Assembly: GCA_022828125.1 (NCBI GenBank)
Contig: JAJEJD010000020.1
Coordinates: 372,001 to 436,000 of the forward strand
Origin: a bacterium
GTDB lineage: Bacteria; UBA8248
Direction: 5' to 3'
DNA: 64,000 bases
The first letter of the stretch is position 1; each line of letters starts with the position of its first letter. Under the pieces are notes generated by a model, which did no database searches, was not told the origin of the DNA, and saw nothing but the letters and a program-made list of their open reading frames with translations. The translations under genes were made by a program, and so were the position numbers. Positions 1 to 64,000 of this stretch are shown here, piece after piece.

Positions 1-597
1 CTGGCGTACACCGCCTACGGCTGGTGGGCGATGGCCCCGGTGGTCGGCGGCGGCGCTTCGGACACCACCCGGACGCTCAGCGCCCACGCCGGCATGAGCT
101 TCGGGCTGGAGACCTTCCCTCGGGACATGCCGGGCTCCCCCGCCGCCCCGCTCACGGCGACGTGGAGCGGCCGCGCCACCGGTCACGCCCAGGATGCGGC
201 CGGCCGCTGGGTGCTGGAGGGCGACGCCGTGCTGGAGGCGCGGCTGGAGGGTCCCTCCGGCGCCGTCACGGGCGGCGAGATCCGGAACATGCGCATCGCG
301 CCCTTAGACCCGCGGAGCCTGCAAGTCGATATAAGCCGGGCGGGCGCGTGGCACACGATCGAGTTGCTTGCGGCTTCGGTGGAGGGAAACGGCTACCGGG
401 GCCGGATTTCCGTCCGGGGTTCGCCTGAAGCCGGCCCCCGGTTCGTCACGCCGGCAGGCAGGTACGAGGGCGCGTTCTACGGCCCGGAAGCGGTGGAAAC
501 GGCGGGCCAGTGGTGGTTAATCGAAGCCTATCCCGATCCTTCCATGGGAGAGATGGTCGTAGTCGGCGGCTTCGGCGCCAAAAGGGAGCGGCCATGA
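1..597 (+). CDS. TbpB-like surface lipoprotein, C-terminal part (partial)
   Basis: The frame is open from the first base of the window and ends at TGA 595-597, so only the last 198 residues are visible. The visible start contains YGWW. The end runs through a G-R-Y-E-G-A-F-Y-G strand and a Q-W-W strand, which is how the eight-strand barrel of transferrin-binding-protein-B-like lipoproteins usually closes. I infer an outer-membrane or surface protein of the TbpB-like solute-binding group. The ligand cannot be read from this fragment. A second lipoprotein with the same C-terminal pattern follows 135 bases downstream, so the pair may be tandem paralogues. The N-terminus and signal peptide lie outside the window. 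Confidence 0.55.
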   Translation: MAYTAYGWWAMAPVVGGGASDTTRTLSAHAGMSFGLETFPRDMPGSPAAPLTATWSGRATGHAQDAAGRWVLEGDAVLEARLEGPSGAVTGGEIRNMRIAPLDPRSLQVDISRAGAWHTIELLAASVEGNGYRGRISVRGSPEAGPRFVTPAGRYEGAFYGPEAVETAGQWWLIEAYPDPSMGEMVVVGGFGAKRERP

Positions 598-652
598 GGC
601 ACTGTCTTCGGCGGCGCCGTCAAGTGCGATTTCTGCGCCGCGGCCACGCATG

Positions 653-681
653 TTGACGGAATGAGGAGGCCGGCATATATT
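653..681 (+). promoter_or_regulatory. Sigma-70-type promoter for the lipoprotein gene at 733
   Basis: TTGACG (653-658) and TATATT (676-681) are separated by 17 bases inside a short AT-rich stretch. It lies about 50 bases before the AAAGGAG ribosome-binding site at 717-723. It suggests the second lipoprotein has its own transcript rather than depending only on the upstream gene. Confidence 0.55.
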
Positions 682-732
682 CCATTTTTGAACGATAATT
701 CAAATTTACATCATCCAAAGGAGATGTGAAGG

Positions 733-1944
733 ATGCATCCGGATTCCTGTGGGTCGCAAAGTGTGTTCGCCGGGGAGAACCGGGAGGCGGCCCGCCCGAC
801 GAAGGGATGGTTCATGCCGTTTCGGCGCCAGCCCGGAGGCTCGACCGAATCACCACGCGGCCGGCGGCGCCGCATCCGCTCATCACTGCGAACCTTCGCT
901 GCGGCGTCCTTGATCGCGTGTTCCCTGATCCTGCACGGATGCGGCGGTGGCGGCCGCGCCCCGGTCGCCACGCCGGAAGGAGAAGGGCCCGCCGTGATGC
1001 TTCCTCCGACCCCGATGCCACCGCCGGATCCGACGCCCTCACCGGATCCGACTCCGCAGACGCCCCAGCCGCCTCCTCCGACCCCGGCGGTTTCGACGCC
1101 CCCGCCGGTTTCAACGCCACCTCCTCCGTCGTCGGCTCCGCCGTCGCCTCCGGCGCCCCCGCCGCCTGATGCGGCCAGGTTCGGCATCCAATCCAGCGAC
1201 GACTTCGATGCGATCGAGCGGATTCTCAAGTCCATCGACGCCGATGACAACCTCAAGCCGTACCTCGGAGGGCACGTGTTGTCGTACGCCATATACCCCA
1301 GGGCCGTAGCCGCCAATCCGCCTCCGATCAGGGAGCGGCACGGGCTTCCCGCCACGGGCTCGGACTTTATGGACGCCTCGGGGCTGGCGGCGGTGTTCTT
1401 GGGCGAATCCTTCAGGAATAGCTTCCGCAGGGATGCGGGAAGAGGGGATGGAGCGGGATGGTATTTTGCGGCGGACGTATTCACTTATTCGAACTGGGTC
1501 GATGGCGTATTTTTTGGAACCTCGCTCGTATTAGGCACGAGAGAAATCACGCCATTCGTCCTCGGCGTTCCGTCGGGGGTCAATCCTGCGGGCGCGGCGG
1601 GGACGGCCGTCTGGACCGGCTCCGTGACAGGCAGAGAAGTCGGCTCGGTGGTCAACCATCTTGATGGAAGGGCCACGCTGACCTACGATTTCGAGGCCGC
1701 GAACCTCGACGTCGTGTTCGACCAGTTTCGCCAGTACTTCGGAGGTGATGCGTCAGCGCAAGTCGTAAGCGACATCACCTGGGAGGGTCTCTCCGTCTCG
1801 GACGGGAGTTTCGGCGACTGTTCGGGAAGCGGAAACTGCATCCGGGGCCGGTTTTTCGACGACAACGAGGGGAATGCGGCGGAATCGGTCGGGGGCGTGT
1901 TCCGGCACGACAGTCTGAGAGGCGCCTTCGGCGCCGGGCGCTGA
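733..1944 (+). CDS. Proline-rich TbpB-like lipoprotein
   Basis: The protein is 403 residues from ATG 733, which has AAAGGAG 9 bases upstream. ATG 814, with GAAGGGA upstream, is an alternative and leaves a shorter leader. A basic segment precedes a hydrophobic stretch ending in L-H-G-C-G-G-G-G, a lipobox with the lipidated Cys at residue 70 (43 from the later start). A Pro/Thr/Ser linker (about residues 85-147) then spaces a C-terminal barrel domain. The final strands (W-T-G-S-V-T-G, then ATLTYDF, then VGGVFRHDSLRGAFGA) match the TbpB-like solute-binding pattern. A C-x5-C pair lies near the end (CSGSGNC). It is probably exported to the cell surface. Ligand unknown; metal or haem binding would be a guess. 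Confidence 0.6.
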   Translation: MHPDSCGSQSVFAGENREAARPTKGWFMPFRRQPGGSTESPRGRRRRIRSSLRTFAAASLIACSLILHGCGGGGRAPVATPEGEGPAVMLPPTPMPPPDPTPSPDPTPQTPQPPPPTPAVSTPPPVSTPPPPSSAPPSPPAPPPPDAARFGIQSSDDFDAIERILKSIDADDNLKPYLGGHVLSYAIYPRAVAANPPPIRERHGLPATGSDFMDASGLAAVFLGESFRNSFRRDAGRGDGAGWYFAADVFTYSNWVDGVFFGTSLVLGTREITPFVLGVPSGVNPAGAAGTAVWTGSVTGREVGSVVNHLDGRATLTYDFEAANLDVVFDQFRQYFGGDASAQVVSDITWEGLSVSDGSFGDCSGSGNCIRGRFFDDNEGNAAESVGGVFRHDSLRGAFGAGR

Positions 1945-2119
1945 TGAACGCCCGAACCGCCCGGCGCGCTCGGCGTCAGGGCGGTAACCGGGCGAGCCGC
2001 TTCAAGGCCGAGCCGCCCCGTCGAGCCGCTTCGCGGCCTCATCCTCGCGGGAGGGCATCCCTTCCGCTTTCGTTCGCGGCTCGAAACGCGCCGCTTCACG
2101 CCCCCCGAAATTTAGAGTC

Positions 2120-2149
2120 TTGACACGGCCTCGCCGCATCATCAATAAT
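2120..2149 (+). promoter_or_regulatory. Probable promoter of the cox-like operon
   Basis: TTGACA (2120-2125) is followed 18 bases later by AATAAT (2144-2149). It lies in the 273-base gap before the molybdenum hydroxylase genes. The rest of the gap (1945-2217) is GC-rich and I see no other feature in it. Confidence 0.45.
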
Positions 2150-2217
2150 GATTTCACTCGATCATTTCATGGAGGAACGAAATTCTTCGGTGAGGCGCAA
2201 GACTCCCTGCCTCAGGG

Positions 2218-2724
2218 ATGCGCTTCGATCTTTTTTCATGCGTGGGGGGCCCGAAGACCTTGGAAATCAACATCAGCATCAACGGCGAGAGCCGGACGTT
2301 CGACGTGGAGCCCAGAACCCTTCTTGTTCACCTCTTGCGCGACAATGCGGGCCTCACCGGCACGCACGTCGCGTGCGAAACCTCGATATGCGGCGCTTGC
2401 ACCGTGCTCCTCGACGACAAGGCGGTGAAAAGCTGCACCGTCCTTGCCGCACAGGCGCAAGGGTGTGAAGTCACGACCATCGAGGGGCTGGCCAATGGGG
2501 ATCAACTCCATCCCTTGCAGGAGCAGTTCTGGGAGAAGCATGGACTGCAGTGCGGCTTCTGCACGCCGGGCATGATCCTGACGGCGAACCAGCTCATTGC
2601 GTCCAACGCAGATCCGACGGACGAGGAAATCAGGCACGGCATCGAAGGCAACATTTGCCGCTGCACGGGTTATCAAAACATCGTCGACGCCATTTCCGCG
2701 GCGGCGGCTCAGATGAGGGATTAA
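2218..2724 (+). CDS. coxS: CoxS-like [2Fe-2S] subunit of a molybdenum hydroxylase
   Basis: This is the small iron-sulphur subunit of a xanthine dehydrogenase/CO dehydrogenase-family enzyme, which passes electrons from the molybdenum site to FAD. The plant-type [2Fe-2S] ligands are Cys53, Cys58, Cys61 and Cys73. The second cluster uses the CGFC (112-115) and CRC (147-149) pairs of the helical domain. The length of 168 residues fits the family. The first 14 residues do not look conserved, so the TTG at 2260, giving L-E-I-N-I-S-I-N-G, may be the true start. The large subunit begins 3 bases after the stop. Gene order S-L-M differs from the M-S-L order of classical carboxidotroph cox operons. Confidence 0.9.
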
Positions 2725-2727
2725 GAG

Positions 2728-5055
2728 ATGGCGCAAGCACCCAAATTCATCGGCGCGCCCATCAAAAGACGAGACGATCCGCGTCTCATCCAGGGCCTCG
2801 CCCACTACGTAGACGATTTCAATCCACCCGGCACACTGCACATGGCGTTGGCGAGAAGCCCGTACGGCAAAGCCAACATACGCTCGGTCGACGTCTCGAA
2901 GGCGGCCGTGGCGGAAGGCGTCGTCGCCGTCTACACGTACGAGGAGACGAAGGGCATCGGCCCCGTTCCCGTCGGCGGCCTGGTGCCCGACGCCAAGGTG
3001 CCCGTACAGCCGATTCTGGCCGACAAGCAGGTGCTGTTCGCGGGCGAACCCGTCGTGGCGGTGATCGCCGAGACGCGCTACGGCGCGAGCGACGCGGCGG
3101 CTCTCGTAGAGATCGATTACGAGCCGCTCGACGCCGTGGTGGACTTAGAAGCCGCGCTCGAACCCGGCTCCCCCAAAGTGCACGACGACTATGAGAGCAA
3201 CGAGGCGTTCGTGTGGGGTATCGCGGGCGGCGACGTGGAAGCAGGCCTCAAGGAAGCCGACGTCATCGTCAAGGAGAAGATGACCAACGCCCGCGTCGCC
3301 CCGCTGGCTCTCGAGCCCAGGGGCGTCCTGGCGCACTACCTCCCCGGCGAGGACAAGATGACGCTTTGGACCTCCACGCAGGTGCCCCATAAAGTGCGCA
3401 CGCTGGTGGCGGGCCAGATCGGCATGCCGGAGAACCGCATGCGGGTCATCGCCCCGGAAGTCGGCGGCGGCTTCGGCAGCAAGCTCAACATCTACCGCGA
3501 AGAGGCGCTCGCCGCCTTCGTCACGCGCGAACTCGGCGTGCCGATCAAGTGGGTGGAGAGCCGTTCGGAGAACTTCCTGACCACCATCCACGGACGCGGC
3601 CAGGTGGGCGAGATCGAGATGGGCTTAAAGAACGACGGCACCATCACCGCGTTCCGCTACAACGTGCTCGCCGACTGCGGGGCCTACTACCAGTTGCTCA
3701 CCGTGGCCATCTTCACGCTCACGGGCCTCATGCTCCCCGGCCCCTACAAGATCGCGAACATCGAGATGAACGCCACCGGCGTGTTCACCAACAAGGTGGC
3801 GACCGACGCCTACCGGGGCGCGGGCCGTCCCGAGGCGACCTATATCCTGGAACGCATGATGGACATCGCGGCCGTAGAGCTCGGCATGGACCCCGTGGAG
3901 ATCAGGCGCAAGAATTTCCCGGACAAGTCCGAGTTCCCCTTCAGCACCTCTGCGGGCTTAAGCTACGACAGCGGGGACTACCACCTGGCGCTCGACCGCG
4001 CGCTCGAGGCGGCGGATTACCCCGCCATGCGCGCGGAGCAGGAAGAGGCCAGGAAAGACGGCAGGTATCTCGGCATCGGCTTTTCCACCTACGTCGAGAT
4101 TTGCGGCATGGGACCCTCCGCCGCACTCGGCGGCCAGGGCTGGGAGAGCGCGCGCGTTCGCGTGGAGCCCACCGGCAAGGCCACCGTGTTCTCGGGCGCA
4201 TCGCCCCACGGACAGGGCCAGCAGACGTCCTTCGCCCAGATCGTGGCGGACGGCCTCGGCATCGACGCGAACGACGTGACCGTCGTCCACGGGGACACCG
4301 ACGTGGTTCCCTACGGCGTGGGCACCTTCGGCAGCCGGGGCACCGTGGTGGGCGGCTCGGCGGTCGTCTACGCGCGCGACAAAGTGCGCGCCAAGATGGC
4401 CAAGTTCGCGGCGATGGAGTTCGAGGCCGACGCGAACGACATCGAATTCGAGGACGGCAGAGTCTTCGTCAGGAGCGCGCCCGAGAAATCGGCCGGCTTC
4501 GCCGATGTCGCGATGATGGCCTACAGCGCCATCGCGCTTCCCGAAGACACCGAGCCGGGCCTCGAGGAGACACACTTCTTCGAGCCGAGCAACTTCACCT
4601 TCCCCTTCGGGACGCACATCGTGCTGACCGAGGTGGATCCTGAGACGGGCGACGTGGAAATTCTCCGCTACGTGGCGGTGGACGACGTGGGCAACATGAT
4701 CAACCCGCTGCTCGTGCACGGGCAGATCCACGGCGGCATCGCCCAAGGGACGGGGCAGGCGCTCGAGGAGGAAATGCTCTACGGCGAGGGCGGTCAGCCG
4801 CTCAACGCTTCGTTCATGCACTACGCTTTGCCCAAGGCGAACCGCCTGCCGCGTTTCGAGCTTCTGCACACCACCACGCCGACGGACGTGAACCCGCTGG
4901 GTGCGAAGGGCGTGGGCGAGGCCGGCACCATCGGCTCCACGCCCGCCGTGGTGAACGCCGTGATCGACGCGCTTTCGCCATTCGGTATCACGCACATCGA
5001 CATGCCGCTGCGCCCCGAGAGAGTGTGGCGCGCCATCGCCGAGAAGAGGGCCTAA
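2728..5055 (+). CDS. coxL: Molybdopterin-binding large subunit, form-II CoxL type
   Basis: The protein is 775 residues, typical for the family. It binds the molybdopterin cytosine dinucleotide cofactor and carries the catalytic site. The active-site loop reads AYRGAGR at residues 361-367, the form-II signature, not the AYRCSFR of proven form-I CO dehydrogenase. The cysteine that bridges Cu to Mo in CODH is therefore absent. G-G-G-F-G-S-K (about 246-252) and KGVGEAGTIG (727-736, with the catalytic base Glu731) are present. It probably hydroxylates an aldehyde, heterocycle or related substrate. Calling it a CO dehydrogenase from the sequence alone would be unsafe. Confidence 0.9.
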   Translation: MAQAPKFIGAPIKRRDDPRLIQGLAHYVDDFNPPGTLHMALARSPYGKANIRSVDVSKAAVAEGVVAVYTYEETKGIGPVPVGGLVPDAKVPVQPILADKQVLFAGEPVVAVIAETRYGASDAAALVEIDYEPLDAVVDLEAALEPGSPKVHDDYESNEAFVWGIAGGDVEAGLKEADVIVKEKMTNARVAPLALEPRGVLAHYLPGEDKMTLWTSTQVPHKVRTLVAGQIGMPENRMRVIAPEVGGGFGSKLNIYREEALAAFVTRELGVPIKWVESRSENFLTTIHGRGQVGEIEMGLKNDGTITAFRYNVLADCGAYYQLLTVAIFTLTGLMLPGPYKIANIEMNATGVFTNKVATDAYRGAGRPEATYILERMMDIAAVELGMDPVEIRRKNFPDKSEFPFSTSAGLSYDSGDYHLALDRALEAADYPAMRAEQEEARKDGRYLGIGFSTYVEICGMGPSAALGGQGWESARVRVEPTGKATVFSGASPHGQGQQTSFAQIVADGLGIDANDVTVVHGDTDVVPYGVGTFGSRGTVVGGSAVVYARDKVRAKMAKFAAMEFEADANDIEFEDGRVFVRSAPEKSAGFADVAMMAYSAIALPEDTEPGLEETHFFEPSNFTFPFGTHIVLTEVDPETGDVEILRYVAVDDVGNMINPLLVHGQIHGGIAQGTGQALEEEMLYGEGGQPLNASFMHYALPKANRLPRFELLHTTTPTDVNPLGAKGVGEAGTIGSTPAVVNAVIDALSPFGITHIDMPLRPERVWRAIAEKRA

Positions 5056-5058
5056 GAA

Positions 5059-5931
5059 ATGATTCCAGCTTCTTTCGACTACGTTCGACCACAATCGCTA
5101 GAAGACGCTCTCGCGCAGCTCGGAGAGCATGGAGACGACGCGCGAGTCCTCGCCGGAGGCCATAGCCTCCTGCCCGTGATGAAGGCGCGGCTCGCCGATC
5201 CCGGCGTCCTCGTCGACATCGCCGGTATCGATGGCCTCTCGGGCATCTCCGAATCGGAGGACGGTATCACCATCGGCGCGATGACGACCCACGCCGAAAT
5301 CGAGGCGTCCGCCTCGGTTCAGGGGAGATGCCGCTCCCTCGCCGAAGCGGCTGCCGCCATCGGCGACGTACAGGTGAGAAACCGCGGGACGCTGGGCGGT
5401 TCCCTCGCCCATGCCGACCCCGCCGCCGACTACCCGGCGGTCATCCTGGCGGCGAATGCGGAAATCACCGTCGCGGGTGCGGACGGGGAGCGCGTCATCG
5501 CCGCCGATGACTTCTTCACCGGAACATACGAGACGGCCCTGGGCGCGGGCGAGATTATCACCTCCGTCCGCATACGGGCTTCGGCCGCGCGTGGCTCGAG
5601 CGCCTATCTCAAGGCGGCCCAGCAGGCCAGCGGCTTCGCGGTGTGCGGCGTGGCGGCCCGGATCGCACTGGACGCAGACGGCGCCGTCGAGCGCATCCGC
5701 GTGGGCGTGACGGGCGTGGCTGAGTCCGCATATCGCGCCACGAGCGTCGAAGACGCCCTCACGGGCGCCGCGCCGAGCGCGGAGTCAATCCGCAAGGCGG
5801 CGGCAACGGCCGGCGAAGGCGTCGACGCGCTGGATGATTTTTACGCCGGAGCGGATTTCAGGCGCCACCTGGCCGGCGTATACGCCGCGCGCGCCATCGG
5901 CAAGGCCTGGATCCGCGCCGCCGGCGAATAG
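5059..5931 (+). CDS. coxM: CoxM-like FAD-binding subunit
   Basis: This is the flavin subunit of the same three-part molybdenum hydroxylase and completes electron transfer to an external acceptor. The protein is 290 residues. FAD-binding signatures are AGGHS at 32-36 and TLGGS at 111-115, the latter followed by the usual D-P-A-A-D-Y-P run. The start ATG at 5059 follows the large-subunit stop by 3 bases, so the three genes form one transcript. No maturation genes (coxD/E/F/G type) follow here. Confidence 0.9.
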   Translation: MIPASFDYVRPQSLEDALAQLGEHGDDARVLAGGHSLLPVMKARLADPGVLVDIAGIDGLSGISESEDGITIGAMTTHAEIEASASVQGRCRSLAEAAAAIGDVQVRNRGTLGGSLAHADPAADYPAVILAANAEITVAGADGERVIAADDFFTGTYETALGAGEIITSVRIRASAARGSSAYLKAAQQASGFAVCGVAARIALDADGAVERIRVGVTGVAESAYRATSVEDALTGAAPSAESIRKAAATAGEGVDALDDFYAGADFRRHLAGVYAARAIGKAWIRAAGE

Positions 5932-6030
5932 CGCCTGCGCCCCGGACGCGCGCATTTTCCAGGCAAGCGTGTATTCCTTACATCGCCCCCACTCGTTGGG
6001 GGCGATTTTCTTGGTCCTGGCGATTTCGAA

Positions 6031-6855
6031 TTGAACGATACCCCTCTTCTTCCCGCGATTCGGTGGCTCGCGCGCGAGAACGCGCGCTTCATCACACAGC
6101 TCCGCGCGCTTTCTGACGCCGATTGGACGAAACCCACCTTCTGCCCCGGATGGAGCGCGGCCCTGCTCGTCGGCCACATGACGGGCGGGGCCATCTCCTA
6201 TGCCGAGCGCATCCGGGCGGCGCGCCGGGGCGAGGTCATCCTCTCGCTCGGCGCCGGGACACCCGAGGAATTCCAGGCCGCGCGCAATGAAATCACCCGA
6301 AAATCCGTCGCCATGTCTCCTGCGGAGCGCATCGACTGGATCGAGCGCAGCCAGGACGACCTCCAGACAGAAATCGAGCGTCTGGAACCCGGCGACCTGG
6401 ACCGCGACCTCTGGCACCGGAGGGGAAACACGAAAGCGCGCACCTTCCCTGCTCAACGGCTCTACGAGGTGGCGCTTCACGGCTGGGACCTGGAGAACGA
6501 CCCGGACGCGCCGCTCAAGACGGATTCGCTGGGCGCGCTCGTCGATATTCTGGAATCGAGGATTCCCCTCTATTTCAACCGTTCGGGCGCAACCGGGCCT
6601 GCAGGCGTCTTCCGCTTCGAGACGCGCAGGCCCGAGGCCGCATGGGAGATGGCGATATCAGGTGGGGAGGCGTCGGCCCGAGAGGGCTTGTCGGACGCGC
6701 CCGACGCCATCATCGCGGCATCCGGCAGCGACATGGTGCTCCTGTGCGCGGGCCGGGCGGATCGAGCGCGGATAATCGCAGATGCCTCCCTTCGCATCGA
6801 AGGGGACGCGCAGAAAGCGGCCGCGCTCATGGACGTTCTCTTCCAGCCCTTTTAG
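6031..6855 (+). CDS. DinB/maleylpyruvate isomerase-type family protein
   Basis: The 274-residue protein begins at TTG 6031. Its N-terminal half has the helical-bundle pattern of the mycothiol-dependent maleylpyruvate isomerase/DinB superfamily, including W-T-K-P-T-F-C-P-G-W-S and V-G-H-M. The metal-binding histidine set is completed by an H-G-W-D motif near residue 150. The C-terminal half resembles the SCP2-like lid seen in this family. Family members transfer or isomerise thiol conjugates, but many have no known substrate, and nothing here shows that this organism makes mycothiol. It sits 99 bases after the molybdenum hydroxylase genes, which may or may not imply a shared pathway. Confidence 0.65.
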   Translation: MNDTPLLPAIRWLARENARFITQLRALSDADWTKPTFCPGWSAALLVGHMTGGAISYAERIRAARRGEVILSLGAGTPEEFQAARNEITRKSVAMSPAERIDWIERSQDDLQTEIERLEPGDLDRDLWHRRGNTKARTFPAQRLYEVALHGWDLENDPDAPLKTDSLGALVDILESRIPLYFNRSGATGPAGVFRFETRRPEAAWEMAISGGEASAREGLSDAPDAIIAASGSDMVLLCAGRADRARIIADASLRIEGDAQKAAALMDVLFQPF

Positions 6856-6874
6856 GAGGTTTCGGAGACAAGTC

Positions 6875-7390
6875 ATGCGCATCGTGGTTGACGGTTACAA
6901 CCTCATCCCCGCCATACCCGAACTCAGGCGCGTTCTCCACCAGGACCTGGAAGCCGGGCGCGAGGGCCTGCTCGAAATGCTCCGGAGCTACCGCAGGAAT
7001 TCCCCGATAAATCTCCGAATCACCGTCGTTTTCGACGGCAAATCCCATCACGACCATGGAGGCGGGAAAAACGCGGGCGATATCGAGGTGCTCTTCTCCC
7101 GGCACGAAATCGCAGACGCGCTCATCCTGCGCCTCCTGAAGAGCCACTACAGGAACGCCGTTCTCGTCACTTCGGACAGGGCGCTGGGCGAGGCGGCCGC
7201 GCCCTTCGCCTCGGTGGTCATCCGCACGGGCGAGTTCCGCGATCGGCTCTACCAGTCGGCTTTTATGGATGGCGACGCGCCGGAGGATGAACCGCCTATA
7301 ACGCCCAGGCGCGACACGAAGAAGAAGGGAAACCCCAGGCGCGCCCCCAGGAAAGAGCGCAGGCGCAACCGGCAACTCAAGAATCTTTGA
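6875..7390 (+). CDS. YacP-like NYN-domain protein
   Basis: The 171-residue protein starts at ATG 6875, with CGGAG 7 bases before it and AGGAGG further up. It opens with M-R-I-V-V-D-G-Y-N-L-I, the conserved Asp/Asn start of the YacP-like NYN ribonuclease fold. Later acidic positions (V-V-F-D-G and V-T-S-D-R-A) match the PIN/NYN active site. The last 35 residues are strongly basic (RRAPRKERRRNRQ), suggesting RNA contact. YacP-type proteins are putative RNases acting in rRNA or mRNA processing. The gene overlaps no neighbour and lies 19 bases after the DinB-like gene. Confidence 0.75.
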   Translation: MRIVVDGYNLIPAIPELRRVLHQDLEAGREGLLEMLRSYRRNSPINLRITVVFDGKSHHDHGGGKNAGDIEVLFSRHEIADALILRLLKSHYRNAVLVTSDRALGEAAAPFASVVIRTGEFRDRLYQSAFMDGDAPEDEPPITPRRDTKKKGNPRRAPRKERRRNRQLKNL

Positions 7391-8053
7391 GGCGGCTTCT
7401 CAGGGTGAGGAAAACGAAAAACACCCTCATCCCGAGTAGGCCCGCAAGGGCCGTATCGAGAGCCTGCCCTGAGCCTGTCGAAGGGGACGCCGGAAAGGCA
7501 CCCCCCCTACCCCCTTTAACGGGGCTGTTGAAAAACCTTCTCGATTGGAATTGACGATGCTTTTCGTGTGCGCCTGGATTCGGTCGTCGTTACGGAGACG
7601 GTTGATGCGGTTCACCACGAAGCCGTCATTCCGGCGAAAGCCGGAATCCATTTTGACGCCTTTTGCCTTTCGTCAGGGTTCCTGCGCATCGGCGGGGAAT
7701 GAAACGCCGCTGTGTATTCACCCACATCCGCAAATGGATTCCGGCTTTCGCCGGAATGACGATCAAAACCGCACCGCCTCATCCTGAGTAGGCGCGTAAG
7801 CGCCGTATCGAAGGATGCCCTCTCGCCACGGCGCGAGTTCCTCGCCCTTCGATACAAACGCTCCTTTCTCAGTCGCGTTTTACCTTCGGCGGCTACTCAG
7901 GGTGAGGAAAGAGACGTTGTCGGTTTCCAAGGGACGCATACGGGGCTTATTCAACAACTCCTTCACAGGGGGGTGAAAATGATGCCCCCCGTCGAGGGGA
8001 TTTTCAACAGCCCCCTCCCCTGCCGCTTGGAACGAGAGCCGGCCCGTATGAAA
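7391..8053. repeat. Repeat island, no gene
   Basis: The gap between convergent genes holds several nested repeats and no convincing reading frame. A CTCATCC-x-GAGTAGGC unit and its inverted partner CTACTCAGGGTGAGG occur at 7396-7490 and 7781-7912. Between them lies the palindromic element at 7623-7760. GTTGAAAAA-type ends lie at about 7519-7536 and, inverted, at about 8003-8025. Short frames here simply translate the repeats. Confidence 0.75.
7623..7760. repeat. CGTCATTCCGGC terminal-inverted-repeat element
   Basis: CGTCATTCCGGCGAAAGCCG opens the element, and its inverted copy (GGATTCCGGCTTTCGCCGG then AATGAC) closes it. They enclose about 85 bases with no gene. Each end is itself a hairpin. 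The same architecture recurs at 44379-44523, and a single hairpin recurs at 27599-27625. It looks like a non-autonomous MITE-like sequence. Confidence 0.65.
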
Positions 8054-8956
8054 CTATTCGGAGCGCAGTCTGGGGTCGAGCGTGTCGCGCACGGCGTCGC
8101 CGAAGAGGTTGAAGGCGAAGACGGCGGCGGTGATGGCGAGGCCGGGGAAAACGGGAATCCACGGCGCGCTCTCGGCGTATTCCTCAGCCCCTCCCTGAAG
8201 CATCAGCCCCCAGGCGGGCGTGGGTTCCTGAACGCCGAGTCCGAGATAGGAGAGCGAGGCTTCGAGCAGAATCGCCTGGCCGAGAAACGAAGTGAGCATG
8301 ATGAGATAGGGCGCCATGACGTTGGGAATCATGTGCCGGAAGATGATGCGAACGTGCGCGAAGCCGAGCGCTCGCGCGGCGTCCACGTAGGGAATTTCGC
8401 GAATCGCGAGCGCGCTGGAGCGCACCACGCGGGCGCACCGGGGGATAAGCGGGATCGTGATCGCCAGAATCACGTTCTGCGTCCCCGTGCCGAAGATCGA
8501 AACCACCGAGAGCGCCATGATGATGAGCGGAAACGAGATGAAGATGTCCATGAAGCGCTGAAAGATGAGGTCGAAGCGTCCGCCGAAATAAGCGCTGCCC
8601 ACGCCGAGGATGAGGCCGGCGGTGGAACCCAGGATAGAGGCGGAAAACCCCACGAAGAGCGCCGTTCTGGCGCCGAAGACGATGCGCGTGAAGATGTCGC
8701 GCCCGAACTGGTCCGTCCCGAACCAATGGGCCGCGCCCGGAGCGACGTGCATGCTGTCGAATGCGTTCTGCACCGGATCGTAGAAGGTGATCGCGTTCGC
8801 CAACGCGGCCACCAGGAGCATCACGAGGACGGCGCACGCGCTCACGGCGCCCAGCGGCTTTTTCCTCGCCGTATCCTTGATCTTGTCGACCCAGGAACGC
8901 TCGGGAAGCGCGTCGAAATCCATCTCGGAGACGGCGAGATCACTCGGGGACGCCAT
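8054..8956 (-). CDS. dppC: Peptide/opine ABC transporter permease, DppC type
   Basis: This inner-membrane permease is 300 residues from ATG 8956, with TAGGAG upstream; the frame is open further but lacks a better start. One N-terminal membrane segment precedes a periplasmic domain with W-F-G-T-D-Q-F-G-R-D, the signature of DppC/OppC proteins. The transmembrane block follows, carrying the E-A-S-L-S-Y-L-G-L-G EAA-type loop that docks the ATPase. It is the last gene of the five-gene minus-strand operon and starts 10 bases after dppB. Confidence 0.9.
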   Translation of the reverse strand: MASPSDLAVSEMDFDALPERSWVDKIKDTARKKPLGAVSACAVLVMLLVAALANAITFYDPVQNAFDSMHVAPGAAHWFGTDQFGRDIFTRIVFGARTALFVGFSASILGSTAGLILGVGSAYFGGRFDLIFQRFMDIFISFPLIIMALSVVSIFGTGTQNVILAITIPLIPRCARVVRSSALAIREIPYVDAARALGFAHVRIIFRHMIPNVMAPYLIMLTSFLGQAILLEASLSYLGLGVQEPTPAWGLMLQGGAEEYAESAPWIPVFPGLAITAAVFAFNLFGDAVRDTLDPRLRSE

Positions 8957-8966
8957 GGCGCAACTC

Positions 8967-9938
8967 CTAGCTGTACCGGATGCGCGGGTCGAGCCACGCA
9001 TAGAGGATGTCGATGAACAGGTTCGTCAGAATAAAGACGACGGCCACGAGCATGACGAGCGATTGCGTCATGGTGTAGTCGTGGTTCGTCACCGATTCGA
9101 CGAAGAGTTTCCCCAAACCGTTCAGGTTGAAGACCTGCTCGGTCACCACCAGCCCGCCCATCAGGAAAGCGAATTCCAGGCCGATAATGGTCGCCACCGG
9201 CAAAAGCGAGTTCTTGAGCGCATGGCGGTTGATGATGAGTTTCTCCAAAAGCCCCTTGGCGCGGGCAGTGCGCACGTAATCCTCCCGCAGAACCTCCAGC
9301 AGGGCCGAGCGCGTCATGCGCGTGGCGACGGCCGAGTAGCGATAGCCCGTCGCGACGGCCGGCCAGATGAGCTGCGAGATGTTCGCCACCGGGTCCTCCC
9401 ATATCGGGGTGTAGTGAATCGGCGGCATCCAGGGATTGCCGAAGAATTTCTGCGTCATGATCAAGAGGCCGAGGATGATCAGGATGCCCAGCCAGAAGGA
9501 GGGCATGGCGATGCCTGCGATGCTGAACGAGCGCACGATGTAGTCGATCCAGGTGTCCTGCTTGATGGCGGAGATCGTGCCCAGCGGAATGGCGATGATG
9601 GTGGCCGTGAGCGTCGCCATGATCGCGACCTGCAGCGAGAGTTCGAACCGCAGACCAATCTCATGCAGTATCGGCTTGCCCGTCCACATGGAGTTGCCCA
9701 GGTCGAAGGTGAAGAACCCGGTAATGAAATCGATGAACTGCACGTATATGGGCGCGTTGATTCCCAGGTTCTGCTGGCACGTCGCTATCGCTTCCTTGTC
9801 CACGTACATGCCCGTGCCGGCCATGCGGAGTTCGCACACGTCGCCCGGTATCAGGCGAAGCATGAAGAACACCAGCACCGCCGCTCCCAGGAGCGTCGGG
9901 AACATCAACAGGATTCTCTTGATCGTATATTTATACAA
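8967..9938 (-). CDS. dppB: Peptide/opine ABC transporter permease, DppB type
   Basis: This is a 323-residue inner-membrane permease. The start M-Y-K-Y-T-I-K-R-I-L-L leads straight into the first membrane helix, followed by R-L-I-P-G-D as in DppB/OppB proteins. The central region has R-A-K-G-L-L-E-K-L-I-I-N-R-H-A-L-K-N, the ATPase-contact loop. It pairs with the next gene to form the channel. A strong hairpin separates it from the upstream receptor gene. Confidence 0.9.
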   Translation of the reverse strand: MYKYTIKRILLMFPTLLGAAVLVFFMLRLIPGDVCELRMAGTGMYVDKEAIATCQQNLGINAPIYVQFIDFITGFFTFDLGNSMWTGKPILHEIGLRFELSLQVAIMATLTATIIAIPLGTISAIKQDTWIDYIVRSFSIAGIAMPSFWLGILIILGLLIMTQKFFGNPWMPPIHYTPIWEDPVANISQLIWPAVATGYRYSAVATRMTRSALLEVLREDYVRTARAKGLLEKLIINRHALKNSLLPVATIIGLEFAFLMGGLVVTEQVFNLNGLGKLFVESVTNHDYTMTQSLVMLVAVVFILTNLFIDILYAWLDPRIRYS

Positions 9939-9989
9939 TTCGCGCGTCCTTGCGTTTCAAGCCGCGCCCGGCTCGAGACCGCCCTCCCC

Positions 9990-10011
9990 CGCCGCCCGGG
10001 AACGGGCGGCG
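9990..10011 (-). promoter_or_regulatory. Intercistronic hairpin after dppA
   Basis: CGCCGCCCG (9990-9998) pairs with CGGGCGGCG (10003-10011) over a 4-base loop, in the 89-base gap between the receptor and the first permease. No T-run follows. This is the arrangement seen where a hairpin stabilises the 3' end of a highly expressed binding-protein message, allowing more receptor than permease. Confidence 0.5.
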
Positions 10012-10027
10012 AAGGAGGCGATGCCGC

Positions 10028-11647
10028 CTATTGATCGAGCCAGACGTTGTCCAGATGCTGGTTCAGGTAGTGGCTCGGCGCAATCTTCCAACCCTTCACG
10101 TAGCTTCGGTGGGGGTTGATCTTGTACCACCAGAGCGTCACGAACTGGTGCGCCATCTCGTCGAGCGCGCGCTTTTCATACTTGCGCATGATGGCGCGCT
10201 GCTTCTTCACGTCGGGCTCTTTGTTCATCTCTTCGAACCACTTGTCGAGCTGGCGATCCTGGTACTGCGCGTACTGGTTGCCCGCCTTGTCGTCGGAGAT
10301 GAATTTCGAGACGTCCACCAGCGGGTTGATGACCGACTGGCAGTTGAAGTCGATCGACACGTCGAAGTTCTTCTTCTTGCGCAGCGTGGCGTAGAAGGGG
10401 CCTGAGGGCTGCACCCACTGCTTGACCTTGAGTCCGATTTTCCGCCACTGGTCGATGACCCAGGTGCCCACGACCTTGTAGGGCTGGTCCACGCCCCGGT
10501 TGTGCAGGGTGAACTCGAAGCCGTTCGGGTAACCGGCTTCCTTGAGGAGCCTCTTGGCCTCGGCGCGGGATTTGTTGATGTCCGGCCAGTAGCCCGCGAT
10601 CTTCGTCAACTCCTCTTTCGTGGCCGCGAGGGGGTGTTTGGGGAAAACCACGCCGCCCACGGTCTTGACGATGGCGATGCGCGAGAGGTACTTGGAGCCG
10701 CCCCAGCGGTCGATCGCCAGCGTCAGCGCACGGCGCACGCGTGCGTCGTCAAAGGGTTTGCGCTTGTGGTTGGGCGTCACCATGAGGTTGCAGTTCCAGT
10801 CGCTCTCCTGGACGGTGAGCTTGTCGCCCAGCGCCTTCTTGAGGTCGTCGCGCGCCTTGGGCGGGAAGCCGCGGAATTCGATGGCCGCGCGGTCGCCGCG
10901 GATGGCCTGGAGGCGAATCGCCATCTTGGGCGCCGAGATCGCCCGGTAGCCGTCGAGATGGGGTTTGCCCTTGTGGTGGTATTTATCGTACCGCTTGCCT
11001 TCGACGAACGCGCCCGGCTGGTGCTGCACGAAGCGGAAGGCGCCCGTGCCGTTCACGTTCTTCTGGTGCCACTTGTAGCCGTGCTTGTCGAGGTCGGCCT
11101 TCGAGTAGATGAAGTTGTAGGGCAGCGCGAGCGCAGGCACGAAGGCGCCCGTGGGGTATTTCAGCTTGAACACCAGCGTCTTCGGATCCGGCGCGGTGAC
11201 GGATTCCACCATGCTGAAAAACGCCTTGCGGTTGCTCTCGATGCCCTTGGGCGGGCTGATGATCTTGTCATACGTCGCCTTCACGTCCGCCGAGGTGAGT
11301 TTCTGGCCGTTGTGGAACGTGATGTCGCCGCGGATCTTGAAGGTGTACTTCGTGTGGCCTTCGGTCGGCGCCGGAATCCCGCCCTCGCACACGTCGCAGA
11401 CGAAATCGGTCGGCGATGCGGGGTTGTCGGGATTCACGCGAATCAGCAGGCTGTAGAAGGGGCGAATCGGGTGAATCATCCCGAAAGTGGATTCGATGTG
11501 GCCGTCGTAGGAGGGAATCTTGCTGCCGACGACGAACTTGAGCGTGCCGCCCTTCTTGGGGGCCGCCTCGGCGGGAGCAAAACTCCACAGCGCCACGGCG
11601 AACACCACCGCCGTAATCAGCAGGGTTTTCATTCGGGTGTTTCTCAT
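10028..11647 (-). CDS. dppA: Peptide/opine ABC transporter substrate-binding protein
   Basis: The protein is 539 residues from ATG 11647, which has AAGGAG 7 bases upstream. A signal peptide (M-R-N-T-R-M-K-T-L-L-I then A-P-A-E-A-A) precedes a family-5 extracellular solute-binding domain. Recognisable segments are H-N-G-Q-K-L-T-S-A-D-V, Y-P-T-G-A-F-V-P-A-L-A and V-R-R-A-L-T-L-A-I-D-R. It is a periplasmic receptor delivering peptides or related compounds to DppBC. The 86 bases before it are AT-rich and little structured, which would favour strong translation. Ligand class cannot be read from the sequence. Confidence 0.9.
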   Translation of the reverse strand: MRNTRMKTLLITAVVFAVALWSFAPAEAAPKKGGTLKFVVGSKIPSYDGHIESTFGMIHPIRPFYSLLIRVNPDNPASPTDFVCDVCEGGIPAPTEGHTKYTFKIRGDITFHNGQKLTSADVKATYDKIISPPKGIESNRKAFFSMVESVTAPDPKTLVFKLKYPTGAFVPALALPYNFIYSKADLDKHGYKWHQKNVNGTGAFRFVQHQPGAFVEGKRYDKYHHKGKPHLDGYRAISAPKMAIRLQAIRGDRAAIEFRGFPPKARDDLKKALGDKLTVQESDWNCNLMVTPNHKRKPFDDARVRRALTLAIDRWGGSKYLSRIAIVKTVGGVVFPKHPLAATKEELTKIAGYWPDINKSRAEAKRLLKEAGYPNGFEFTLHNRGVDQPYKVVGTWVIDQWRKIGLKVKQWVQPSGPFYATLRKKKNFDVSIDFNCQSVINPLVDVSKFISDDKAGNQYAQYQDRQLDKWFEEMNKEPDVKKQRAIMRKYEKRALDEMAHQFVTLWWYKINPHRSYVKGWKIAPSHYLNQHLDNVWLDQ

Positions 11648-11733
11648 GTGAAATCTCCTTTCTTTCTTGTACCTCGGGTGAAAATTCTTGCATCGAAAAT
11701 CAAAAACGAACAAAACAACAAATCCAAAAAATT

Positions 11734-12768
11734 TCAGACTTCCGTACAGGCCACCCAATGGCCTGGTTTCAGCTCTCGCAACGCGGGCACTTCTTGTGAA
11801 CAGCTCTCCACGGCGATGGGACACCGGGGATGAAACACACAACCAGGAGGCGGATTAATCGGGCTCGGCACCTCTCCCGCGACGAAACTGATGTCGCGGT
11901 TCTGCTCGATTTCCGGGTCCGGCACCGGAACGGCGGAAAGCAGCGCCCGCGTATAGGGGTGCATGGGATTGTCGTACAACTCGTCGCAATCCGCCAACTC
12001 CACGATCCGGCCCAGATACATCACCGCCACACGGTGGCAAAGGTGGCGCACCACGCTCAGATCGTGCGCGATGAACAGGTACGTGAGATTATATTCCTCT
12101 CTTAAATCTTCGAGCAAATTGATGATTTGCGCCTGAATGGACACGTCGAGCGCCGAGACGGGTTCATCGCAGATGATGAACTCGGGTTCCAGGCTCAACG
12201 CACGGGCGATTCCCACGCGCTGGCGCTGTCCGCCGCTCATCTCGTGGGGGTATCTGTCCGCCATCTTGGGGTTGAGCCCGCAGACGCTGAGCAGTTCGCT
12301 GACTCTCTGCTTTCGCTTCTGTGCGTCGGGTTCGATGCCGTGGACGTACATGGGTTCGTCTATCATCTCGCCGATCTTCATGCGCGGATTCAGCGAGCTG
12401 TAGGGGTCCTGGAAGATGACCTGTATTTTCTGCCGGTACTCGCGCAGCGCCACCTGATCGAGTTTCGTCAGGTCCACGCCCTCGAAGAATATCTCGCCCT
12501 CCGTGGGGCGCTCCAGCTGGAGGATGCACCTGCCGGTCGTCGTCTTCCCGCAGCCGCTCTCGCCCACGAGCCCGAGCGTCTCGCCGCGCCTGATGCGGAA
12601 ATCCACCCCGTCCACCGCCTTCACCAGGCCGACGAGCTTGTTGAAAACGATGCCCTCGGTGATGGGAAAGTACATCTTGAGTCCCTTCACGTCCACGAGA
12701 ACGTCGCCGGGCTCACCATTTCGGGTGAGTCCAGCGCCACTTTCGAGTGCGGATGCGTCGGGAGTCAT
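11734..12768 (-). CDS. dppF: Peptide ABC transporter ATPase, DppF/OppF type
   Basis: The 344-residue ATPase has Walker [10 protein letters not shown], signature L/M-S-G-G-Q-R-Q-R, Walker B F-I-I-C-D-E-P and the H-loop histidine in I-A-H-D-L-S. The C-terminal oligopeptide-transporter extension ([12 protein letters not shown] and the C-V-F-H-P-R-C-P zone) contains a Cys-rich site typical of this subgroup. The ATG follows the upstream dppD stop by 4 bases, so the two ATPases are coupled. Confidence 0.92.
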
Positions 12769-12772
12769 TCGT

Positions 12773-13771
12773 TCATCCTCTCGCCGTCGCGAGGTTTTCC
12801 TGTTCCCAGCAAGCGGAGAGATGGCCGTCCCCGATGGTTTCGAGCGGCGGCGTCTCGCTCACGCACTTCTCCACCGAGAACTTGCACCGGGGCAGGAAAG
12901 AACACCCCTCCCCCAGCCTCGTGAGGTCGGGCGGCTGTCCGTCGATGGGGTCCAGGCGCTGTTGTCTTGGCTGATCGAGCCTCGGCACGGAACTGAGCAG
13001 CCCCAGGGTGTATGGGTGTCTCGGTTCGCGGTAGATGTCGGCCGCCAGGCCGCGCTCGATGATTTTTCCGGCGTACATGACGTTCACGCGGTCCGCATAC
13101 CGGGCCACCACGCCGAGGTTGTGCGTGATGATGATGAGCGCCACGCCCATGCGCTTGGTGAGGTTTTTCATCAACTCCAGAATCTGGGCCTGGATGGTGA
13201 CGTCGAGGGCCGTCGTCGGCTCATCGGCGATGATGAGCTTCGGCTCGCAGCAAAGCGCCATCGCGATCATCACCCTTTGCCGCATCCCGCCGCTCAGGTG
13301 GTGGGGGTATTGCCGCATGCGCCGCTCGGGTTCGGAGATACCCACGAGGCGCAGATATTCGACCGCCTTTTTCTCCGCATCGGCCCTGTCCATGCCGAGG
13401 TGGTGCTCCATCGTCTCGGTGAGCTGCAATCCGATGGTCAGGACGGGGTTCAGGGACGTCATGGGCTCCTGGAAAATCATGCCGATCTGGCGGCCCCTGA
13501 TGTCTCTGATCTGGAGATCGTCCAGCCCGAGCAGGTCTTCACTCTGGAAGCGGATCGAGCCCCCGACAATGCGGCCTGGCGGGCTCGGGATGAGGCCAAG
13601 AATCGAGAGCGCGCTGACGGACTTCCCACAGCCCGACTCGCCGACAATCGCTACCGTCTCGCCTTCCTGAACATCATAAGAGATGCCGTTGACCGCCTTG
13701 ACGACGCCTGAGGAGGTGAAAAAATGCGTTCTCAAGTCTTCGATTTCAAGAAGCGCGCTCAAAGACCCCAA
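12773..13771 (-). CDS. dppD: Peptide ABC transporter ATPase, DppD/OppD type
   Basis: First gene of the operon, 332 residues. It has Walker A G-E-S-G-C-G-K-S, signature L-S-G-G-M-R-Q-R, Walker B L-I-I-A-D-E-P and the oligopeptide-ABC C-terminal domain with C-S-F-L-P-R-C. The only candidate starts are TTG codons at 13771 and 13762, both reading into [11 protein letters not shown] keep the longer one. The ATPases lead this operon (order D-F-A-B-C), whereas many dpp/opp operons begin with the receptor. Confidence 0.9.
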
Positions 13772-13840
13772 TCCTTACAAAACCAGCCGGAAAAAATTCC
13801 AAAAATGTCTTCTGATTCCTTGAGAATCCAAGGTAGGGGA

Positions 13841-13869
13841 ACACTAAATCTTGTTGAATGCAAGGTCAA
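13841..13869 (-). promoter_or_regulatory. Probable promoter of the dpp operon
   Basis: On the minus strand TTGACC (13869-13864) and TAGTGT (13846-13841) are spaced by 17 bases, 70 bases before the dppD start. The surrounding 164-base gap is AT-rich compared with the coding sequence on both sides. Confidence 0.4.
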
Positions 13870-13935
13870 TCGGCAATTTTCGGCCTATGAGCGCAGTCTT
13901 CTTCCCGGCCGCTAGGCGAGTTGTGCTGACTCGTA

Positions 13936-16056
13936 TCAGGCTGTGATGATGAGCGCATCCGCCACCAGGCATCCCCTGCCCTTCTCGCGCAGAAAAACGG
14001 GGTTCAAATCCATCTCCTCAATCTGCTCGCGGTGAGCGAAAGCAAGCTCTCCCGCGCGGCGGATGGCCTCGGCAAACGCCGCCTTATCCAGCGGCCCGCG
14101 CCCCCGGTGGCTCCCGAAAATCTTCTTGCTTTTCAGCTCATCCATCATCCCGTGCGCGTCATCGAGCGTGAGCGGGGCTACGCGCATGCTCACGTCGTCG
14201 AGCAGTTCCACGTCCCTCCCGCCCAGGCCAATCGTCACCACCGGGCCGAACTGGGGGTCTCGCTTCACGCCGAGCAGGAATTCCACACCGTCCTCGACGT
14301 GCTCCTGAAGCAGATAGCCTTTCAGGCCACACTTCTCCCAAAGGCCCGCGATTTCCGCGAGCGCGCCCTCAAAAGCCGCCTCATCGCCGAGGCCCGTTTT
14401 CACCAGTCCCCACTCCGACTTGTGGTGAATCTTCGCGGACACGCCCTTCAAAACGAGCGGGAAGCGCAAATCGCGCGCCGCGCTTCGGGCTTCATCTTTC
14501 GATCGGCAAAACCGATGCGCCACCACGGGCAAGCCGAAATCACGGGCGAGCGCCAGAGATTGCGCCTCATCCAGGGCGCTCGCGGCCGGCAATGTCCTTT
14601 CGGCCGAGGCCGAGGTCGCCCCGTGCACGGGCGTTGGCGCGCTTTTTTTCTCCCTCTTCAAAACCTTCCCATACCGGACCAGGGCCGCCGCCGCGCGGGC
14701 GCAGCCCGAGATGGACTGAAAAGAGGCGATTCCCTCCCTCGCCAGGAGCCTGTGCGCATCTTCCGCATGGGGATTGAAGTAGGCCAGCATGGGAACGCCG
14801 GGGCTCGTCCGCTTGAGGCGCACGATGGGTTCGACGCCCATCCCGGGCCGAAACTGCGCACTCGATCCCACGATGGGGATCACCGCATCGAAGCAGCCGC
14901 TTTCCAGAAAAGACTCGAGAAAATCAGAAAACAGGTGAATATCGGCGATGGTGGTGTCGAGCGGATTCTCCATCCGCCCGAACGCGGGGTGTTTTTTCTG
15001 CATTCGGGTGCGGAGCGCATCATCCACCCCGGCGACCTCCAGGCCCAAGGCACCGCACTTGTCCGCCATCAGGGCGCCGGCCCCGCCCGTCGTCGTCACA
15101 ATCCCTATCCGCTCCCCATCAGTTCGCGGTGAGACGCAGAACATGCGGGCGACCTCGAACAGCGCCTCCAGGTCATCCACCCGCGTGACGCCCCACTTTC
15201 GGAACAGCGCCTCATACACCCCCTCCTCACCCACCATAGCGCCGGTATGGCTCAGGGCCGCGCGCTCCCCCTCGCTTGCTTGCCCCACTTTCAGGGCGAC
15301 TATGGGCTTTTCCCGCTGCAACGCCTTTTCGAGCACTCGTTTGAACTTCTCCCCGTCTCGAACCCCCTCAAGATATATTGCGACCGCGCGGGTCTGGGGG
15401 TCGTCGATGAGATAATCGAGATAATCCGAGAGTTCCATATCCATCTCGTTGCCGCAGGAGATGAGATGGCTGAACCCGACCCCGCGCTGCGTCGCGCGAG
15501 AGAGCAAAGCGCCGCCGATGCTGCCGCTCTGACAGACTACCCCGATGCTCCCCGGCAACATCTCCTCCACGTCGAGCGCGATCAGGCCCGCCAGGTGAAA
15601 ATTGTGATGAAAATTGTGCACGCCCGCCGTATTCGGCCCGCAGACCCGTATCCCCGCATCTCGGGCGATGCGCTGATTTTCGGCCTCCAGGCGCGCGCCC
15701 GTATCATCGGCCTCGGAAAAACCACCGGTATAGATGATGGCCGCGCCCACCCCCGCATCGGCGCATTGGTGCACTACGTCCGCCACGCGCTCTCTTCCCA
15801 CGGTGATGAAGGCGACGTCGGGTGTCTCGGGAAGCACATCGATCTTCGGCCAACAGCGCAGGCCTGCCACTTCCTCGTATTTGGGGTTCACGGGATAGAC
15901 CCTGCCCTCATAGCCGTGACGCAGGAGATTCTTCACCACGCGGCCGTTGAATTGCTCCAGGTTCGCCGACGCCCCGACCACGGCTACCGACTCAGGCTTC
16001 AGAAGGCGTTCTAAGCTCTCGGCGGTGGGACGTTTCATGATCAGGCGAATCCCCAA
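13936..16056 (-). CDS. NDP-forming acyl-CoA synthetase (fused alpha-beta)
   Basis: The 706-residue protein (700 if it starts at M-K-R-P-T-A-E-S-L) joins three parts. These are an N-terminal CoA-binding Rossmann domain (S-V-A-V-V-G-A-S), succinyl-CoA-ligase-like domains and a C-terminal ATP-grasp domain from about residue 490. A-L-S-H-T-G-A-M carries the histidine that is phosphorylated in ADP-forming acetate-CoA ligases. The reaction is reversible conversion of acid plus CoA plus NTP to acyl-CoA plus NDP and phosphate. The acid is unknown. The acyl-CoA dehydrogenase gene immediately upstream on the same strand suggests they act on one acyl chain. Confidence 0.88.
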   Translation of the reverse strand: MGIRLIMKRPTAESLERLLKPESVAVVGASANLEQFNGRVVKNLLRHGYEGRVYPVNPKYEEVAGLRCWPKIDVLPETPDVAFITVGRERVADVVHQCADAGVGAAIIYTGGFSEADDTGARLEAENQRIARDAGIRVCGPNTAGVHNFHHNFHLAGLIALDVEEMLPGSIGVVCQSGSIGGALLSRATQRGVGFSHLISCGNEMDMELSDYLDYLIDDPQTRAVAIYLEGVRDGEKFKRVLEKALQREKPIVALKVGQASEGERAALSHTGAMVGEEGVYEALFRKWGVTRVDDLEALFEVARMFCVSPRTDGERIGIVTTTGGAGALMADKCGALGLEVAGVDDALRTRMQKKHPAFGRMENPLDTTIADIHLFSDFLESFLESGCFDAVIPIVGSSAQFRPGMGVEPIVRLKRTSPGVPMLAYFNPHAEDAHRLLAREGIASFQSISGCARAAAALVRYGKVLKREKKSAPTPVHGATSASAERTLPAASALDEAQSLALARDFGLPVVAHRFCRSKDEARSAARDLRFPLVLKGVSAKIHHKSEWGLVKTGLGDEAAFEGALAEIAGLWEKCGLKGYLLQEHVEDGVEFLLGVKRDPQFGPVVTIGLGGRDVELLDDVSMRVAPLTLDDAHGMMDELKSKKIFGSHRGRGPLDKAAFAEAIRRAGELAFAHREQIEEMDLNPVFLREKGRGCLVADALIITA

Positions 16057-16075
16057 GAATTCATGGTGAGGAAAA

Positions 16076-17227
16076 CTACGATCTCGGCGGACGCTGGCTG
16101 AAGGGGCGTTCGTAGATCAGGGAAGCCAGGCGGTTTCTCAGCATCTCGGTGGAGCCGCCCGCAATGGACCACCCGCGAATCTTGCGGTAGAGGAACTCGA
16201 GCGGCATCTCGGTCGAAAAGCCGTACCCGCCGTGAAGCTGAATCGCGTCGTCGGCCACCTGCCGCGCCATCTCGTTGCAGAAGAGTTTCGCACTCGTCGT
16301 CTCCACTGCCGAGGGCAGGCCCGCGCGCGCGTTCGAGAGCGCCCGGTATAAGAGCAGGCGCGCCGCCTCGAGCTTCACCCGCATGTCCGCCACCATCCAC
16401 TGCACGCCCTGGAACTCGCACAGGGGGCGGCCGAACTGCTGCCTCTCGCTGGTGTGCGCGACCGTCATGTCATAAGCCGCCTGCGCCAGGGCCAGGCAGC
16501 GCGTGGCGTTGCCGAGCCGCTCCACGTTGAACACGGGCATGAGGACCCGGAAACCTTCCGCATCCACCAGCACGTTTTCCCTGGGGATACGCGCGTTCTC
16601 GAAATGAAGCGCACAGTGCGCCTCCCCGCTCATGTAGTGCTCGGTCTTCCCCTTCGTGAAGCCCGGCGTTCCCGTCTCCACTACCACGGCGCCGCAGTCC
16701 CGCGTCCTGGGGCCGAAACGGACGTAGGCGACGAACAAGTCCGCGTGCGGGGCGTTGGAGCTGAAGCATTTCTGGCCGTTCACGAGAACGCTTTCGCCGT
16801 CATATTCCGCCGTGGTCTGTAAATCCGTGGCCGCCGAGCCGGCGTCGGGCTCCGTCATGCTGATGGAGATGATCTTCTCCCCCCGGCATATCGGGGGCAG
16901 AAAGCGCTCTTTCTGCTCCGCGGAACCCAATTCGTCTATCACGCGGATAGGCCCCATGTTCCCCATCTGCACCACGTCGCCGCTGTGGGGGCATACTTGG
17001 GAGACCGCCTCCATCACGAGGCACGCCTCGAAAATCGATTGCCCCCCTCCGTGGGGTTCGGCCACCGTCATCCCCATCATCCCGTGTTCGGCCAGCATCT
17101 TCATGGAGCGCCGGGGGTACTCGCCCGTTCGCGCATAGGAGAAGGCGTCTCCTGCGAATTCCCTCAAAGCCAACTCCCGCGCCGTCTGTTGGAGCAGGCG
17201 GTCCGATTCTTCGAGTTGAAAGTCCAC
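16076..17227 (-). CDS. Acyl-CoA dehydrogenase family protein
   Basis: The protein is 383 residues from GTG 17227, which has GGAAGGGA just upstream. The frame extends to 17290, but that leader is not family-like. It has the usual N-terminal helical domain, a beta domain with M-T-E-P-D-A-G-S and the flavin/substrate loop, and a C-terminal helical domain with Q-L-H-G-G-Y-G-F. FAD-dependent alpha-beta dehydrogenation of an acyl-CoA is expected. Chain length cannot be read. The stop lies 20 bases before the open frame of the acyl-CoA synthetase gene, so the two are co-transcribed. Confidence 0.85.
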   Translation of the reverse strand: MDFQLEESDRLLQQTARELALREFAGDAFSYARTGEYPRRSMKMLAEHGMMGMTVAEPHGGGQSIFEACLVMEAVSQVCPHSGDVVQMGNMGPIRVIDELGSAEQKERFLPPICRGEKIISISMTEPDAGSAATDLQTTAEYDGESVLVNGQKCFSSNAPHADLFVAYVRFGPRTRDCGAVVVETGTPGFTKGKTEHYMSGEAHCALHFENARIPRENVLVDAEGFRVLMPVFNVERLGNATRCLALAQAAYDMTVAHTSERQQFGRPLCEFQGVQWMVADMRVKLEAARLLLYRALSNARAGLPSAVETTSAKLFCNEMARQVADDAIQLHGGYGFSTEMPLEFLYRKIRGWSIAGGSTEMLRNRLASLIYERPFSQRPPRS

Positions 17228-17442
17228 GAAATTCCCTTCCGGTTCTTCAGAGATATCATCGCAAACGGCCAAAAGCGCGTCGCACCCCAAGTTTTACAAC
17301 ACCTTTGTTTTCGAGGCGAGGCGACCACGCCCACCGATGAACCGTGCCTCGTCGCGGACACAACGACCCCGCCGGTTCCGTTTTGCTCACCCAACGAATT
17401 GCTCTACAATCTCTGAACCCATCAGCTACCCTGGAGTCTGCG

Positions 17443-18144
17443 ATGACCGTGACAAAAGAAGCCCAGTTCCGCGTCGGCCTTCTCGTTCCCTCCTCGAACG
17501 CCACGATGGAGCGGGATTTCCACAAGAACCTGCCCGAGGAAGTCCACGTCGCCACATCCCGCATGTTCCTGGACGAGACGACGAAACAGGCCGAAATCCG
17601 GATGCTCGAAGAATCCCTGCCCGAGGCGAACCGGATGCTCAAGACGGTGGAGCCGCATTTTTGCGTCTTCGGCTGCACGTCGGGCGGCGCACTCTTCGGG
17701 AAATCGCACGACCAGAAGATAAAAGCGCAAATCGAGGAGCAAACCGGCGCGGAGACGGCGACCATTCTCTCTGCGCTCGCGCGTGAATTCGCAGACATGA
17801 ACGCGAAGAAACTCGTGGTGCTCACGCCCTACATCGATGAGTTGAACGGGCCCATACGCGAGTCCCTGGAAGAAGACGGGCGGGAGGTTCTCTCCATAGA
17901 CGGCATGGGAATAACGGACAACATCGAGATCGGAAATACCAGGGGCGAAAAGATTCTCGCATTTGCGGAGGAGAAGCTTTCCCCTCGAGACTTGAAAAAA
18001 GCGGACTGTCTTTTCATCTCCTGCACCAACCTGCCCGCCGTCGACGCCCTGCCCGAGATTCAGGCCCGCTACCCCGACCTGCCCGTGATGACGAGCAACC
18101 TCGCCGCGCTTCTCGCCGTGCGCAGAAAATTGAACGAGGAATAG
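17443..18144 (+). CDS. Maleate isomerase/arylmalonate decarboxylase-like protein
   Basis: The protein is 233 residues from ATG 17443, with TGGAG upstream. It opens with F-R-V-G-L-L-V-P-S-S-N-A-T-M-E-R-D. The two catalytic cysteines of the Asp/Glu-racemase superfamily are visible in C-V-F-G-C-T-S-G-G-A (near residue 75) and I-S-C-T-N-L-P-A (near 193). The spacing matches maleate cis-trans isomerase better than amino-acid racemases. It would interconvert or decarboxylate a small dicarboxylic acid. It is transcribed divergently from the acyl-CoA dehydrogenase and is followed on the same strand by the AtuA-like gene. Confidence 0.75.
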   Translation: MTVTKEAQFRVGLLVPSSNATMERDFHKNLPEEVHVATSRMFLDETTKQAEIRMLEESLPEANRMLKTVEPHFCVFGCTSGGALFGKSHDQKIKAQIEEQTGAETATILSALAREFADMNAKKLVVLTPYIDELNGPIRESLEEDGREVLSIDGMGITDNIEIGNTRGEKILAFAEEKLSPRDLKKADCLFISCTNLPAVDALPEIQARYPDLPVMTSNLAALLAVRRKLNEE

Positions 18145-18306
18145 CGCCGCACCCCGGATACGTCTTCTGTCTTTCTCTCGCAAGAAAACCGGTGTAGGAT
18201 GAGTCCTCGCTATTTCGACATCTCAGCATCCGGCATCGGAGCCGCCTCGTGAAGCGTCTTCATCGCAGGATGCGCCTGAACTTTACCAGAAGGGAGTGTA
18301 TCCACT

Positions 18307-19683
18307 TTGGAAGCGCGCGTACTCTCTCCTTGCGGCGTCATCGGATCGGGTTTCCCCGAAAGCTCTTTCGAGCGCGGACTGTCCATGAAGCCCCACGTCA
18401 TCGCCTGCGACGGGGGCTCGACGGACAACGGGCCCGCGTTTCTCGGTGCGGGAAAACCGAACTTCTCCCGCTCGGCGACCAAACGAGACTTGAAGCTCAT
18501 GCTCCAGGGACGCAAGAGCCTGGACGTTCCCATGATCGTGGGCTCATGCGGCACGGGGGGCGGTGACGCGGGGCTGGAGTGGATGCGCGATATATGCCTC
18601 GAAATCGCCCGCGAGGAGGGCCTGAGCTTCAACCTCGCCCTGGTTCGCGGCGAACAGGACAAGGCCTATCTCAAGAAAAAATACAAGGAGGGCCGCATCC
18701 GGGCGCTCGACCCGGCGCCCCCGCTCGATGAGGATATCATCGAAAACAGCGCGCACGTCGTGGGCATGATGGGGGATGAACCCATCGCCCGGGCGCTCGA
18801 TCAAGGAGCGGACGTGGTGCTGACCGGCAGGGCTTCGGACACCTCGGTTTTCGCCTGTCACCCCGTGCGAATGGGGGCCGACCGCGGCCTTTCCTGGCAC
18901 GCGGCCAAGATTCTCGAATGCGGCGCCGCCTGCGCCGTTCACCGCGCGCGGCCGGATGGCTGTTTCGCCTGGATTCGCGACGACCATTTCGTGGTCGAGC
19001 CGCTCAACCCGCAGATGTACTGCACCCCGCAGAGTGTCGCCTCGCATACCCTGTATGAAAACACCGATCCTTTTTACATCACCGAACCCGCGGGCGTCCT
19101 CGATACGAGCCGCTCGACCTACTCGGCGGAGAGTGAGCGCGCCGTGCGCGTGGCGGGTTCCGAATTCCATACGGCGGAGCGGTATTCCATCAAGCTCGAG
19201 GGGGCCGAACTCGTCGGCTACCAGTCGGTGATCATCGGCGGGGTGCGCGACCCCATGATCCTGAAACAACTCGATTCCTGGCTCGACGGCATCCGGGAGG
19301 GCTTCGAGACGCGCGTTCAGGAAATCTTCCCCGACCGCGAATCGCCGCCCGCCTACCAACTCACCATCCGCGTGTTCGGGCGCGACGCCGTGATGGGGAC
19401 GCTCGAACCAGAGGCCGACCGGATTCCCCATGAAGTTGGCGTTCTCTTCGAGGTGACGGCAGAGGATCAGGTATCCGCGAACACGATGGCGGCCACGCTG
19501 GCTCATTTCGCGCTCCACTACCCCATCCCCGAATGGGGCGGCCTCATATCGACGCTGGCGTTTCCCTTCACCCCGGCGGAACTCGAAAAAGGCCCCGTAT
19601 ACCGGTTCAACCTGAACCACGTCGTCTACCCGGATGACCCATACGAGATGTTCCCGACCGAGGCGATGGAGGTGGCGAACTGA
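18307..19683 (+). CDS. AtuA/DUF1446-family acyclic terpene utilisation-like protein
   Basis: The 458-residue protein starts at TTG 18307 with AGGGAG about 11 bases upstream. It carries C-D-G-G-S-T-D-N-G-P, G-S-C-G-T-G-G-G-D-A-G-L and L-T-G-R-A-S-D-T-S-V-F, all typical of AtuA-type DUF1446 proteins. In pseudomonads AtuA belongs to the citronellol/geraniol degradation cluster, but no other atu gene is seen here. The wider family occurs in many organic-acid clusters. Its stop codon overlaps the start of the DUF4387 gene, a partner commonly fused or adjacent to AtuA. Biochemical role unknown. Confidence 0.75.
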   Translation: MEARVLSPCGVIGSGFPESSFERGLSMKPHVIACDGGSTDNGPAFLGAGKPNFSRSATKRDLKLMLQGRKSLDVPMIVGSCGTGGGDAGLEWMRDICLEIAREEGLSFNLALVRGEQDKAYLKKKYKEGRIRALDPAPPLDEDIIENSAHVVGMMGDEPIARALDQGADVVLTGRASDTSVFACHPVRMGADRGLSWHAAKILECGAACAVHRARPDGCFAWIRDDHFVVEPLNPQMYCTPQSVASHTLYENTDPFYITEPAGVLDTSRSTYSAESERAVRVAGSEFHTAERYSIKLEGAELVGYQSVIIGGVRDPMILKQLDSWLDGIREGFETRVQEIFPDRESPPAYQLTIRVFGRDAVMGTLEPEADRIPHEVGVLFEVTAEDQVSANTMAATLAHFALHYPIPEWGGLISTLAFPFTPAELEKGPVYRFNLNHVVYPDDPYEMFPTEAMEVAN

Positions 19684-19997
19684 TGGCTACGCTCGGCGAA
19701 CTCGCAAAGCTGATTCGCTCGAAAAATGCAGGGCCGTTCAACCTCACGTTCGACGTCATGTTCGATGAGGAGGAAACCTACCGGCGCGTGGTTGCATCGA
19801 ACGTCCTCACCAAGGAGGTGTTCTGCCGCCTCTACAATCTGGCCGAGGAGAACGTGTTGCTCGTCCATCACGACGCCGCGCGCGCAATCAAGATATCCAT
19901 ACCCCGTCCCGTGTTTTCCTGCGATCTCGAAGACAGCGACTGCTACGGCGGCCAGCAGTTCGGCCCCCTGGTCAATCTGGAGGTGCCGGACCCATAA
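19683..19997 (+). CDS. DUF4387 AtuA-associated protein
   Basis: The 104-residue protein starts with ATG overlapping the AtuA stop (TGATG), so it is translationally coupled. The sequence (I-R-S-K-N-A-G-P-F, T-F-D-V-M-F-D, D-L-E-D-S-D-C-Y-G-G-Q-Q-F-G-P) is the DUF4387 pattern. In other genomes this domain is the C-terminal part of, or next to, DUF1446 proteins, so the two probably form one functional unit. No catalytic assignment is possible. Confidence 0.75.
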   Translation: MATLGELAKLIRSKNAGPFNLTFDVMFDEEETYRRVVASNVLTKEVFCRLYNLAEENVLLVHHDAARAIKISIPRPVFSCDLEDSDCYGGQQFGPLVNLEVPDP

Positions 19998-20121
19998 GTA
20001 AAAGGGGTGGAAGACCCCATTCTGCATTCAGGACGTATCCACGCCTCCCCCACGGGGCGGCCTTCGAGAGCGGCTGCGGGTTCGTTGGCCGCTAAAACCG
20101 CAAGCCCATAGGAAAGAGAAA

Positions 20122-20730
20122 ATGGCGATTCAGACGAACGCAGACGAGATTCGAGCGCTTTTCCCCGAGTTGGAGCAAATCGAAGACCCCGAGTTGGGCG
20201 ACGGGGTGGTCGACATCTGGCTCGACCTGGCCGCGGAGACCGTCTGGGAGCGCTTCCAGGACATTCCCAAAAACCTGAAAGATGAAAAACACATGACGCT
20301 CATCGGCCACGTTCAGGGCGTTACGAGCATCGCGGTCGCCATGGCCGACCTCGTCGAGAAACTCCACGGGGTCGAGGTCGACCGCGATCTGCTCATCGCC
20401 TCGTGCGTCCTGCACGACATCTCGAAACCGCTGGAGTCCGCCCCCAACCCCGGCGGACCTCCCACGGGCAGCGACGTGCCGCCCGCGAAAATCACCGAGT
20501 TCGGCGCGAAAATCCAGCACGGCGTCTACGGGGCGCACAAAATCTGGGAGAAAGGACTGCCCAAGGCTCTCGAACTCGCGCACCTCGTCATCACCCACAC
20601 ACGCGCGAGCAACACGCGCTCGAAGAGCTATGAGGCAGCACTTCTTTTCTACGCCGACTGGGTGGATTCGGATGCGGGCATCGTCCTGGGCGGAGGGACG
20701 CCCCTCGCCTCGAAATGGGTGGAGGAGTAG
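20122..20730 (+). CDS. HD-domain phosphohydrolase
   Basis: The protein is 202 residues. The metal-binding HD signature is spread over G-H-V-Q-G-V-T, then V-L-H-D-I-S-K (HD pair near residues 97-98), then H-G-V-Y-G-A-H and a late Y-A-D-W-V-D-S-D. This order of His...HD...Asp is usual for small single-domain HD hydrolases. They cleave phosphate esters or nucleotides, but the substrate cannot be told. It sits 124 bases after DUF4387 and may be a separate unit. Confidence 0.7.
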   Translation: MAIQTNADEIRALFPELEQIEDPELGDGVVDIWLDLAAETVWERFQDIPKNLKDEKHMTLIGHVQGVTSIAVAMADLVEKLHGVEVDRDLLIASCVLHDISKPLESAPNPGGPPTGSDVPPAKITEFGAKIQHGVYGAHKIWEKGLPKALELAHLVITHTRASNTRSKSYEAALLFYADWVDSDAGIVLGGGTPLASKWVEE

Positions 20731-20764
20731 GGCCGGGGTCACCTCACGCGGCGCGAATTTTTCC

Positions 20765-21667
20765 TCACTTCCCCCACGCGATCGCGAACGCTCCGACTAC
20801 GGACAAGACACCGCCTATCACGATGCGCAGCGTGACGCTCTCCTGTTTTTTCAAGAACAACCAAGAGAAGATGATAACCCACAAGACGGAGAGGCGGTTG
20901 ATGGGTATCACCTGCACCACCTCCCCCTCCCTGAACGCTGCCCAGAAGCAAAGAGCGGCTATTATATTCGCGACGACCCCGCAGGCTATCGTCACAAGTC
21001 CTCTGAGGCTCCAGCCTTTCATCCCTCCTTCTTCCTTTGTGAACGGCATGGCGAGAAGGAGCAGGACCGACGCAGTGGTGGTGGAAATCGCAATCCCCAA
21101 AGATTCAGAAGGTATCAGGAGGAGGGCGTATTTTCTAAAGACAAACGTCAGGGAAAACAGGAAAGAGGCGATTACGGGAACGAGAAAGTAAAGGAGTGAA
21201 ACATCCTTTTCGCCAGACTCTCTTTTGGAGGACTCTCTCTTATAGACGAGAAGAATCGCCCCGATCATGATGGCCAGCGTACCGACGGCCACGCCCGCCG
21301 AGAACCGCTCGCCCAGTATGAACACCCCCATGAGCGCCGACCACACCAGGACCGACTGCACCATAATCTGCGTTCGCGCCAGGCCGATCAGGCGCATTGA
21401 GCCGAAAATCATGTAGCGCCCGATAGAACTCCCGAACAGGCCGATGAGCATGTACCACATGACGCCCTTCAAGTGCCATGTAACGCTCTCGTCCCATGCG
21501 AGGTAGAGCACGCCCGCCAGCATCGCGGAGAGTACGTTCATCGCGATGGCCGCAATCGCAGGTCCGATGTGGATCAGCGCCTTCCGATAGAACACCTGGG
21601 AGATGGCGACGAAGAATGCCGCGATGAACGACAGGAGGTTCGGGTCTAAGGATTTGAGCAAAACCAC
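20765..21667 (-). CDS. EamA/DMT-superfamily transporter
   Basis: The 300-residue protein is almost wholly hydrophobic, with about ten membrane helices in two five-helix repeats separated by a charged linker near residue 150 (KRESSKRESGEKD). Each repeat ends in an E-R/Q-type loop and G-G-V-L-type helix as in EamA domains. It is an inner-membrane drug/metabolite exporter or importer of unknown substrate. It ends 35 bases from the HD gene on the other strand. The 218 bases upstream (21668-21885) hold no recognisable gene. Confidence 0.8.
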   Translation of the reverse strand: MVLLKSLDPNLLSFIAAFFVAISQVFYRKALIHIGPAIAAIAMNVLSAMLAGVLYLAWDESVTWHLKGVMWYMLIGLFGSSIGRYMIFGSMRLIGLARTQIMVQSVLVWSALMGVFILGERFSAGVAVGTLAIMIGAILLVYKRESSKRESGEKDVSLLYFLVPVIASFLFSLTFVFRKYALLLIPSESLGIAISTTTASVLLLLAMPFTKEEGGMKGWSLRGLVTIACGVVANIIAALCFWAAFREGEVVQVIPINRLSVLWVIIFSWLFLKKQESVTLRIVIGGVLSVVGAFAIAWGK

Positions 21668-21885
21668 CCCATAAAAGGAACGATGGCGTTAGCGCTGCCA
21701 TGAAAAGCATCCGCCGAAGTGGACCTCAGGCTCGGCCCCGGCTCATCTTGTTCGCGTAAACCCGAGGATCATCTAAGACCCGCTCCGCCTGGCCACTCGG
21801 GCAGGCGCGCGCCCCCCGGCAGAAAAGGCCCGATAATCAGAGCGGCTTGCGAAATTGACGCGCTGGGAATCCCCTCTGGTTCAGA

Positions 21886-23781
21886 CTAAGCGGGGGGATA
21901 ACCCAGCCCGGCGAGCGCTTCTGTAATCTCGGGCAAAATGGCCGGATCGTCGATGGTGGCCGGCATCTTGTATTCCTCGCCATCGGCGATGCACGCCATC
22001 GTCCCCCGCAGAATCTTGCCCGAGCGCGTCTTGGGCAAGCGCTTCACCACCGTCGCCTGGCGGAAGGAGGCGACCGCGCCGATCTGCTGACGAACGAGCT
22101 GCACCACCTCGCTGACGATATCTTCGTCTTGTTTATCGACGCCTGCCTTGAGTACCAGGAAACCGAGCGGGAGCTGGCCCTTGAGTTGGTCCTTCACGCC
22201 GATGACCGCGCACTCCGCCACGTCGGGATGGGCCGATAAAACCTCCTCCATACCGCCCGTGGAGAGCCTATGGCCCGCCACGTTGATGATGTCGTCCGTC
22301 CTCGACATCACGTAGACGTAGCCCTCCTCGTCCATGTATCCCGCGTCGCCCGTCTTGTAGAAGCCCGGATACTCGCTCAGGTAGGAGTCGACATAGCGAT
22401 CGTCCGCATTCCACAACGTCGGCAGACACCCGGGCGGCAGGGGAAGCTTGACGCACAGCGCGCCCATCTCTCCCGCGCCCACTTCGCGGCACTCGCTGTC
22501 GAGCACCTTGAAATCATAACCAGGCACCGACTTCGAGGGAGAACCGTACTTGACGGGCATGTGCTCGATGCCCATCGGATTCGCCAGCATCGGCCAGCCG
22601 GTCTCCGTCTGCCAGTAATGGTCGATGACGGGAACCTTGAGGTGCTCTTCGGCCCACTGGATCGTGTCCGGGTCGGATCGCTCCCCGGCCAGGAAAAGAA
22701 TGCGGAAGCGGCTGAGGTCGTAATTTTTCATGAGTTCGGCGTCGGGATCGTCTCGCTTGATGGCGCGGAACGCCGTCGGCGCGGTGAAGAAAACCTCCAC
22801 CCCGTGCTCGGAGATGATGCGCCAGAAAACGCCCGCATCGGGCGTGCCAACGGGCTTGCCCTCGAATAGGATGGTCGTGCAGCCGTGCACCAGCGGCGCA
22901 TATACGATATAGGAGTGTCCCACCACCCAGCCAACGTCGGACGCCGCCCAGAACACCTCACCCGGCGACACGTCGTACACGTTCCGCATCGACCACTTGA
23001 GCGCTACCAGATGGCCGCCGTTGTCCCGCACTACGCCCTTGGGCTCGCCCGTCGTGCCCGAAGTATAAAGGATATACAGGGGGTCCGTCGCGGCGAGGGG
23101 AACGCAGTCTGCAGGTTCTACGCCTTCCAGTGATTCGCTCCACTCGATGTCGCGGCCCTCGATGAGTTCCGCCTCGATCTGAGGGCGCTGCATGATGATG
23201 CACTTGTCCGGTTTTTCGCTGGATATGTCGATCGCCTCATCGAGCAGGGGCTTGTAGGCGATGACGCCGGAGGGCTCGATTCCGCACGAGGCGGATATCA
23301 TGAGTTTTGGTTTCGCGTCCTCGATTCGCGTTGCCAACTCATTGGGCGCAAAGCCCCCGAATACGACCGAGTGCACAGCGCCGATGCGCGCGCAGGCCAG
23401 CATGGCGATGGCGGCTTCGGGCACCATCGGCATGTAGATGATGACGCGGTCGCCCTTCTCCACCCCCTGGACCTTGAGAGCGCCCGCGAAATGCGCCACC
23501 TTGTGCTGCAATTCCCTGTAGGTAATCTTCTGGGTGGGCGCACCCGTGATGGGGGTGTCGTATATCAGCGCGAGTTGATCCCCGCGCCCCTCCTCGACGT
23601 GTCTGTCGACCGTGTTGTAGCAGGTGTTGACCTCGCCTCCCGTGAACCAGCGGTAAAACGGGGGGTTCGAGTCGTCAAGCACCTTGTCCCACTTCTTGTA
23701 CCAGTGGATATCTTCCGCCGCCTCCGCCCAGAACGCTTCCGCCTCCGACAGAGAGCGGCCGTAAACTTCTGCGTAACCCAT
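21886..23781 (-). CDS. prpE: Propionyl-CoA/acetyl-CoA synthetase
   Basis: The protein is 631 residues from ATG 23781, preceded by GGAGG at 7 bases; the frame upstream to 23826 has no such site. It is an AMP-forming acid-CoA ligase with the P-loop Y-T-S-G-T-T-G-E-P-K-G, Y-W-Q-T-E-T-G-W-P and the C-terminal R-L-P-K-T-R-S-G-K-I acetylation-site lysine. W-F-T-G-G-E-V-N-T-C-Y-N-T-V-D-R-H near the start matches propionyl-CoA synthetases. It would activate propionate or a similar short acid at the expense of ATP. No methylcitrate-cycle genes are present nearby. Confidence 0.88.
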   Translation of the reverse strand: MGYAEVYGRSLSEAEAFWAEAAEDIHWYKKWDKVLDDSNPPFYRWFTGGEVNTCYNTVDRHVEEGRGDQLALIYDTPITGAPTQKITYRELQHKVAHFAGALKVQGVEKGDRVIIYMPMVPEAAIAMLACARIGAVHSVVFGGFAPNELATRIEDAKPKLMISASCGIEPSGVIAYKPLLDEAIDISSEKPDKCIIMQRPQIEAELIEGRDIEWSESLEGVEPADCVPLAATDPLYILYTSGTTGEPKGVVRDNGGHLVALKWSMRNVYDVSPGEVFWAASDVGWVVGHSYIVYAPLVHGCTTILFEGKPVGTPDAGVFWRIISEHGVEVFFTAPTAFRAIKRDDPDAELMKNYDLSRFRILFLAGERSDPDTIQWAEEHLKVPVIDHYWQTETGWPMLANPMGIEHMPVKYGSPSKSVPGYDFKVLDSECREVGAGEMGALCVKLPLPPGCLPTLWNADDRYVDSYLSEYPGFYKTGDAGYMDEEGYVYVMSRTDDIINVAGHRLSTGGMEEVLSAHPDVAECAVIGVKDQLKGQLPLGFLVLKAGVDKQDEDIVSEVVQLVRQQIGAVASFRQATVVKRLPKTRSGKILRGTMACIADGEEYKMPATIDDPAILPEITEALAGLGYPPA

Positions 23782-23931
23782 GCTTTTTCCTCCAAGCCGA
23801 AAATCCGTATTATTCAGTGGTATCAACGTATTTTTCTGAGGTCGTAAAAGTCTAGTGTATCAAATTCCTCTTCTCTTTGCTCGGCCAGGATGCTAGTCTC
23901 GGTTCCCTCCATGATTGGCATAGGATGCGCC

Positions 23932-25191
23932 ATGGGCATGACCCTGACGGAAAAAATCATGGCAAGAGCCTCGGGCCGGGGCAAACTGCGCGCAGGCGAC
24001 ATCGTCTACCCGGAGGCCGATCTGGCGACGATTCACGATCTCTACGTCGTGGAAGCCGACCGCCAGCTCACCGAACTCGGCGTGGAGCGCCCCTGGGACT
24101 CCGAGCGCGTGTTCGTTTGCTTCGATCACGACACGGTTCCCCAGACCGTCGCCGTCGCGAACCGCGCCAAAAAAATAAGGGAGATCGTGAAACGCTGGGG
24201 CGTGAAGCATTTTTTTGAGCCGGGCCGCGGGCAGGGCCATGTGTTCCCGATGGAAATCGGCCTCGTAAAACCAGGCGCATGCGTCCTGGCGTATGACATT
24301 CACGTCACGAACTATGGCGCGGTGGGCTGTCTCGGGCTTGCGCTCGTATTCGAGTTCCCGGCCGTGCTCGCCACCGGGAGCCACTGGCTGAAAGTTCCCG
24401 AGACGGTTCGAATCGAATTGAGCGGAGAACTCCCGCCGGGTGTAGGAATCCGGGATGCCGCCGCGCGCATCATTCACGAAATCGGCCCCGACGCCGCCGA
24501 TTACCGCGTCTTCGAGTACACCGGGGATGCTCTCGCCCATCTGGGGGTCGACGCGCGGGTCAAACTCTGCAACCTCCCGATAGAGATCGGGGCGAAGAGC
24601 GCCATCGTTCCCGCCGATGACGTCGTGGCGGCATGGATGCGCGAGAGAAACATCAATGGGTTTGAAACGATAAAAAGCGACCCCGACGCCGAATTCGCCG
24701 AAACGTATGAGTTCGATCTTTCCGGGATGGAGCCCGTCGTTGCGCTACCGCCGAGACCCGAGAACGTGGCCCCGCTCGGTGAGGCCATCGGCGTGCCGAT
24801 TCATGCGGCGTATCTGGGTTCATGCGCGGCCGATCAGTATGAGGACATGGCCGAAGCGGCGGAGATTCTGCGCGGGAAAGAGCTGGCGCCCGGCGTGCGG
24901 ATGATCGTGACGCCCGGCAGCCGGGAGGTGCTCGCCCGGTGCGTCGAGGATGGATTGATGGACGTTTTCTGCGAGGCGGGCGCCATGGTGGGCCCGCCGG
25001 GATGCGGCCCCTGCGCCATCGGCAGGGGAGGCCCCCTGGCGGACGGGGAGACCTGCATCGCCACGGTGACGCGAAACGACGTGGGGAGAATGGGGAGCCG
25101 GGAGGCCCGTATCTATCTCGCCAGTGCGGCCACGGTGGCGGCATCCGCCGTGAGGGGCGAGATCGCAGACCCCAGAGATTTTCTCGCTTGA
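23932..25191 (+). CDS. Divergent LeuC-like dehydratase large subunit
   Basis: The protein is 419 residues from ATG 23932; the frame opens at ATG 23890, giving 433. Fold and length match the large subunit of isopropylmalate dehydratase/homoaconitase. The three [4Fe-4S] ligands are kept: G-S-C at Cys298 and C-G-P-C at Cys358/361. Substrate-site motifs differ: the usual G-S-C-T-N is G-S-C-A-A-D-Q, and the usual G-D-S-H-T is Y-D-I-H-V-T. A changed substrate is likely. The small-subunit gene follows 10 bases after the stop. No leuA or leuB is present nearby, so a role in leucine synthesis is not supported. Confidence 0.75.
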   Translation: MGMTLTEKIMARASGRGKLRAGDIVYPEADLATIHDLYVVEADRQLTELGVERPWDSERVFVCFDHDTVPQTVAVANRAKKIREIVKRWGVKHFFEPGRGQGHVFPMEIGLVKPGACVLAYDIHVTNYGAVGCLGLALVFEFPAVLATGSHWLKVPETVRIELSGELPPGVGIRDAAARIIHEIGPDAADYRVFEYTGDALAHLGVDARVKLCNLPIEIGAKSAIVPADDVVAAWMRERNINGFETIKSDPDAEFAETYEFDLSGMEPVVALPPRPENVAPLGEAIGVPIHAAYLGSCAADQYEDMAEAAEILRGKELAPGVRMIVTPGSREVLARCVEDGLMDVFCEAGAMVGPPGCGPCAIGRGGPLADGETCIATVTRNDVGRMGSREARIYLASAATVAASAVRGEIADPRDFLA

Positions 25192-25201
25192 GGAGCGCGT
25201 C

Positions 25202-25735
25202 TTGAACTGGACGATGCAGGGGCGCTGCTGGAAATTCGGGGACAACCTCTCCCTGGACGACGACATCCTGGAATTCGCCAAAGTCTTCGTGGGGGGCGTG
25301 CGAGTCTCGGACCCTAACTACTTGAAAAAGCACGTCTTCACGAACCTGATCCCCGATTTTCCTGAGCGCGCGAAGCCGGGCGACGTCGTGGTGGCGGGAA
25401 AGCGGTTCGGCCAGGGCAACCCGCACATATACGGACTGCTGGGCATGGCGGGCCTGGGGCTGGGCCTCATCGCGGAGAGCGTCCCCCATTTCACCTACCG
25501 GATGATCGTGGCGGCAGGATTGCCCAGCCTCCCATTTTTCAATGACATAGGCGCGTACGTTGAGGACGGGGATGAACTGCGCGTTGATTTCCGGACCGGA
25601 GAAGTCGAGAACCTGAGCCGCGGCGTGCGCCGTGAATCCGATCCGCTGCCCGATGCCCTGAGAGATATCATCGAGACCGGCGGCTTTCTGCCTGCTCTCA
25701 AAAAACGCCTAACAGACGTGAAAACAATAGAATAA
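25202..25735 (+). CDS. Divergent LeuD-like dehydratase small subunit
   Basis: The 177-residue protein starts at TTG 25202 with GAGGAG 6 bases upstream. It is the swivelling domain partner of the preceding gene: G-D-N-L near residue 13, V-V-A-G-K-R-F-G in the middle, and the I-V-A-A-G-L-P segment. The canonical G-S-S-R-E-H motif, which supplies active-site Ser and Arg in aconitase-family enzymes, is replaced by G-Q-G-N-P-H at about 70-75. Together with the altered large subunit this argues for a different hydroxy-acid substrate. Confidence 0.72.
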   Translation: MNWTMQGRCWKFGDNLSLDDDILEFAKVFVGGVRVSDPNYLKKHVFTNLIPDFPERAKPGDVVVAGKRFGQGNPHIYGLLGMAGLGLGLIAESVPHFTYRMIVAAGLPSLPFFNDIGAYVEDGDELRVDFRTGEVENLSRGVRRESDPLPDALRDIIETGGFLPALKKRLTDVKTIE

Positions 25736-26053
25736 ATCGACGACCTTATCTGATTTCTCCCCTCATCGGGGCGCATTTCCCCGCATTTGCGATGACCGCG
25801 AGACTATCCGGATGCGCTATGGTGCGTCCCGCGCGTGAAATCGTTCCCGCCGGTTTTGCGCCCGGAAATTCCCGGAAATACCCCCTGAATTTATCGAAAA
25901 ACCCCGTTATTTTATCGAATTTTATTGAATTTTTCGGAAATTCCCCCGACGCAGGACGCGCCGGGCCGCTTCGACATCATACTCGCTCTCTCCTCCTGCC
26001 CCGCCACCGTAACTGCGGGAAAATGTTTTCGCATCGTTGTCATCCGGAACACC
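25736..26053. other. AT-rich spacer before the first znuA
   Basis: There is no convincing gene. A patch at about 25865-25950 is much richer in A and T than its surroundings and repeats TTATCGAA/TTTATCGAA and GGAAATTCCC units. Its composition suggests a regulatory or structured spacer, but I recognise no known motif. A short frame at 25792-26067 has no ribosome-binding site and no family resemblance. Confidence 0.4.
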
Positions 26054-26087
26054 TTGACGGGCAATAATGTTATGTTATAACATAACG
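26054..26087 (+). promoter_or_regulatory. Zur box and promoter of znuA copy 1
   Basis: GTTATGTTATAACATAAC (26069-26086) is a perfect 18-base palindrome resembling the Zur consensus TGTTATANTATAACA. It overlaps the -10 (TATAAC, 26076-26081) of a promoter whose -35 is TTGACG (26054-26059, spacing 16). Zinc-loaded Zur bound here would block RNA polymerase. The same arrangement is found before the second znuA copy. Confidence 0.8.
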
Positions 26088-26134
26088 TATAAATCGCTTT
26101 TCCAATCCCGTTTCACGCCGAAAGGAAAGTATTC

Positions 26135-27424
26135 ATGAACAGGATCGAATCCATGAAATATATGTTGTTCACTGCGGCTCTGACAATGGCGCTCCTCGCG
26201 CGCCTGGCCGCCCCCGCATCGGCCGCTCCCGAGGTGGTGGTTTCCATCAAGCCGCTTCATTCGCTGGTCTCGGGCGTCATGAAGGGGGTCGGCGAACCTC
26301 ATCTGCTGATAAAAGGCGCCGCCTCGCCGCATACGTTTTCTCTCAAACCCTCCGATGCCGGCGTACTCGAGCGGGCGCGCGTGATTTTCTGGGTGGGCGA
26401 AGCGCTCGCCCCAAGTCTCGAGCGGCCCCTCGAAGTTCTGCCGAAACGGGCGGAGGTCGTCGCCATGACGGAGATAAAGGGTCTGAAGCTGTTGAAGCTC
26501 AGAGAAGGCGGCTTGTGGGAAGGGCACGACGATCATCACGGTAAGGACGAACATAAGCACGGCATGGCCAAAAAAGACGACCATCATGACGAGCATAAAC
26601 ACGCCAAGGCCAAAAAAGACGAGCACCACGATGATCACAAACACGGGAAAGCCAAAGACGATCACCATGATGAGCATAAACACGGCAAGGCCAAAGACGA
26701 CGACCACCATGCGCATAAGGAAGCCGGGGCCAAAGATGATCATCACGACGAGAAGGCCGGGGGTCATCACGGGGCGCATCATCATAGCGACTTCGACGCG
26801 CACGCCTGGCTCGACCCCATGTACGCCAAGAAGTGGGTGGACGCCATCGCCCATCAGCTCGAAGAGGCGGATCCCCGGAACAAGAAAAAATACGAGTCGA
26901 ACGCGCGGAATATGAAGGCCCGCATCGACGGCCTGCACGAGGAACTCGCGCGCTCACTCGCGCCGCTGAAAGGCGCGCCCTACATCGTCTTTCACGACGC
27001 GTATCAATACATGGAGAAACGCTACGGGCTGAACGCCATCGGTTCGGTGACCTTCTCGCCCGAGAAAAAGCCGGGCGCGGCGCGCCTCGTGGCGATTCGC
27101 AAGAAGATCAAGGACACGAAGTCGATCTGCGTGTTCAGCGAGCCGCAGTTCCGGCCCAAACTGGTGAAGGTCGTCATGGAGGGAACGAGCGCCGGAACCG
27201 GCGTGCTCGACCCCCTCGGCGCGAATATTCCCGCCGGGGAGGATGCGTATTTCACCCTCTTGCGCAACATGGCGAAATCGCTCAAAGGGTGTCTTCTCAA
27301 GAATAATCCGACCAGCGCTTTCCGGGAACCCGAACCGGCCCGCCCTGTCGCCCCGTATATCCTCGGGAGCCGTCCGCATTTTCGTAGCGGCGACTGGAGC
27401 CGAAGGAGGTCGATGGTCCTGTAG
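26135..27424 (+). CDS. znuA: Zinc ABC transporter binding protein ZnuA, copy 1 (extended C-terminus)
   Basis: The 429-residue periplasmic zinc receptor starts at ATG 26135 with AAGGAAAG upstream. The order is signal peptide to about residue 30, N-lobe with zinc-site His66 (S-P-H-T-F-S-L), a long His/Asp/Lys loop (131-218), then C-lobe starting D-A-H-A-W-L-D-P with His223. The His-rich loop is characteristic of ZnuA. Compared with copy 2 (30042-31229), the mature lobes are nearly identical but the loop repeats differ. This copy also runs about 35 residues past the point where copy 2 stops, into sequence homologous to the untranslated tail of copy 2. The extension therefore looks acquired by loss of the stop codon. 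Confidence 0.9.
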   Translation: MNRIESMKYMLFTAALTMALLARLAAPASAAPEVVVSIKPLHSLVSGVMKGVGEPHLLIKGAASPHTFSLKPSDAGVLERARVIFWVGEALAPSLERPLEVLPKRAEVVAMTEIKGLKLLKLREGGLWEGHDDHHGKDEHKHGMAKKDDHHDEHKHAKAKKDEHHDDHKHGKAKDDHHDEHKHGKAKDDDHHAHKEAGAKDDHHDEKAGGHHGAHHHSDFDAHAWLDPMYAKKWVDAIAHQLEEADPRNKKKYESNARNMKARIDGLHEELARSLAPLKGAPYIVFHDAYQYMEKRYGLNAIGSVTFSPEKKPGAARLVAIRKKIKDTKSICVFSEPQFRPKLVKVVMEGTSAGTGVLDPLGANIPAGEDAYFTLLRNMAKSLKGCLLKNNPTSAFREPEPARPVAPYILGSRPHFRSGDWSRRRSMVL

Positions 27425-27890
27425 CCGAACAGGCGCAGGAGCCCGTCCGGGGACCTGTGTGGCCGGTGGCCGGAATGACGAATGAAGGCATGGCCATAGA
27501 CGGGATTGCCCCGTAGGGGCAACCCTCTGTGGTTGTCCTTTGTCGGGGCGTCAGGACAGGCACGGAGGCCTGTCCCTACGAGACGATGCGGTTTTGGCCG
27601 TCATTCCGGCGAAAGCCGGAATGACGAATGAAAACTTCCCGGCCAACGGGAAATTGCCGTGTAGGGGTCGCATACATGCGACCCACCCCGTGGACACAAA
27701 ACCAGGGCCGCATATATATATGCGGCCCCTACAATCAATTCCACCCGGGTAGGGGGGGGTTGGTTTTCATGCAGGTGAGAGGGCAATCAAACCGACCGAC
27801 GAGGGCTTTTTCAACAGGCCCGAGAAAGGCGCGTTTGTATCGAAGGGCCCGTCCCTGCGCCTCCGTTTCGAACGCGGAACCTCGCGAAGC
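27425..27890. repeat. Repeat-filled gap with several palindromes
   Basis: There is no gene here. It contains a GTAGGGGCAACCC / GGCCTGTCCCTAC composite (27510-27580), a CGTCATTCCGGC hairpin (27599-27625), a GTAGGGGTCGCAT / ATGCGACCC hairpin (about 27661-27686) and a GGGCCGCATATATATATGCGGCCCC hairpin (about 27702-27728). A GCTTTTTCAACAGGCCC end lies near 27805. All are intergenic repeat families seen elsewhere in the window. They lie between the convergent znuA copy 1 and znuB and may also act as terminators. Confidence 0.65.
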
Positions 27891-28685
27891 TCACGCCCTG
27901 CCGGCGAACATCTCCCATGCGTAGCTGAAGAGGAACAACCCCGCCGCCGCCACGACGATGCAGGGCCCCGCGGGCGCGTTCCATTCGACCGACGCCCACA
28001 GGCCGACCCCCACGGAGACGACCCCCGCCAGGACGGCGAGCGCCGCCATCTGCTCGGGCGTGCTGGAGAACCGCCGCGCCGCCGCCGCCGGTATGATGAG
28101 CATCGAGGTGATGAGCAGAATCCCGATCAGTTTCATGGCGATGGCGATGATGAAGGCGATCAGGAGCATGAACACGAGTTTCACGGCGAAGGTCGGGATC
28201 CCCTCGGCGCTCGCCAGCTCCTCGTTCACCGTGACGGCGAGAAGGCCCCGCCACAGCCACGCGAGCACGCCCAGCGCCGCCGCCCCGCCGAGATATATCC
28301 ACCACAAATCCGGCACCCCGACCGCGAGGATGTCCCCGAAGAGATAGCCCATCAGGTCCACCCGGAGCGTCTCCAGCACGCTGACGGCGATGATGCCCAC
28401 CGAAAGCGCCGTGTGCGCCAGGATGCCCAGGAGCGTATCGGTGGAGAGCGTTTTCCGGCTTTGCAGGGCCAGGAGGGCGAGCGCCATGCCGATGCAGGAG
28501 ACGAGGATGCCGAGTCTGAGGTCCACCCCGAAGAGGAACCCTACCGCCACGCCGAGGAGGGCCGTGTGGGACATGGAATTCCCGAAATAGGCCATCTTGC
28601 GCCAGACGATGAAACAGCCCACGGGGCCCGTGACCAGGGCGACGCCCACCCCGCCCATGAGTCCCCTGAACATGAAATCCTCCAT
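27891..28685 (-). CDS. znuB: Zinc ABC transporter permease ZnuB
   Basis: The inner-membrane permease is 264 residues from ATG 28685. It has about eight membrane helices of the ABC-3 family (M-A-Y-F-G-N-S-M-S-H-T-A-L-L-G-V-A, I-G-I-L-L-I-T-S-M-L-I-I-P-A-A). The start overlaps the znuC stop by one base (TGATG), so translation is coupled. It is the last gene of the zur-znuC-znuB unit. The frame upstream of 28685 merely shadows znuC. Confidence 0.92.
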   Translation of the reverse strand: MEDFMFRGLMGGVGVALVTGPVGCFIVWRKMAYFGNSMSHTALLGVAVGFLFGVDLRLGILVSCIGMALALLALQSRKTLSTDTLLGILAHTALSVGIIAVSVLETLRVDLMGYLFGDILAVGVPDLWWIYLGGAAALGVLAWLWRGLLAVTVNEELASAEGIPTFAVKLVFMLLIAFIIAIAMKLIGILLITSMLIIPAAAARRFSSTPEQMAALAVLAGVVSVGVGLWASVEWNAPAGPCIVVAAAGLFLFSYAWEMFAGRA

Positions 28686-29470
28686 CAGTCGCCTCCTTGC
28701 GGGTGGCCGGCTTCTTCGGGTTCGATGGGGAGTATCTCCCCTTCGGGTCCGTGGACGTGATCGTGCCTGTGCTTGTAAACGGCCAGGCTCTCCGCCGCCT
28801 GCTTGCCGAAGAGGGCCAGGTACGCGGGGTGTTTGCTCACGGCTTCGGGATGTCCCGAGCAACAGACGTGCTTGTTGAGGCACACCACGAGGTCGGTGAA
28901 CGCCATGACGAGGTGGAGGTCGTGCGAGATCATGAGGACGCCGCAGCCCCTGTCGTCCCTGATTTTCATGATGAGGCGGTAGAGTTCGGTCTGTCCGTTG
29001 ATGTCCACGTTCTGGATGGGTTCGTCGAGAACGAGCAGATCGGGGTTGCGCAACAGGGCGCGGGCGAGCAGGACGCGCTGGCGCTCCCCGCCGGAGAGGC
29101 TCTGGACGGGATGATCCAGCAGGTTTCTCGCGCCCACCTCATCGAGATGCGCCTCCATCTCCTCGGGTGACGGCTTTTGCGTGAGGCAGAGCAGCCTGCG
29201 CACGGTGAGCGGAAGCGAGGGGTCCACCTCGAAGGCCTGGGGCAGGTAGCCGACCGAGAGGCCCCCGTTCCGGCGGATCTCGCCCGAGTCGGGCGAAAGC
29301 AGCCCGAGCAGCATGCGGACGAGGGTGGTTTTGCCCGCGCCGTTGGGGCCGATGAGGGTGAGAATCTCACCCGCCGATATTTCGAGGTCGATATTTTGGA
29401 GTATCGTCGTCTCGCCGATGCGGAAGTTGAGGTTCGCAACTGAAATGAGGGGAGCCCGCGCGTTATTCAT
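28685..29470 (-). CDS. znuC: Zinc ABC transporter ATPase ZnuC
   Basis: The 261-residue ATPase has Walker A G-P-N-G-A-G-K-T-T, signature L-S-G-G-E-R-Q-R, Walker B L-L-V-L-D-E-P and the I-S-H-D-L-H switch histidine. The C-terminus holds H-K-H/H-D-H-V-H, as in many ZnuC proteins. Two ATGs (29476 and 29470) both lie inside the end of zur, so zur and znuC overlap and are co-translated. V-C-C-S-G-H-P near residue 215 matches zinc/manganese-type ATPases. Confidence 0.92.
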   Translation of the reverse strand: MNNARAPLISVANLNFRIGETTILQNIDLEISAGEILTLIGPNGAGKTTLVRMLLGLLSPDSGEIRRNGGLSVGYLPQAFEVDPSLPLTVRRLLCLTQKPSPEEMEAHLDEVGARNLLDHPVQSLSGGERQRVLLARALLRNPDLLVLDEPIQNVDINGQTELYRLIMKIRDDRGCGVLMISHDLHLVMAFTDLVVCLNKHVCCSGHPEAVSKHPAYLALFGKQAAESLAVYKHRHDHVHGPEGEILPIEPEEAGHPQGGD

Positions 29471-29951
29471 CGTCATAACACTCCTGGCACCGGCCGCTGA
29501 TTTCCATGACGGGCGTCTCCACCAGGAAACCAGCCCGGGTGGCGCTCGCCTCGATGGCCTCGCCGATCGCTTCACTGTGCGTCTCCGCCACGTTTCCGCA
29601 ATCCCGGCAGATGAAGAAAAGCGCTCTGTGGGCGTCCGCCGACATCGCGCAGCCCACGAATGCGTTCATGCTTTCGATGCGGTGGATGAGGCCGTGCTTC
29701 AAGAGAAAATCCAGCGTCCGGTAGACCGTGGGCGGAGCGTTTCGCTCCCCTTCCGCGTTCATTCGCTGGAGTACGTCATAGGCGCCCAGGGGCGCGTGGC
29801 TCTCCCAGATGATCTCCAACACCCGTCTCCTGAGCGGCGTGAGCTTCGCGCCGCGTTCACGGCAAAGCGCCTCCGCTCGTTCAAAGGCGCTCTCGATGCA
29901 GACCCCGTGGTCGTGATCCCTGCCGGGAAAATTCTTGTCGCTCGATGTCAT
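29463..29951 (-). CDS. zur: Zinc uptake regulator Zur (Fur family)
   Basis: The 162-residue protein has a winged-helix N-terminus (L-T-P-L-R-R-R-V-L-E, then P-P-T-V-Y-R-T-L-D-F-L) and a dimerisation domain with the structural zinc site formed by C-R-D-C and C-Q-E-C. H-R-I-E-S and the His-rich start (D-H-D-H-G) supply further ligands. It represses zinc-uptake genes when zinc is bound. It leads the znuCB operon and is divergent from znuA copy 2, with the Zur-like box between, so autoregulation is likely. Confidence 0.9.
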   Translation of the reverse strand: MTSSDKNFPGRDHDHGVCIESAFERAEALCRERGAKLTPLRRRVLEIIWESHAPLGAYDVLQRMNAEGERNAPPTVYRTLDFLLKHGLIHRIESMNAFVGCAMSADAHRALFFICRDCGNVAETHSEAIGEAIEASATRAGFLVETPVMEISGRCQECYDDE

Positions 29952-29961
29952 CTAAATTTCC

Positions 29962-29995
29962 TTGACGGGCAAAATTGCAATGTTATATTATAATG
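29962..29995 (+). promoter_or_regulatory. Zur-like box and promoter of znuA copy 2
   Basis: TGTTATATTATAATG (29981-29995) agrees with 13 of 15 positions of the TGTTATANTATAACA Zur consensus. It covers a -10 (TATATT, 29984-29989) placed 16 bases after TTGACG (29962-29967). The sequence CCTTGACGGGCAA before it is also present upstream of znuA copy 1, so promoter and operator were duplicated with the gene. Being in the divergent gap, it may also control zur. Confidence 0.75.
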
Positions 29996-30041
29996 AAAAA
30001 TAAAGAGTTTCTCAATCCAACAGGTCAAAAGGATCCGACTT

Positions 30042-31229
30042 ATGAAATATATGCTGACCGTCGCGGCTCTGACAATGACCCTGATGACGTCCATTGCAGC
30101 CCCTGCATCGGCCGCGCCCCAGGTGGTGACCTCCATCAAGCCGCTTCATTCGCTGGTATCCGGCGTCATGAAGGGGGTCGGGGAGCCCTACCTTCTGATA
30201 AAAGGCGTCGCCTCGCCGCATACGTTTTCCCTCAAGCCCTCGGACGCCAGAGCGCTCGAAAGAGCGCGCGTGATTTTCTGGGTGGGCGATGTGCTCGCCC
30301 CGGGCCTCGAGCGGCCGCTCGAAATTCTGCCGAAGCGGGCGAAAGTCGTCGCCCTGGGAGAAATGAAGGGTTTGGAGTTGTTGAAGCTCAGGGAAGGCGG
30401 CTTGTGGGAAGGGCACGACGATGATCACGATATGGAGAAACGCGGGAAAGCTGAAGATGATCATCACGACGAGAAAGAAAAAGCCGAGGCCAAGGATGAC
30501 GACCACGAGAAAATGGAAGCCAAGGCGAAAGACGACGATCATCACGAGAAAGCCGAGGCCAAAGAAGAGCATCATGACGAAGAAAAACGCGGCAAAGCTG
30601 AAGATGACGATCACGGCAAGGAAAAGGCCGAGGCCAAAGAAGATCATCACGACGAGAAGGAGAAGGCTGAGGCCAAGGGTGATCACGGCGAGGAAGAAGA
30701 TCATCACGGCGGCTTCGACGCGCACATCTGGCTCGACCCCATGAACGCCAAGAAGTGGGTGGACGCCATCGCCCATGAGCTCGAAGAGGTGGACCCCGGA
30801 AACAAGGAAAAATACGAGGCGAACGCGCGGAATATGAAGGCCCGCATCGACGCCTTGCACGAGGAACTCGCGCGCTCACTCGCGCCCGTGAAGGGCGCGC
30901 CCTACATCGTCTTTCACGATGCGTATCAATACATGGAGAAACGCTACGGGCTGACTCCCATCGGTTCGGTGACGCTGTCTCCCGAGAAAAAGCCGGGCTC
31001 GGCGCGCCTGGTGGCGATTCGCAAGAAGATCAGGGACACGAAATCGATCTGCGTATTCACCGAGCCGCAGTTCCAGCCCAGGCTCGTGAAGGTCATCATG
31101 GAGGGTACGGGGGCCGGAACCGGCGTGCTCGATCCGCTGGGCACGGGAATTCCCGCCGGAGAGGATGCGTATTTCACCCTCATGCGCAACATGGCGAAAT
31201 CGCTCAGGACGTGCCTTTCGGGGAAATAA
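30042..31229 (+). CDS. znuA: Zinc ABC transporter binding protein ZnuA, copy 2
   Basis: This is a 395-residue paralogue of the gene at 26135. It has a signal peptide (M-K-Y-M-L-T-V-A-A-L, cleavage near residue 24), N-lobe with S-P-H-T-F-S-L (His60), a charged loop at about 125-223 and C-lobe beginning D-A-H-I-W-L-D-P. The loop is richer in Glu and Lys than that of copy 1 and has fewer His, so the two may differ in zinc capture. It ends in the short S-G-K tail. It is divergent from zur-znuCB and probably the main partner of that permease. Confidence 0.92.
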   Translation: MKYMLTVAALTMTLMTSIAAPASAAPQVVTSIKPLHSLVSGVMKGVGEPYLLIKGVASPHTFSLKPSDARALERARVIFWVGDVLAPGLERPLEILPKRAKVVALGEMKGLELLKLREGGLWEGHDDDHDMEKRGKAEDDHHDEKEKAEAKDDDHEKMEAKAKDDDHHEKAEAKEEHHDEEKRGKAEDDDHGKEKAEAKEDHHDEKEKAEAKGDHGEEEDHHGGFDAHIWLDPMNAKKWVDAIAHELEEVDPGNKEKYEANARNMKARIDALHEELARSLAPVKGAPYIVFHDAYQYMEKRYGLTPIGSVTLSPEKKPGSARLVAIRKKIRDTKSICVFTEPQFQPRLVKVIMEGTGAGTGVLDPLGTGIPAGEDAYFTLMRNMAKSLRTCLSGK

Positions 31230-31542
31230 TTTAACGCGGCGTTTCCCGGGGATATGGAGCGAGCCCGCCCGGCTCCCCGCGTATTCCCGGTAGCCCGCGC
31301 CTGAATTTTCGTAGTAGCGGTGTCCACTGGCCCGGACGCCGCGGCCGATGATTTTGACGGGAAAGCTGTCCCGACCCCTCTCTGCTGGATGATTCTCCGC
31401 AAAATTCTGTTATTGCGTCTGAAAAAATCGTTGACATACCCCCTTTCGCCTTGTAACTTGACGTACTACCACCATGTTGGATGGGGTGTTACACGAGGCG
31501 CTCCACCAAAGTATTCAGTGAAATAGTGCAGAGTGCTCTCCG
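31230..31542 (+). promoter_or_regulatory. Leader region of the SPFH-permease operon
   Basis: This 313-base gap holds no gene I trust. Its first 100 bases are homologous to the tail of znuA copy 1. Two candidate -35 boxes are seen: TTGACA (31431-31436), with TAACTT 17 bases on, and TTGACG (31459-31464). A TGTAAC and a GTTACA lie 30 bases apart (31452 and about 31488). No box like those before znuA is present, so control by Zur is not evident. Confidence 0.35.
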
Positions 31543-34281
31543 TTGGGGGATGACCGATTGACTGCCGAGTTGGCGAGCCGATTCGCCGATTTTTTCTACT
31601 TTCTGTGGATGTCGTTCCTGCTGCTCTCGCCCATGCTGCTGCTCGGGCTGTTCCTCTCAGGTCTCATCCACGTTTTCATCTCCCGCCAGGCGATTCTCCG
31701 GTGGCTTCGTGATGACAGCCTGAAATCGGTGAGCGTCAGTTCGGCCGTCGGCGTGCCGGTGCCGCTGTGCAGTTGTTCGGTCGTGCCCGTCGTCGCGGAG
31801 ATGCGCAGGAAAGGGGCTTCCCGCTCGTCCTGCATGTCCTTTCTCATAACGGCTCCCGAAACGGGCGCCGATTCGATCCTCGTCACGAACGCCTTCTTCG
31901 GGTGGATAGCGGCGATAGTCCGGCCCGTCATCAGCTTCGTCACCGCGGTCGTCGCGGGCATTTTCTGCATCGGCCTTATCAGAACCGACCAGGGCGAAGT
32001 GCGGGAGGGGGAGCACGATCACGACCATGATCATGAGCACGATCATGACCACGGCCACGGGCATGGTCACGGCCACGATCATGGACATGGGCACGACCAC
32101 GGCCACGACCACGGCGTGCACGAGCCGCTCATGCCGGGCTCGGAGGACTGCTATATCAGCCCCACGCAACTGAAACATGCCATGCGCCGCTGGCTGAGAG
32201 GCGTTTTCGTATCGATACGGAACTGGCGGGCCGCGTCCTGGGTGAAGCCGGATTTCTATCAGGAGGAATTGCTCGTCGACGAGGAATCGGCCGAGACCGC
32301 CCTCGAGCCTGCGCCGGAGGAGGATCGACTGCCGGGATTCAGGACGATCGTCAGGCATATATTCAGCTACGGCTTCATCGAAATCGCGGACGACATCCTC
32401 TTCTCGCTGCTCTTCGGGGTCTTCGTGGGTGGATTCCTCTTTCTGGTGATCCCGAGCGATCTGATGCAGAACGAATACGCCCGCTGGGCGTCCTACCCGA
32501 TCATGGTCATCATCGGGATTCCCCTTTATATCTGCGCTTCCGCGAGCACGCCCATCGCCGCCGCGCTCGTCGCCAAGGGTTTCTCTCCCGGAGCGGCGCT
32601 GATTTTTCTCATGACGGGCCCGGCGACCAATACGGGCACCATCGCGGTCATCATGAACCAGTTCGGCACGCGCTTCGCGTCCATCTATGTCGGCGTCGTC
32701 ATCGTCGTCACCGTCATTTTCGCCGTCCTGATCGACGCCTTTTTCTTCACCACCGGCTTCACGCTTCCCGTGAACCTCGACGCCTCGGACTCGCCCGCTA
32801 TCCTCATCCTGCAATACGGCAGCGCCCTGGCCTTTTTCGCCCTCATCGTATGGCGGTTCCGCGCCGGCGCCTTCCGAACGGGATACGAGGATCTGATGCA
32901 AAACATCCGTTCCATGTCAGCGCCCTGCAAGCACGTGTGGGAACGCCTCACCCGGGGCCGGCCCATACGAGGCGCCTTTTCCCTGAAAACGCCGATGGGC
33001 CTGATGCTCTCGGGTCTGATTCTCCTCATCTACCTCGGCACGGGCTTCACGACGGTGCCTCCCGGCGCGGTCGGCTACGGCCGCCTGTTCGGCAAGGTCC
33101 ACTGGAGGGATCTGGGGCCGGGGCTGCACTATCTCGCTCCCTGGCCCTTCATCGAGGTCGACAAATGGCCGGTCCGGGAAGTGAAGTCCATCATGTCCGG
33201 CGACGTCCACGAATACGTGTCCGGCGACTTGAACCTCGTCTCCCTCACCGTGAACGTGCAGTACCGGGTGAAAGACCCCTTCACCTACCATTATCGGGTC
33301 CTGAACGCGCCGCAAATCATCGAGGACGGCGTCAGGGATCACCTGCGCTCTTTCGTATCCGCCCGGGGCCTGGATCAGTTGCTCAACATTCACCGCGAAA
33401 CCTTGGAGAAGCAGGTCACCCATTTGTTCACGCATTTGTCCGCCGAGGCGGATGAGGGGCATCCGGACGTAGGAGCCTCGGCGTTCAAGAGCGTCGATCT
33501 GGTCAAGGTAAACCTGGCGTCCATCCGCCCCGTGAAAGAGACGATAAGCGCGTTCCGGGAGGTATCGAGCGCGCAGGAGGACAAGGAGCGCATCATCGTC
33601 AACGCGCAGCGGCTCCTGGTGTCGCTCACTCCCCAGGCGCACGGCAACGCCGATTACGAGGTGAAGCAGGCCGACGGCGAGGCGTACCGAAGGGTGAAGG
33701 GCGCCGGGGCGGAGGCCGATGCGCTCCGTCGAGTGTCCGGCGCCGTGCGAAGCGCTCCGGAGGTTCTCCAGAACATGCTGTGGCGCGAGAAACTCGAAAT
33801 CGCGCTCTCGCATAATTCCAAGATCATCGTTCCCGAAAAGGGCAGTCTGGCCAAGGTCGCGCTTTGGAAGAGGAAGTCGCCGGGGACGAGGCATGGCGCC
33901 CACATGCCCGCGCGCGGGAAGCACGCTCCCGGCGAAGATGAAGGTCATGGCGGGAAAAACGGCGCGGGCGGCAAGAGCGGCGGCGAATCGGAAAAATCCA
34001 AGGGCGGCGCGGGCCATGGTGGCGGAAACGGCGAAAAGCAAACCGGCGGCGGCCACGGCGAATCGGCGAAACCGGCGGGCGGCGCGGCTCATGGCGGGAA
34101 CAGCCAGGTGAACGGAAAGAGCGGCGCGGCCAAGTCGGAAAAACCGGGAGGCGAAGCGACCCCCGGCGGGAAAAACAGCGGAAATGAGAGAAGCGCTGCT
34201 CAGGGCGCGGCGGCGAAACAGAACGTCGCGCGCAATGCTTCCATCGCCGGAGCGAATCAAACGGGGAGAGAAAAGAGATGA
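31543..34281 (+). CDS. SO_0444-type permease fused to an SPFH (band 7) domain
   Basis: The protein is 912 residues. TTG 31558, behind GGGGGA, may be the real start instead of TTG 31543. Residues 15-145 form membrane helices with the P-L-C-S-C-S-V-V-P motif (76-79 CSCS) of the permease family that includes ArsP and SO_0444-type Cu/Zn efflux transporters. A His/Asp-only loop follows at 157-193, then a second permease half with C-A-S-A-S-T-P (331-337) and G-P-A-T-N-T-G. From about 485 one more helix leads into an SPFH domain (504-770: V-P-P-G-A-V-G-Y, L-G-P-G-L-H-Y-L-A-P-W-P, then alternating strand and helix). The tail (780-912) is Gly/Lys/His low complexity. Fusing a metal-type permease to an SPFH scaffold is unusual. 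Direction and metal are inferred only. Confidence 0.8.
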   Translation: MGDDRLTAELASRFADFFYFLWMSFLLLSPMLLLGLFLSGLIHVFISRQAILRWLRDDSLKSVSVSSAVGVPVPLCSCSVVPVVAEMRRKGASRSSCMSFLITAPETGADSILVTNAFFGWIAAIVRPVISFVTAVVAGIFCIGLIRTDQGEVREGEHDHDHDHEHDHDHGHGHGHGHDHGHGHDHGHDHGVHEPLMPGSEDCYISPTQLKHAMRRWLRGVFVSIRNWRAASWVKPDFYQEELLVDEESAETALEPAPEEDRLPGFRTIVRHIFSYGFIEIADDILFSLLFGVFVGGFLFLVIPSDLMQNEYARWASYPIMVIIGIPLYICASASTPIAAALVAKGFSPGAALIFLMTGPATNTGTIAVIMNQFGTRFASIYVGVVIVVTVIFAVLIDAFFFTTGFTLPVNLDASDSPAILILQYGSALAFFALIVWRFRAGAFRTGYEDLMQNIRSMSAPCKHVWERLTRGRPIRGAFSLKTPMGLMLSGLILLIYLGTGFTTVPPGAVGYGRLFGKVHWRDLGPGLHYLAPWPFIEVDKWPVREVKSIMSGDVHEYVSGDLNLVSLTVNVQYRVKDPFTYHYRVLNAPQIIEDGVRDHLRSFVSARGLDQLLNIHRETLEKQVTHLFTHLSAEADEGHPDVGASAFKSVDLVKVNLASIRPVKETISAFREVSSAQEDKERIIVNAQRLLVSLTPQAHGNADYEVKQADGEAYRRVKGAGAEADALRRVSGAVRSAPEVLQNMLWREKLEIALSHNSKIIVPEKGSLAKVALWKRKSPGTRHGAHMPARGKHAPGEDEGHGGKNGAGGKSGGESEKSKGGAGHGGGNGEKQTGGGHGESAKPAGGAAHGGNSQVNGKSGAAKSEKPGGEATPGGKNSGNERSAAQGAAAKQNVARNASIAGANQTGREKR

Positions 34282-35189
34282 CCTTCAGCGCAAAGAGAAT
34301 CGTCGCGGCCATCGCCGTGGTCGTCCTGCTCGTCGTAGCCTACGACTGCTTCTTCGTCGTCAACGAGACGCAGCAGGGCGTGCTGACTCACTTCGGCAAA
34401 ATTTCGCCTCCCGTCAGGCAGCCCGGTCTCCACATGAAATGGCCCCGGCCCATATCGAAGGTGTACAAGGTCGACCGGCGCATTCACGCCCTGACCGGCC
34501 TCACCCAGGAACTGATTACCGAAGACCAGAAGAGCGTCCTCGTCGACGGATACCTGCTCTGGCGCGTGCGGGACCCCATTCTCTTCGTCGAAGCGATCCG
34601 TACCGGCAAGAGCGCGACGAACCGGCTCAAGGACCTCTACATGTCGAGCAGCGGCATCATCATCTCCAACAAGGCGCGCGACGCCTTCATCGGTCTGGGT
34701 CTGGAGCATGAGGACCTGAGCGAGGCGTCCGGGAAAATTCTCGCGCTTATCGCGCCCGTCGCGAAGAAAAGGTACGGCGTGGAGGTGGTGCGGACCGGAA
34801 TCGTGGAGTACACGCTGCCGGTGGCGAACCGGCCGAGCGTGATTCAGCGCATGATCTCCGAGCGCGCCCGCATCGCCGCCCGCTACCGGAGCGAGGGGGA
34901 GGAGACGGCGATCCGCATCGAGGCCCGCGCCATCAACGAGCACGAAAAACTCCTGGCCGACGCCCACGCCAAGGCGACGGCCATTCTGGGCAAGGCGGAA
35001 GCCGAGGCGATGGCGCTGCTCGGAGAGGCGTACAAGGCGGACCCGGAGTTCTACAAGTTCATCCGGGCGCTGGACAGCTATGATCTGATAATCGACCGGA
35101 ACACGACTCTCATGCTGCCGGCGGACAACGAACTGTTCAAATACCTCGACAGCAAGGAGATACCCCGCGGGGACGGGACGGGACGATGA
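34278..35189 (+). CDS. HflC-like SPFH membrane protein
   Basis: The protein is 303 residues. One membrane helix (8-28) is followed by the SPFH start V-N-E-T-Q-Q-G-V-L-T-H-F-G-K and P-G-L-H-M-K-W-P, then the long coiled coil (about 200-255) S-E-R-A-R-I-A-A-R-Y-R-S-E-G-E-E typical of HflC. HflK/HflC pairs form cages around FtsH in the inner membrane. The start ATG overlaps the previous stop (ATGA), and the next gene overlaps this one in the same way. Genomes usually carry hflKC beside hflX; here they accompany a permease, so a specialised role is likely. Confidence 0.85.
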   Translation: MTFSAKRIVAAIAVVVLLVVAYDCFFVVNETQQGVLTHFGKISPPVRQPGLHMKWPRPISKVYKVDRRIHALTGLTQELITEDQKSVLVDGYLLWRVRDPILFVEAIRTGKSATNRLKDLYMSSSGIIISNKARDAFIGLGLEHEDLSEASGKILALIAPVAKKRYGVEVVRTGIVEYTLPVANRPSVIQRMISERARIAARYRSEGEETAIRIEARAINEHEKLLADAHAKATAILGKAEAEAMALLGEAYKADPEFYKFIRALDSYDLIIDRNTTLMLPADNELFKYLDSKEIPRGDGTGR

Positions 35190-36502
35190 GCGAATCACAG
35201 TCATTGCCTCCGAGCACCAGAGCCATATACGCCACCTTCGACTACCTCGAGGGGCGCTACAAAAAGATTCTCTGTATCCTCCTCGTCCTGGCCGCTCTCT
35301 ACTTTCTGGCCACCGGCTTCTACGTCGTCAAAAAAGAAGAGCAAGCCGTGCGCACCCGCTTCGGGAAGGTAGTCGACGCCGAAATCGGCCCCGGGCTGGG
35401 CTACGCCGTCCCGCTCATCGAACGAGCGCACGTTCGCCAGGTCAAGAGAATCGTCGGATACCAGATAGGGAGCAGGCGCGGCAGCACGATCAACTTCACG
35501 ATACTCTCCGGAGACCTGAACCTCCTCGAAGCGGACGTGGCAGTTCAGTACAAGATCAAGAACCTGCGCTCCTACCTCTTCGCGGCCTCCGACCCCCGCG
35601 CGATGCTCACCATGCTCGTCCGGGAGGGATTGGTGAAGATCCTGGGCGAAAACTTCATCGACCTGATCTTCACCTCGAACCGCGACGTCATTCAACGGCA
35701 GTTGTCCGATATCGTGAGCAAACGCCTCGAATCGCTGGGCGTCGGGATTGAACTCGTCACGCTGAACATCGTCGAGGTGCGCCCGATCCCCGAGACCCTC
35801 CAGGCGTTCCGCGACGTCAACGACGCCATCGCCGAGCGCGAGCAGGTCGTGAGCCGGGCGAACAGCCAGAGGGAAAAACTCCTCGCCCGCAGCAAGGGCC
35901 AGGCCGAGGCGCTGATCATGAACGCGAAGGCGAACGCCCGCGAACGCCTCGTACAGGCGCGGGGCAGCGTACGCGCCTTCAAGGCGTTGCTGGCCGAATA
36001 CGAGAAGAACCCGAAACAGGTGGCCATCACGCGTTACTGGCAACGCATGCGCGCGATCTTCACCGAGGCGACCCTCTCAGTGGTGAATCCGGGGGCGGAC
36101 TCGACCATCGACATCAACATGCTCGACGGCGTGGCGGGTTTCGCCCCGGCGGATGGGGCAGGCCATGCCCGGGCGGAAATGGTGACGCAAATGCCGCATA
36201 CGGCCGCGGACGGCGACGGACGCCTGAGCAGGGCCACGATGCCGCCCTACATCCACCGGCTCGAAACCACCCGGGCGGACAAGCCGCTGATGCAAGGCCA
36301 GTTCCACAAGAGGCGCTCGGAGCGCGATCACGCGCGGGTGGCCAATCCCCGCTCTCTCATATTCGATACCCCCTCCATATTCTCCCATCGCCACGGCGCG
36401 CGCGGCCGCAGGGGCCTCGGAAACCGGGCGGACCAGAGGCCGATGACGGAGAGGATGCGCGGCGCGGGCGGGAGCAACCATGGGCGCGGGACGGGAAAAT
36501 AA
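35186..36502 (+). CDS. HflK-like SPFH membrane protein
   Basis: The 438-residue protein has a membrane helix at about 28-50 and an SPFH domain starting K-K-E-E-Q-A-V-R-T-R-F-G-K. Its core contains the HflK-like V-Q-Y-K-I-K-N-L-R-S-Y-L-F, and a coiled coil runs from about 205 to 265 (E-R-E-Q-V-V-S-R-A-N-S-Q-R-E). After about residue 320 comes an Arg/His-rich low-complexity tail not found in standard HflK. Its start overlaps the HflC-like stop (ATGA). With the fused SPFH of the first gene, the operon encodes three SPFH domains, enough for a hetero-oligomeric membrane ring. Confidence 0.85.
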   Translation: MSESQSLPPSTRAIYATFDYLEGRYKKILCILLVLAALYFLATGFYVVKKEEQAVRTRFGKVVDAEIGPGLGYAVPLIERAHVRQVKRIVGYQIGSRRGSTINFTILSGDLNLLEADVAVQYKIKNLRSYLFAASDPRAMLTMLVREGLVKILGENFIDLIFTSNRDVIQRQLSDIVSKRLESLGVGIELVTLNIVEVRPIPETLQAFRDVNDAIAEREQVVSRANSQREKLLARSKGQAEALIMNAKANARERLVQARGSVRAFKALLAEYEKNPKQVAITRYWQRMRAIFTEATLSVVNPGADSTIDINMLDGVAGFAPADGAGHARAEMVTQMPHTAADGDGRLSRATMPPYIHRLETTRADKPLMQGQFHKRRSERDHARVANPRSLIFDTPSIFSHRHGARGRRGLGNRADQRPMTERMRGAGGSNHGRGTGK

Positions 36503-37700
36503 GATGATCGATCGGCTACTCGGAACCCTTCGGGCGGCGCCGTTTCTGGCGCTGGCGCTGCTGTTGGCCCCGCCGATCTCGTCGGCGGCGCCCGGCGTGA
36601 GTGCGGATGCGGTCGTTTTCGGTCAGACCGTCAGCATCTCCGGGCCGGCCAGGAGCGCCGGTTTGCTCTTCCGGAGCGGCCTCCTCGCGGCGCTTGCGGA
36701 GCGCAACGCGCTCGGCGGCGTAGGCGGCAGGGCGTTGAAGCTGATCTCGCTCGACGACGGATACGAGCCGCAAAGAGCCGCGGCGAACGCGAAGCGATTC
36801 GCCGCCGAAAACGACGTGCTCGCCCTGATCGGCGGCACGGGAACGCCGACGACGAAGCGCGCCGCGCCCGTCCTGCGAAACGCCGGGATCCCACTGGTGG
36901 GCGTCCTGAGCGGCGCCGACTTTCTGCGCGACGCCAGGCGGTATCCCAACCTCGTCCACCTGCGGGCGAGCTATTCCCAGGAAGTCCGCGCTCTGGTGGA
37001 CCACATCGTTCGCGACCACGGGAAGAAGCGTTTCGGCATCATCTACCAGGACGACGCTTTCGGGCGCTCCATACTGAAGAGCTACCGGGAGGCGCTCGCC
37101 GGGCACAAGCTTCGCGTCCTGGCGAAAGCGAGTTTTTCGCGCAACACCCATGCCGTTCACGCCGGCCTGTTCGTCCTGCAAAAAGCCGATCTCGACGTCT
37201 TGATGATCGGCGGGACGAGTGCGGCCAGCGCGGAGATCATCAATCTAGCGAACGACCTGGGATACGATTACATCATGACGACTCTGTCCATCGGCCAGCC
37301 CAAAAACTCGGGGCAGAATCTTGACGCGCCGGGCAACAAAATCCTGATGAGCGACGTGCTGCCGGACGCGAGCGACACGAGCAGAAAAATCGTCAGAAGT
37401 TATCAGCGCGCCATGCTGGCGAGAGCGGACAAGGAGCGCAACGGCTCCGTTCAGCCCGTCTTCAGCCAGTTGTCCCTGGAGGGCTACATTCTCGGGCGCT
37501 TCGTCATCAAGGTGCTGGAACGCACGGGCAAGGAAGTGACGCGGGAGCGATTCCTGAAGCAGGCGCTGGCCTCCGGCGTCATGCTCATCGACGACTGGGC
37601 GGTTGAATTCAAGCCCGGGACCAACTTCGGCTCGAAATACGTCAGGATGACCGAATCCCGGGAGCTGCGACGATTCCACGAAAGGAGAGGGCGGCCTTGA
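36480..37700 (+). CDS. Type-I periplasmic ligand-binding protein (Peripla_BP_6)
   Basis: The protein is 406 residues; ATG 36504, right after the upstream stop, is an equally likely start. A signal peptide (about 1-37, A-L-A-L-L-L-A-P-P-I-S-S-A-A) precedes a two-lobe type-I fold as in branched-chain amino-acid receptors. Its marks are V-F-G-Q-T-V-S-I-S-G-P-A, L-I-G-G-T-G-T-P-T-T, and G-I-I-Y-Q-D-D-A-F-G. Such receptors normally feed an ABC importer, but no LivHMGF-type genes are present. Its position inside the SPFH operon suggests it senses or presents a ligand to the membrane complex. Ligand unknown. Confidence 0.8.
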   Translation: MGAGRENKMIDRLLGTLRAAPFLALALLLAPPISSAAPGVSADAVVFGQTVSISGPARSAGLLFRSGLLAALAERNALGGVGGRALKLISLDDGYEPQRAAANAKRFAAENDVLALIGGTGTPTTKRAAPVLRNAGIPLVGVLSGADFLRDARRYPNLVHLRASYSQEVRALVDHIVRDHGKKRFGIIYQDDAFGRSILKSYREALAGHKLRVLAKASFSRNTHAVHAGLFVLQKADLDVLMIGGTSAASAEIINLANDLGYDYIMTTLSIGQPKNSGQNLDAPGNKILMSDVLPDASDTSRKIVRSYQRAMLARADKERNGSVQPVFSQLSLEGYILGRFVIKVLERTGKEVTRERFLKQALASGVMLIDDWAVEFKPGTNFGSKYVRMTESRELRRFHERRGRP

Positions 37701-38185
37701 AAAAGGTAGATGAGTTTTCCACCGAAGAAGTCGGAGAGGAGTGGCTGCGCGAACTCTACAAGGTCATCGCCCTGCGGCGCGGCACCATGTTCCGGCTGAT
37801 CACCGAGTCGGGGCGCATGCTGCTCTACGGCAATGCCGGCGGCACCGCGTTGATCATCGGCTTCATGAGCAATACCGCGAAGGCGGAAAACGCGTTCTAT
37901 CACTGGTCGCTCCTGCTGGCTCTGGTCGTGTTCGGAACCGGCGTTCTCCTGGCGGCCCTGACCCTCGTGCTGGTGACGATGGTCTCGGTGAAAGAGGCGC
38001 ACGGGGCGGAAAACGGGCTCAAGGAGTTCGTCGACGGCAACCTGGATCGCACGAAGGTGCTCTTCACGGTCGAGGGCGCGACTTTTCGCCTCGCGGACTA
38101 CACCACGGTGGCCGGCACCGTCAGCGCCGCGTGCTTCATGCTCGGCGGCCTGATCAGCCTCATCCTGCTGGTTCTGTTCTTCTAG
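37697..38185 (+). CDS. Small membrane protein of the SPFH-permease operon
   Basis: The 162-residue protein starts at TTG 37697 behind AAAGGAGAGG and overlaps the previous stop (TTGA). The N-terminal 30 residues are charged (E-E-V-G-E-E-W-L-R-E-L). Two clear membrane helices follow (about 70-95 and 137-161), with a weaker one near 48-60. I do not recognise a family. Being last in a fully overlapping operon, it is probably a structural or signalling subunit of the same complex. Confidence 0.7.
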   Translation: MKKVDEFSTEEVGEEWLRELYKVIALRRGTMFRLITESGRMLLYGNAGGTALIIGFMSNTAKAENAFYHWSLLLALVVFGTGVLLAALTLVLVTMVSVKEAHGAENGLKEFVDGNLDRTKVLFTVEGATFRLADYTTVAGTVSAACFMLGGLISLILLVLFF

Positions 38186-38296
38186 CCTCCATCAGCCGGA
38201 GACGCTTCCGGTTGGCCTTCCCGCCGCTCCCCGGCGACACGGCTCGGGGAGTCGTTTCGCCCGTATCTGGCTATTCTCTCGAAATCCGCGTTCGCC

Positions 38297-38443
38297 CTAC
38301 AACCCGGTCACGTCCATCGCCCCGGGCGTGAGGACCCGAGGGCCGCTCTCCTCGGCGATCACCTGCGGACCGAAGACAACGAACATCCTGTCCTCGTACG
38401 CGGCCTTGATTTCGACAGCCGGGGACATGCCCGCCTCGGCCAT
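38297..38443 (-). pseudogene. Orphan 3' end of an M24/creatinase-like gene
   Basis: This 49-codon stretch (start at 38443, TAG at 38299-38297) aligns without gaps to the last 45 or so residues of the M24 protein encoded at 40358-41659. Shared segments include G-M-S-x-A-V-E-I-K-A-A and V-F-G-P-Q-V-I. Upstream of 38443 the homology ends. It is a decayed duplicate fragment or a recombination scar between the SPFH operon and the lipoprotein gene. Bases 38186-38296 and 38444-38491 hold nothing further that I recognise. Confidence 0.75.
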
Positions 38444-38491
38444 GCCACCCTTCCCCCCACGACATGGACTGGCGGGTCGTTTTGCCCATAT

Positions 38492-38520
38492 TTGACTATA
38501 TGTTCAATTGAAACTATCCT
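38492..38520 (+). promoter_or_regulatory. Promoter of the lipoprotein gene at 38637
   Basis: TTGACT (38492-38497) and TATCCT (38515-38520) are spaced by exactly 17 bases in an AT-rich patch, about 115 bases before the start codon. The leader between them and the AAGGAGG site (38625-38631) is long enough to hold regulation, but I see no motif. Confidence 0.5.
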
Positions 38521-38636
38521 TTTCATGCTTAACCATTCGTTCAAAATATGGCGCACGAGATGAAGCGCCGCCAGGAGTGACGACAACGCAGGGCGCCGCC
38601 TGTTCTTCCGGTTTCTTGATGAGCAAGGAGGATCAA

Positions 38637-39896
38637 ATGCGCGACTCTCGAAAGCGACAAAAGAGCGGTTCCCTCCATTCTCTCCACGCCGGATCGGTCG
38701 GCCGGAGCCTTCCCGGCCGCAGTGGGCTGCCGGGGATTGCCGTCGCCACGGGACTGGCCCTGCTCCTCTCCGCCTGCGGCGGCGGGGGAGCGGGCGCGCC
38801 GAACGCCGCGGCCGTCCTCGGGGGGTCGGCGTCCTCAATCCAGGCGGCCGCCGCGGTTGCGCCGGCTCCGGTTGTCGAGAAAGCGGCTCCGGTCGACAGG
38901 GAAACGCCCCCGCCTGTAGTCCCCCCGCCGGTCGCCGAGGTCATCCCGCCCCGGATACAGGAATCTCCGGCGCCGCTCACCGCCAGGAGTACGGTGACGG
39001 ATCCGTCCACGCTCCCGTTCCCCTCGGAGACGGACGAGACGGTCAACATGAACACGTTCGGGACCTGGGGCCTGCCGGCCTACCAGCCGGGGGGTTCCAG
39101 CGCCGACAAGAACAACGGGCCGAACGTGGTGGTCCGGAGGAGAGTGGACCGATCGTTTAGGAGCCTGACCCTCCCGGTCAGCGGGGGGACCGGGGAACTC
39201 GCTTACACTTCCTTATGGTACGGTGGTGTCAACATTCTCGATCTGTGGCTGACTTATCCGGCCGGCGCCGGCGCCGGAGATCTCGCGGTCCACGTCCGGA
39301 CCAGGAAGACGTTGGCGACGTCCGGCGGCAATCACAAGGGGTTTGTGGCGGACTGGCTCGATGCTGCCGCCAGATTAGGCCCTTATCACGGCTTCACCGT
39401 CGAGGATTTCTTCCTGACGGAAGCTCATCTCCAGGCGCCCGGGAGCGGCGTGCAGCCTGCCGCCCAGGGGAGTGAAACGAGCGCCACCTGGACCGGCAAG
39501 GTCATCGCTGTCGACAGCGCGGCCAAGTCCATCATGACGAGGGGCGACGAAATCGGCGGCGACGCCACGGTCACCGTCAACTTCGGCGCCAGCCCCACGG
39601 TGAACGTGTCGCTCACGGACCTCCGGAGCGCCCGATCCTTTGCCTTCTCGGGGCCGACGGAGCCGAACGGCGGTTTCACTCCCACTCGCTATCCCAGCCA
39701 GACCTGGACGGGCCTGGCCCTCAGCGGCGGCGGGTTCTCGAACAGTTCCGCCAGACGTTCGATCACGGGCGCCTTCCGCAGCCAGATAGCGAGTACGGGG
39801 ACGAACGCGAACACGGTCGGCGGCATCTTCGACGTCTTCGGCACGATGAAGGGCGGCTTCGTCGCAACCATTGCGCCGCCGAGTCCCGGCTTCTGA
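38637..39896 (+). CDS. TbpB-like lipoprotein
   Basis: The protein is 419 residues from ATG 38637, which has AAGGAGG 5 bases upstream; the frame opens further up without such a site. A basic leader and hydrophobic stretch end in the lipobox L-L-S-A-C (Cys47) followed by Gly. A Pro/Ala linker (about 75-105) precedes a barrel domain. The last part (W-T-G-K-V, ATVTVNF, R-S-I-T-G-A-F, V-G-G-I-F-D-V-F-G-T-M-K-G-G-F-V-A) parallels the lipoproteins at 1-1944, so this is a third member of the family. It lies downstream of the zinc and SPFH loci. Confidence 0.62.
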   Translation: MRDSRKRQKSGSLHSLHAGSVGRSLPGRSGLPGIAVATGLALLLSACGGGGAGAPNAAAVLGGSASSIQAAAAVAPAPVVEKAAPVDRETPPPVVPPPVAEVIPPRIQESPAPLTARSTVTDPSTLPFPSETDETVNMNTFGTWGLPAYQPGGSSADKNNGPNVVVRRRVDRSFRSLTLPVSGGTGELAYTSLWYGGVNILDLWLTYPAGAGAGDLAVHVRTRKTLATSGGNHKGFVADWLDAAARLGPYHGFTVEDFFLTEAHLQAPGSGVQPAAQGSETSATWTGKVIAVDSAAKSIMTRGDEIGGDATVTVNFGASPTVNVSLTDLRSARSFAFSGPTEPNGGFTPTRYPSQTWTGLALSGGGFSNSSARRSITGAFRSQIASTGTNANTVGGIFDVFGTMKGGFVATIAPPSPGF

Positions 39897-40357
39897 GGGG
39901 CGGCGACGCCAGGGTCACCGTCAATAAAAGCGGTGAAGAAAACGGCAGGCTTCCCGAAAGGGGTTTCCCGATGCTGCGCCGGTGGACGGGCCCGGGTGTG
40001 AAGAGACTTCACTCCTTCCTTGAGGGCTTGTTGAAAAAACCTCCTTCCTCAAGGGATAAAGGCAACCCCCCCCTACCCCCCCTTGTCAGGGGGGCAAGAA
40101 GAACCAAAACCCCTCCGGCGACGGGGGGGCGGCGCCTTTTTTTACCCCCCTGACAAGGGGGGGTAGGGGGGGTTGCCTTTCAACAAATGAGGGGGCAATC
40201 GAACCGACCGAGGAGGCGCCGCCCCGTAGGGACAGGCCTCCGTGCCTGTCCTGATTCGAACCATCCTGCAAAAGGACAACCACGGAGGGTTGTCCCTACA
40301 ACCGCAACACCGACTGACGGGGGCTTTCTCAACAACCCCTCCACGGCCGCGTTCGCT
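39897..40357. repeat. Repeat-filled gap
   Basis: No gene is present. It includes a large palindrome (40061-40177) with 33-34-base arms of the form GGCAACCCCCCCTACC and its complement, around a 50-base loop. A GTAGGGACAGGCC...GGTTGTCCCTAC composite follows at 40225-40299. Outer GTTGAAAAA-type ends lie at about 40027 and, inverted, 40321-40338. Short frames here translate repeats only. Confidence 0.8.
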
Positions 40358-41659
40358 CTACAACTCGATCACGTCCATCGCCTCGGGCGTGAGGACCCGG
40401 GGGCCGTTCTCTTCCACGATCACCTGCGGGCCGAATACCATGAATATCCTGTCCTCGTGCGCGGCCTTGATCTCGACGGCCAGGGACATGCCCACCTCGA
40501 CCTCGAAATCCGCTAAAAATCCGTAGCGATCGCCCGCGAGTTCGCGCCATTCGGGGTTCTCGGAGAGACTCCCCTCCACGAACGGCTCGCGCCACGGGAA
40601 TTTCCGGGGAATGTCGCCCGCGCATATCGTCGTCATGGGCGGCTCGATGCCGTCGATCCCCACCCCGTGCACCTGGGGGATCTCATGATAAAACCCGGCC
40701 CTGAGCACCGCCTCGTTCGACGCGCGGTCCACCTCGCTCCACGGCGTGCCGGGCTTGAGCGCATCGAGCGCGGCGTGGAGGCTTTCGCGCACAGCTTCGC
40801 GCAGGGGTTTGTATTCCTCATCCATCGGCCCCAGCGACATCGAGGTGTGCGGGTGGCTCCAGTAGCCCCCGTAGCGCGCGTAGTAGCCGATGCACATCAT
40901 GTCGCCGGTGCGCAGAATCCTGTCCGTGGGCCTTCTGTTCACCGGATAGCCCTTGCCCGAGCACATGATGAGCCAGCTGTCGCGCCCCGGCTCCGCCCCC
41001 GCGCGCAGGCTGGCGCCGAAAAGCGCCGCGTACACCTCGCTCTCCCGCACCCCGGGGCGGCAGCAGCCGAGCACGGCGTCTATCTCGATGTTCACCATCT
41101 CGGCCGCCTTTTCGAGCATCGCTACTTCTTCTGCGCTCTTTATCATGCGGAGGCGCGTGAGGATGTCCGAAGCGTCCGAAAATTCCGCATCCGGCAGAAG
41201 GCGCTTCAGGTTCCGGTACGTCATGTAGGGGATCGCGCCCTCGGAACCGTATCCCCCGCCGATCAGGCCGACGACGCCGATTCGCCCGCCCTCACAGCCC
41301 AGTTCCTTGACGGCGTCCGAGGCCACGATGCTCACCTTCCCCTCGTGCCCCCGGTAGCGCACCCCCTCGAAGCACGACTCGGTGTACCACTTGCCCCAGT
41401 TCTGCAGGAGCCAGAAGGTGACCGGCGCTCCCTTCCGGGGGAACACCATGCTGCGCTCCCCGTAATCGCCCCCGTCGAGCCAGCGGGTGTCGCCGCTTCC
41501 GTTCGAGCCGCGCCCGATGACGATGAGGCAGTCGAGCCCGCGCGCATCCATGGCGGCGCGCACCGCGTTCCACCGCCTGTCGCGCTCCTCAGCAGAAAAC
41601 GAGGCCGCCGCGTCGCCCGCGCGGCCGTCTCTCGGGAAAAACCTGGGATCCGTTACCAT
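40358..41659 (-). CDS. M24-family (creatinase/aminopeptidase-like) protein
   Basis: The 433-residue protein has an N-terminal creatinase-type domain (about 20-170) and a C-terminal pita-bread domain (R-L-R-M-I-K-S-A-E-E-V, H-G-V-G-I-D-G-I-E-P). Of the usual five metal ligands of M24 peptidases, the late His and both Glu positions can be matched. The two Asp positions fall in C-I-G-Y-Y-A-R-Y-G-G-Y-W-S-H-P-H, with no aspartate. Metal-free M24 members such as creatinase also lack them, so a hydrolase for creatine-like or other C-N bonds is possible. A creatininase-family gene lies 3 kb away. A 3' fragment of a paralogue lies at 38297-38443. Confidence 0.75.
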   Translation of the reverse strand: MVTDPRFFPRDGRAGDAAASFSAEERDRRWNAVRAAMDARGLDCLIVIGRGSNGSGDTRWLDGGDYGERSMVFPRKGAPVTFWLLQNWGKWYTESCFEGVRYRGHEGKVSIVASDAVKELGCEGGRIGVVGLIGGGYGSEGAIPYMTYRNLKRLLPDAEFSDASDILTRLRMIKSAEEVAMLEKAAEMVNIEIDAVLGCCRPGVRESEVYAALFGASLRAGAEPGRDSWLIMCSGKGYPVNRRPTDRILRTGDMMCIGYYARYGGYWSHPHTSMSLGPMDEEYKPLREAVRESLHAALDALKPGTPWSEVDRASNEAVLRAGFYHEIPQVHGVGIDGIEPPMTTICAGDIPRKFPWREPFVEGSLSENPEWRELAGDRYGFLADFEVEVGMSLAVEIKAAHEDRIFMVFGPQVIVEENGPRVLTPEAMDVIEL

Positions 41660-42054
41660 GAATATCTCCTGAAATTATCGAGGTGAAGGGGAATTATATA
41701 CCGGAGTTCACGATTTCTTCTCGCCGGTCAATTCATAATTCCCTCTCCAATATCACTATCTGATACCTGGGGGTTTTTTCACTTCCTCCTGGAGGGGATT
41801 GTTGAAAAAACCCCCTGAAAGGGAAATCCCATAAAGGCAACCCCCCCTACCCCCCCTTAACAGGGGGGTATAAAAAGGCGATGCGTCCCGCCGGGCTGAG
41901 GGGGTTTTGCTCTTTCTTGCCCCCCTGACAAGGGGGGGTAGGGGGGGTTGGTTTTTCAGCCAAAAGGCCACTCCCTCCCGAATCTCCCCCGCGCGACTGG
42001 ACGCCGACGCGCGGAACATTTAGCCTTTAACGTCATTTACCCTCACTATAACGG
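41660..42054. repeat. Repeat-filled gap with CCCCCCTACC palindrome
   Basis: The gap holds the large palindrome at 41836-41951, whose left arm has TTAACA where the other copies have TTGTCA. A GATTGTTGAAAAAACCCC end precedes it (41801-41818). It is followed by GC-rich sequence without a gene. Confidence 0.75.
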
Positions 42055-43206
42055 ATGAACCGGCGGCGGAAAATGAGTGAAGCGGAATTCGCCTGTATCG
42101 ACTGCGGGGAGGAATACCCCCCGAGTGAACCCCGCTGGCGGTGCGGCTGCGGCGGGCCGCTGGAGGTGGCGCCGAAGGCCATCTTCACGCGTGAATCCCT
42201 GGCCGCCCGCCCCGCCACCTTGTGGCGCTACAGGGAGGCAATTCCGGTAGCTGCGGATGAGAACATCGTCTCCATGAACGAGGGGATGACGCCGCTCGTC
42301 CCTCTCTCTTTCTCAGGCGCGGAAATCCTCTGCAAGCTCGATTTCCTCTTCCCCACCGGCTCGTTCAAGGATCGCGGCGCCACCGTGCTCATGAGCAAGA
42401 TAAAGGAATGGGGCCTCGGCCAAGTGCTCATGGATTCTTCGGGCAACGCCGCCGCCGCCGTCGCCGCTTACGCCGCGCGCGCGGGGGTCGAATGCGACAT
42501 CTACGCGCCCGCCTCCACTTCCGCGGCCAAGTGCGCGCAGATCACCGCCTATGGCGCGAATCTCCACAAAATCCCCGGCCCCCGCGCCGCATCCACCGCC
42601 GTCGCCATGGAGGCGGCGAAAGAACGCTTCTACGCCTCTCATTTCTGGAACCCCTGGTTCAACCACGGAACCAAGACCTGGGCGTTCGAGGTATGGGAGC
42701 AGCTTGGCTTTCGCGCGCCGGACGCCGTCGTCGCCCCCGCCGGGCACGGCTCGGCCCTGCTCGGTGCGTACCTGGGGTTCACGGAACTCCTCCGGGCGGG
42801 CTATATCGACGAATTACCTGAAATCTTCGCCGCCCAGGCGGCGAGGTGCGCGCCGATGGTGCGGATGTGGGAGGAGAACCTGGAAGCCGTGCCCGAGATC
42901 GCGCCTGAGGACACGATCGCGGAGGGCATCTCCATCGCCGCGCCCGTCCGCTGGAAGCAGATGCGAGACGCCGTCCGGGAGAGTGGAGGTTGTTTCATCT
43001 CGGTTAAGGATGAAACCATCCCTCCCCTCCTCCGTGAGTTCGGCGCGAAGGGCATCCTGATGGAGCCGACGAGCGCCGTCGCCTTTGCCGCGCTCGCACT
43101 ATTGAAGGAACAAGGGAAGGTCAAGCCGTCTGAAACCGCCGTCGTTCCGGTGACGGGCCACGGCTTGAAGGCCGCCGACAAACTCGAAAAGATCATGAGC
43201 GCCTGA
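42055..43206 (+). CDS. Threonine synthase-like PLP enzyme with zinc ribbon
   Basis: The 383-residue protein begins with a rubredoxin-like ribbon (C-I-D-C-G and C-G-C-G, about 14-36). A fold-type-II PLP domain follows, with the cofactor lysine in T-G-S-F-K-D-R-G and a phosphate-binding S-S-G-N-A-A-A-A-V. This matches a subgroup annotated as threonine synthase that also contains other beta-elimination/replacement enzymes. Without hom or thrB nearby, a catabolic role beside azlCD is possible. Start ATG 42055 or 42073. The stop overlaps the azlC start by one base. Confidence 0.75.
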   Translation: MNRRRKMSEAEFACIDCGEEYPPSEPRWRCGCGGPLEVAPKAIFTRESLAARPATLWRYREAIPVAADENIVSMNEGMTPLVPLSFSGAEILCKLDFLFPTGSFKDRGATVLMSKIKEWGLGQVLMDSSGNAAAAVAAYAARAGVECDIYAPASTSAAKCAQITAYGANLHKIPGPRAASTAVAMEAAKERFYASHFWNPWFNHGTKTWAFEVWEQLGFRAPDAVVAPAGHGSALLGAYLGFTELLRAGYIDELPEIFAAQAARCAPMVRMWEENLEAVPEIAPEDTIAEGISIAAPVRWKQMRDAVRESGGCFISVKDETIPPLLREFGAKGILMEPTSAVAFAALALLKEQGKVKPSETAVVPVTGHGLKAADKLEKIMSA

Positions 43207-43931
43207 TGGATTTTCGCCGCACCGAAAAGACCTGGGGCGCCTATTTCCGCCAGGGGGTGAAGCACTGCGTCCGGGCGCCCGGCATCGGGCTTTTCGCCGC
43301 CATGTCCGGCTTCGGCGCGCTCGCCAGGGACAGCGGCGTCTCGTTCCTGATCGCGGTGAGCATGACGGGGGGTCTCTGGAGCACGCCGGGCCAGGTGGCC
43401 TTCGTGGAGCTTTTCGCCACCGGCGTCGGGGGCGTCGCCCTCATCGCCTCGGTCACCATCGCCAACGTGCGGATGTTCCCGCTCACCATCGCCACTATGC
43501 CCCTGCTGAGGACCCGTCCGGGCGTCGAGCCCGTTCATTTCTGGATGGCCCACATCAACTCGGTGACCTCCTTCGTCCAGGTCGTCGAGATGAGTCACCA
43601 CGTCTCGGAGAAAAACCTGCGCGCAGCCTATTTCTTCGGCTTCACGACCGCCTGCATGTCCATGGGGCTTCTCGGTACGGCGTTCGGCTACACGATGGCC
43701 TACAAGATGCCGGGCCTCATCGCGCAGACGCTCATGCTCATCACGCCGCTCTACATGCTGCTGCTGGCCGCCCAGAGCAGCCAGCGCTCGGTGCTGACCT
43801 CGGTGGTGCTCGGCTGCGCCCTCGTCCCGGCGGGCTATCTCGTCTCCACGAACTGGGGGCTTCTCACGGGCGGCGTTCTGGCCGGAACGCTCGCGTTCGC
43901 TATCGACAGAGCGAGGAAGAAGAATGCCTGA
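43206..43931 (+). CDS. azlC: AzlC-type branched-chain amino-acid exporter, large subunit
   Basis: The 241-residue inner-membrane protein has about five helices and the AzlC signature G-L-F-A-A-M-S-G-F-G-A-L-A-R-D-S-G, then F-W-M-A-H-I-N-S. AzlC and AzlD (LIV-E/BrnFE family) together export valine, isoleucine and related compounds. The start ATG shares one base with the upstream stop (TGATG), and azlD overlaps its end, so the three genes form one translationally linked unit. Confidence 0.85.
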   Translation: MDFRRTEKTWGAYFRQGVKHCVRAPGIGLFAAMSGFGALARDSGVSFLIAVSMTGGLWSTPGQVAFVELFATGVGGVALIASVTIANVRMFPLTIATMPLLRTRPGVEPVHFWMAHINSVTSFVQVVEMSHHVSEKNLRAAYFFGFTTACMSMGLLGTAFGYTMAYKMPGLIAQTLMLITPLYMLLLAAQSSQRSVLTSVVLGCALVPAGYLVSTNWGLLTGGVLAGTLAFAIDRARKKNA

Positions 43932-44256
43932 CGCCGTGACTCTGCTTGGAATCGCCGTCGTCTGCACGTATTCGTGGCGGTGGATGGGCGTCGTCATCGC
44001 CGGGCGGATAGAGGACGACAGCCCCGTCTTCGAGTGGGTGACCTGCGTGGCCTACGCCATCGCCACCGGCCTGATGATGAAGATCATCCTGCTGCCCGGC
44101 AGCGCGCTCGCGGAATCACACATCACCGACCGCCTCGCGGGTCTGGCGGTCTGCGTGGGCGTCTTCTATGGTTTGAGGAAAAACCTGCTCGCAGGCCTCG
44201 GCGCGGGCGTTTGCGCGTTCATGCTGTTTCCGGGCCTGCGCAGCCTGTTGTTCTAG
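43924..44256 (+). CDS. azlD: AzlD-type small exporter subunit
   Basis: The 110-residue protein has four hydrophobic segments and the family pattern C-T-Y-S-W-R-W-M-G-V...E-W-V-T-C-V-A-Y-A-I. It overlaps azlC by 8 bases and would be the obligatory small partner. After its stop the operon meets a repeat gap, so this is the likely end of the transcript. Confidence 0.82.
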   Translation: MPDAVTLLGIAVVCTYSWRWMGVVIAGRIEDDSPVFEWVTCVAYAIATGLMMKIILLPGSALAESHITDRLAGLAVCVGVFYGLRKNLLAGLGAGVCAFMLFPGLRSLLF

Positions 44257-44654
44257 TGGAACCCACAGGGAGTTTTTGAAAAAGTCCTGATTCCGTGATT
44301 CGGCGTATGGAATCGACCAGGGAAGAGACTGTAGGGACAGGTCGCGACCTGTCCCTACGAAACGGTGCGGTTTTGTTCGTCATTCCGGCCTTGAGCCGGA
44401 ATCCATTTGGTTTTGCCTTTGTTTTTTATTTTCTGATCGATTCGCGCCAATGACGAGGAGATGAAAAGCCGTAGTATTATCATTCTGTTTGAAAATGGAT
44501 TCCGGCTTTCGCCGGAATGACGGCAATCCCGTCATTGCAGGGGTTTTTCAACAGCCCCCTCAAGGGGGGAGTGAATCCTGCTCATTTAACGGACGAGTCA
44601 AATCCTCGTTTATCCGGGGGTTTTCAATAACCCCTACACGAGAGGAGAACCGCT
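44257..44654. repeat. Repeat-filled gap with CGTCATTCCGGC element
   Basis: The gap holds a GTAGGGACAGGTCGCGACCT hairpin (44331-44358) and a CGTCATTCCGGC terminal-inverted-repeat element of about 145 bases (44379-44523). GTTTTTCAACAGCCCC-type ends lie at 44540-44556 and 44618-44636. No gene is present. Confidence 0.75.
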
Positions 44655-45494
44655 ATGGATACCGCCGAAAGCCCCTGGGCGCATGAGAAAAGCTGGCGCG
44701 AGGTGCGCGAATACCTGGATTCGGGAAACGATCTGCTCCTCCTGCCTGTGGGAAGCATCGAGCAGCACGGTCCGCACATGCCCATGGGCCACGACGCGCT
44801 CGCCGCCCACCACGTCGCCCGGGACGCAGGCCGGCGGGCGGGCGTTCTGGTCTACCCCACCCTCTGGTACGGCTGGACCAACAACCACATGGCGCTCACG
44901 GGCACGATTACGCTGAGACCCGAGACCCTGACCGCCGTCGTGACCGACATCATGGCGAGCCTCCTCTATCACGGCTTCAACCGGGTGATCCTGGTGAACG
45001 GGCACAGGCGGGCCAACCTGGCGCCGCTCGAGATCGCCGTGAACCAGATGCGCCAGAAGACGGGCGCAGCGCTCGCCGTCGTGGACGTGGGCATCATCGC
45101 CTTCGACAGGATTCATGAAATCAGGACCACGCCCCCCGGCGGACAGGGCCACGCGTGCGAGCTGGAAACCTCGCACGCGCTCCACATGTATTCCCACCTC
45201 GTGGACATGGAAAAGGCGACGCCGCAGAACTCGAACCCCGAGCCCGAGTGGATGACGTCCCACCACATCAACGATCCTGGCGTGGACGCGCCGCGCTTTT
45301 TCTACCCCAAGACGGTGGGCGAATACCGGGCCGAGATCGGGGACCAGGGGCAATCGGGCGACCCGACGGCGGCGACCGAAGAGAAAGGGCGCGCCTTCCA
45401 CGAGGCCGTGGTGGAAAGGCTCATCGGCGTGATCGAATATATCAAGGCGCGCGAGGTGAACGTCCACCACCGCCCCGCGCCGTTCGAGGATTGA
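44655..45494 (+). CDS. Creatininase-family amidohydrolase
   Basis: The 279-residue protein starts at ATG 44655 with GAGGAG upstream. G-S-I-E-Q-H-G-P-H-M-P-M-G-H-D gives three metal ligands (Glu, His, Asp). V-N-G-H-R-R-A-N supplies the next His, although the usual sequence is N-G-H-G-G-N. H-A-C-E-L-E-T-S supplies the final Glu, where the usual sequence is H-A-G-E. The metal site is therefore intact but the glycine-rich loops are altered. Family members open lactam or amide rings (creatinine, FAPy and others). Substrate unknown; an M24 creatinase-like gene nearby makes creatinine-like compounds one candidate. Confidence 0.75.
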   Translation: MDTAESPWAHEKSWREVREYLDSGNDLLLLPVGSIEQHGPHMPMGHDALAAHHVARDAGRRAGVLVYPTLWYGWTNNHMALTGTITLRPETLTAVVTDIMASLLYHGFNRVILVNGHRRANLAPLEIAVNQMRQKTGAALAVVDVGIIAFDRIHEIRTTPPGGQGHACELETSHALHMYSHLVDMEKATPQNSNPEPEWMTSHHINDPGVDAPRFFYPKTVGEYRAEIGDQGQSGDPTAATEEKGRAFHEAVVERLIGVIEYIKAREVNVHHRPAPFED

Positions 45495-45877
45495 GGGGGT
45501 GGTTCCCCGTAAACCTTTTCATCAATCGGCGCTGCCCGAAAAGTCTTGATTTTGTACTCCGGCGTTTGGCGCCAACCAGGGAGGGTCCGTAGGGACAACC
45601 CTCCGTGGTTGTCCTTCGTCAGGACAGGCACGGGGGCCTGTCCCTACAAAATCAACCCCCCCTACCCCCCCTTGTCAGGGGGGTAAGAAAAAGCAAAACC
45701 CCCTCGGCCCGGCGGGGGCGCATCGCCTTTTTATACCCCCCTGACAAGGGGGGGTAGGGGGGGTTGCCGTTGTCCCCTGGCAAGGGGGGAGTGTTGTATC
45801 CTCCACCGACAGTCGTCAAAATACCCGGAATCACGGAATCAGGGCTTTTCAGCAACCCCCAAAACAGGAGACAGCGA
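45495..45877. repeat. Repeat-filled gap with CCCCCCTACC palindrome
   Basis: The gap contains a GTAGGGACAACCC...GGCCTGTCCCTAC composite (45588-45646) directly followed by the large palindrome (45652-45767). A GCTTTTCAGCAACCCCC end lies just before the next gene's ribosome-binding site. There is no gene. The next gene begins at TTG 45878, although its frame is open through the repeat. Confidence 0.8.
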
Positions 45878-47056
45878 TTGCCGAGAAGAAAACCGAGCAA
45901 CACCTTCATGGGCTACAGGCGGCCGGACGGCCCGCCGGGCGCGCGGAATCATCTCGTCGTCGTGAGCGCGATGGACAACGCCAATCCATTGGCGCGGCGT
46001 ATCGGGAAACTCGTGCGCGAGGCGGTCGTCGTGAACACCACTTTTGGCAGAAACCTCTTCGGTGAGGACGAGCGGCAGCACTACCGGGTCATGGGCCGCA
46101 CGGCGGGCCACCCGAACGTGGGCGCGGCCATCGTCGTGAGCCTGGAGCCCAAGAGCGCGCATGACGTGGCCGACGTGGCGGCGGAGGCCTCGCCCTGGAT
46201 GCCTATCGAGACCCTCACGGTCCACGAGACGGGCGGCACGCTCCAGACGGCGAGCCGGGGGGTGGAGATCGCCCAGAAGCTCTATCGCCACCTGAGCACA
46301 GGAAGACGGCAAAGGTGCAATCTGTCCGAGCTTACCCTGGGGACGGAATGCGGCGGCTCGGACACCACGAGCGGCCTGGTGGCGAACCCGGTCACCGGGG
46401 TGCTTGCGGACAGGATCGTGGACGCTGGGGGCGTCGTTCTCTTCTCCGAGACCATGGAGATCGTCGGCGCCGAGCACCTTCTCGCGAAGCGGGCGGCCAG
46501 CCCGAAGGTGCGGCGGAAGCTGCTGGGGGCGGTGAAACGCACGATGGACTACGCCCACGAGATGGGAATGGACATCATCGGCTGCAACCCGACGGAGGAC
46601 AACATCCAGGGCGGGCTTTCCTCGATTGAGGAGAAAAGCCTGGGCGCGGTGAAAAAGGCGGGGACGCGCGATATCGCCGACGTCATCGTGCCGGGCGAGC
46701 GCACGAGGCAGCGCGGCTGCGTGTTCCTGGACGCGCCCAGCGCGGGGGTCGAGAACGTCACGGCGCTTGGGGCGTGCGGGTCGCAGGCCATCGTCTTCAA
46801 CACGGGGAACGGAAACCCCATCGGGCATCCCGTCTCCCCCACCATCAAGGTGACGGCGAATCCCCGGACAGCGACGCGCATGGCGGAGAACACGGACTTG
46901 GACATCAGCGGCGTCATGCGCGGCGAACTCACGAGAGACGAGGCCGTGGACCTGCTCCACGAGGAGCTGACGGCCGTCTTGAGCGGAAAGCGGACGCGGG
47001 CGGAAATCCTCGAGGAAACGGAAATCACCGTGAGCCGCCTCGCGCTGAATTTGTAG
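45878..47056 (+). CDS. UxaA-family hydrolase/altronate dehydratase-like (core domain)
   Basis: The protein is 392 residues from TTG 45878, with AGGAG 8 bases before it. The sequence from F-M-G-Y-R-R-P-D-G-P-P-G-A-R-N onward is the UxaA/GarD catalytic core, with E-C-G-G-S-D-T-T-S-G, G-G-L-S-S-I-E-E-K-S-L-G and the C-terminal P-T-I-K-V-T-A-N. The N-terminal SAF domain found in full altronate dehydratases is absent and not encoded next to it. These enzymes dehydrate sugar acids or related hydroxy-acids using a metal. Substrate unknown. Confidence 0.82.
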   Translation: MPRRKPSNTFMGYRRPDGPPGARNHLVVVSAMDNANPLARRIGKLVREAVVVNTTFGRNLFGEDERQHYRVMGRTAGHPNVGAAIVVSLEPKSAHDVADVAAEASPWMPIETLTVHETGGTLQTASRGVEIAQKLYRHLSTGRRQRCNLSELTLGTECGGSDTTSGLVANPVTGVLADRIVDAGGVVLFSETMEIVGAEHLLAKRAASPKVRRKLLGAVKRTMDYAHEMGMDIIGCNPTEDNIQGGLSSIEEKSLGAVKKAGTRDIADVIVPGERTRQRGCVFLDAPSAGVENVTALGACGSQAIVFNTGNGNPIGHPVSPTIKVTANPRTATRMAENTDLDISGVMRGELTRDEAVDLLHEELTAVLSGKRTRAEILEETEITVSRLALNL

Positions 47057-47458
47057 GGGAATGACTTGCATGAATGATGTAATCACTCCCCCGTTGAGGG
47101 GACTGTTGAAAAAGGCCACATTTCAGGGGTAGAGGAGAAGCCCCTCTCGGATAGAAAGGCACCCCCCCCTACCCCCCCTTGTCAGGGGGGTATAAAAAGG
47201 CGATGCGCTCCCGCCGAGTTGAGGGGGTTTTGCTTTTTCTTGCCCCCCTGACAAGGGGGGGTAGGGGGGGTTGCCTTATGGAGTTTCCCTTTCAAGGGGG
47301 GAGTGATGATGAAATTCTCCGGGGAGTGAAAAATCTCACAGGCGAGCCGGAAATACCCACGCATGAGGGATTCGTTTTGGAGAATGAACTATGAATCCAA
47401 CCGACATCAAGATAGCATCATCTCAAGTATTTCATTCTCATATGACAGGAGTTTATTC
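47057..47458. repeat. Repeat-filled gap with CCCCCCTACC palindrome
   Basis: A GACTGTTGAAAAAGGCC end (47100-47116) precedes the palindrome (arms 47158-47190 and 47243-47275, loop about 52 bases). After it the DNA becomes AT-rich toward the peptidase start. No gene is seen. Confidence 0.75.
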
Positions 47459-48667
47459 ATGAACAGCGCCATCGCACCGGTTCCCGTGGACGGGGACTAC
47501 GTCGTCAGTCTCGCGCAGGAGTTGATCCGCATACCGGCGGAGAATCCGCCAGGGGACTGCTCCGCCATGGCCGAGCGCATTCTCGCGGAATTGAAAACCA
47601 TCGGCGTCGATAATATCACCACCCACGAATACGAGGCCGGGATGCCCAACTTCATCATCCAGACGGGCGACGGCGGGCCGGGCGGGCATTTCGTCATCGG
47701 CGGCCACATGGACACCGTGCCCGTCCATCCCGAAGAAGTGGACGCCTGGGAGGTTCCCCCCTTCAGCGGGGAGATGAAAGACGGCGAAATCTGGGGGCGC
47801 GGCGCCGCCGACATGAAGGGCGCGCTGGCGTCCACCCTCGGCGCGCTCAAAGCGCTCAAGGACGAGAAAATCTCCCTGAACGGCACCCTCACCTGGGTCC
47901 TGCTCTCGGACGGCGAGAAGGGCGATTTCTACGGCGCGCAATCGCTGGTCAACAACGGCGTTTTCAGGGAACTGGGCGGGGACATGGTGCTCTACACCGA
48001 ATCGACGGGCAACAACATCATCCGCTCCTTCAAGGGGCGGGTGTTCTTTGAAGTAAAAGTGCGCGGACGCTCGGTGCACGTGAGCGTGCCCGAGAAGGGC
48101 GTCAACGCCATCGAGAAGATGGCGAAGATCATCGACGCCTTCCGGGCCGAGCGCATCGCGCCGCCGCCGCATCCTTTCCTCGGGCCCGGCACTTTGGCCT
48201 TTTCCACCATCACGGGAGGCTCCGCCGTGAACGTCGTGGGCGGCAGATGCAGCGCCACCTTCGACGTGCGCATGCTGCCGGGGCAAACCTCCGCCGGCGT
48301 CAAGGAGAAGCTCGAAGGCATCCTCGATGAACTCGCGGCGGATGACCCCGAATTCGACGCGTCTGTCGAGATCATGCCGAGCGGCGCGCGCGAGGTGACG
48401 GAAATCGCAGAGGATGAACCCGTCGTGCAGCTCATGGAGCAAGTCGTGCCCGCCGTGCGCGGAACGCCCAACGAGTACCTGCCCGGCATCGAGTCTCCCG
48501 GCGCGCTCAGGCTCTTCATCGAGAACGGGATACCGGGCGTTTTCTTCGGCCCCGGCGAGTTCATCTCCGAAGCCCATCTGCCGAACGAGCGCGTGCCTGC
48601 GCAGAACCTCATCGACGCCGCCGGCATGTTCGCCACCGCTGCGCGGGCGCACTGCAACGGGGGTTAG
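47459..48667 (+). CDS. M20-family metallopeptidase/amidohydrolase
   Basis: The protein is 402 residues from ATG 47459, which has AGGAG 7 bases upstream. Metal-site segments are G-G-H-M-D-T-V-P, G-R-G-A-A-D-M-K-G-A and the late E-A-H-L-P-N-E. The catalytic Glu normally in a D-E-E motif sits in S-D-G-E-K-G, which is unusual. A dimerisation domain fills the middle (about 175-290). It would deacylate or hydrolyse an N-acyl amino acid or dipeptide, like ArgE/DapE relatives. It ends the cluster of amino-acid genes. Confidence 0.82.
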   Translation: MNSAIAPVPVDGDYVVSLAQELIRIPAENPPGDCSAMAERILAELKTIGVDNITTHEYEAGMPNFIIQTGDGGPGGHFVIGGHMDTVPVHPEEVDAWEVPPFSGEMKDGEIWGRGAADMKGALASTLGALKALKDEKISLNGTLTWVLLSDGEKGDFYGAQSLVNNGVFRELGGDMVLYTESTGNNIIRSFKGRVFFEVKVRGRSVHVSVPEKGVNAIEKMAKIIDAFRAERIAPPPHPFLGPGTLAFSTITGGSAVNVVGGRCSATFDVRMLPGQTSAGVKEKLEGILDELAADDPEFDASVEIMPSGAREVTEIAEDEPVVQLMEQVVPAVRGTPNEYLPGIESPGALRLFIENGIPGVFFGPGEFISEAHLPNERVPAQNLIDAAGMFATAARAHCNGG

Positions 48668-48714
48668 AGAGAGGCCCGAGGAGGCCGGGAGTCCGCGCGA
48701 ATACCGGTACGCGT

Positions 48715-48996
48715 CTACGCGCCTAGAAATTCCAGCTTGAACCGCACTTTTCCGAGGAGTTCCACACGGTGGGGTTCGGTGGGACGGATGACGCCGTAAT
48801 CGCCGCTTTCCAGGCGGCGACTCCGCTCGGGCGAATCCGGAACGACATAGTCGAGGCAGCCTTCGAGCACCACGATTCGGGCCCAGATGCCGGGCTTCGT
48901 GTCGTGCAGGGTCTTGAGCTTTTGGGGGACCGTCTCCTCAGTGAAGACTTTGCTTTCGTAGAATTTGACGAATCCTGCCGGCACACTCTCAATCAT
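48715..48996 (-). CDS. DUF1971 (TehB-N-like) protein
   Basis: The protein is 93 residues from ATG 48996, with GGAGG upstream. It has the small beta-barrel pattern of DUF1971: A-G-F-V-K-F-Y-E-S-K-V-F-T, then T-K-P-G-I-W-A-R-I-V-V-L-E-G, then P-E-S/T-P-H-R-V-E-L. In other genomes this domain accompanies tellurite-resistance TehB or nitric-oxide genes regulated by NsrR. Here it follows the globin and the Rrf2 regulator on the same strand. Function unknown. Confidence 0.75.
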   Translation of the reverse strand: MIESVPAGFVKFYESKVFTEETVPQKLKTLHDTKPGIWARIVVLEGCLDYVVPDSPERSRRLESGDYGVIRPTEPHRVELLGKVRFKLEFLGA

Positions 48997-49081
48997 ATGG
49001 AATCCTCCCATTCGGAGCTGCGTGATGCGCCAATGCCGGCGGCACGGAACACGGGCGCGGGGATGAATGCCGCATCATTGC

Positions 49082-49531
49082 TCACGCCACCGGATGCCCG
49101 GAACCGCCCGCGCCGTACATGGCGATTCGCAGCCCTTTGGCGATTTGCACGGCGTACTCCATGAAACAGGCGGCCGCCTCCGGCGTCGGCGCCGTGTCTT
49201 TCAAGGTTTCTTCGAACATCTCCAGCCAGACGTCGAAATGCCACGGCTGGACCTCCACGAGTTTCTTGTGGGCCTGAATCGGTTCCCCCGAATAGCGTCC
49301 GGCGTTCAAGGCGACCGTCGCCCAGAAATCCTTCATCTTCTCGAGGTGATACCCCCATCTATCGCGAATGGCGTCATCGAATATCGGCCCGAGCAGCCGG
49401 TCTTCACGGATGCGGCTGTAGAAAGCATTCACGAGTTCAGAGACGTACGCCTCATCGACCCCCATCGCGGCGGCTTTCGCCTGGACTTCGGCCCGGCGTT
49501 CTCCCACGATGTCGAGATGCGTGGTGTTCAT
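49082..49531 (-). CDS. Truncated haemoglobin (group III-like)
   Basis: The protein is 149 residues from ATG 49531. The 2-on-2 globin pattern is visible: F-Y-S-R-I-R-E-D, P-I-F, W-x7-K-M-K-D-F-W and, as proximal-side signature, the His of Q-A-H-K-K-L followed by W-H-F-D-V-W. Such globins bind NO or oxygen and often detoxify NO. The start overlaps the regulator's stop (ATGA), so the two are coupled. An Rrf2-type repressor as the first gene strongly suggests induction by NO. Confidence 0.82.
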   Translation of the reverse strand: MNTTHLDIVGERRAEVQAKAAAMGVDEAYVSELVNAFYSRIREDRLLGPIFDDAIRDRWGYHLEKMKDFWATVALNAGRYSGEPIQAHKKLVEVQPWHFDVWLEMFEETLKDTAPTPEAAACFMEYAVQIAKGLRIAMYGAGGSGHPVA

Positions 49532-49968
49532 GCGCCGTCTCCTGCGAGCAATTCGAGAAGCGCCGGATTGCGTTTCACCAGATCGTGGACGGTATAGCGA
49601 TCGAGAACGGTGAAAAAGGCTTCCTGCGCTTCGGCCAGAACGCCCTTCAGCCTGCAGTGCGGCATCACCAGGCACCCCCCGCTTCCGCCCGGAAAACACT
49701 CGACGAGGGGGCTGTTTTGTTCGGTGTACCTCGCCACCGTCCCGACGGGAATCTTTGCCGCCGGCCTGGCGAGCCGGAGGCCGCCGCTTCGCCCACGGAG
49801 CGTTTCAATGAACCCCGCGCGGCCCAGCCCGTGTGCGACCTTCACCAGGTGATTTTTCGATATCCCGTATCGCTCCGCGATCTCCTGGATCGTAACCAGG
49901 GCACCGGCGCGGCATGCCAGGTGCATCAGCATCCTGAGGGCATAGTCTGTCTGAACGGTCAGCCGCAT
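49528..49968 (-). CDS. Rrf2-family regulator, NsrR-like
   Basis: The 146-residue protein has AGGAGG before its ATG. A winged helix (M-R-L-T-V-Q-T-D-Y-A-L-R-M-L, then I-S-K-N-H-L-V-K-V) is followed by the cluster-binding triad Cys-x7-Cys-x5-Cys (C-F-P-G-G-S-G-G-C-L-V-M-P-H-C). NsrR has the same three-Cys arrangement for a [Fe-S] cluster that reacts with NO. It lies in one operon with a globin. The promoter carries an AT-rich palindrome overlapping the -10, fitting autoregulation. Confidence 0.82.
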   Translation of the reverse strand: MRLTVQTDYALRMLMHLACRAGALVTIQEIAERYGISKNHLVKVAHGLGRAGFIETLRGRSGGLRLARPAAKIPVGTVARYTEQNSPLVECFPGGSGGCLVMPHCRLKGVLAEAQEAFFTVLDRYTVHDLVKRNPALLELLAGDGA

Positions 49969-49982
49969 GGAGCTCGCCTCCT

Positions 49983-50021
49983 AAACATATATATTATATA
50001 CATCTTTTAGCGAATACACAA
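49983..50021 (-). promoter_or_regulatory. Promoter and NsrR-like operator
   Basis: On the minus strand TTGTGT (50021-50016) and TATAAT (49998-49993) are 17 bases apart. An AT-rich imperfect palindrome of about 26 bases (49983-50008), beginning AAGATGTATAT, overlaps the -10. AAGATG-type half sites are typical for NsrR. It lies 15 bases from the regulator gene and is likely the autoregulatory site. Confidence 0.65.
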
Positions 50022-50101
50022 CCATTAAATAAAAGTTCTGGCAAAGGTACATTGTCAGAACGGAAGCGGAGGGCAGTAAAGGCCGTCCCTCTCGACTGGA
50101 A

Positions 50102-50176
50102 AACCACCCCCCCCTACCCCCTTGACAGGGGGCAAGAAAAAGCAAAGCCCCCCTGACAAGGGGGGTTGGGGGGTTC
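50102..50176. repeat. Degenerate CCCCCCTACC palindrome
   Basis: This is a shortened copy of the large palindrome, with ACCCCCCCCTACCCCC on the left and CCCCTGACAAGGGGGGTTGG on the right around a 20-base loop. It is followed at about 50189-50208 by a GCTTTTTCAACAGCCCC end. It shows that the family decays in place. Confidence 0.65.
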
Positions 50177-50206
50177 CTCCCTTGATAAAGGCTTTTTCAA
50201 CAGCCC

Positions 50207-50557
50207 CTAACGGTGGGAGAGTATGTTGATGAGCTTCCCGCAGGGGTCGCGGGCGTAGAACCGACGAACGCCCCAGGGCTCGTTCGTCAGAGAATATACG
50301 ATCTCGAATCCGGCGGCGCGCATCCGGCGATACGCCATATCGACATCGTCAACTTCGATGGAAAGGTCCGGGACCTCCGTTCCAGATCCCCCCTCGGTCG
50401 CGAAGCCGATCTGGACAGGGGCGTCCACGCCGGAAGAGAGGGTCATGTACCACCCGAGGTCCATCGCGATCTCAAGGCCCAAAACATCGCAATAGAAGCG
50501 CCGGGCGTCCTCGGTTCGATCCACCGCGATGTTTGCGACAACACGTTTGACCTCCAT
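50207..50557 (-). CDS. VOC/glyoxalase-fold protein
   Basis: The protein is 116 residues from ATG 50557, with GGGAG upstream. It has two beta-alpha-beta-beta-beta modules: R-V-V-A-N-I-A-V-D, A-R-R-F-Y-C-D-V-L-G-L, D-L-S-I-E-V-D-D-V-D-M-A and A-R-D-P-C-G-K-L-I-N. These fit a single-domain vicinal-oxygen-chelate protein (glyoxalase, antibiotic-binding or dioxygenase relatives). Specific function unknown. Confidence 0.75.
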   Translation of the reverse strand: MEVKRVVANIAVDRTEDARRFYCDVLGLEIAMDLGWYMTLSSGVDAPVQIGFATEGGSGTEVPDLSIEVDDVDMAYRRMRAAGFEIVYSLTNEPWGVRRFYARDPCGKLINILSHR

Positions 50558-50679
50558 TTTGCTCTCCCACACAACACGTTATCGCAAATCCAGTGCGCAA
50601 GGGCCGTCAAGCCGCGCCACGACAGCGCAATCGACTCCGCGGCTTCGCGCTCCCCCGGTCGGCGGCTCTGGGCTTCAGA

Positions 50680-51057
50680 CTAATACCCCTCGTCGATCAC
50701 CTCCTTGAGCTGCGTGCAGCCGGCCACGAGCGCCGTCATCCCGCAGGGGGGCAGCATGCACTCGAGCGCCTCGGTCGCCTCCTCGACGGTCGCGCCGAGT
50801 TGCAGCGCCTTCTTCAGGTGGTTCTTGATGCCCTCGGTATCGGAGGGGTCGCGCGAGGCGCTCGCCACGGCGATGAAGAGCTCCTTGTATTTCTCGTGAA
50901 AGGGGCCCTGTTTCTTCATGATGTGGTTCTTCAAGTTCTCGTAGTTCTCCAGAAGCTCCGGGTCCACCTCGCACAGGAGTTCGTACGCCGGATAGATGAA
51001 TCCCCGCGCCGCCTTCATCTCCTCGTACAAGGCCCTGCCCCGCTCGCTCATCGCCAT
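50680..51057 (-). CDS. Carboxymuconolactone decarboxylase-like protein
   Basis: The 125-residue protein matches the AhpD-like helical fold (E-L-F-I-A-V-A-S-A-S-R, G-I-K-N-H-L-K-K-A-L-Q-L-G-A-T). The CxxC peroxidase pair of AhpD is not present. Instead C-M-L-P-P-C gives a C-x4-C spacing near residue 95, plus another Cys in V-A-G-C. A redox role is therefore uncertain, and a structural homologue without peroxidase activity is possible. It lies with other oxidoreductase genes on the minus strand. Confidence 0.7.
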   Translation of the reverse strand: MAMSERGRALYEEMKAARGFIYPAYELLCEVDPELLENYENLKNHIMKKQGPFHEKYKELFIAVASASRDPSDTEGIKNHLKKALQLGATVEEATEALECMLPPCGMTALVAGCTQLKEVIDEGY

Positions 51058-51110
51058 CGTGAATCCTCCTTATGCAGACACTCGCTCATACCGGCGAGCG
51101 TTATCCGCCC

Positions 51111-51881
51111 CTATGGATAGACTTCCTTCTCCAGCACGGAAATCTCGTGCCCGGGCAGGATGTATTCCTCCTTCGTGGCGCGCTCGATGCACTTGTGGAT
51201 GGAATCCATCGCGTCGCGCATGCTCGACATCTGGCCGGCGGGCACGCGGCGCTCGAGGCCTTCGTTGATCTGGATGACGTCGGCGGCGATGACGTAGGTG
51301 CCCACGCGCGTCTCGACGGCGACCGAGCAGTGTCCCGGCGTATGGCCCGGCGTGTGGAAATAGGTGACGCCCGGCACGATCTCGGTATTGTCCTTCCAGA
51401 TGGGCTCGAAGATGATGCCCTGTTGCGCGATCACCGGCCAGCGGGTGTTGGGGTGGATCGGCGCGTCGTAGGGCTTCGCCTGCAGCGCCACCGGGCACAT
51501 GGAGTATTGAAGCTCCTCCGCCCAGACATACTTGACCGCGTTGGTGAAGAGGTCGCAGTTCTGGGAGTGATCCCAATGCAAATGCGTGAGGATGAGGATG
51601 TCCACTTCCTCAGGCTTCCAGCCGGCGCCTTCGAGTTGTTCGCGCACGCCCTGGCCGGGTTCCCTGCTCGCGGGCCAGGGGGCGCCGCCGCGCTCGGGGT
51701 CGAGGAAACTGGTGTCGACCACGACCTTCACGTCGTTTCCGTCGTGGTCCTTCGCCCCCTCGATCATGTAGATGAACGAGGGAATTTCGAGTTTCGTCCC
51801 GAAATTCGTCCAATACACCATGTTGGAGTAATCCGTATGGATGGTGCCGCAGTTCAGCGGACGGATGGTGAGGTCTGGCAT
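51111..51881 (-). CDS. Metallo-beta-lactamase-fold lactonase-like hydrolase
   Basis: The protein is 256 residues from ATG 51881. The dinuclear-metal motif is H-L-H-W-D-H, with further ligands in H-T-P-G-H-T-P-G-H, A-A-D-V and L-P-G-H-E. The overall arrangement matches AHL-lactonase (AttM/AiiA)-type proteins, though many in this group act on other esters or lactones. Substrate cannot be assigned. It is 53 bases from the CMD-like gene on the same strand. Confidence 0.8.
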   Translation of the reverse strand: MPDLTIRPLNCGTIHTDYSNMVYWTNFGTKLEIPSFIYMIEGAKDHDGNDVKVVVDTSFLDPERGGAPWPASREPGQGVREQLEGAGWKPEEVDILILTHLHWDHSQNCDLFTNAVKYVWAEELQYSMCPVALQAKPYDAPIHPNTRWPVIAQQGIIFEPIWKDNTEIVPGVTYFHTPGHTPGHCSVAVETRVGTYVIAADVIQINEGLERRVPAGQMSSMRDAMDSIHKCIERATKEEYILPGHEISVLEKEVYP

Positions 51882-52001
51882 GGAAACGGTTCCTTTCTGC
51901 TTTGTATCGCGGCCTGGGTGGGCCGCAAATGAACGATGGCAATTATTTTGCCTGATAATCACCGGCAGTGCGTCAAAAGGCCGGCGAACGGATGTATGTC
52001 G

Positions 52002-52601
52002 TCAAGCCCGCGCGGTTCGGGAGAAGCGCACCACCTCCAGCAACTCATCGGGGCCTTCGGGTTCTATGGCGTCCAGGCCGAGCGCGATGTTCAGCCGGTT
52101 GCTCATGTTCCGGTACGACACCGAGCCGATGATGTCGAGCACGTTCTCATCCGAGAAGCCCGCCTCGCGCAACTCGTCCAGGTCCGCCTCGCTCATGGCG
52201 TAGTGGTCGAACGTGAGCTTTTCGGCGAAGGCGAGCATCGCCTTGTCCGCATCGTCGAGAGCCGGGGAATTGTCCCTGTCCGTCACCACGGTGGCCACGT
52301 CGGCCAGCGTTACGTCGTCGCCGCTTTCAGCACGGAAAGCCTGGCCATGGTTCATCGTTCAGCCGTAGCACCCGCCGATGGTGGCGACGTAGTAGGAGAT
52401 CAGCTCCTCGCGCCTCTGGCCCAGCGTCGAATTGCCGCCGTGAACGGCCATGTTCATCGTCTGGCGTCCGTTCAGGACCTGGGGCCTGCGCGCCATCGTG
52501 AGCAGCAGCTTGGGCACCGCGCCTCTTTTTTCCCGGATGCCCTCGAGAATCCCGCGCGCGGGTTCTTCGGCGTCATTCAGCCGTAATGGGGATATCCACA
52601 T
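52002..52601 (-). CDS. AhpD-like peroxidase-related selenoprotein (in-frame TGA = Sec81)
   Basis: Two frames, 52601-52362 and 52355-52002, are in the same phase and joined by a single TGA at 52361-52359. Read through, they give 199 residues with an unbroken AhpD-like domain. The active site becomes E66-x11-C78-x2-U81-x3-H85, exactly the E-x11-C-x2-C-x3-H spacing of AhpD with the second Cys replaced by Sec. A perfect 6-bp hairpin begins 18 bases after the TGA, where bacterial SECIS elements sit. A start with GGAGGAG upstream lies 24 bases after the preceding LLM gene. The alternative is a simple Cys-to-stop mutation. Selenocysteine machinery is not visible in the window. Confidence 0.78.
52323..52340 (-). 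promoter_or_regulatory. SECIS-like hairpin downstream of the in-frame TGA
   Basis: On the minus strand GCTTTC (52340-52335) pairs perfectly with GAAAGC (52328-52323) around the 6-base loop CGTGCT. The loop starts 24 bases after the TGA codon and has G at its second position, within the spacing and loop rules described for bacterial SECIS elements. It lies inside the coding sequence, as is normal in bacteria. Confidence 0.6.
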
Positions 52602-52625
52602 TCTCCGTTCTCCTCCGCTCCGATA

Positions 52626-53681
52626 CTAGTCGTTTGATTGCGCCGCGCGCTCTTCTGCGAACGCGGGCATCACCTCTTTCGCGAACCGCTCTATGGATTC
52701 AATCGCCTCGTCCTGGGAGATGCCGCGCAGCACGAAGATCATGATGTGATTCACCCGGAACTCCGCCTGGAGCCGCTTGAGATCGGCGATCACCTTCTCC
52801 GGCGGACCGATGACGCCGCCGCCCTCGATGACCTGGCGGATGTCGACGTCGTAGCTCCAGTTGCGCTTGAGGGCCTCTTTCTCCTCGAGCGGCATCTCGA
52901 TGGAATTCACCGCGCTGCGGTAGGAGAGATACCAGGATTCGGAGGGTTCGATTTGCCGCCAGGCGTGCTCGGGGTCGTCGCAAACATGGACATGGTGCGC
53001 CATGAGGGAGGGATAATCGCTCGGGTCGCCGCCCCGGTTGCGCACGGTCTCCTGGAAGAGCGCCATCTTCTCGAGATACACGTCCGGCCCCTTGAAGGTG
53101 CCCGACGCCATGATGTTGTACCCCCTCTGCCCGGCGAAGACGTAGGTTTCGGGACTCGTGCCGGCCAGCCAGATAGGGGGGCGCGGCTTCTGGATGGGTT
53201 TGGGGAAAATCTCCGCGTCGACGCAGCTGTAGTGCTTGCCGTGATAGGTGAGGCATTCCCCCTCCAGCAGGCGGGTCATCACCTCGAGACCCTCCTGCAT
53301 CTTCTCCCTGCTCTCGGACGGGGAGATGTTGAAGCCCTGGAATTCCTTGGGCTGGGAGCCACGTCCGACGCCCAACTCCAGGCGGCCGCCGCTCAGAACG
53401 TCGACCAGGGCGGCCTGTTCGGCCAGACGCACCGGGTTGTGGAAGGGCATGATGCAGATGGCGGTGCCGATCCGTATCTTCTTCGTTCTTTGCGCGATGG
53501 CGAGCGCGACCATGAGGGCGTCGGGGCACATGCCCACGCGGGAGAAGTGGTGCTCGGCCAGGAACACGGCCTCGTAGCCGAGTTCGTCGGCCACCTCGCA
53601 TTGTTCGATCAGCATATCGAACTCGCGCTTGTAGGATTCTCCCTCCTGACACGCAGGAATATAGAAAAGCGAGAATTTCAT
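52626..53681 (-). CDS. LLM-class flavin-dependent oxidoreductase
   Basis: The 351-residue protein has the bacterial-luciferase TIM-barrel pattern: A-V-F-L-A-E-H-H-F-S-R, R-I-G-T-A-I-C-I-M-P-F-H-N-P, S-G-G-R-L-E-L-G-V-G-R-G, P-P-I-W-L-A-G-T-S. It uses reduced FMN or F420; the cofactor cannot be told. It is a paralogue of the gene at 55196-56266. It lies immediately upstream of the probable selenoprotein, suggesting a shared operon. Confidence 0.85.
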   Translation of the reverse strand: MKFSLFYIPACQEGESYKREFDMLIEQCEVADELGYEAVFLAEHHFSRVGMCPDALMVALAIAQRTKKIRIGTAICIMPFHNPVRLAEQAALVDVLSGGRLELGVGRGSQPKEFQGFNISPSESREKMQEGLEVMTRLLEGECLTYHGKHYSCVDAEIFPKPIQKPRPPIWLAGTSPETYVFAGQRGYNIMASGTFKGPDVYLEKMALFQETVRNRGGDPSDYPSLMAHHVHVCDDPEHAWRQIEPSESWYLSYRSAVNSIEMPLEEKEALKRNWSYDVDIRQVIEGGGVIGPPEKVIADLKRLQAEFRVNHIMIFVLRGISQDEAIESIERFAKEVMPAFAEERAAQSND

Positions 53682-53728
53682 CTTTCAGGTCTCCATCCCG
53701 TACATGATAATCGTGCGCGCCGGGCGGC

Positions 53729-54127
53729 TTACGCGCCCATCGTGAACACCTTGTCCGCCCGGATGCGGTAGATGACGCGCACCTGCCCTTCCTGGCGGTT
53801 CGGATAGCTGTCCACGCCCAGGTACTTGTTCGCCAGGGCGTCGATGTGCTCCTCCGCCCCGTTTTCGGTGACCTCCACCACCGTGCCCTGAATCCCCACC
53901 CACCTGTAGGCGTTTTCCGGGTCGACGATGGCGATGGACACCTTGGGCCTTGCGCGCATGTTCAAGTCCTTCAGACGACCCTTGGCCGAATTGACCTCGA
54001 TGATGTCGCCGTTGGTCCCGAACCACACGGGTGAGACCTGCGGTGAGCCGTCCTTGTTCTGGGTGCCCAGATAAAGAAGGGCCTTGGTGTCGAGAATGCC
54101 GGCATGGGATTCGGGTATCAGCGCCAT
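53729..54127 (-). CDS. PNPOx-fold (pyridoxamine oxidase-like) flavin/F420 protein
   Basis: The protein is 132 residues from ATG 54127, with GAGGAA upstream. The split-barrel pattern includes L-G-T-Q-N-K-D-G-S-P-Q-V-S-P-V-W-F and N-S-A-K-G-R-L-K-D-L-N. This subgroup is often F420-dependent, reducing or oxidising unknown substrates. It sits between two LLM-class genes, which fits a flavin/F420-based pathway. Function not assignable further. Confidence 0.78.
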   Translation of the reverse strand: MALIPESHAGILDTKALLYLGTQNKDGSPQVSPVWFGTNGDIIEVNSAKGRLKDLNMRARPKVSIAIVDPENAYRWVGIQGTVVEVTENGAEEHIDALANKYLGVDSYPNRQEGQVRVIYRIRADKVFTMGA

Positions 54128-54175
54128 TTTGGGTTCCTCATATGAAAAAGACGGTCGATTCCGCACCGGATACGG

Positions 54176-55156
54176 TCATACGCACCTGGGCAAAACCTCT
54201 TCTGTGAACATTCTGAGAGATTCGTCGAAATCCTGATTCGGGGGGTCGATCATGATGCTCTTGACGCCGTAGGACTCGATCTCCTGGATGCGGTCGACGC
54301 ACTCCTCGGGCGTTCCCGTGATGGTGAAGCGATCCAGGATGTAGTCGGTGATGAGGGGGACGTGCTTGGGGTCGCGCCAGTTGCTCACGTCGAAGTTGTC
54401 CAGAAGGTGCTTGATTTCGGGCTTGTACGGGTCGGGCACGGAGTCGAGCGTCATGCGGAAGTTATGGTGCGCGCGGTTCGCCACCCGCGCCCGCACTTTT
54501 TCCCGCGCGCGTACGCTGTCTGTATCCACCGAGACGACCGCGCCGAAAATGATGTCCATCTCGCCGAGTGAGGGGTCGCGGTTCGCCATCCCCTCGTTCA
54601 GGTATTTCATCACCCAGTCCACCGTCTCCTTGTAGACGCCCGAACCCACGATGACGCCTTCCGCGACTTCAGCCGACATGGCGAGCGTCCTGGGGCCTTC
54701 GGCAGAGGTGTAGATGGGGATTTCCCGCTCACACCACATGTTCACGTTCACGCCTTCTGCGTATTCCACCGTCTCGCCGCGCGTGAAGGCGCGAACCGCC
54801 GCGATGGACTCGCGCATCCGCGCGAGTCGGGCCATCTTCTTGCCCAGCGTGTAGACGGGCGTATCGCCCGAGCCGATGCCGAAGATCACGCGGCCGCCCG
54901 AGAGCTCGTCGAGCGTGGCGATGGCGCTCGCCGCGACGCTGTCGTCGTGCAGCACCGGATTCGTCACGCCAGGGCCGATTTTCACGTGCGAGGTGTTCTC
55001 TATCGCCAGGGCGAGCGCGATGTTGTGATCCCGGCAGGTGAGGTGGCTCTCCGCTATCCACACCTGCTCGAAACCGTTGTCCTCGGCGTATTTCGAGCGT
55101 TCCGCCACCACCCGGATGTCATCCGGCACCAGATGCAAACTAAAGCTCATACCCAC
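54176..55156 (-). CDS. LLM-class (F420-dependent-like) oxidoreductase
   Basis: The 326-residue protein may start at M-S-F-S (55150). It has V-W-I-A-E-S-H-L-T-C-R, L-A-L-A-I-E-N-T-S-H-V-K-I-G-P-G-V and F-G-I-G-S-G-D-T-P-V. This subgroup resembles methylene-tetrahydromethanopterin reductase-like enzymes, which use F420. Substrate unknown. Same strand as and close to the PNPOx-like gene. Confidence 0.83.
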   Translation of the reverse strand: MGMSFSLHLVPDDIRVVAERSKYAEDNGFEQVWIAESHLTCRDHNIALALAIENTSHVKIGPGVTNPVLHDDSVAASAIATLDELSGGRVIFGIGSGDTPVYTLGKKMARLARMRESIAAVRAFTRGETVEYAEGVNVNMWCEREIPIYTSAEGPRTLAMSAEVAEGVIVGSGVYKETVDWVMKYLNEGMANRDPSLGEMDIIFGAVVSVDTDSVRAREKVRARVANRAHHNFRMTLDSVPDPYKPEIKHLLDNFDVSNWRDPKHVPLITDYILDRFTITGTPEECVDRIQEIESYGVKSIMIDPPNQDFDESLRMFTEEVLPRCV

Positions 55157-55195
55157 GAAAAAGCGCCTCCTGAATTTTCAGAGAAAAAGATGTCA

Positions 55196-56266
55196 TCAAG
55201 CGTTGTTTCCATTCGAGCCGACGGGCGCGGCCGCGTTCACCAGCGGCATGACGTCATTGGCGAAGCTCTCTATCGAGCGCATCACCGAAGCGTGGTCCGG
55301 CCCGCGCCAGGGCGCGAGGATCACGTGATTGACCCCGTACTCATCCCGCAGCCTGCAAATGTCTTCCGCCACGGCCCCCGGATCGGCGATGATGCCGCCG
55401 CCCCTGACGATCTCGGCTACGTCCAGCTCATAGCTCCAGTTACGTTTCAGGTGCTTCGCCTCCTCCTCGGGCATTTCGACCTCGTTCATCTTCGCCCGGT
55501 AGCGCAGGTACTCCCCCTCGCCCTCCACCGTGAGCCTGAAGTATTCATCCGCATCTTCCGCATCGCATACGTGGATGTGGTGAACCAGGGGCCTCTCGAT
55601 TCCGGCGGGGTCGCCGCCCGATTTTCTGATGGCGTCTTCGTAAAGCCCGAACTTTTGCTTGTAGACTTCCGGACCCGTGAAGCCGGCCGAGGCCATCACC
55701 TTGAAGCCGTTCTCCCCCGCGTAGGTGTAGGTCTCGGGGCTCGTGCCCGCCAGCCAGATGGGGGGCCTGGGCTTTTGCAGGGGCTTGGGGAAGATTTCGA
55801 CGTCCGCGCACCGATGGTACCGGCCCTCAAACGTCACCTTACGCCCTTCCAGAAGGCGGGAGAGAATGTGAAGCCCCTCTTTTAGGCGCTCGCGGCTTTC
55901 CGACGGCTTGGCGCCGAACCCCTGAAATTCCTTGGGCTGGGAGCCGCGCCCGATACCCAGTTCGAGCCTGCCGCCGCTCAAGAGATCGACCATGGCCGCC
56001 TGTTCGGCCAGGCGGATGGGATCGTGGAACGACATGATGGAAATGGCCGTGCCTAAGTGTATTTTTTTCGTCTTTTGCGCGACTGCGGCGCAGATGAGGA
56101 GGGGATCGGGGATCATCCCGACGCGGGAGAAGTGATGCTCGGCGTACCAGACGCACGAATAGCCCAACTCGTCCGCCAGCACGCTCTCCGTGATCATGTC
56201 CTCATGGACTTGGGTCTCGGTCATGTCTTCGGGACGATACAGGATGTAAAACAGCGAAAAATCCAT
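55196..56266 (-). CDS. LLM-class flavin-dependent oxidoreductase
   Basis: The 356-residue protein is closely similar to that at 52626: Y-A-E-H-H-F-S-R-V-G-M-I-P-D, I-H-L-G-T-A-I-S-I-M-S-F-H-D-P-I-R, S-G-G-R-L-E-L-G-I-G-R-G-S-Q-P-K-E. The two are probably ancient paralogues with related substrates. It is the first gene of the minus-strand run that ends with the VOC gene. Confidence 0.85.
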   Translation of the reverse strand: MDFSLFYILYRPEDMTETQVHEDMITESVLADELGYSCVWYAEHHFSRVGMIPDPLLICAAVAQKTKKIHLGTAISIMSFHDPIRLAEQAAMVDLLSGGRLELGIGRGSQPKEFQGFGAKPSESRERLKEGLHILSRLLEGRKVTFEGRYHRCADVEIFPKPLQKPRPPIWLAGTSPETYTYAGENGFKVMASAGFTGPEVYKQKFGLYEDAIRKSGGDPAGIERPLVHHIHVCDAEDADEYFRLTVEGEGEYLRYRAKMNEVEMPEEEAKHLKRNWSYELDVAEIVRGGGIIADPGAVAEDICRLRDEYGVNHVILAPWRGPDHASVMRSIESFANDVMPLVNAAAPVGSNGNNA

Positions 56267-56529
56267 TCAAAACCCTCGATTCCAGTGCTTCGGAGCAGTG
56301 GTTGACGGCTCCAGTTCAGATGTCGAAAGGGCGCCCGACACTTGATGACGAAACGAGCCTGTGAGATTTCCCGTACTCAAGGTTGGCGGTTATAATGCCG
56401 ATATAAACGCAGCAGCGTCAAGGTTGAGCGCCATGTTTGCAAATTTCTCGCAATGAGCCGTTCACGGCTTCGGGAAACGCTTTCAGCCTCATCTCGCCTG
56501 GCGGAATAGTTCTTTTTCACGGGGTTATT

Positions 56530-57288
56530 TTGAGTTATCTGGCATTAATACTTGCTTTCTGCGCCGCATTCGTCGGCTCGGGTCTCAAGGCGGTGGGCGG
56601 ATTCGGCTTCGCCACCCTGACGACGCCCACCGTGGCCATCTTCTGGGATCTGCCGACGGCTATCGCCGTCATCTCCATCCCCACCCTGTGCACGAGCCTC
56701 ATGAACGCCTGGCGGACGCGCGCCGCCGTCCACGAGGGCTTGCGTCCATTCATTCCCTTCTTTTCGATGAGCCTCGTGGGCCTGGCCGCCGGCCTGACGA
56801 TACTCCTGAACACCGACCCGCGCCTGATGAAATTCATCCTGGGCGCCTTCATCATATGCCAGATCGTCTGGCAATGGCTTCAGCACGAAAAGCCTAAGCC
56901 CGAGGATTCCCTGAAACGCTCTTTGGGCATGGGCGCGGTCGCAGGGCTGATGCTGGGCACCATCAACATCCCCTCCCACGTCATCGCCTCCTACCTCACG
57001 GGAATGAAAATCTCCAAGGAGCGCTACCTGTTCGTGTTGAGCGCGAGCCAGGTCGTGCTCAGGGTCGCGGCCATCGCCTCCATCGCGGCGGCGGGCTACA
57101 TCGGCGAGACGGCCCTGTGGCTCATCCTCATCCTGACGACGCCCGTGCTGCTCGGCTTTTTCGTGGGCACGAAGATTTACAACATCTTTACGGACCAGGC
57201 GTTCTTCCGAATCGTCACGGCTGTTTTGTTCCTGATGGGCGCCATTCTGGTGGTGATGAACTTCGAGGGCATCGCCGCCTTTTTCTGA
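56530..57288 (+). CDS. TSUP (TauE/SafE) membrane transporter
   Basis: The protein is 252 residues from TTG 56530; the frame is open back to 56437 but that stretch is not hydrophobic. About eight helices carry the TauE/SafE pattern: F-V-G-S-G-L-K-A-V-G-G-F-G-F-A-T-L-T-T-P and later G-L-M-L-G-T-I-N-I-P-S-H-V. Family members move sulphite, sulphonates, taurine or related anions. The ABC genes that follow are also sulphonate/nitrate-like, so a small anion is plausible. Confidence 0.75.
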   Translation: MSYLALILAFCAAFVGSGLKAVGGFGFATLTTPTVAIFWDLPTAIAVISIPTLCTSLMNAWRTRAAVHEGLRPFIPFFSMSLVGLAAGLTILLNTDPRLMKFILGAFIICQIVWQWLQHEKPKPEDSLKRSLGMGAVAGLMLGTINIPSHVIASYLTGMKISKERYLFVLSASQVVLRVAAIASIAAAGYIGETALWLILILTTPVLLGFFVGTKIYNIFTDQAFFRIVTAVLFLMGAILVVMNFEGIAAFF

Positions 57289-57420
57289 TTTCTCCGAAAT
57301 AAGCCGCGCTGCGAAGCGGAATTGACGAGTCGGATCATCTGCGTTATTTTTCGGATTCATTGCGAAAAATGAAATAGGCGAATTCACGTTCCATCAGATA
57401 TCTCATAAGGACCGAACAAC

Positions 57421-58173
57421 ATGCCGGTGAAAGTGAGCATCAAGAATCTGCACATGGAATACTACCTGAAGGACAGGAAGGTTCACGCCTTAAAGGACAT
57501 CAACCTCGACATTCAGGACGGGGAGTTCCTCTGCGTCGTGGGACTGTCCGGATGCGGGAAGACCACCCTGCTCAACATCCTGTCCGGGTTCCTGAATCAT
57601 ACGGCGGGCTCGATTCTGCTCGACGGCAACCCCATTTCGGCGGCGGGCCGCATGAACCGCGGCGTCGTGTTCCAGGAATACGCGCTGTTCCCGTGGCGCA
57701 CGGCGCTCAGGAACGTCGAGTTCGGCCTCGAGATGAAGGGCCTGGGCAAGGAGGAGCGCACGAAAAAGGCACAGGAATACCTCGAACTCGTCCACCTCGA
57801 AAAGTTCACCCACCTCTATCCCCACAACCTCTCGGGCGGCATGAAGCAGCGCGTCGCCGTGGCGCGGGCGTACGCCTACGAGCCCCAGTTCATGCTGATG
57901 GACGAGCCCTTCGGCGCGCTCGACGCGCAGACGCGCGAGAACCTCCAGTCGCTGACGGTCGAGGTCTGGGAGAAAACGAAAAAGACCATCTTCTACGTCA
58001 CGCATAACCTGAGCGAAGCGGTCTACCTCGCGGACAGGATCATCGTTCTGGCGGGCCAGCCGGGGGTGATTCATAAAGAGATCGTCGTGGACGTGCCGCG
58101 CCCCCGGGACCCGTTCGACCCGAGGGTGATCGAACTCGAACACATGGCGACAGAAGCGGTGCGCGGCAACTAG
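57421..58173 (+). CDS. ABC transporter ATPase (nitrate/sulphonate/taurine type)
   Basis: The 250-residue ATPase has Walker A G-L-S-G-C-G-K-T-T, signature L-S-G-G-M-K-Q-R, Walker B F-M-L-M-D-E-P-F-G-A-L-D and switch V-T-H-N-L-S-E-A. F-Q-E-Y-A-L-F-P-W-R-T marks the SsuB/TauB/NrtD group. Its matching permease is encoded on the opposite strand, converging on it, which is uncommon. No substrate-binding protein is seen nearby. Confidence 0.88.
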   Translation: MPVKVSIKNLHMEYYLKDRKVHALKDINLDIQDGEFLCVVGLSGCGKTTLLNILSGFLNHTAGSILLDGNPISAAGRMNRGVVFQEYALFPWRTALRNVEFGLEMKGLGKEERTKKAQEYLELVHLEKFTHLYPHNLSGGMKQRVAVARAYAYEPQFMLMDEPFGALDAQTRENLQSLTVEVWEKTKKTIFYVTHNLSEAVYLADRIIVLAGQPGVIHKEIVVDVPRPRDPFDPRVIELEHMATEAVRGN

Positions 58174-58203
58174 CCTTACCTCCGCATCGGAAGCACAAAC
58201 AAA

Positions 58204-58240
58204 AAGGCCGGCCCCCAGGCGGGAGCCGGCCTTATCTTTT
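58204..58240. terminator. Bidirectional rho-independent terminator
   Basis: AAGGCCGGC (58204-58212) pairs with GCCGGCCTT (58225-58233). A CTTTT stretch follows on the plus strand, and a run of T on the minus strand comes from the preceding A-rich sequence. It lies between the convergent ATPase and permease genes and can end both transcripts. Confidence 0.85.
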
Positions 58241-58259
58241 GGCCTGTCGGTGATATCCG

Positions 58260-59132
58260 TTACTGGCGCTTGCCGCCGACCTCTTCCATCATGCCCCACT
58301 TGACGACGGTCACCTTTTCGAACTTCTCGAAGATGAACTTCTCCATCACGAAGCCGACCAAGGCGATGGCGGCGATTCCCACCAGCATGAAGGCGGTATC
58401 GAGGTCTTCGCGGCTGTCGAAGATGGCGTAGCCCAGGCCCCAGTCGCTCGCGGCCACCATCTCGCCTGCGATGCCGGCGCGCCAGGCGCGCGCCAGGCCG
58501 ATGCGGATGCCCGAGAGGATGAACGGCAGCGAGCCGGGGAAAATGACCTTCCAGAACAGGGTCATCCCCTCGGCGTTCATCGACTGCGCCGCGCGTATCC
58601 AGATCGGGTTGATGGTCTTCACCCCCGTCCAGGTGGATGAGATGGCCGGGAGTGCGGCGGCGAACGCGGTGATAAAGATCATGGTCGTGTTGCCGAGGCC
58701 GAACCACAGGACGAGAATCGGGCTCCAGGCCAGGGCCGGGATGGGCAGGAGCATGCTCAGGATGGGGATCATGAACTTCTCGAACCAGCCGACGCGCCCC
58801 ATAGCGATGCCGATGGCGATTCCCACGAAGCCGGCGATGATCATTCCCACCATGATCCGCCAGGCGGTGTGGTAGGAGTGCACGCACAGGACGCACATGG
58901 TCTCGCCGGACTTCAGGAAGGTGACCTCGTAGAAACGGTGCACTATGGGAAAGACGCGCGGAAACAGCGCGGGTTCGCTCACGTACCAGGCGATGCCCTC
59001 CCATATCACGAGCACCGCGATGAAGCTCGGGACGTTGTCCTTGATCCACATCCAGAATCTTTCCTGCTTCGTGTACTCGTCAGGTAGTTTTACGTCATCC
59101 CGTCTGACTTCATCCGTTGCCGTGGCCATCAA
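58260..59132 (-). CDS. ABC transporter permease (nitrate/sulphonate/taurine type)
   Basis: The 290-residue inner-membrane protein has about six helices and the binding-protein-dependent-permease loop (A-A-Q-S-M-N-A-E-G-M-T-L-F-W-K-V-I-F-P-G-S-L-P-F-I). The pattern I-P-A-L-A-W-S-P-I-L-V-L-W-F-G-L-G matches SsuC/TauC. It should pair with the ATPase encoded on the other strand. Substrate is uncertain without the binding protein. Confidence 0.87.
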   Translation of the reverse strand: MMATATDEVRRDDVKLPDEYTKQERFWMWIKDNVPSFIAVLVIWEGIAWYVSEPALFPRVFPIVHRFYEVTFLKSGETMCVLCVHSYHTAWRIMVGMIIAGFVGIAIGIAMGRVGWFEKFMIPILSMLLPIPALAWSPILVLWFGLGNTTMIFITAFAAALPAISSTWTGVKTINPIWIRAAQSMNAEGMTLFWKVIFPGSLPFILSGIRIGLARAWRAGIAGEMVAASDWGLGYAIFDSREDLDTAFMLVGIAAIALVGFVMEKFIFEKFEKVTVVKWGMMEEVGGKRQ

Positions 59133-59638
59133 CAGCCTCCCAGATCATGCGAATTTCAAAACATAGCGTATGCAATGGGCCCATGGCCGAAGCCATGGAA
59201 TTATCCGTCAGTTCTAAGTGGTTCATTGCGGCTTCAATCCGATTTGCGGGCATTCTTGCAAAAATAGGATTCCAAGTCAAAATCTTACGCCAAGATTCGC
59301 GCGTTTTCGGGTTTCGGAATCAGGCGAGCGAAAACCGCCTCATCTGCCGGTTCTCACACTTCTCCCCTCTGGGACTGTTGAAAAAGCTCTTGCGGGCCGG
59401 GCTAAATCACTCCCCCCTTGAGGGGCTTGTTGAAAAACCCCCTGAGAGGGTAATGGCAACCTCCTTGAAAGGGAAATCCCATAAAGGCAACCCCCCCTAC
59501 CCCCCCTTGTCAGGGGGGCAAGAAGAACCAAAACCCCGCTCCACCGGTGGAAGGGTTGCCTTTTTTACCCCCCTGACAAGGGGGGGTAGGGGGGGTTGCC
59601 TTTATCCCCTGAGGGGAGAGGCTTTTTCAACAGCCGCT
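59133..59638. repeat. Repeat-filled gap with CCCCCCTACC palindrome
   Basis: The gap has GTTGAAAAA-type ends at about 59376-59392, 59424-59442 and, inverted, 59618-59636. They frame the large palindrome at 59486-59600. The first 240 bases show no feature, and no gene is supported. Confidence 0.75.
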
Positions 59639-60073
59639 TTATTCGGGGCCTTTCTCGGCAATATCGCGAAACCGTGCGGCCACGCCCGCATCCGCACCCT
59701 CGCCGATATAGGCGCCATAGGACGAATCGTCCTCGGCGACGCCCTCGATCTGCCAGGTCGTATCCTTCGCCACGATGAAGATGACGTCCTCATCGTCCGT
59801 GGCCACCATGCTGTGCAGCGAATTGGCCGGAATGTGGATGATGCCTCCCTTCCCGACCGTTTTCCGCTCGCCGTCGATCATCGCCTGCAGGCTGCCCTGC
59901 TGCACGAAGATGAACTGCTCGTTGGGGTGGCGGTGCGGCCTGCTGCCCGTGCCGGCCGGCTTGTTGATGACGCCGAATATGACGCGCTCGCCGTCGACCC
60001 ACACGCCCTCGGAGGTGCTGTAGCTCGCCCCCGCCAGTTTTTGCTCCATCGTCTCAGGATCGTAAAAAGGCAT
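59639..60073 (-). CDS. Single-domain cupin protein
   Basis: The 144-residue protein has cupin motif 1 R-P-H-R-H-P-N-E-Q-F-I-F-V-Q-Q-G and motif 2 G-I-I-H-I-P-A-N-S-L-H-S. They supply three His and one Glu for a metal. It is preceded by the aspartoacylase-like gene on the same strand. Its second motif resembles that of the bicupin at 62414. Enzyme or regulator cannot be told. Confidence 0.75.
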   Translation of the reverse strand: MPFYDPETMEQKLAGASYSTSEGVWVDGERVIFGVINKPAGTGSRPHRHPNEQFIFVQQGSLQAMIDGERKTVGKGGIIHIPANSLHSMVATDDEDVIFIVAKDTTWQIEGVAEDDSSYGAYIGEGADAGVAARFRDIAEKGPE

Positions 60074-60141
60074 CTTCTTGCGTTTCCTCCCATTGATTTC
60101 TCAAAGGCCTGCAAACAAATTTCGCGCTTCCGCGCGGTTGG

Positions 60142-61161
60142 TTAGATTTCCGTATATTCCGTGGCGATGGCGAAACCCTTGTTCCCCACCTCGAGCGGCC
60201 CGCTGCACCTGCTGAAGAAGAGCAACCCGTCGGCGGGGCTGCGAAGCTCCTCGACCACTTCGAGGCTGAAAGGATCGAGCATCTCGCCCAGAAGCTCCCC
60301 TTCACTCACCTTTGCGCCAAGGTCTGCGAAGTGTGTTTTCCGCGAGATGAGGTATCCGCCGCTGGAGGGATTCGCCTCGGCACGATGAGCGAAATCGAAA
60401 TAGATGATTTTCTCTCTCTTCTCATCCCCGGGCATCATCCCGAGGTGAACGAGGAGGTTCAAGAAACCTTGTTCGAGGTCGTTACGATAAAGGTTCTCCT
60501 CGCACTCGGGCAGATAGGCGCCGCCAATCTCCACGCTGATGGCGGGTATTTTTTGCGTGAGCGCATGGCCCGAAGCGCTCGATTTGCTGAAGGGCACGCC
60601 ATGCACCAGCCCGGCGCCCCCGCTCGCGAAAGCGATCGCCATCTCGCGCGATTTCTCGCCGACCGCGCCCTCATAGTCCGGGTCCATGTCGACGCGCCTC
60701 TGGATTCTCCCCGCCGCCCCGCCGGAGTGAAACTCCACGAGATAATCCGCATTCTCGATCAGAATTTCACGTATCTGGTGCGCGTAACGCTGCGTGAGCG
60801 TCCCCTTGGCGGAACCCGGAAACGCGCCCCAGAGATTCGTCTGCTCGTGCTGGTCCGGCGATTGGCGCGAGAAGTTCGCAAAGGCGAACGGGTTCGCCAC
60901 CGGAACGAGAAGAAGAGCGCCGCTCAACTGCGAGCGGTCGATTTGCGCGATCACGTTCTGGAACGCGCGAATCGGCTGCGGCTCATCCCCGTGGACGCAA
61001 GCCAGAACGGAGAGGGTGGGGCCGGGCTTCGCCCCTCTCACACAATGAATGGGCAGACCCGTCTCCGAGCCGGTGAGCATCCGCGCCACCGGGATTTTCA
61101 CGTATTCATACGCGCCTGCGGCTACCGCCACGCCCCCGATTTCCCAGGAATCCGCACTCAC
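60142..61161 (-). CDS. Succinylglutamate desuccinylase/aspartoacylase-family protein
   Basis: The protein is 339 residues. V-H-G-D-E-P-Q-P-I and L-V-E-F-H-S-G-G give the zinc ligands (His, Glu, His) of AstE/AspA-type hydrolases. Such enzymes release an acyl group from an N-acyl amino acid. It ends close to the cupin gene and begins 3 bases after the Gfo/Idh gene, so the three form one minus-strand unit. Confidence 0.8.
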   Translation of the reverse strand: MSADSWEIGGVAVAAGAYEYVKIPVARMLTGSETGLPIHCVRGAKPGPTLSVLACVHGDEPQPIRAFQNVIAQIDRSQLSGALLLVPVANPFAFANFSRQSPDQHEQTNLWGAFPGSAKGTLTQRYAHQIREILIENADYLVEFHSGGAAGRIQRRVDMDPDYEGAVGEKSREMAIAFASGGAGLVHGVPFSKSSASGHALTQKIPAISVEIGGAYLPECEENLYRNDLEQGFLNLLVHLGMMPGDEKREKIIYFDFAHRAEANPSSGGYLISRKTHFADLGAKVSEGELLGEMLDPFSLEVVEELRSPADGLLFFSRCSGPLEVGNKGFAIATEYTEI

Positions 61162-61163
61162 CC

Positions 61164-62165
61164 TCAGTGCCCCCTGATCTCCGAAACATCCACCACGCGC
61201 CCGCTCTTCGCACTCTCGACGATCGACTCCAGGACGGCCACCACTTCGCGCGCCGCTCTTCCGTCCGTCTCCGGTGTGGCCTCACCGCGGATGCACCTGC
61301 CGAATTCCTGTATTTCTTCTGCGAGCGCATCGCCACCGTCCACGGAAAGCTCGCTCCTTTGGGTTTCATCCTTTTTCTGGAGATACAGCCGCTCCCCCTC
61401 GTCCTCGCTCCACGCGGAGGCTTCGGTGCCGTGGGCCGACGTCGTGCACTGCTTGGAGGTGACGTAGCAGGTGGTGATGTAGCCGAGCGGACCGCTCTCG
61501 TATTCGAGGATGATGTTCGTCACGTCGTCCAGATTGCCCGCGGCGTAGAGTTGCTTGCTGAACGCGCTCACCCGCTTCGCCGGGCCAGCCAGGTACTGGA
61601 GATTGTCCACCATGTGGACGCCCAGCCCCGTCATCCCCCCCGCCGGGCATTCCGCCGGGTCGTTACGCCAGCCGCTTCTCGGGTTTTGCCCGTTGGGGTT
61701 CGAAAGGTTCGCCTCCAGGGCGTGAACCATCCCCAGCGCGCCCTCGTCTATCATCGCGCGTATCCGGCGGTTCGCGCCCTGCCGCCTCCTGTGGTGTCCC
61801 ACCAGCATCGTAACGCCAGCTCTTTCAGTAGCTTCGATGCACTTGTCCGCATCCGCCACCGTCAGGGTGAGCGGCTTTTCGACGAAAACGTGCTTGCCCG
61901 CCGATGCGGCCTGCGTGATCAGGTCCGTATGCGTGGAATGGGGCGTGGCGATGAGAATCCCCTCCACCTCGCTGTCTTTCAGAACTTCTTCGAAGGACGC
62001 CGCCGGGCGGCACCCGAATTTCTTCGCGAACTCCTCGCGCGAGGACTCGGTTCTCGTGAAGCACCGGGTTATTTCCACGTTTCCCGCCCTTTTCGCGGCA
62101 TTCGCCAGCATGGTTCCCCAGTTGGCCAGGCCGATGGACGCCAGCCGTACTTTTTCATCCGTCAT
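61164..62165 (-). CDS. Gfo/Idh/MocA-family oxidoreductase
   Basis: The protein is 333 residues from ATG 62165, with GGAG upstream. An NAD(P)-binding Rossmann start (V-R-L-A-S-I-G-L-A-N-W-G) and the family motif E-K-P-L-T-L-T precede a larger substrate domain with H-M-V-D. These enzymes oxidise or reduce sugar- and inositol-like compounds. It is divergent from the bicupin gene. The 248-base gap between them shows no clear promoter. Confidence 0.82.
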   Translation of the reverse strand: MTDEKVRLASIGLANWGTMLANAAKRAGNVEITRCFTRTESSREEFAKKFGCRPAASFEEVLKDSEVEGILIATPHSTHTDLITQAASAGKHVFVEKPLTLTVADADKCIEATERAGVTMLVGHHRRRQGANRRIRAMIDEGALGMVHALEANLSNPNGQNPRSGWRNDPAECPAGGMTGLGVHMVDNLQYLAGPAKRVSAFSKQLYAAGNLDDVTNIILEYESGPLGYITTCYVTSKQCTTSAHGTEASAWSEDEGERLYLQKKDETQRSELSVDGGDALAEEIQEFGRCIRGEATPETDGRAAREVVAVLESIVESAKSGRVVDVSEIRGH

Positions 62166-62413
62166 AACAATCTCCAGTATGTTTGATAAGTGCCGTGAAA
62201 ATTCCTTGCTTACGCCCCGTCGCCGGGAAACGCCGGGGGACGCTTCATTATTTTTATCGATCATAAATTGTCAGACGCGACGGGAAAGGGTAACATTCGC
62301 GCCTTGGGTTCAACAAACCTGACAACAATAATTTTTTGATTCCCGGCGACCCCTTGCCGTGATTCACCGAAAACCAATGCCGGGATAATTTCGTCAGAAA
62401 AGGAGTTTATCGG

Positions 62414-63241
62414 ATGCCGTTCCACCGTTTCGAAGAAATCGAGAAAAAAGCCGTCTCGCCCCATCTCTCCTCAGGACAAGGCGCCATCGTCGAGGGGGAA
62501 TACATGTATTTCTGCCAGGTCAGCAAGGTGGCCGGCACGGGTTCGCAAATCCATTACCATCCCAACGAACTCATGATTTTCCCCATACGCGGTAAAATCA
62601 ACGCGCTCGTCGGAAAGGACAGGCGGGTCGTCACGCCGGGCACCTTCGTTCACGTGCCCGCATACGCGCAGCATCAGATGATCGCCACCGAAGACGGTGA
62701 CATGGATTACCTCTACGTGAAGGATCGCTCCTGGACGGTCGTGGGTCTCGACAGGGACCAGGTCGTGCCGGACAAGGCGCCCAGCGTCGAGGAAATCAAC
62801 GAAATGTACGAGGACGGCTCCACCGAAAATCTCGAAAAAGACGCCTCCAAGGCGCAAATCATCGTCGAGGGTCTGAACAACTCCTATTACCCGATACTGC
62901 CTTCCTTCGACGCTCCCGCCTCTTCGGGACGCCACACCGTGTGGATCGAGGGCGGGCGTCTCGCGTTCGGCTACGGCGAGATTCCCGAGGGCTTTGAGGA
63001 TCAGACGGCCGAGAACGCGCACGAGCAGTTCGTCTACGTCTTGAAGGGAGTCATCGACGCCCAGGTGGATGACGAGCGGCAGCAGGCGGGCCCCGGCTCC
63101 ATCATCCACATCCCCAAGGGCTCGAAGCGGAGCCTCTCCACGCAAAGCGGCCAGCACGCGCGCTACGCATCGGTGCGCGCCATGCCGAAACTCGAGGAGA
63201 TGCTGAGGGAAAAGGCGGCGGCCTCGGCCGCGCAAGGCTAA
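62414..63241 (+). CDS. Bicupin protein
   Basis: The 275-residue protein starts at ATG 62414 with AAAGGAG 9 bases before it. It has two cupin domains: the first with H-Y-H-P-N-E and V-H-V-P-A-Y-A-Q-H, the second with H-E-Q-F-V-Y-V-L-K-G and I-I-H-I-P-K-G-S. The first domain keeps a full metal set; in the second the last His is replaced by Lys/Arg. Possibly a dioxygenase or isomerase; not assignable. Confidence 0.75.
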   Translation: MPFHRFEEIEKKAVSPHLSSGQGAIVEGEYMYFCQVSKVAGTGSQIHYHPNELMIFPIRGKINALVGKDRRVVTPGTFVHVPAYAQHQMIATEDGDMDYLYVKDRSWTVVGLDRDQVVPDKAPSVEEINEMYEDGSTENLEKDASKAQIIVEGLNNSYYPILPSFDAPASSGRHTVWIEGGRLAFGYGEIPEGFEDQTAENAHEQFVYVLKGVIDAQVDDERQQAGPGSIIHIPKGSKRSLSTQSGQHARYASVRAMPKLEEMLREKAAASAAQG

Positions 63242-63258
63242 AACGGGGCGAATCGCGC

Positions 63259-63657
63259 ATGGCGAAACACCTGGTGTGCAAAATATCGGAACTGCCCCCC
63301 GGTGCGCGCAAGATCGTCGAGGTCGAGGGCCGCTCCATCGGCGTGTTCAACATCAGGAATGCCCTCTACGCGGTCAGGAATTCCTGCCCGCACCAGGGCG
63401 CGCCGCTTTGCCTCGGCAAGGTCAAGGGAACCATGAAATCCTCCAGGCCCCACAGCTATGAATACGTGATGGACGAGCAGGTGCTCGTGTGTCCCTGGCA
63501 TTGCTGGGAGTTCGACATCACGAACGGACGCTCGGTCTTCAACCCCCACAGGATGCGCGTCAAAACCTATGAGGTGACGCTCGAGGCGGAAGAAGACCCC
63601 TCCATCGAAACGTATGAGGTCACGCTCGAAAAAGACCTGGTGATGCTGCACGTGTGA
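63259..63657 (+). CDS. Rieske [2Fe-2S] protein
   Basis: The protein is 132 residues. The cluster motifs are C-P-H (Cys43, His45) and C-P-W-H (Cys78, His81), as in Rieske ferredoxins that feed ring-hydroxylating oxygenases or in fused reductase domains. It starts 17 bases after the bicupin stop and is probably co-transcribed with it. No oxygenase large subunit is within the window. The next gene is 28 bases downstream. Confidence 0.88.
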   Translation: MAKHLVCKISELPPGARKIVEVEGRSIGVFNIRNALYAVRNSCPHQGAPLCLGKVKGTMKSSRPHSYEYVMDEQVLVCPWHCWEFDITNGRSVFNPHRMRVKTYEVTLEAEEDPSIETYEVTLEKDLVMLHV

Positions 63658-63685
63658 TTCCCCGCCACAGGAGCCGAGAGCACGA

Positions 63686-64000
63686 ATGAGAAAAATCGAG
63701 AAGATAGAACTCTTCCCCGTCGCCATCCCGCTCAACCATCCCTACAAGAGCGCCACGCGCACTGCGACGCATTCAGAGGACATCGTCGTAAAGATCACCT
63801 GCGAGGGCGTTTCCGGCTGGGGCGGAGCGCCGCTGCGCTCGTTCCCGACCGGGGAGACGCTCAAGAGCGCGTACCAGATACTCGATGAATACCTGGTGCC
63901 CGCCGTCGCCGACTGCAGCCCCTTCGACAGGGAACGCATCGTCCACAGGATGGAAAAAGCCATCCCCTTCCACTATTCACCCAAGGCGGCTATCGACTGC
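63686..64000 (+). CDS. Mandelate racemase/muconate-lactonizing enzyme-family protein (partial)
   Basis: The first 105 residues are visible, starting at ATG 63686 with AGGAG upstream. The N-terminal capping domain of the enolase superfamily is recognisable (I-E-K-I-E-L-F-P-V-A-I-P-L-N-H-P-Y-K, then D-I-V-V-K-I-T-C-E-G-V-S-G-W-G). The barrel with the catalytic residues lies beyond the window, so the reaction cannot be assigned. It follows the Rieske gene in the same direction. Confidence 0.8.
   Translation, partial: MRKIEKIELFPVAIPLNHPYKSATRTATHSEDIVVKITCEGVSGWGGAPLRSFPTGETLKSAYQILDEYLVPAVADCSPFDRERIVHRMEKAIPFHYSPKAAIDC

Follow-up and report, generated by a model that had tools for sequence, protein, structure and literature searches.

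Does the minus-strand interval 52601–52002 of the window, by which we mean the whole 64,000-nucleotide stretch of UBA8248-lineage DNA analyzed here, encode two separate fragments or a single selenoprotein? Translation table 11 yields two ORFs, 52601–52359 (80 aa) and 52355–52002 (117 aa), as an earlier note on this DNA had anticipated for ordinary annotation. When the TGA at 52361–52359 is read as selenocysteine (Sec), the frame continues for 199 residues to a TGA stop at 52004–52002, and the read-through product carries the motif E66-x11-C78-x2-U81-x3-H85. The coordinates, the frame and the AhpD spacing with Sec as the second Cys, all claimed in that note, proved exact on this direct reading of the frame. 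Based on the open frame, the conservation of the TGA, the existence of Cys homologues, selection acting both before and after the codon, the complete Sec machinery and family membership, we hold that the window gene is very probably one intact AhpD-like selenoprotein with Sec at its active site, and we infer Sec insertion at UGA 52361–52359 from the same sequence evidence. No other convincing redox-motif TGA or plausible Sec gene was found in the window. The gene would thus illustrate what automatic annotation loses in genomes of the UBA8248 lineage.

Predicted fold, chemistry and gene neighborhood

The translated product scores 111.8 bits against the NCBIfam model TIGR01926, 'peroxidase-related enzyme' (cut-off 81.8), and lies barely over the cut-off for the Pfam CMD family. 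Its nearest solved chains by sequence are the AhpD-like antioxidant proteins 6k40 and 3c1l, and a fold search with an AlphaFold2 model returned 3c1l and 6k40 as the top PDB matches. The model (pLDDT 72.7), which is confident across most of residues 61–200 and of low confidence before residue 55, predicts an AhpD-like helical fold. Aligned with homologues of other lineages, the protein shows four invariant positions: E66 (52404–52406), C78 (52368–52370), C or U at position 81 (52359–52361) and H85 (52347–52349), all encoded on the minus strand. Glu66 and His85 are equivalent to Glu118 and His137 of AhpD, relay residues in that enzyme, for which a Glu/His proton relay has been proposed (PMC3141380).

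By analogy, we propose the following model for the synthesis and action of the protein. SelB would deliver Sec-tRNA(Sec) at UGA 52361–52359, aided by a hairpin just 3' of the codon, and the ribosome would insert Sec81 and continue to the UGA stop at 52004–52002. Activated via the Glu66/His85 proton relay, Sec81 would then attack a hydroperoxide or a similar oxidized substrate, Cys78 would resolve it through a selenenylsulfide, and a dithiol donor would reduce the latter. The protein is most likely a thiol/selenol oxidoreductase with peroxidase chemistry.

What do the neighboring genes say about its role? The selenoprotein gene sits in a cluster of tightly spaced genes, all on the minus strand, extending from 50207 to 56266. 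Directly upstream lies a luciferase-like monooxygenase (52626–53681; PF00296), preceded by a PNPOx-like protein (53729–54166; PF01243) and two further luciferase-like monooxygenases (54176–55156 and 55196–56266), whose synteny holds within the genus. Directly downstream lie a metallo-beta-lactamase-fold hydrolase (51111–51962; PF00753) and a small CMD protein (50680–51057; PF02627), and the cluster ends with a VOC/glyoxalase-like protein (50207–50572; PF00903). The order from the PNPOx-like gene to the CMD gene is conserved in all six relatives, including the one from another genus, which suggests that these genes may share a pathway.

Such a conserved setting would also fit a selenoprotein with a task other than peroxide reduction, either as a thiol/disulfide adaptor or as an enzyme acting on the products of the neighboring monooxygenases, such as a Bmp8-like reductive dehalogenase. 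The window protein weakly resembles the debrominase Bmp8 (sequence search, E = 0.017; Foldseek, 6.1e-4), and AhpD of Mycobacterium tuberculosis also serves as an adaptor for AhpC (PMC3141380). We regard this alternative as possible but the less likely of the two, given that E66, C78, U81 and H85 fit the AhpD peroxidase relay and that the top matches in both sequence and fold are AhpD-like antioxidant proteins.

The TGA codon in relatives and the selenocysteine machinery

Six other genomes carry an orthologue; five belong to the genus of the window gene, the sixth (77% identity) to a different one, and every orthologue has TGA at the Sec81 codon. In a search of 386 genomes, the readable homologues from outside the phylum are divided between CxxU (L111, L117 and L118) and CxxC with TGC or TGT at the Sec81 codon (L113, L114, L116 and L119); L060, L073 and L074, counted as TGA by the search but with an unresolved motif, were excluded from the CxxU tally. 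The alignment with Cys homologues and relatives that the earlier note had suggested as a check therefore came out in its favor, with TGA throughout the close relatives and Cys in distant homologues. Homologues on plasmids all fall below 60% identity, with CxxC in two of the four that were read (L106 and L108), and a search for relatives on viral contigs found none.

Amino-acid change is low both 5' and 3' of the TGA, and purifying selection maintains both parts of the protein. Within the genome itself, paralogues have TGA in place of the second CxxC Cys in ten cases and of both Cys in an eleventh. Its recurrence at this codon in all six relatives, the TGAs at CxxC positions in eleven paralogues and its standing as the single convincing redox-motif TGA of the window put the in-frame TGA far above chance expectation.

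Can this bacterium make selenocysteine? The earlier note had implied as much, and had named the absence of all sel genes as the finding that would overturn its reading; that outcome did not occur. The genome encodes SelA (576 bits; cut-off 267.9), SelB (384.9 bits; cut-off 242.25) and SelD (341 bits; cut-off 125), together with a tRNA-Sec with anticodon UCA (selC) on the same contig (C30) as selA and selB, which lie close together with one ORF in between. The SelD frame (G000:C30:4116-5078, minus strand; L110) itself contains an in-frame TGA in its N-terminal motif, read as GGUGSK, the site at which SelD proteins have Sec or Cys. This frame adjoins an MsrA-like frame. A second SelD-like match (C31:175581), adjacent to the paralogue with two in-frame TGAs, was rejected as a link: it scores 75 bits, below the cut-off, and its neighbor reads like a thiamine gene. 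Of 18 genomes from the phylum, 15 yielded selB; G009, among the three that did not, is 79% complete and nevertheless retains the two-TGA gene.

These data bear on three readings in which the TGA does not encode Sec. In the first, translation would stop at the TGA and restart at ATG 52355, yielding N- and C-terminal fragments that may assemble. An ATG is indeed found two codons 3' of the TGA in the genus of the window gene, but the orthologue at 77% identity has Leu (CTT) at this site, making a restart there unlikely, and none of the other Sec homologues has a start codon in that position. The catalytic pair would moreover be split between the two fragments, and the genome has the machinery for Sec, so we consider two proteins very improbable. 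Still less credible is a sequencing error or a recent nonsense mutation, with the TGA as an artefact or the gene as a pseudogene: the sequence basis consists of assemblies, but the same TGA recurs in seven separate assembled genomes of two genera (our own included), purifying selection persists 3' of the codon, and TGA occupies the second CxxC position in ten paralogues and both positions in one more. General reassignment of TGA, or non-specific readthrough with, for example, Trp, is equally implausible, since nothing was found in its support beyond the open frame of one gene, whereas the window gene and several of its paralogues terminate at TGA, Trp2 is encoded by TGG, the internal TGAs sit on redox-motif Cys positions and a tRNA-Sec exists.

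Candidate SECIS hairpins

If Sec81 is inserted at the UGA, a SECIS element would be expected to lie downstream of it, and two mutually exclusive candidates overlap there. Hairpin A (52323–52340, minus strand) has a perfect 6-bp stem, GCUUUC/GAAAGC, that begins 18 bases 3' of the TGA, closes the loop CGUGCU and is lengthened by GCC/GGC across a 2-nt bulge. Bacterial SECIS elements are described as having a loop of 3–9 nt with a G in the first two positions, a stem of 4–16 bp and a spacing of 16–37 nt (PMC13188914); with its loop 24 nt after the UGA, hairpin A falls within this geometry. Position and stem of the hairpin described in the earlier note thus hold. As evidence it is weaker than the note implied: a hairpin that fits SECIS geometry and is just as stable follows 21% of ordinary codons, and the folding energy gives no signal for the window gene against either dinucleotide shuffles (z = +0.33) or synonymous shuffles (z = −0.39). 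By itself, hairpin A is not statistically exceptional in the window gene.

Over 21 Sec sequences, hairpin A accumulates 15 both-side changes, a number reached in none of 500 shuffles, with the sequences being related and their kinship uncorrected. L118, a homologue from outside the phylum, has a 7-bp stem of different sequence in the same columns. Against hairpin A, pairing holds in only 57% of cells. The group folding signal against synonymous shuffles is weak (combined z −1.65). Hairpin B (52331–52349, minus strand; CAUGG/CCGUG) is the alternative, with pairing of CAYGG and CCGUG in 91% of cells; no covariation was found in it, most of its columns being fixed by conserved amino acids, and its loop and spacing fall outside the consensus in the window gene. 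Six of seven paralogues use GGT for the Gly that coincides with the apical loop, and GGT makes up 5% of the Gly codons in nine window genes (binomial 1e-7, a value overstated by the relatedness of the paralogues); this bias lends further support to a SECIS. Taken together, a SECIS is probably present downstream of the TGA, with hairpins A and B as candidate forms.

The paralogue family and its relation to known systems

How widely has this lineage made use of such genes? The genome was searched for CMD proteins and with the window protein as query, and the matches were read: 12 CMD/AhpD-like genes carry TGA within a CxxU or UxxU motif, with 13 Sec codons among them. Besides the window gene, these are C31:177213 (UxxU), C29:85770, C16:17892, C15:51985, C22:353726, C31:24065, C30:31869, C15:134785, C31:220964, C5:117712 and C19:195864. 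The usual His after the motif is absent from C5:117712 and C19:195864, the least certain of the 12. The CxxU paralogues comprise loci L022, L023, L024, L031, L036, L037, L038, L039, L043 and L044, with L043 and L044 being without the His that usually follows CxxU. One of them, L031 (in the region G000:C22:353726-353953), is a two-domain CMD protein with CxxU in its first half and a degenerate, Cys-less motif in its second.

The UxxU gene (G000:C31:177213-177806, plus strand; L062, also L020), with two in-frame TGAs, is the closest paralogue of the window gene in the genome (48%) and scores 87.7 bits, over the TIGR01926 cut-off. Its orthologues keep both TGAs in 11 of 11 cases, in genera g1 (seven genomes) and g6 (four genomes); three of the four genes from g6 (L056, L057 and L058, from genomes G015–G017) have Gln in place of the catalytic Glu. 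It seems likely that the lineage amplified AhpD-like selenoproteins and that one conserved branch exchanged both active-site Cys for Sec, which would give the family a new Sec position. An AhpD-like UxxU protein was not found in open-access selenoprotein reviews or metagenome papers, which we treat as a lead and not as proof of novelty.

The UxxU paralogue and the expansion of the family are of greater interest than the window gene itself. If our reading is correct, the AhpD-like UxxU center would be able to form a diselenide and would give a small soluble enzyme an active site of the rare diselenide type, and a comparison of UxxU, CxxU and CxxC relatives would make the effect of the second Sec directly testable. 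UxxU motifs are known from a Prx-like thiol:disulfide oxidoreductase, a putative mercuric reductase-type metal-binding protein and an FmdB-type protein (PMC13188914). These share the two-Sec spacing of the paralogue, but they belong to unrelated families and are not AhpD-like.

Among Cys proteins, 6k40 from D. radiodurans and 3c1l from M. loti share the E/C/C/H residues of the window protein at about 30–34% identity in the fold alignment, with Cys where the window protein would have Sec81. AhpD of M. tuberculosis shares the spacing of Glu118, Cys130, Cys133 and His137 (PMC3141380), whereas its fifth relay residue, His132, is Gly80 in the window protein, so that four of five match; its chain is distantly similar and does not belong to TIGR01926.

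The closest known system is the AhpD-like selenoprotein family itself. Reports of AhpD-like selenoproteins come from metagenomes of the Sargasso Sea and of GOS (PMC1088965, PMC2398784), and AhpD-like TIGR01926/COG2128 is listed as a CxxU selenoprotein (PMC13188914, PMC9312934), in agreement with the earlier note's statement that such proteins already form a known class. Judged by its sequence, the window gene is a new member of this family, and a well-supported one, found together with the full Sec machinery in the same genome, in a family first known from metagenome reads. With the listed family (TIGR01926/COG2128 YciW) it shares the curated model, the CxxU position and a candidate bacterial-type hairpin 3' of the codon, and no defining difference sets it apart; its closest paralogue in the same genome, in contrast, has UxxU, a form unlisted there.
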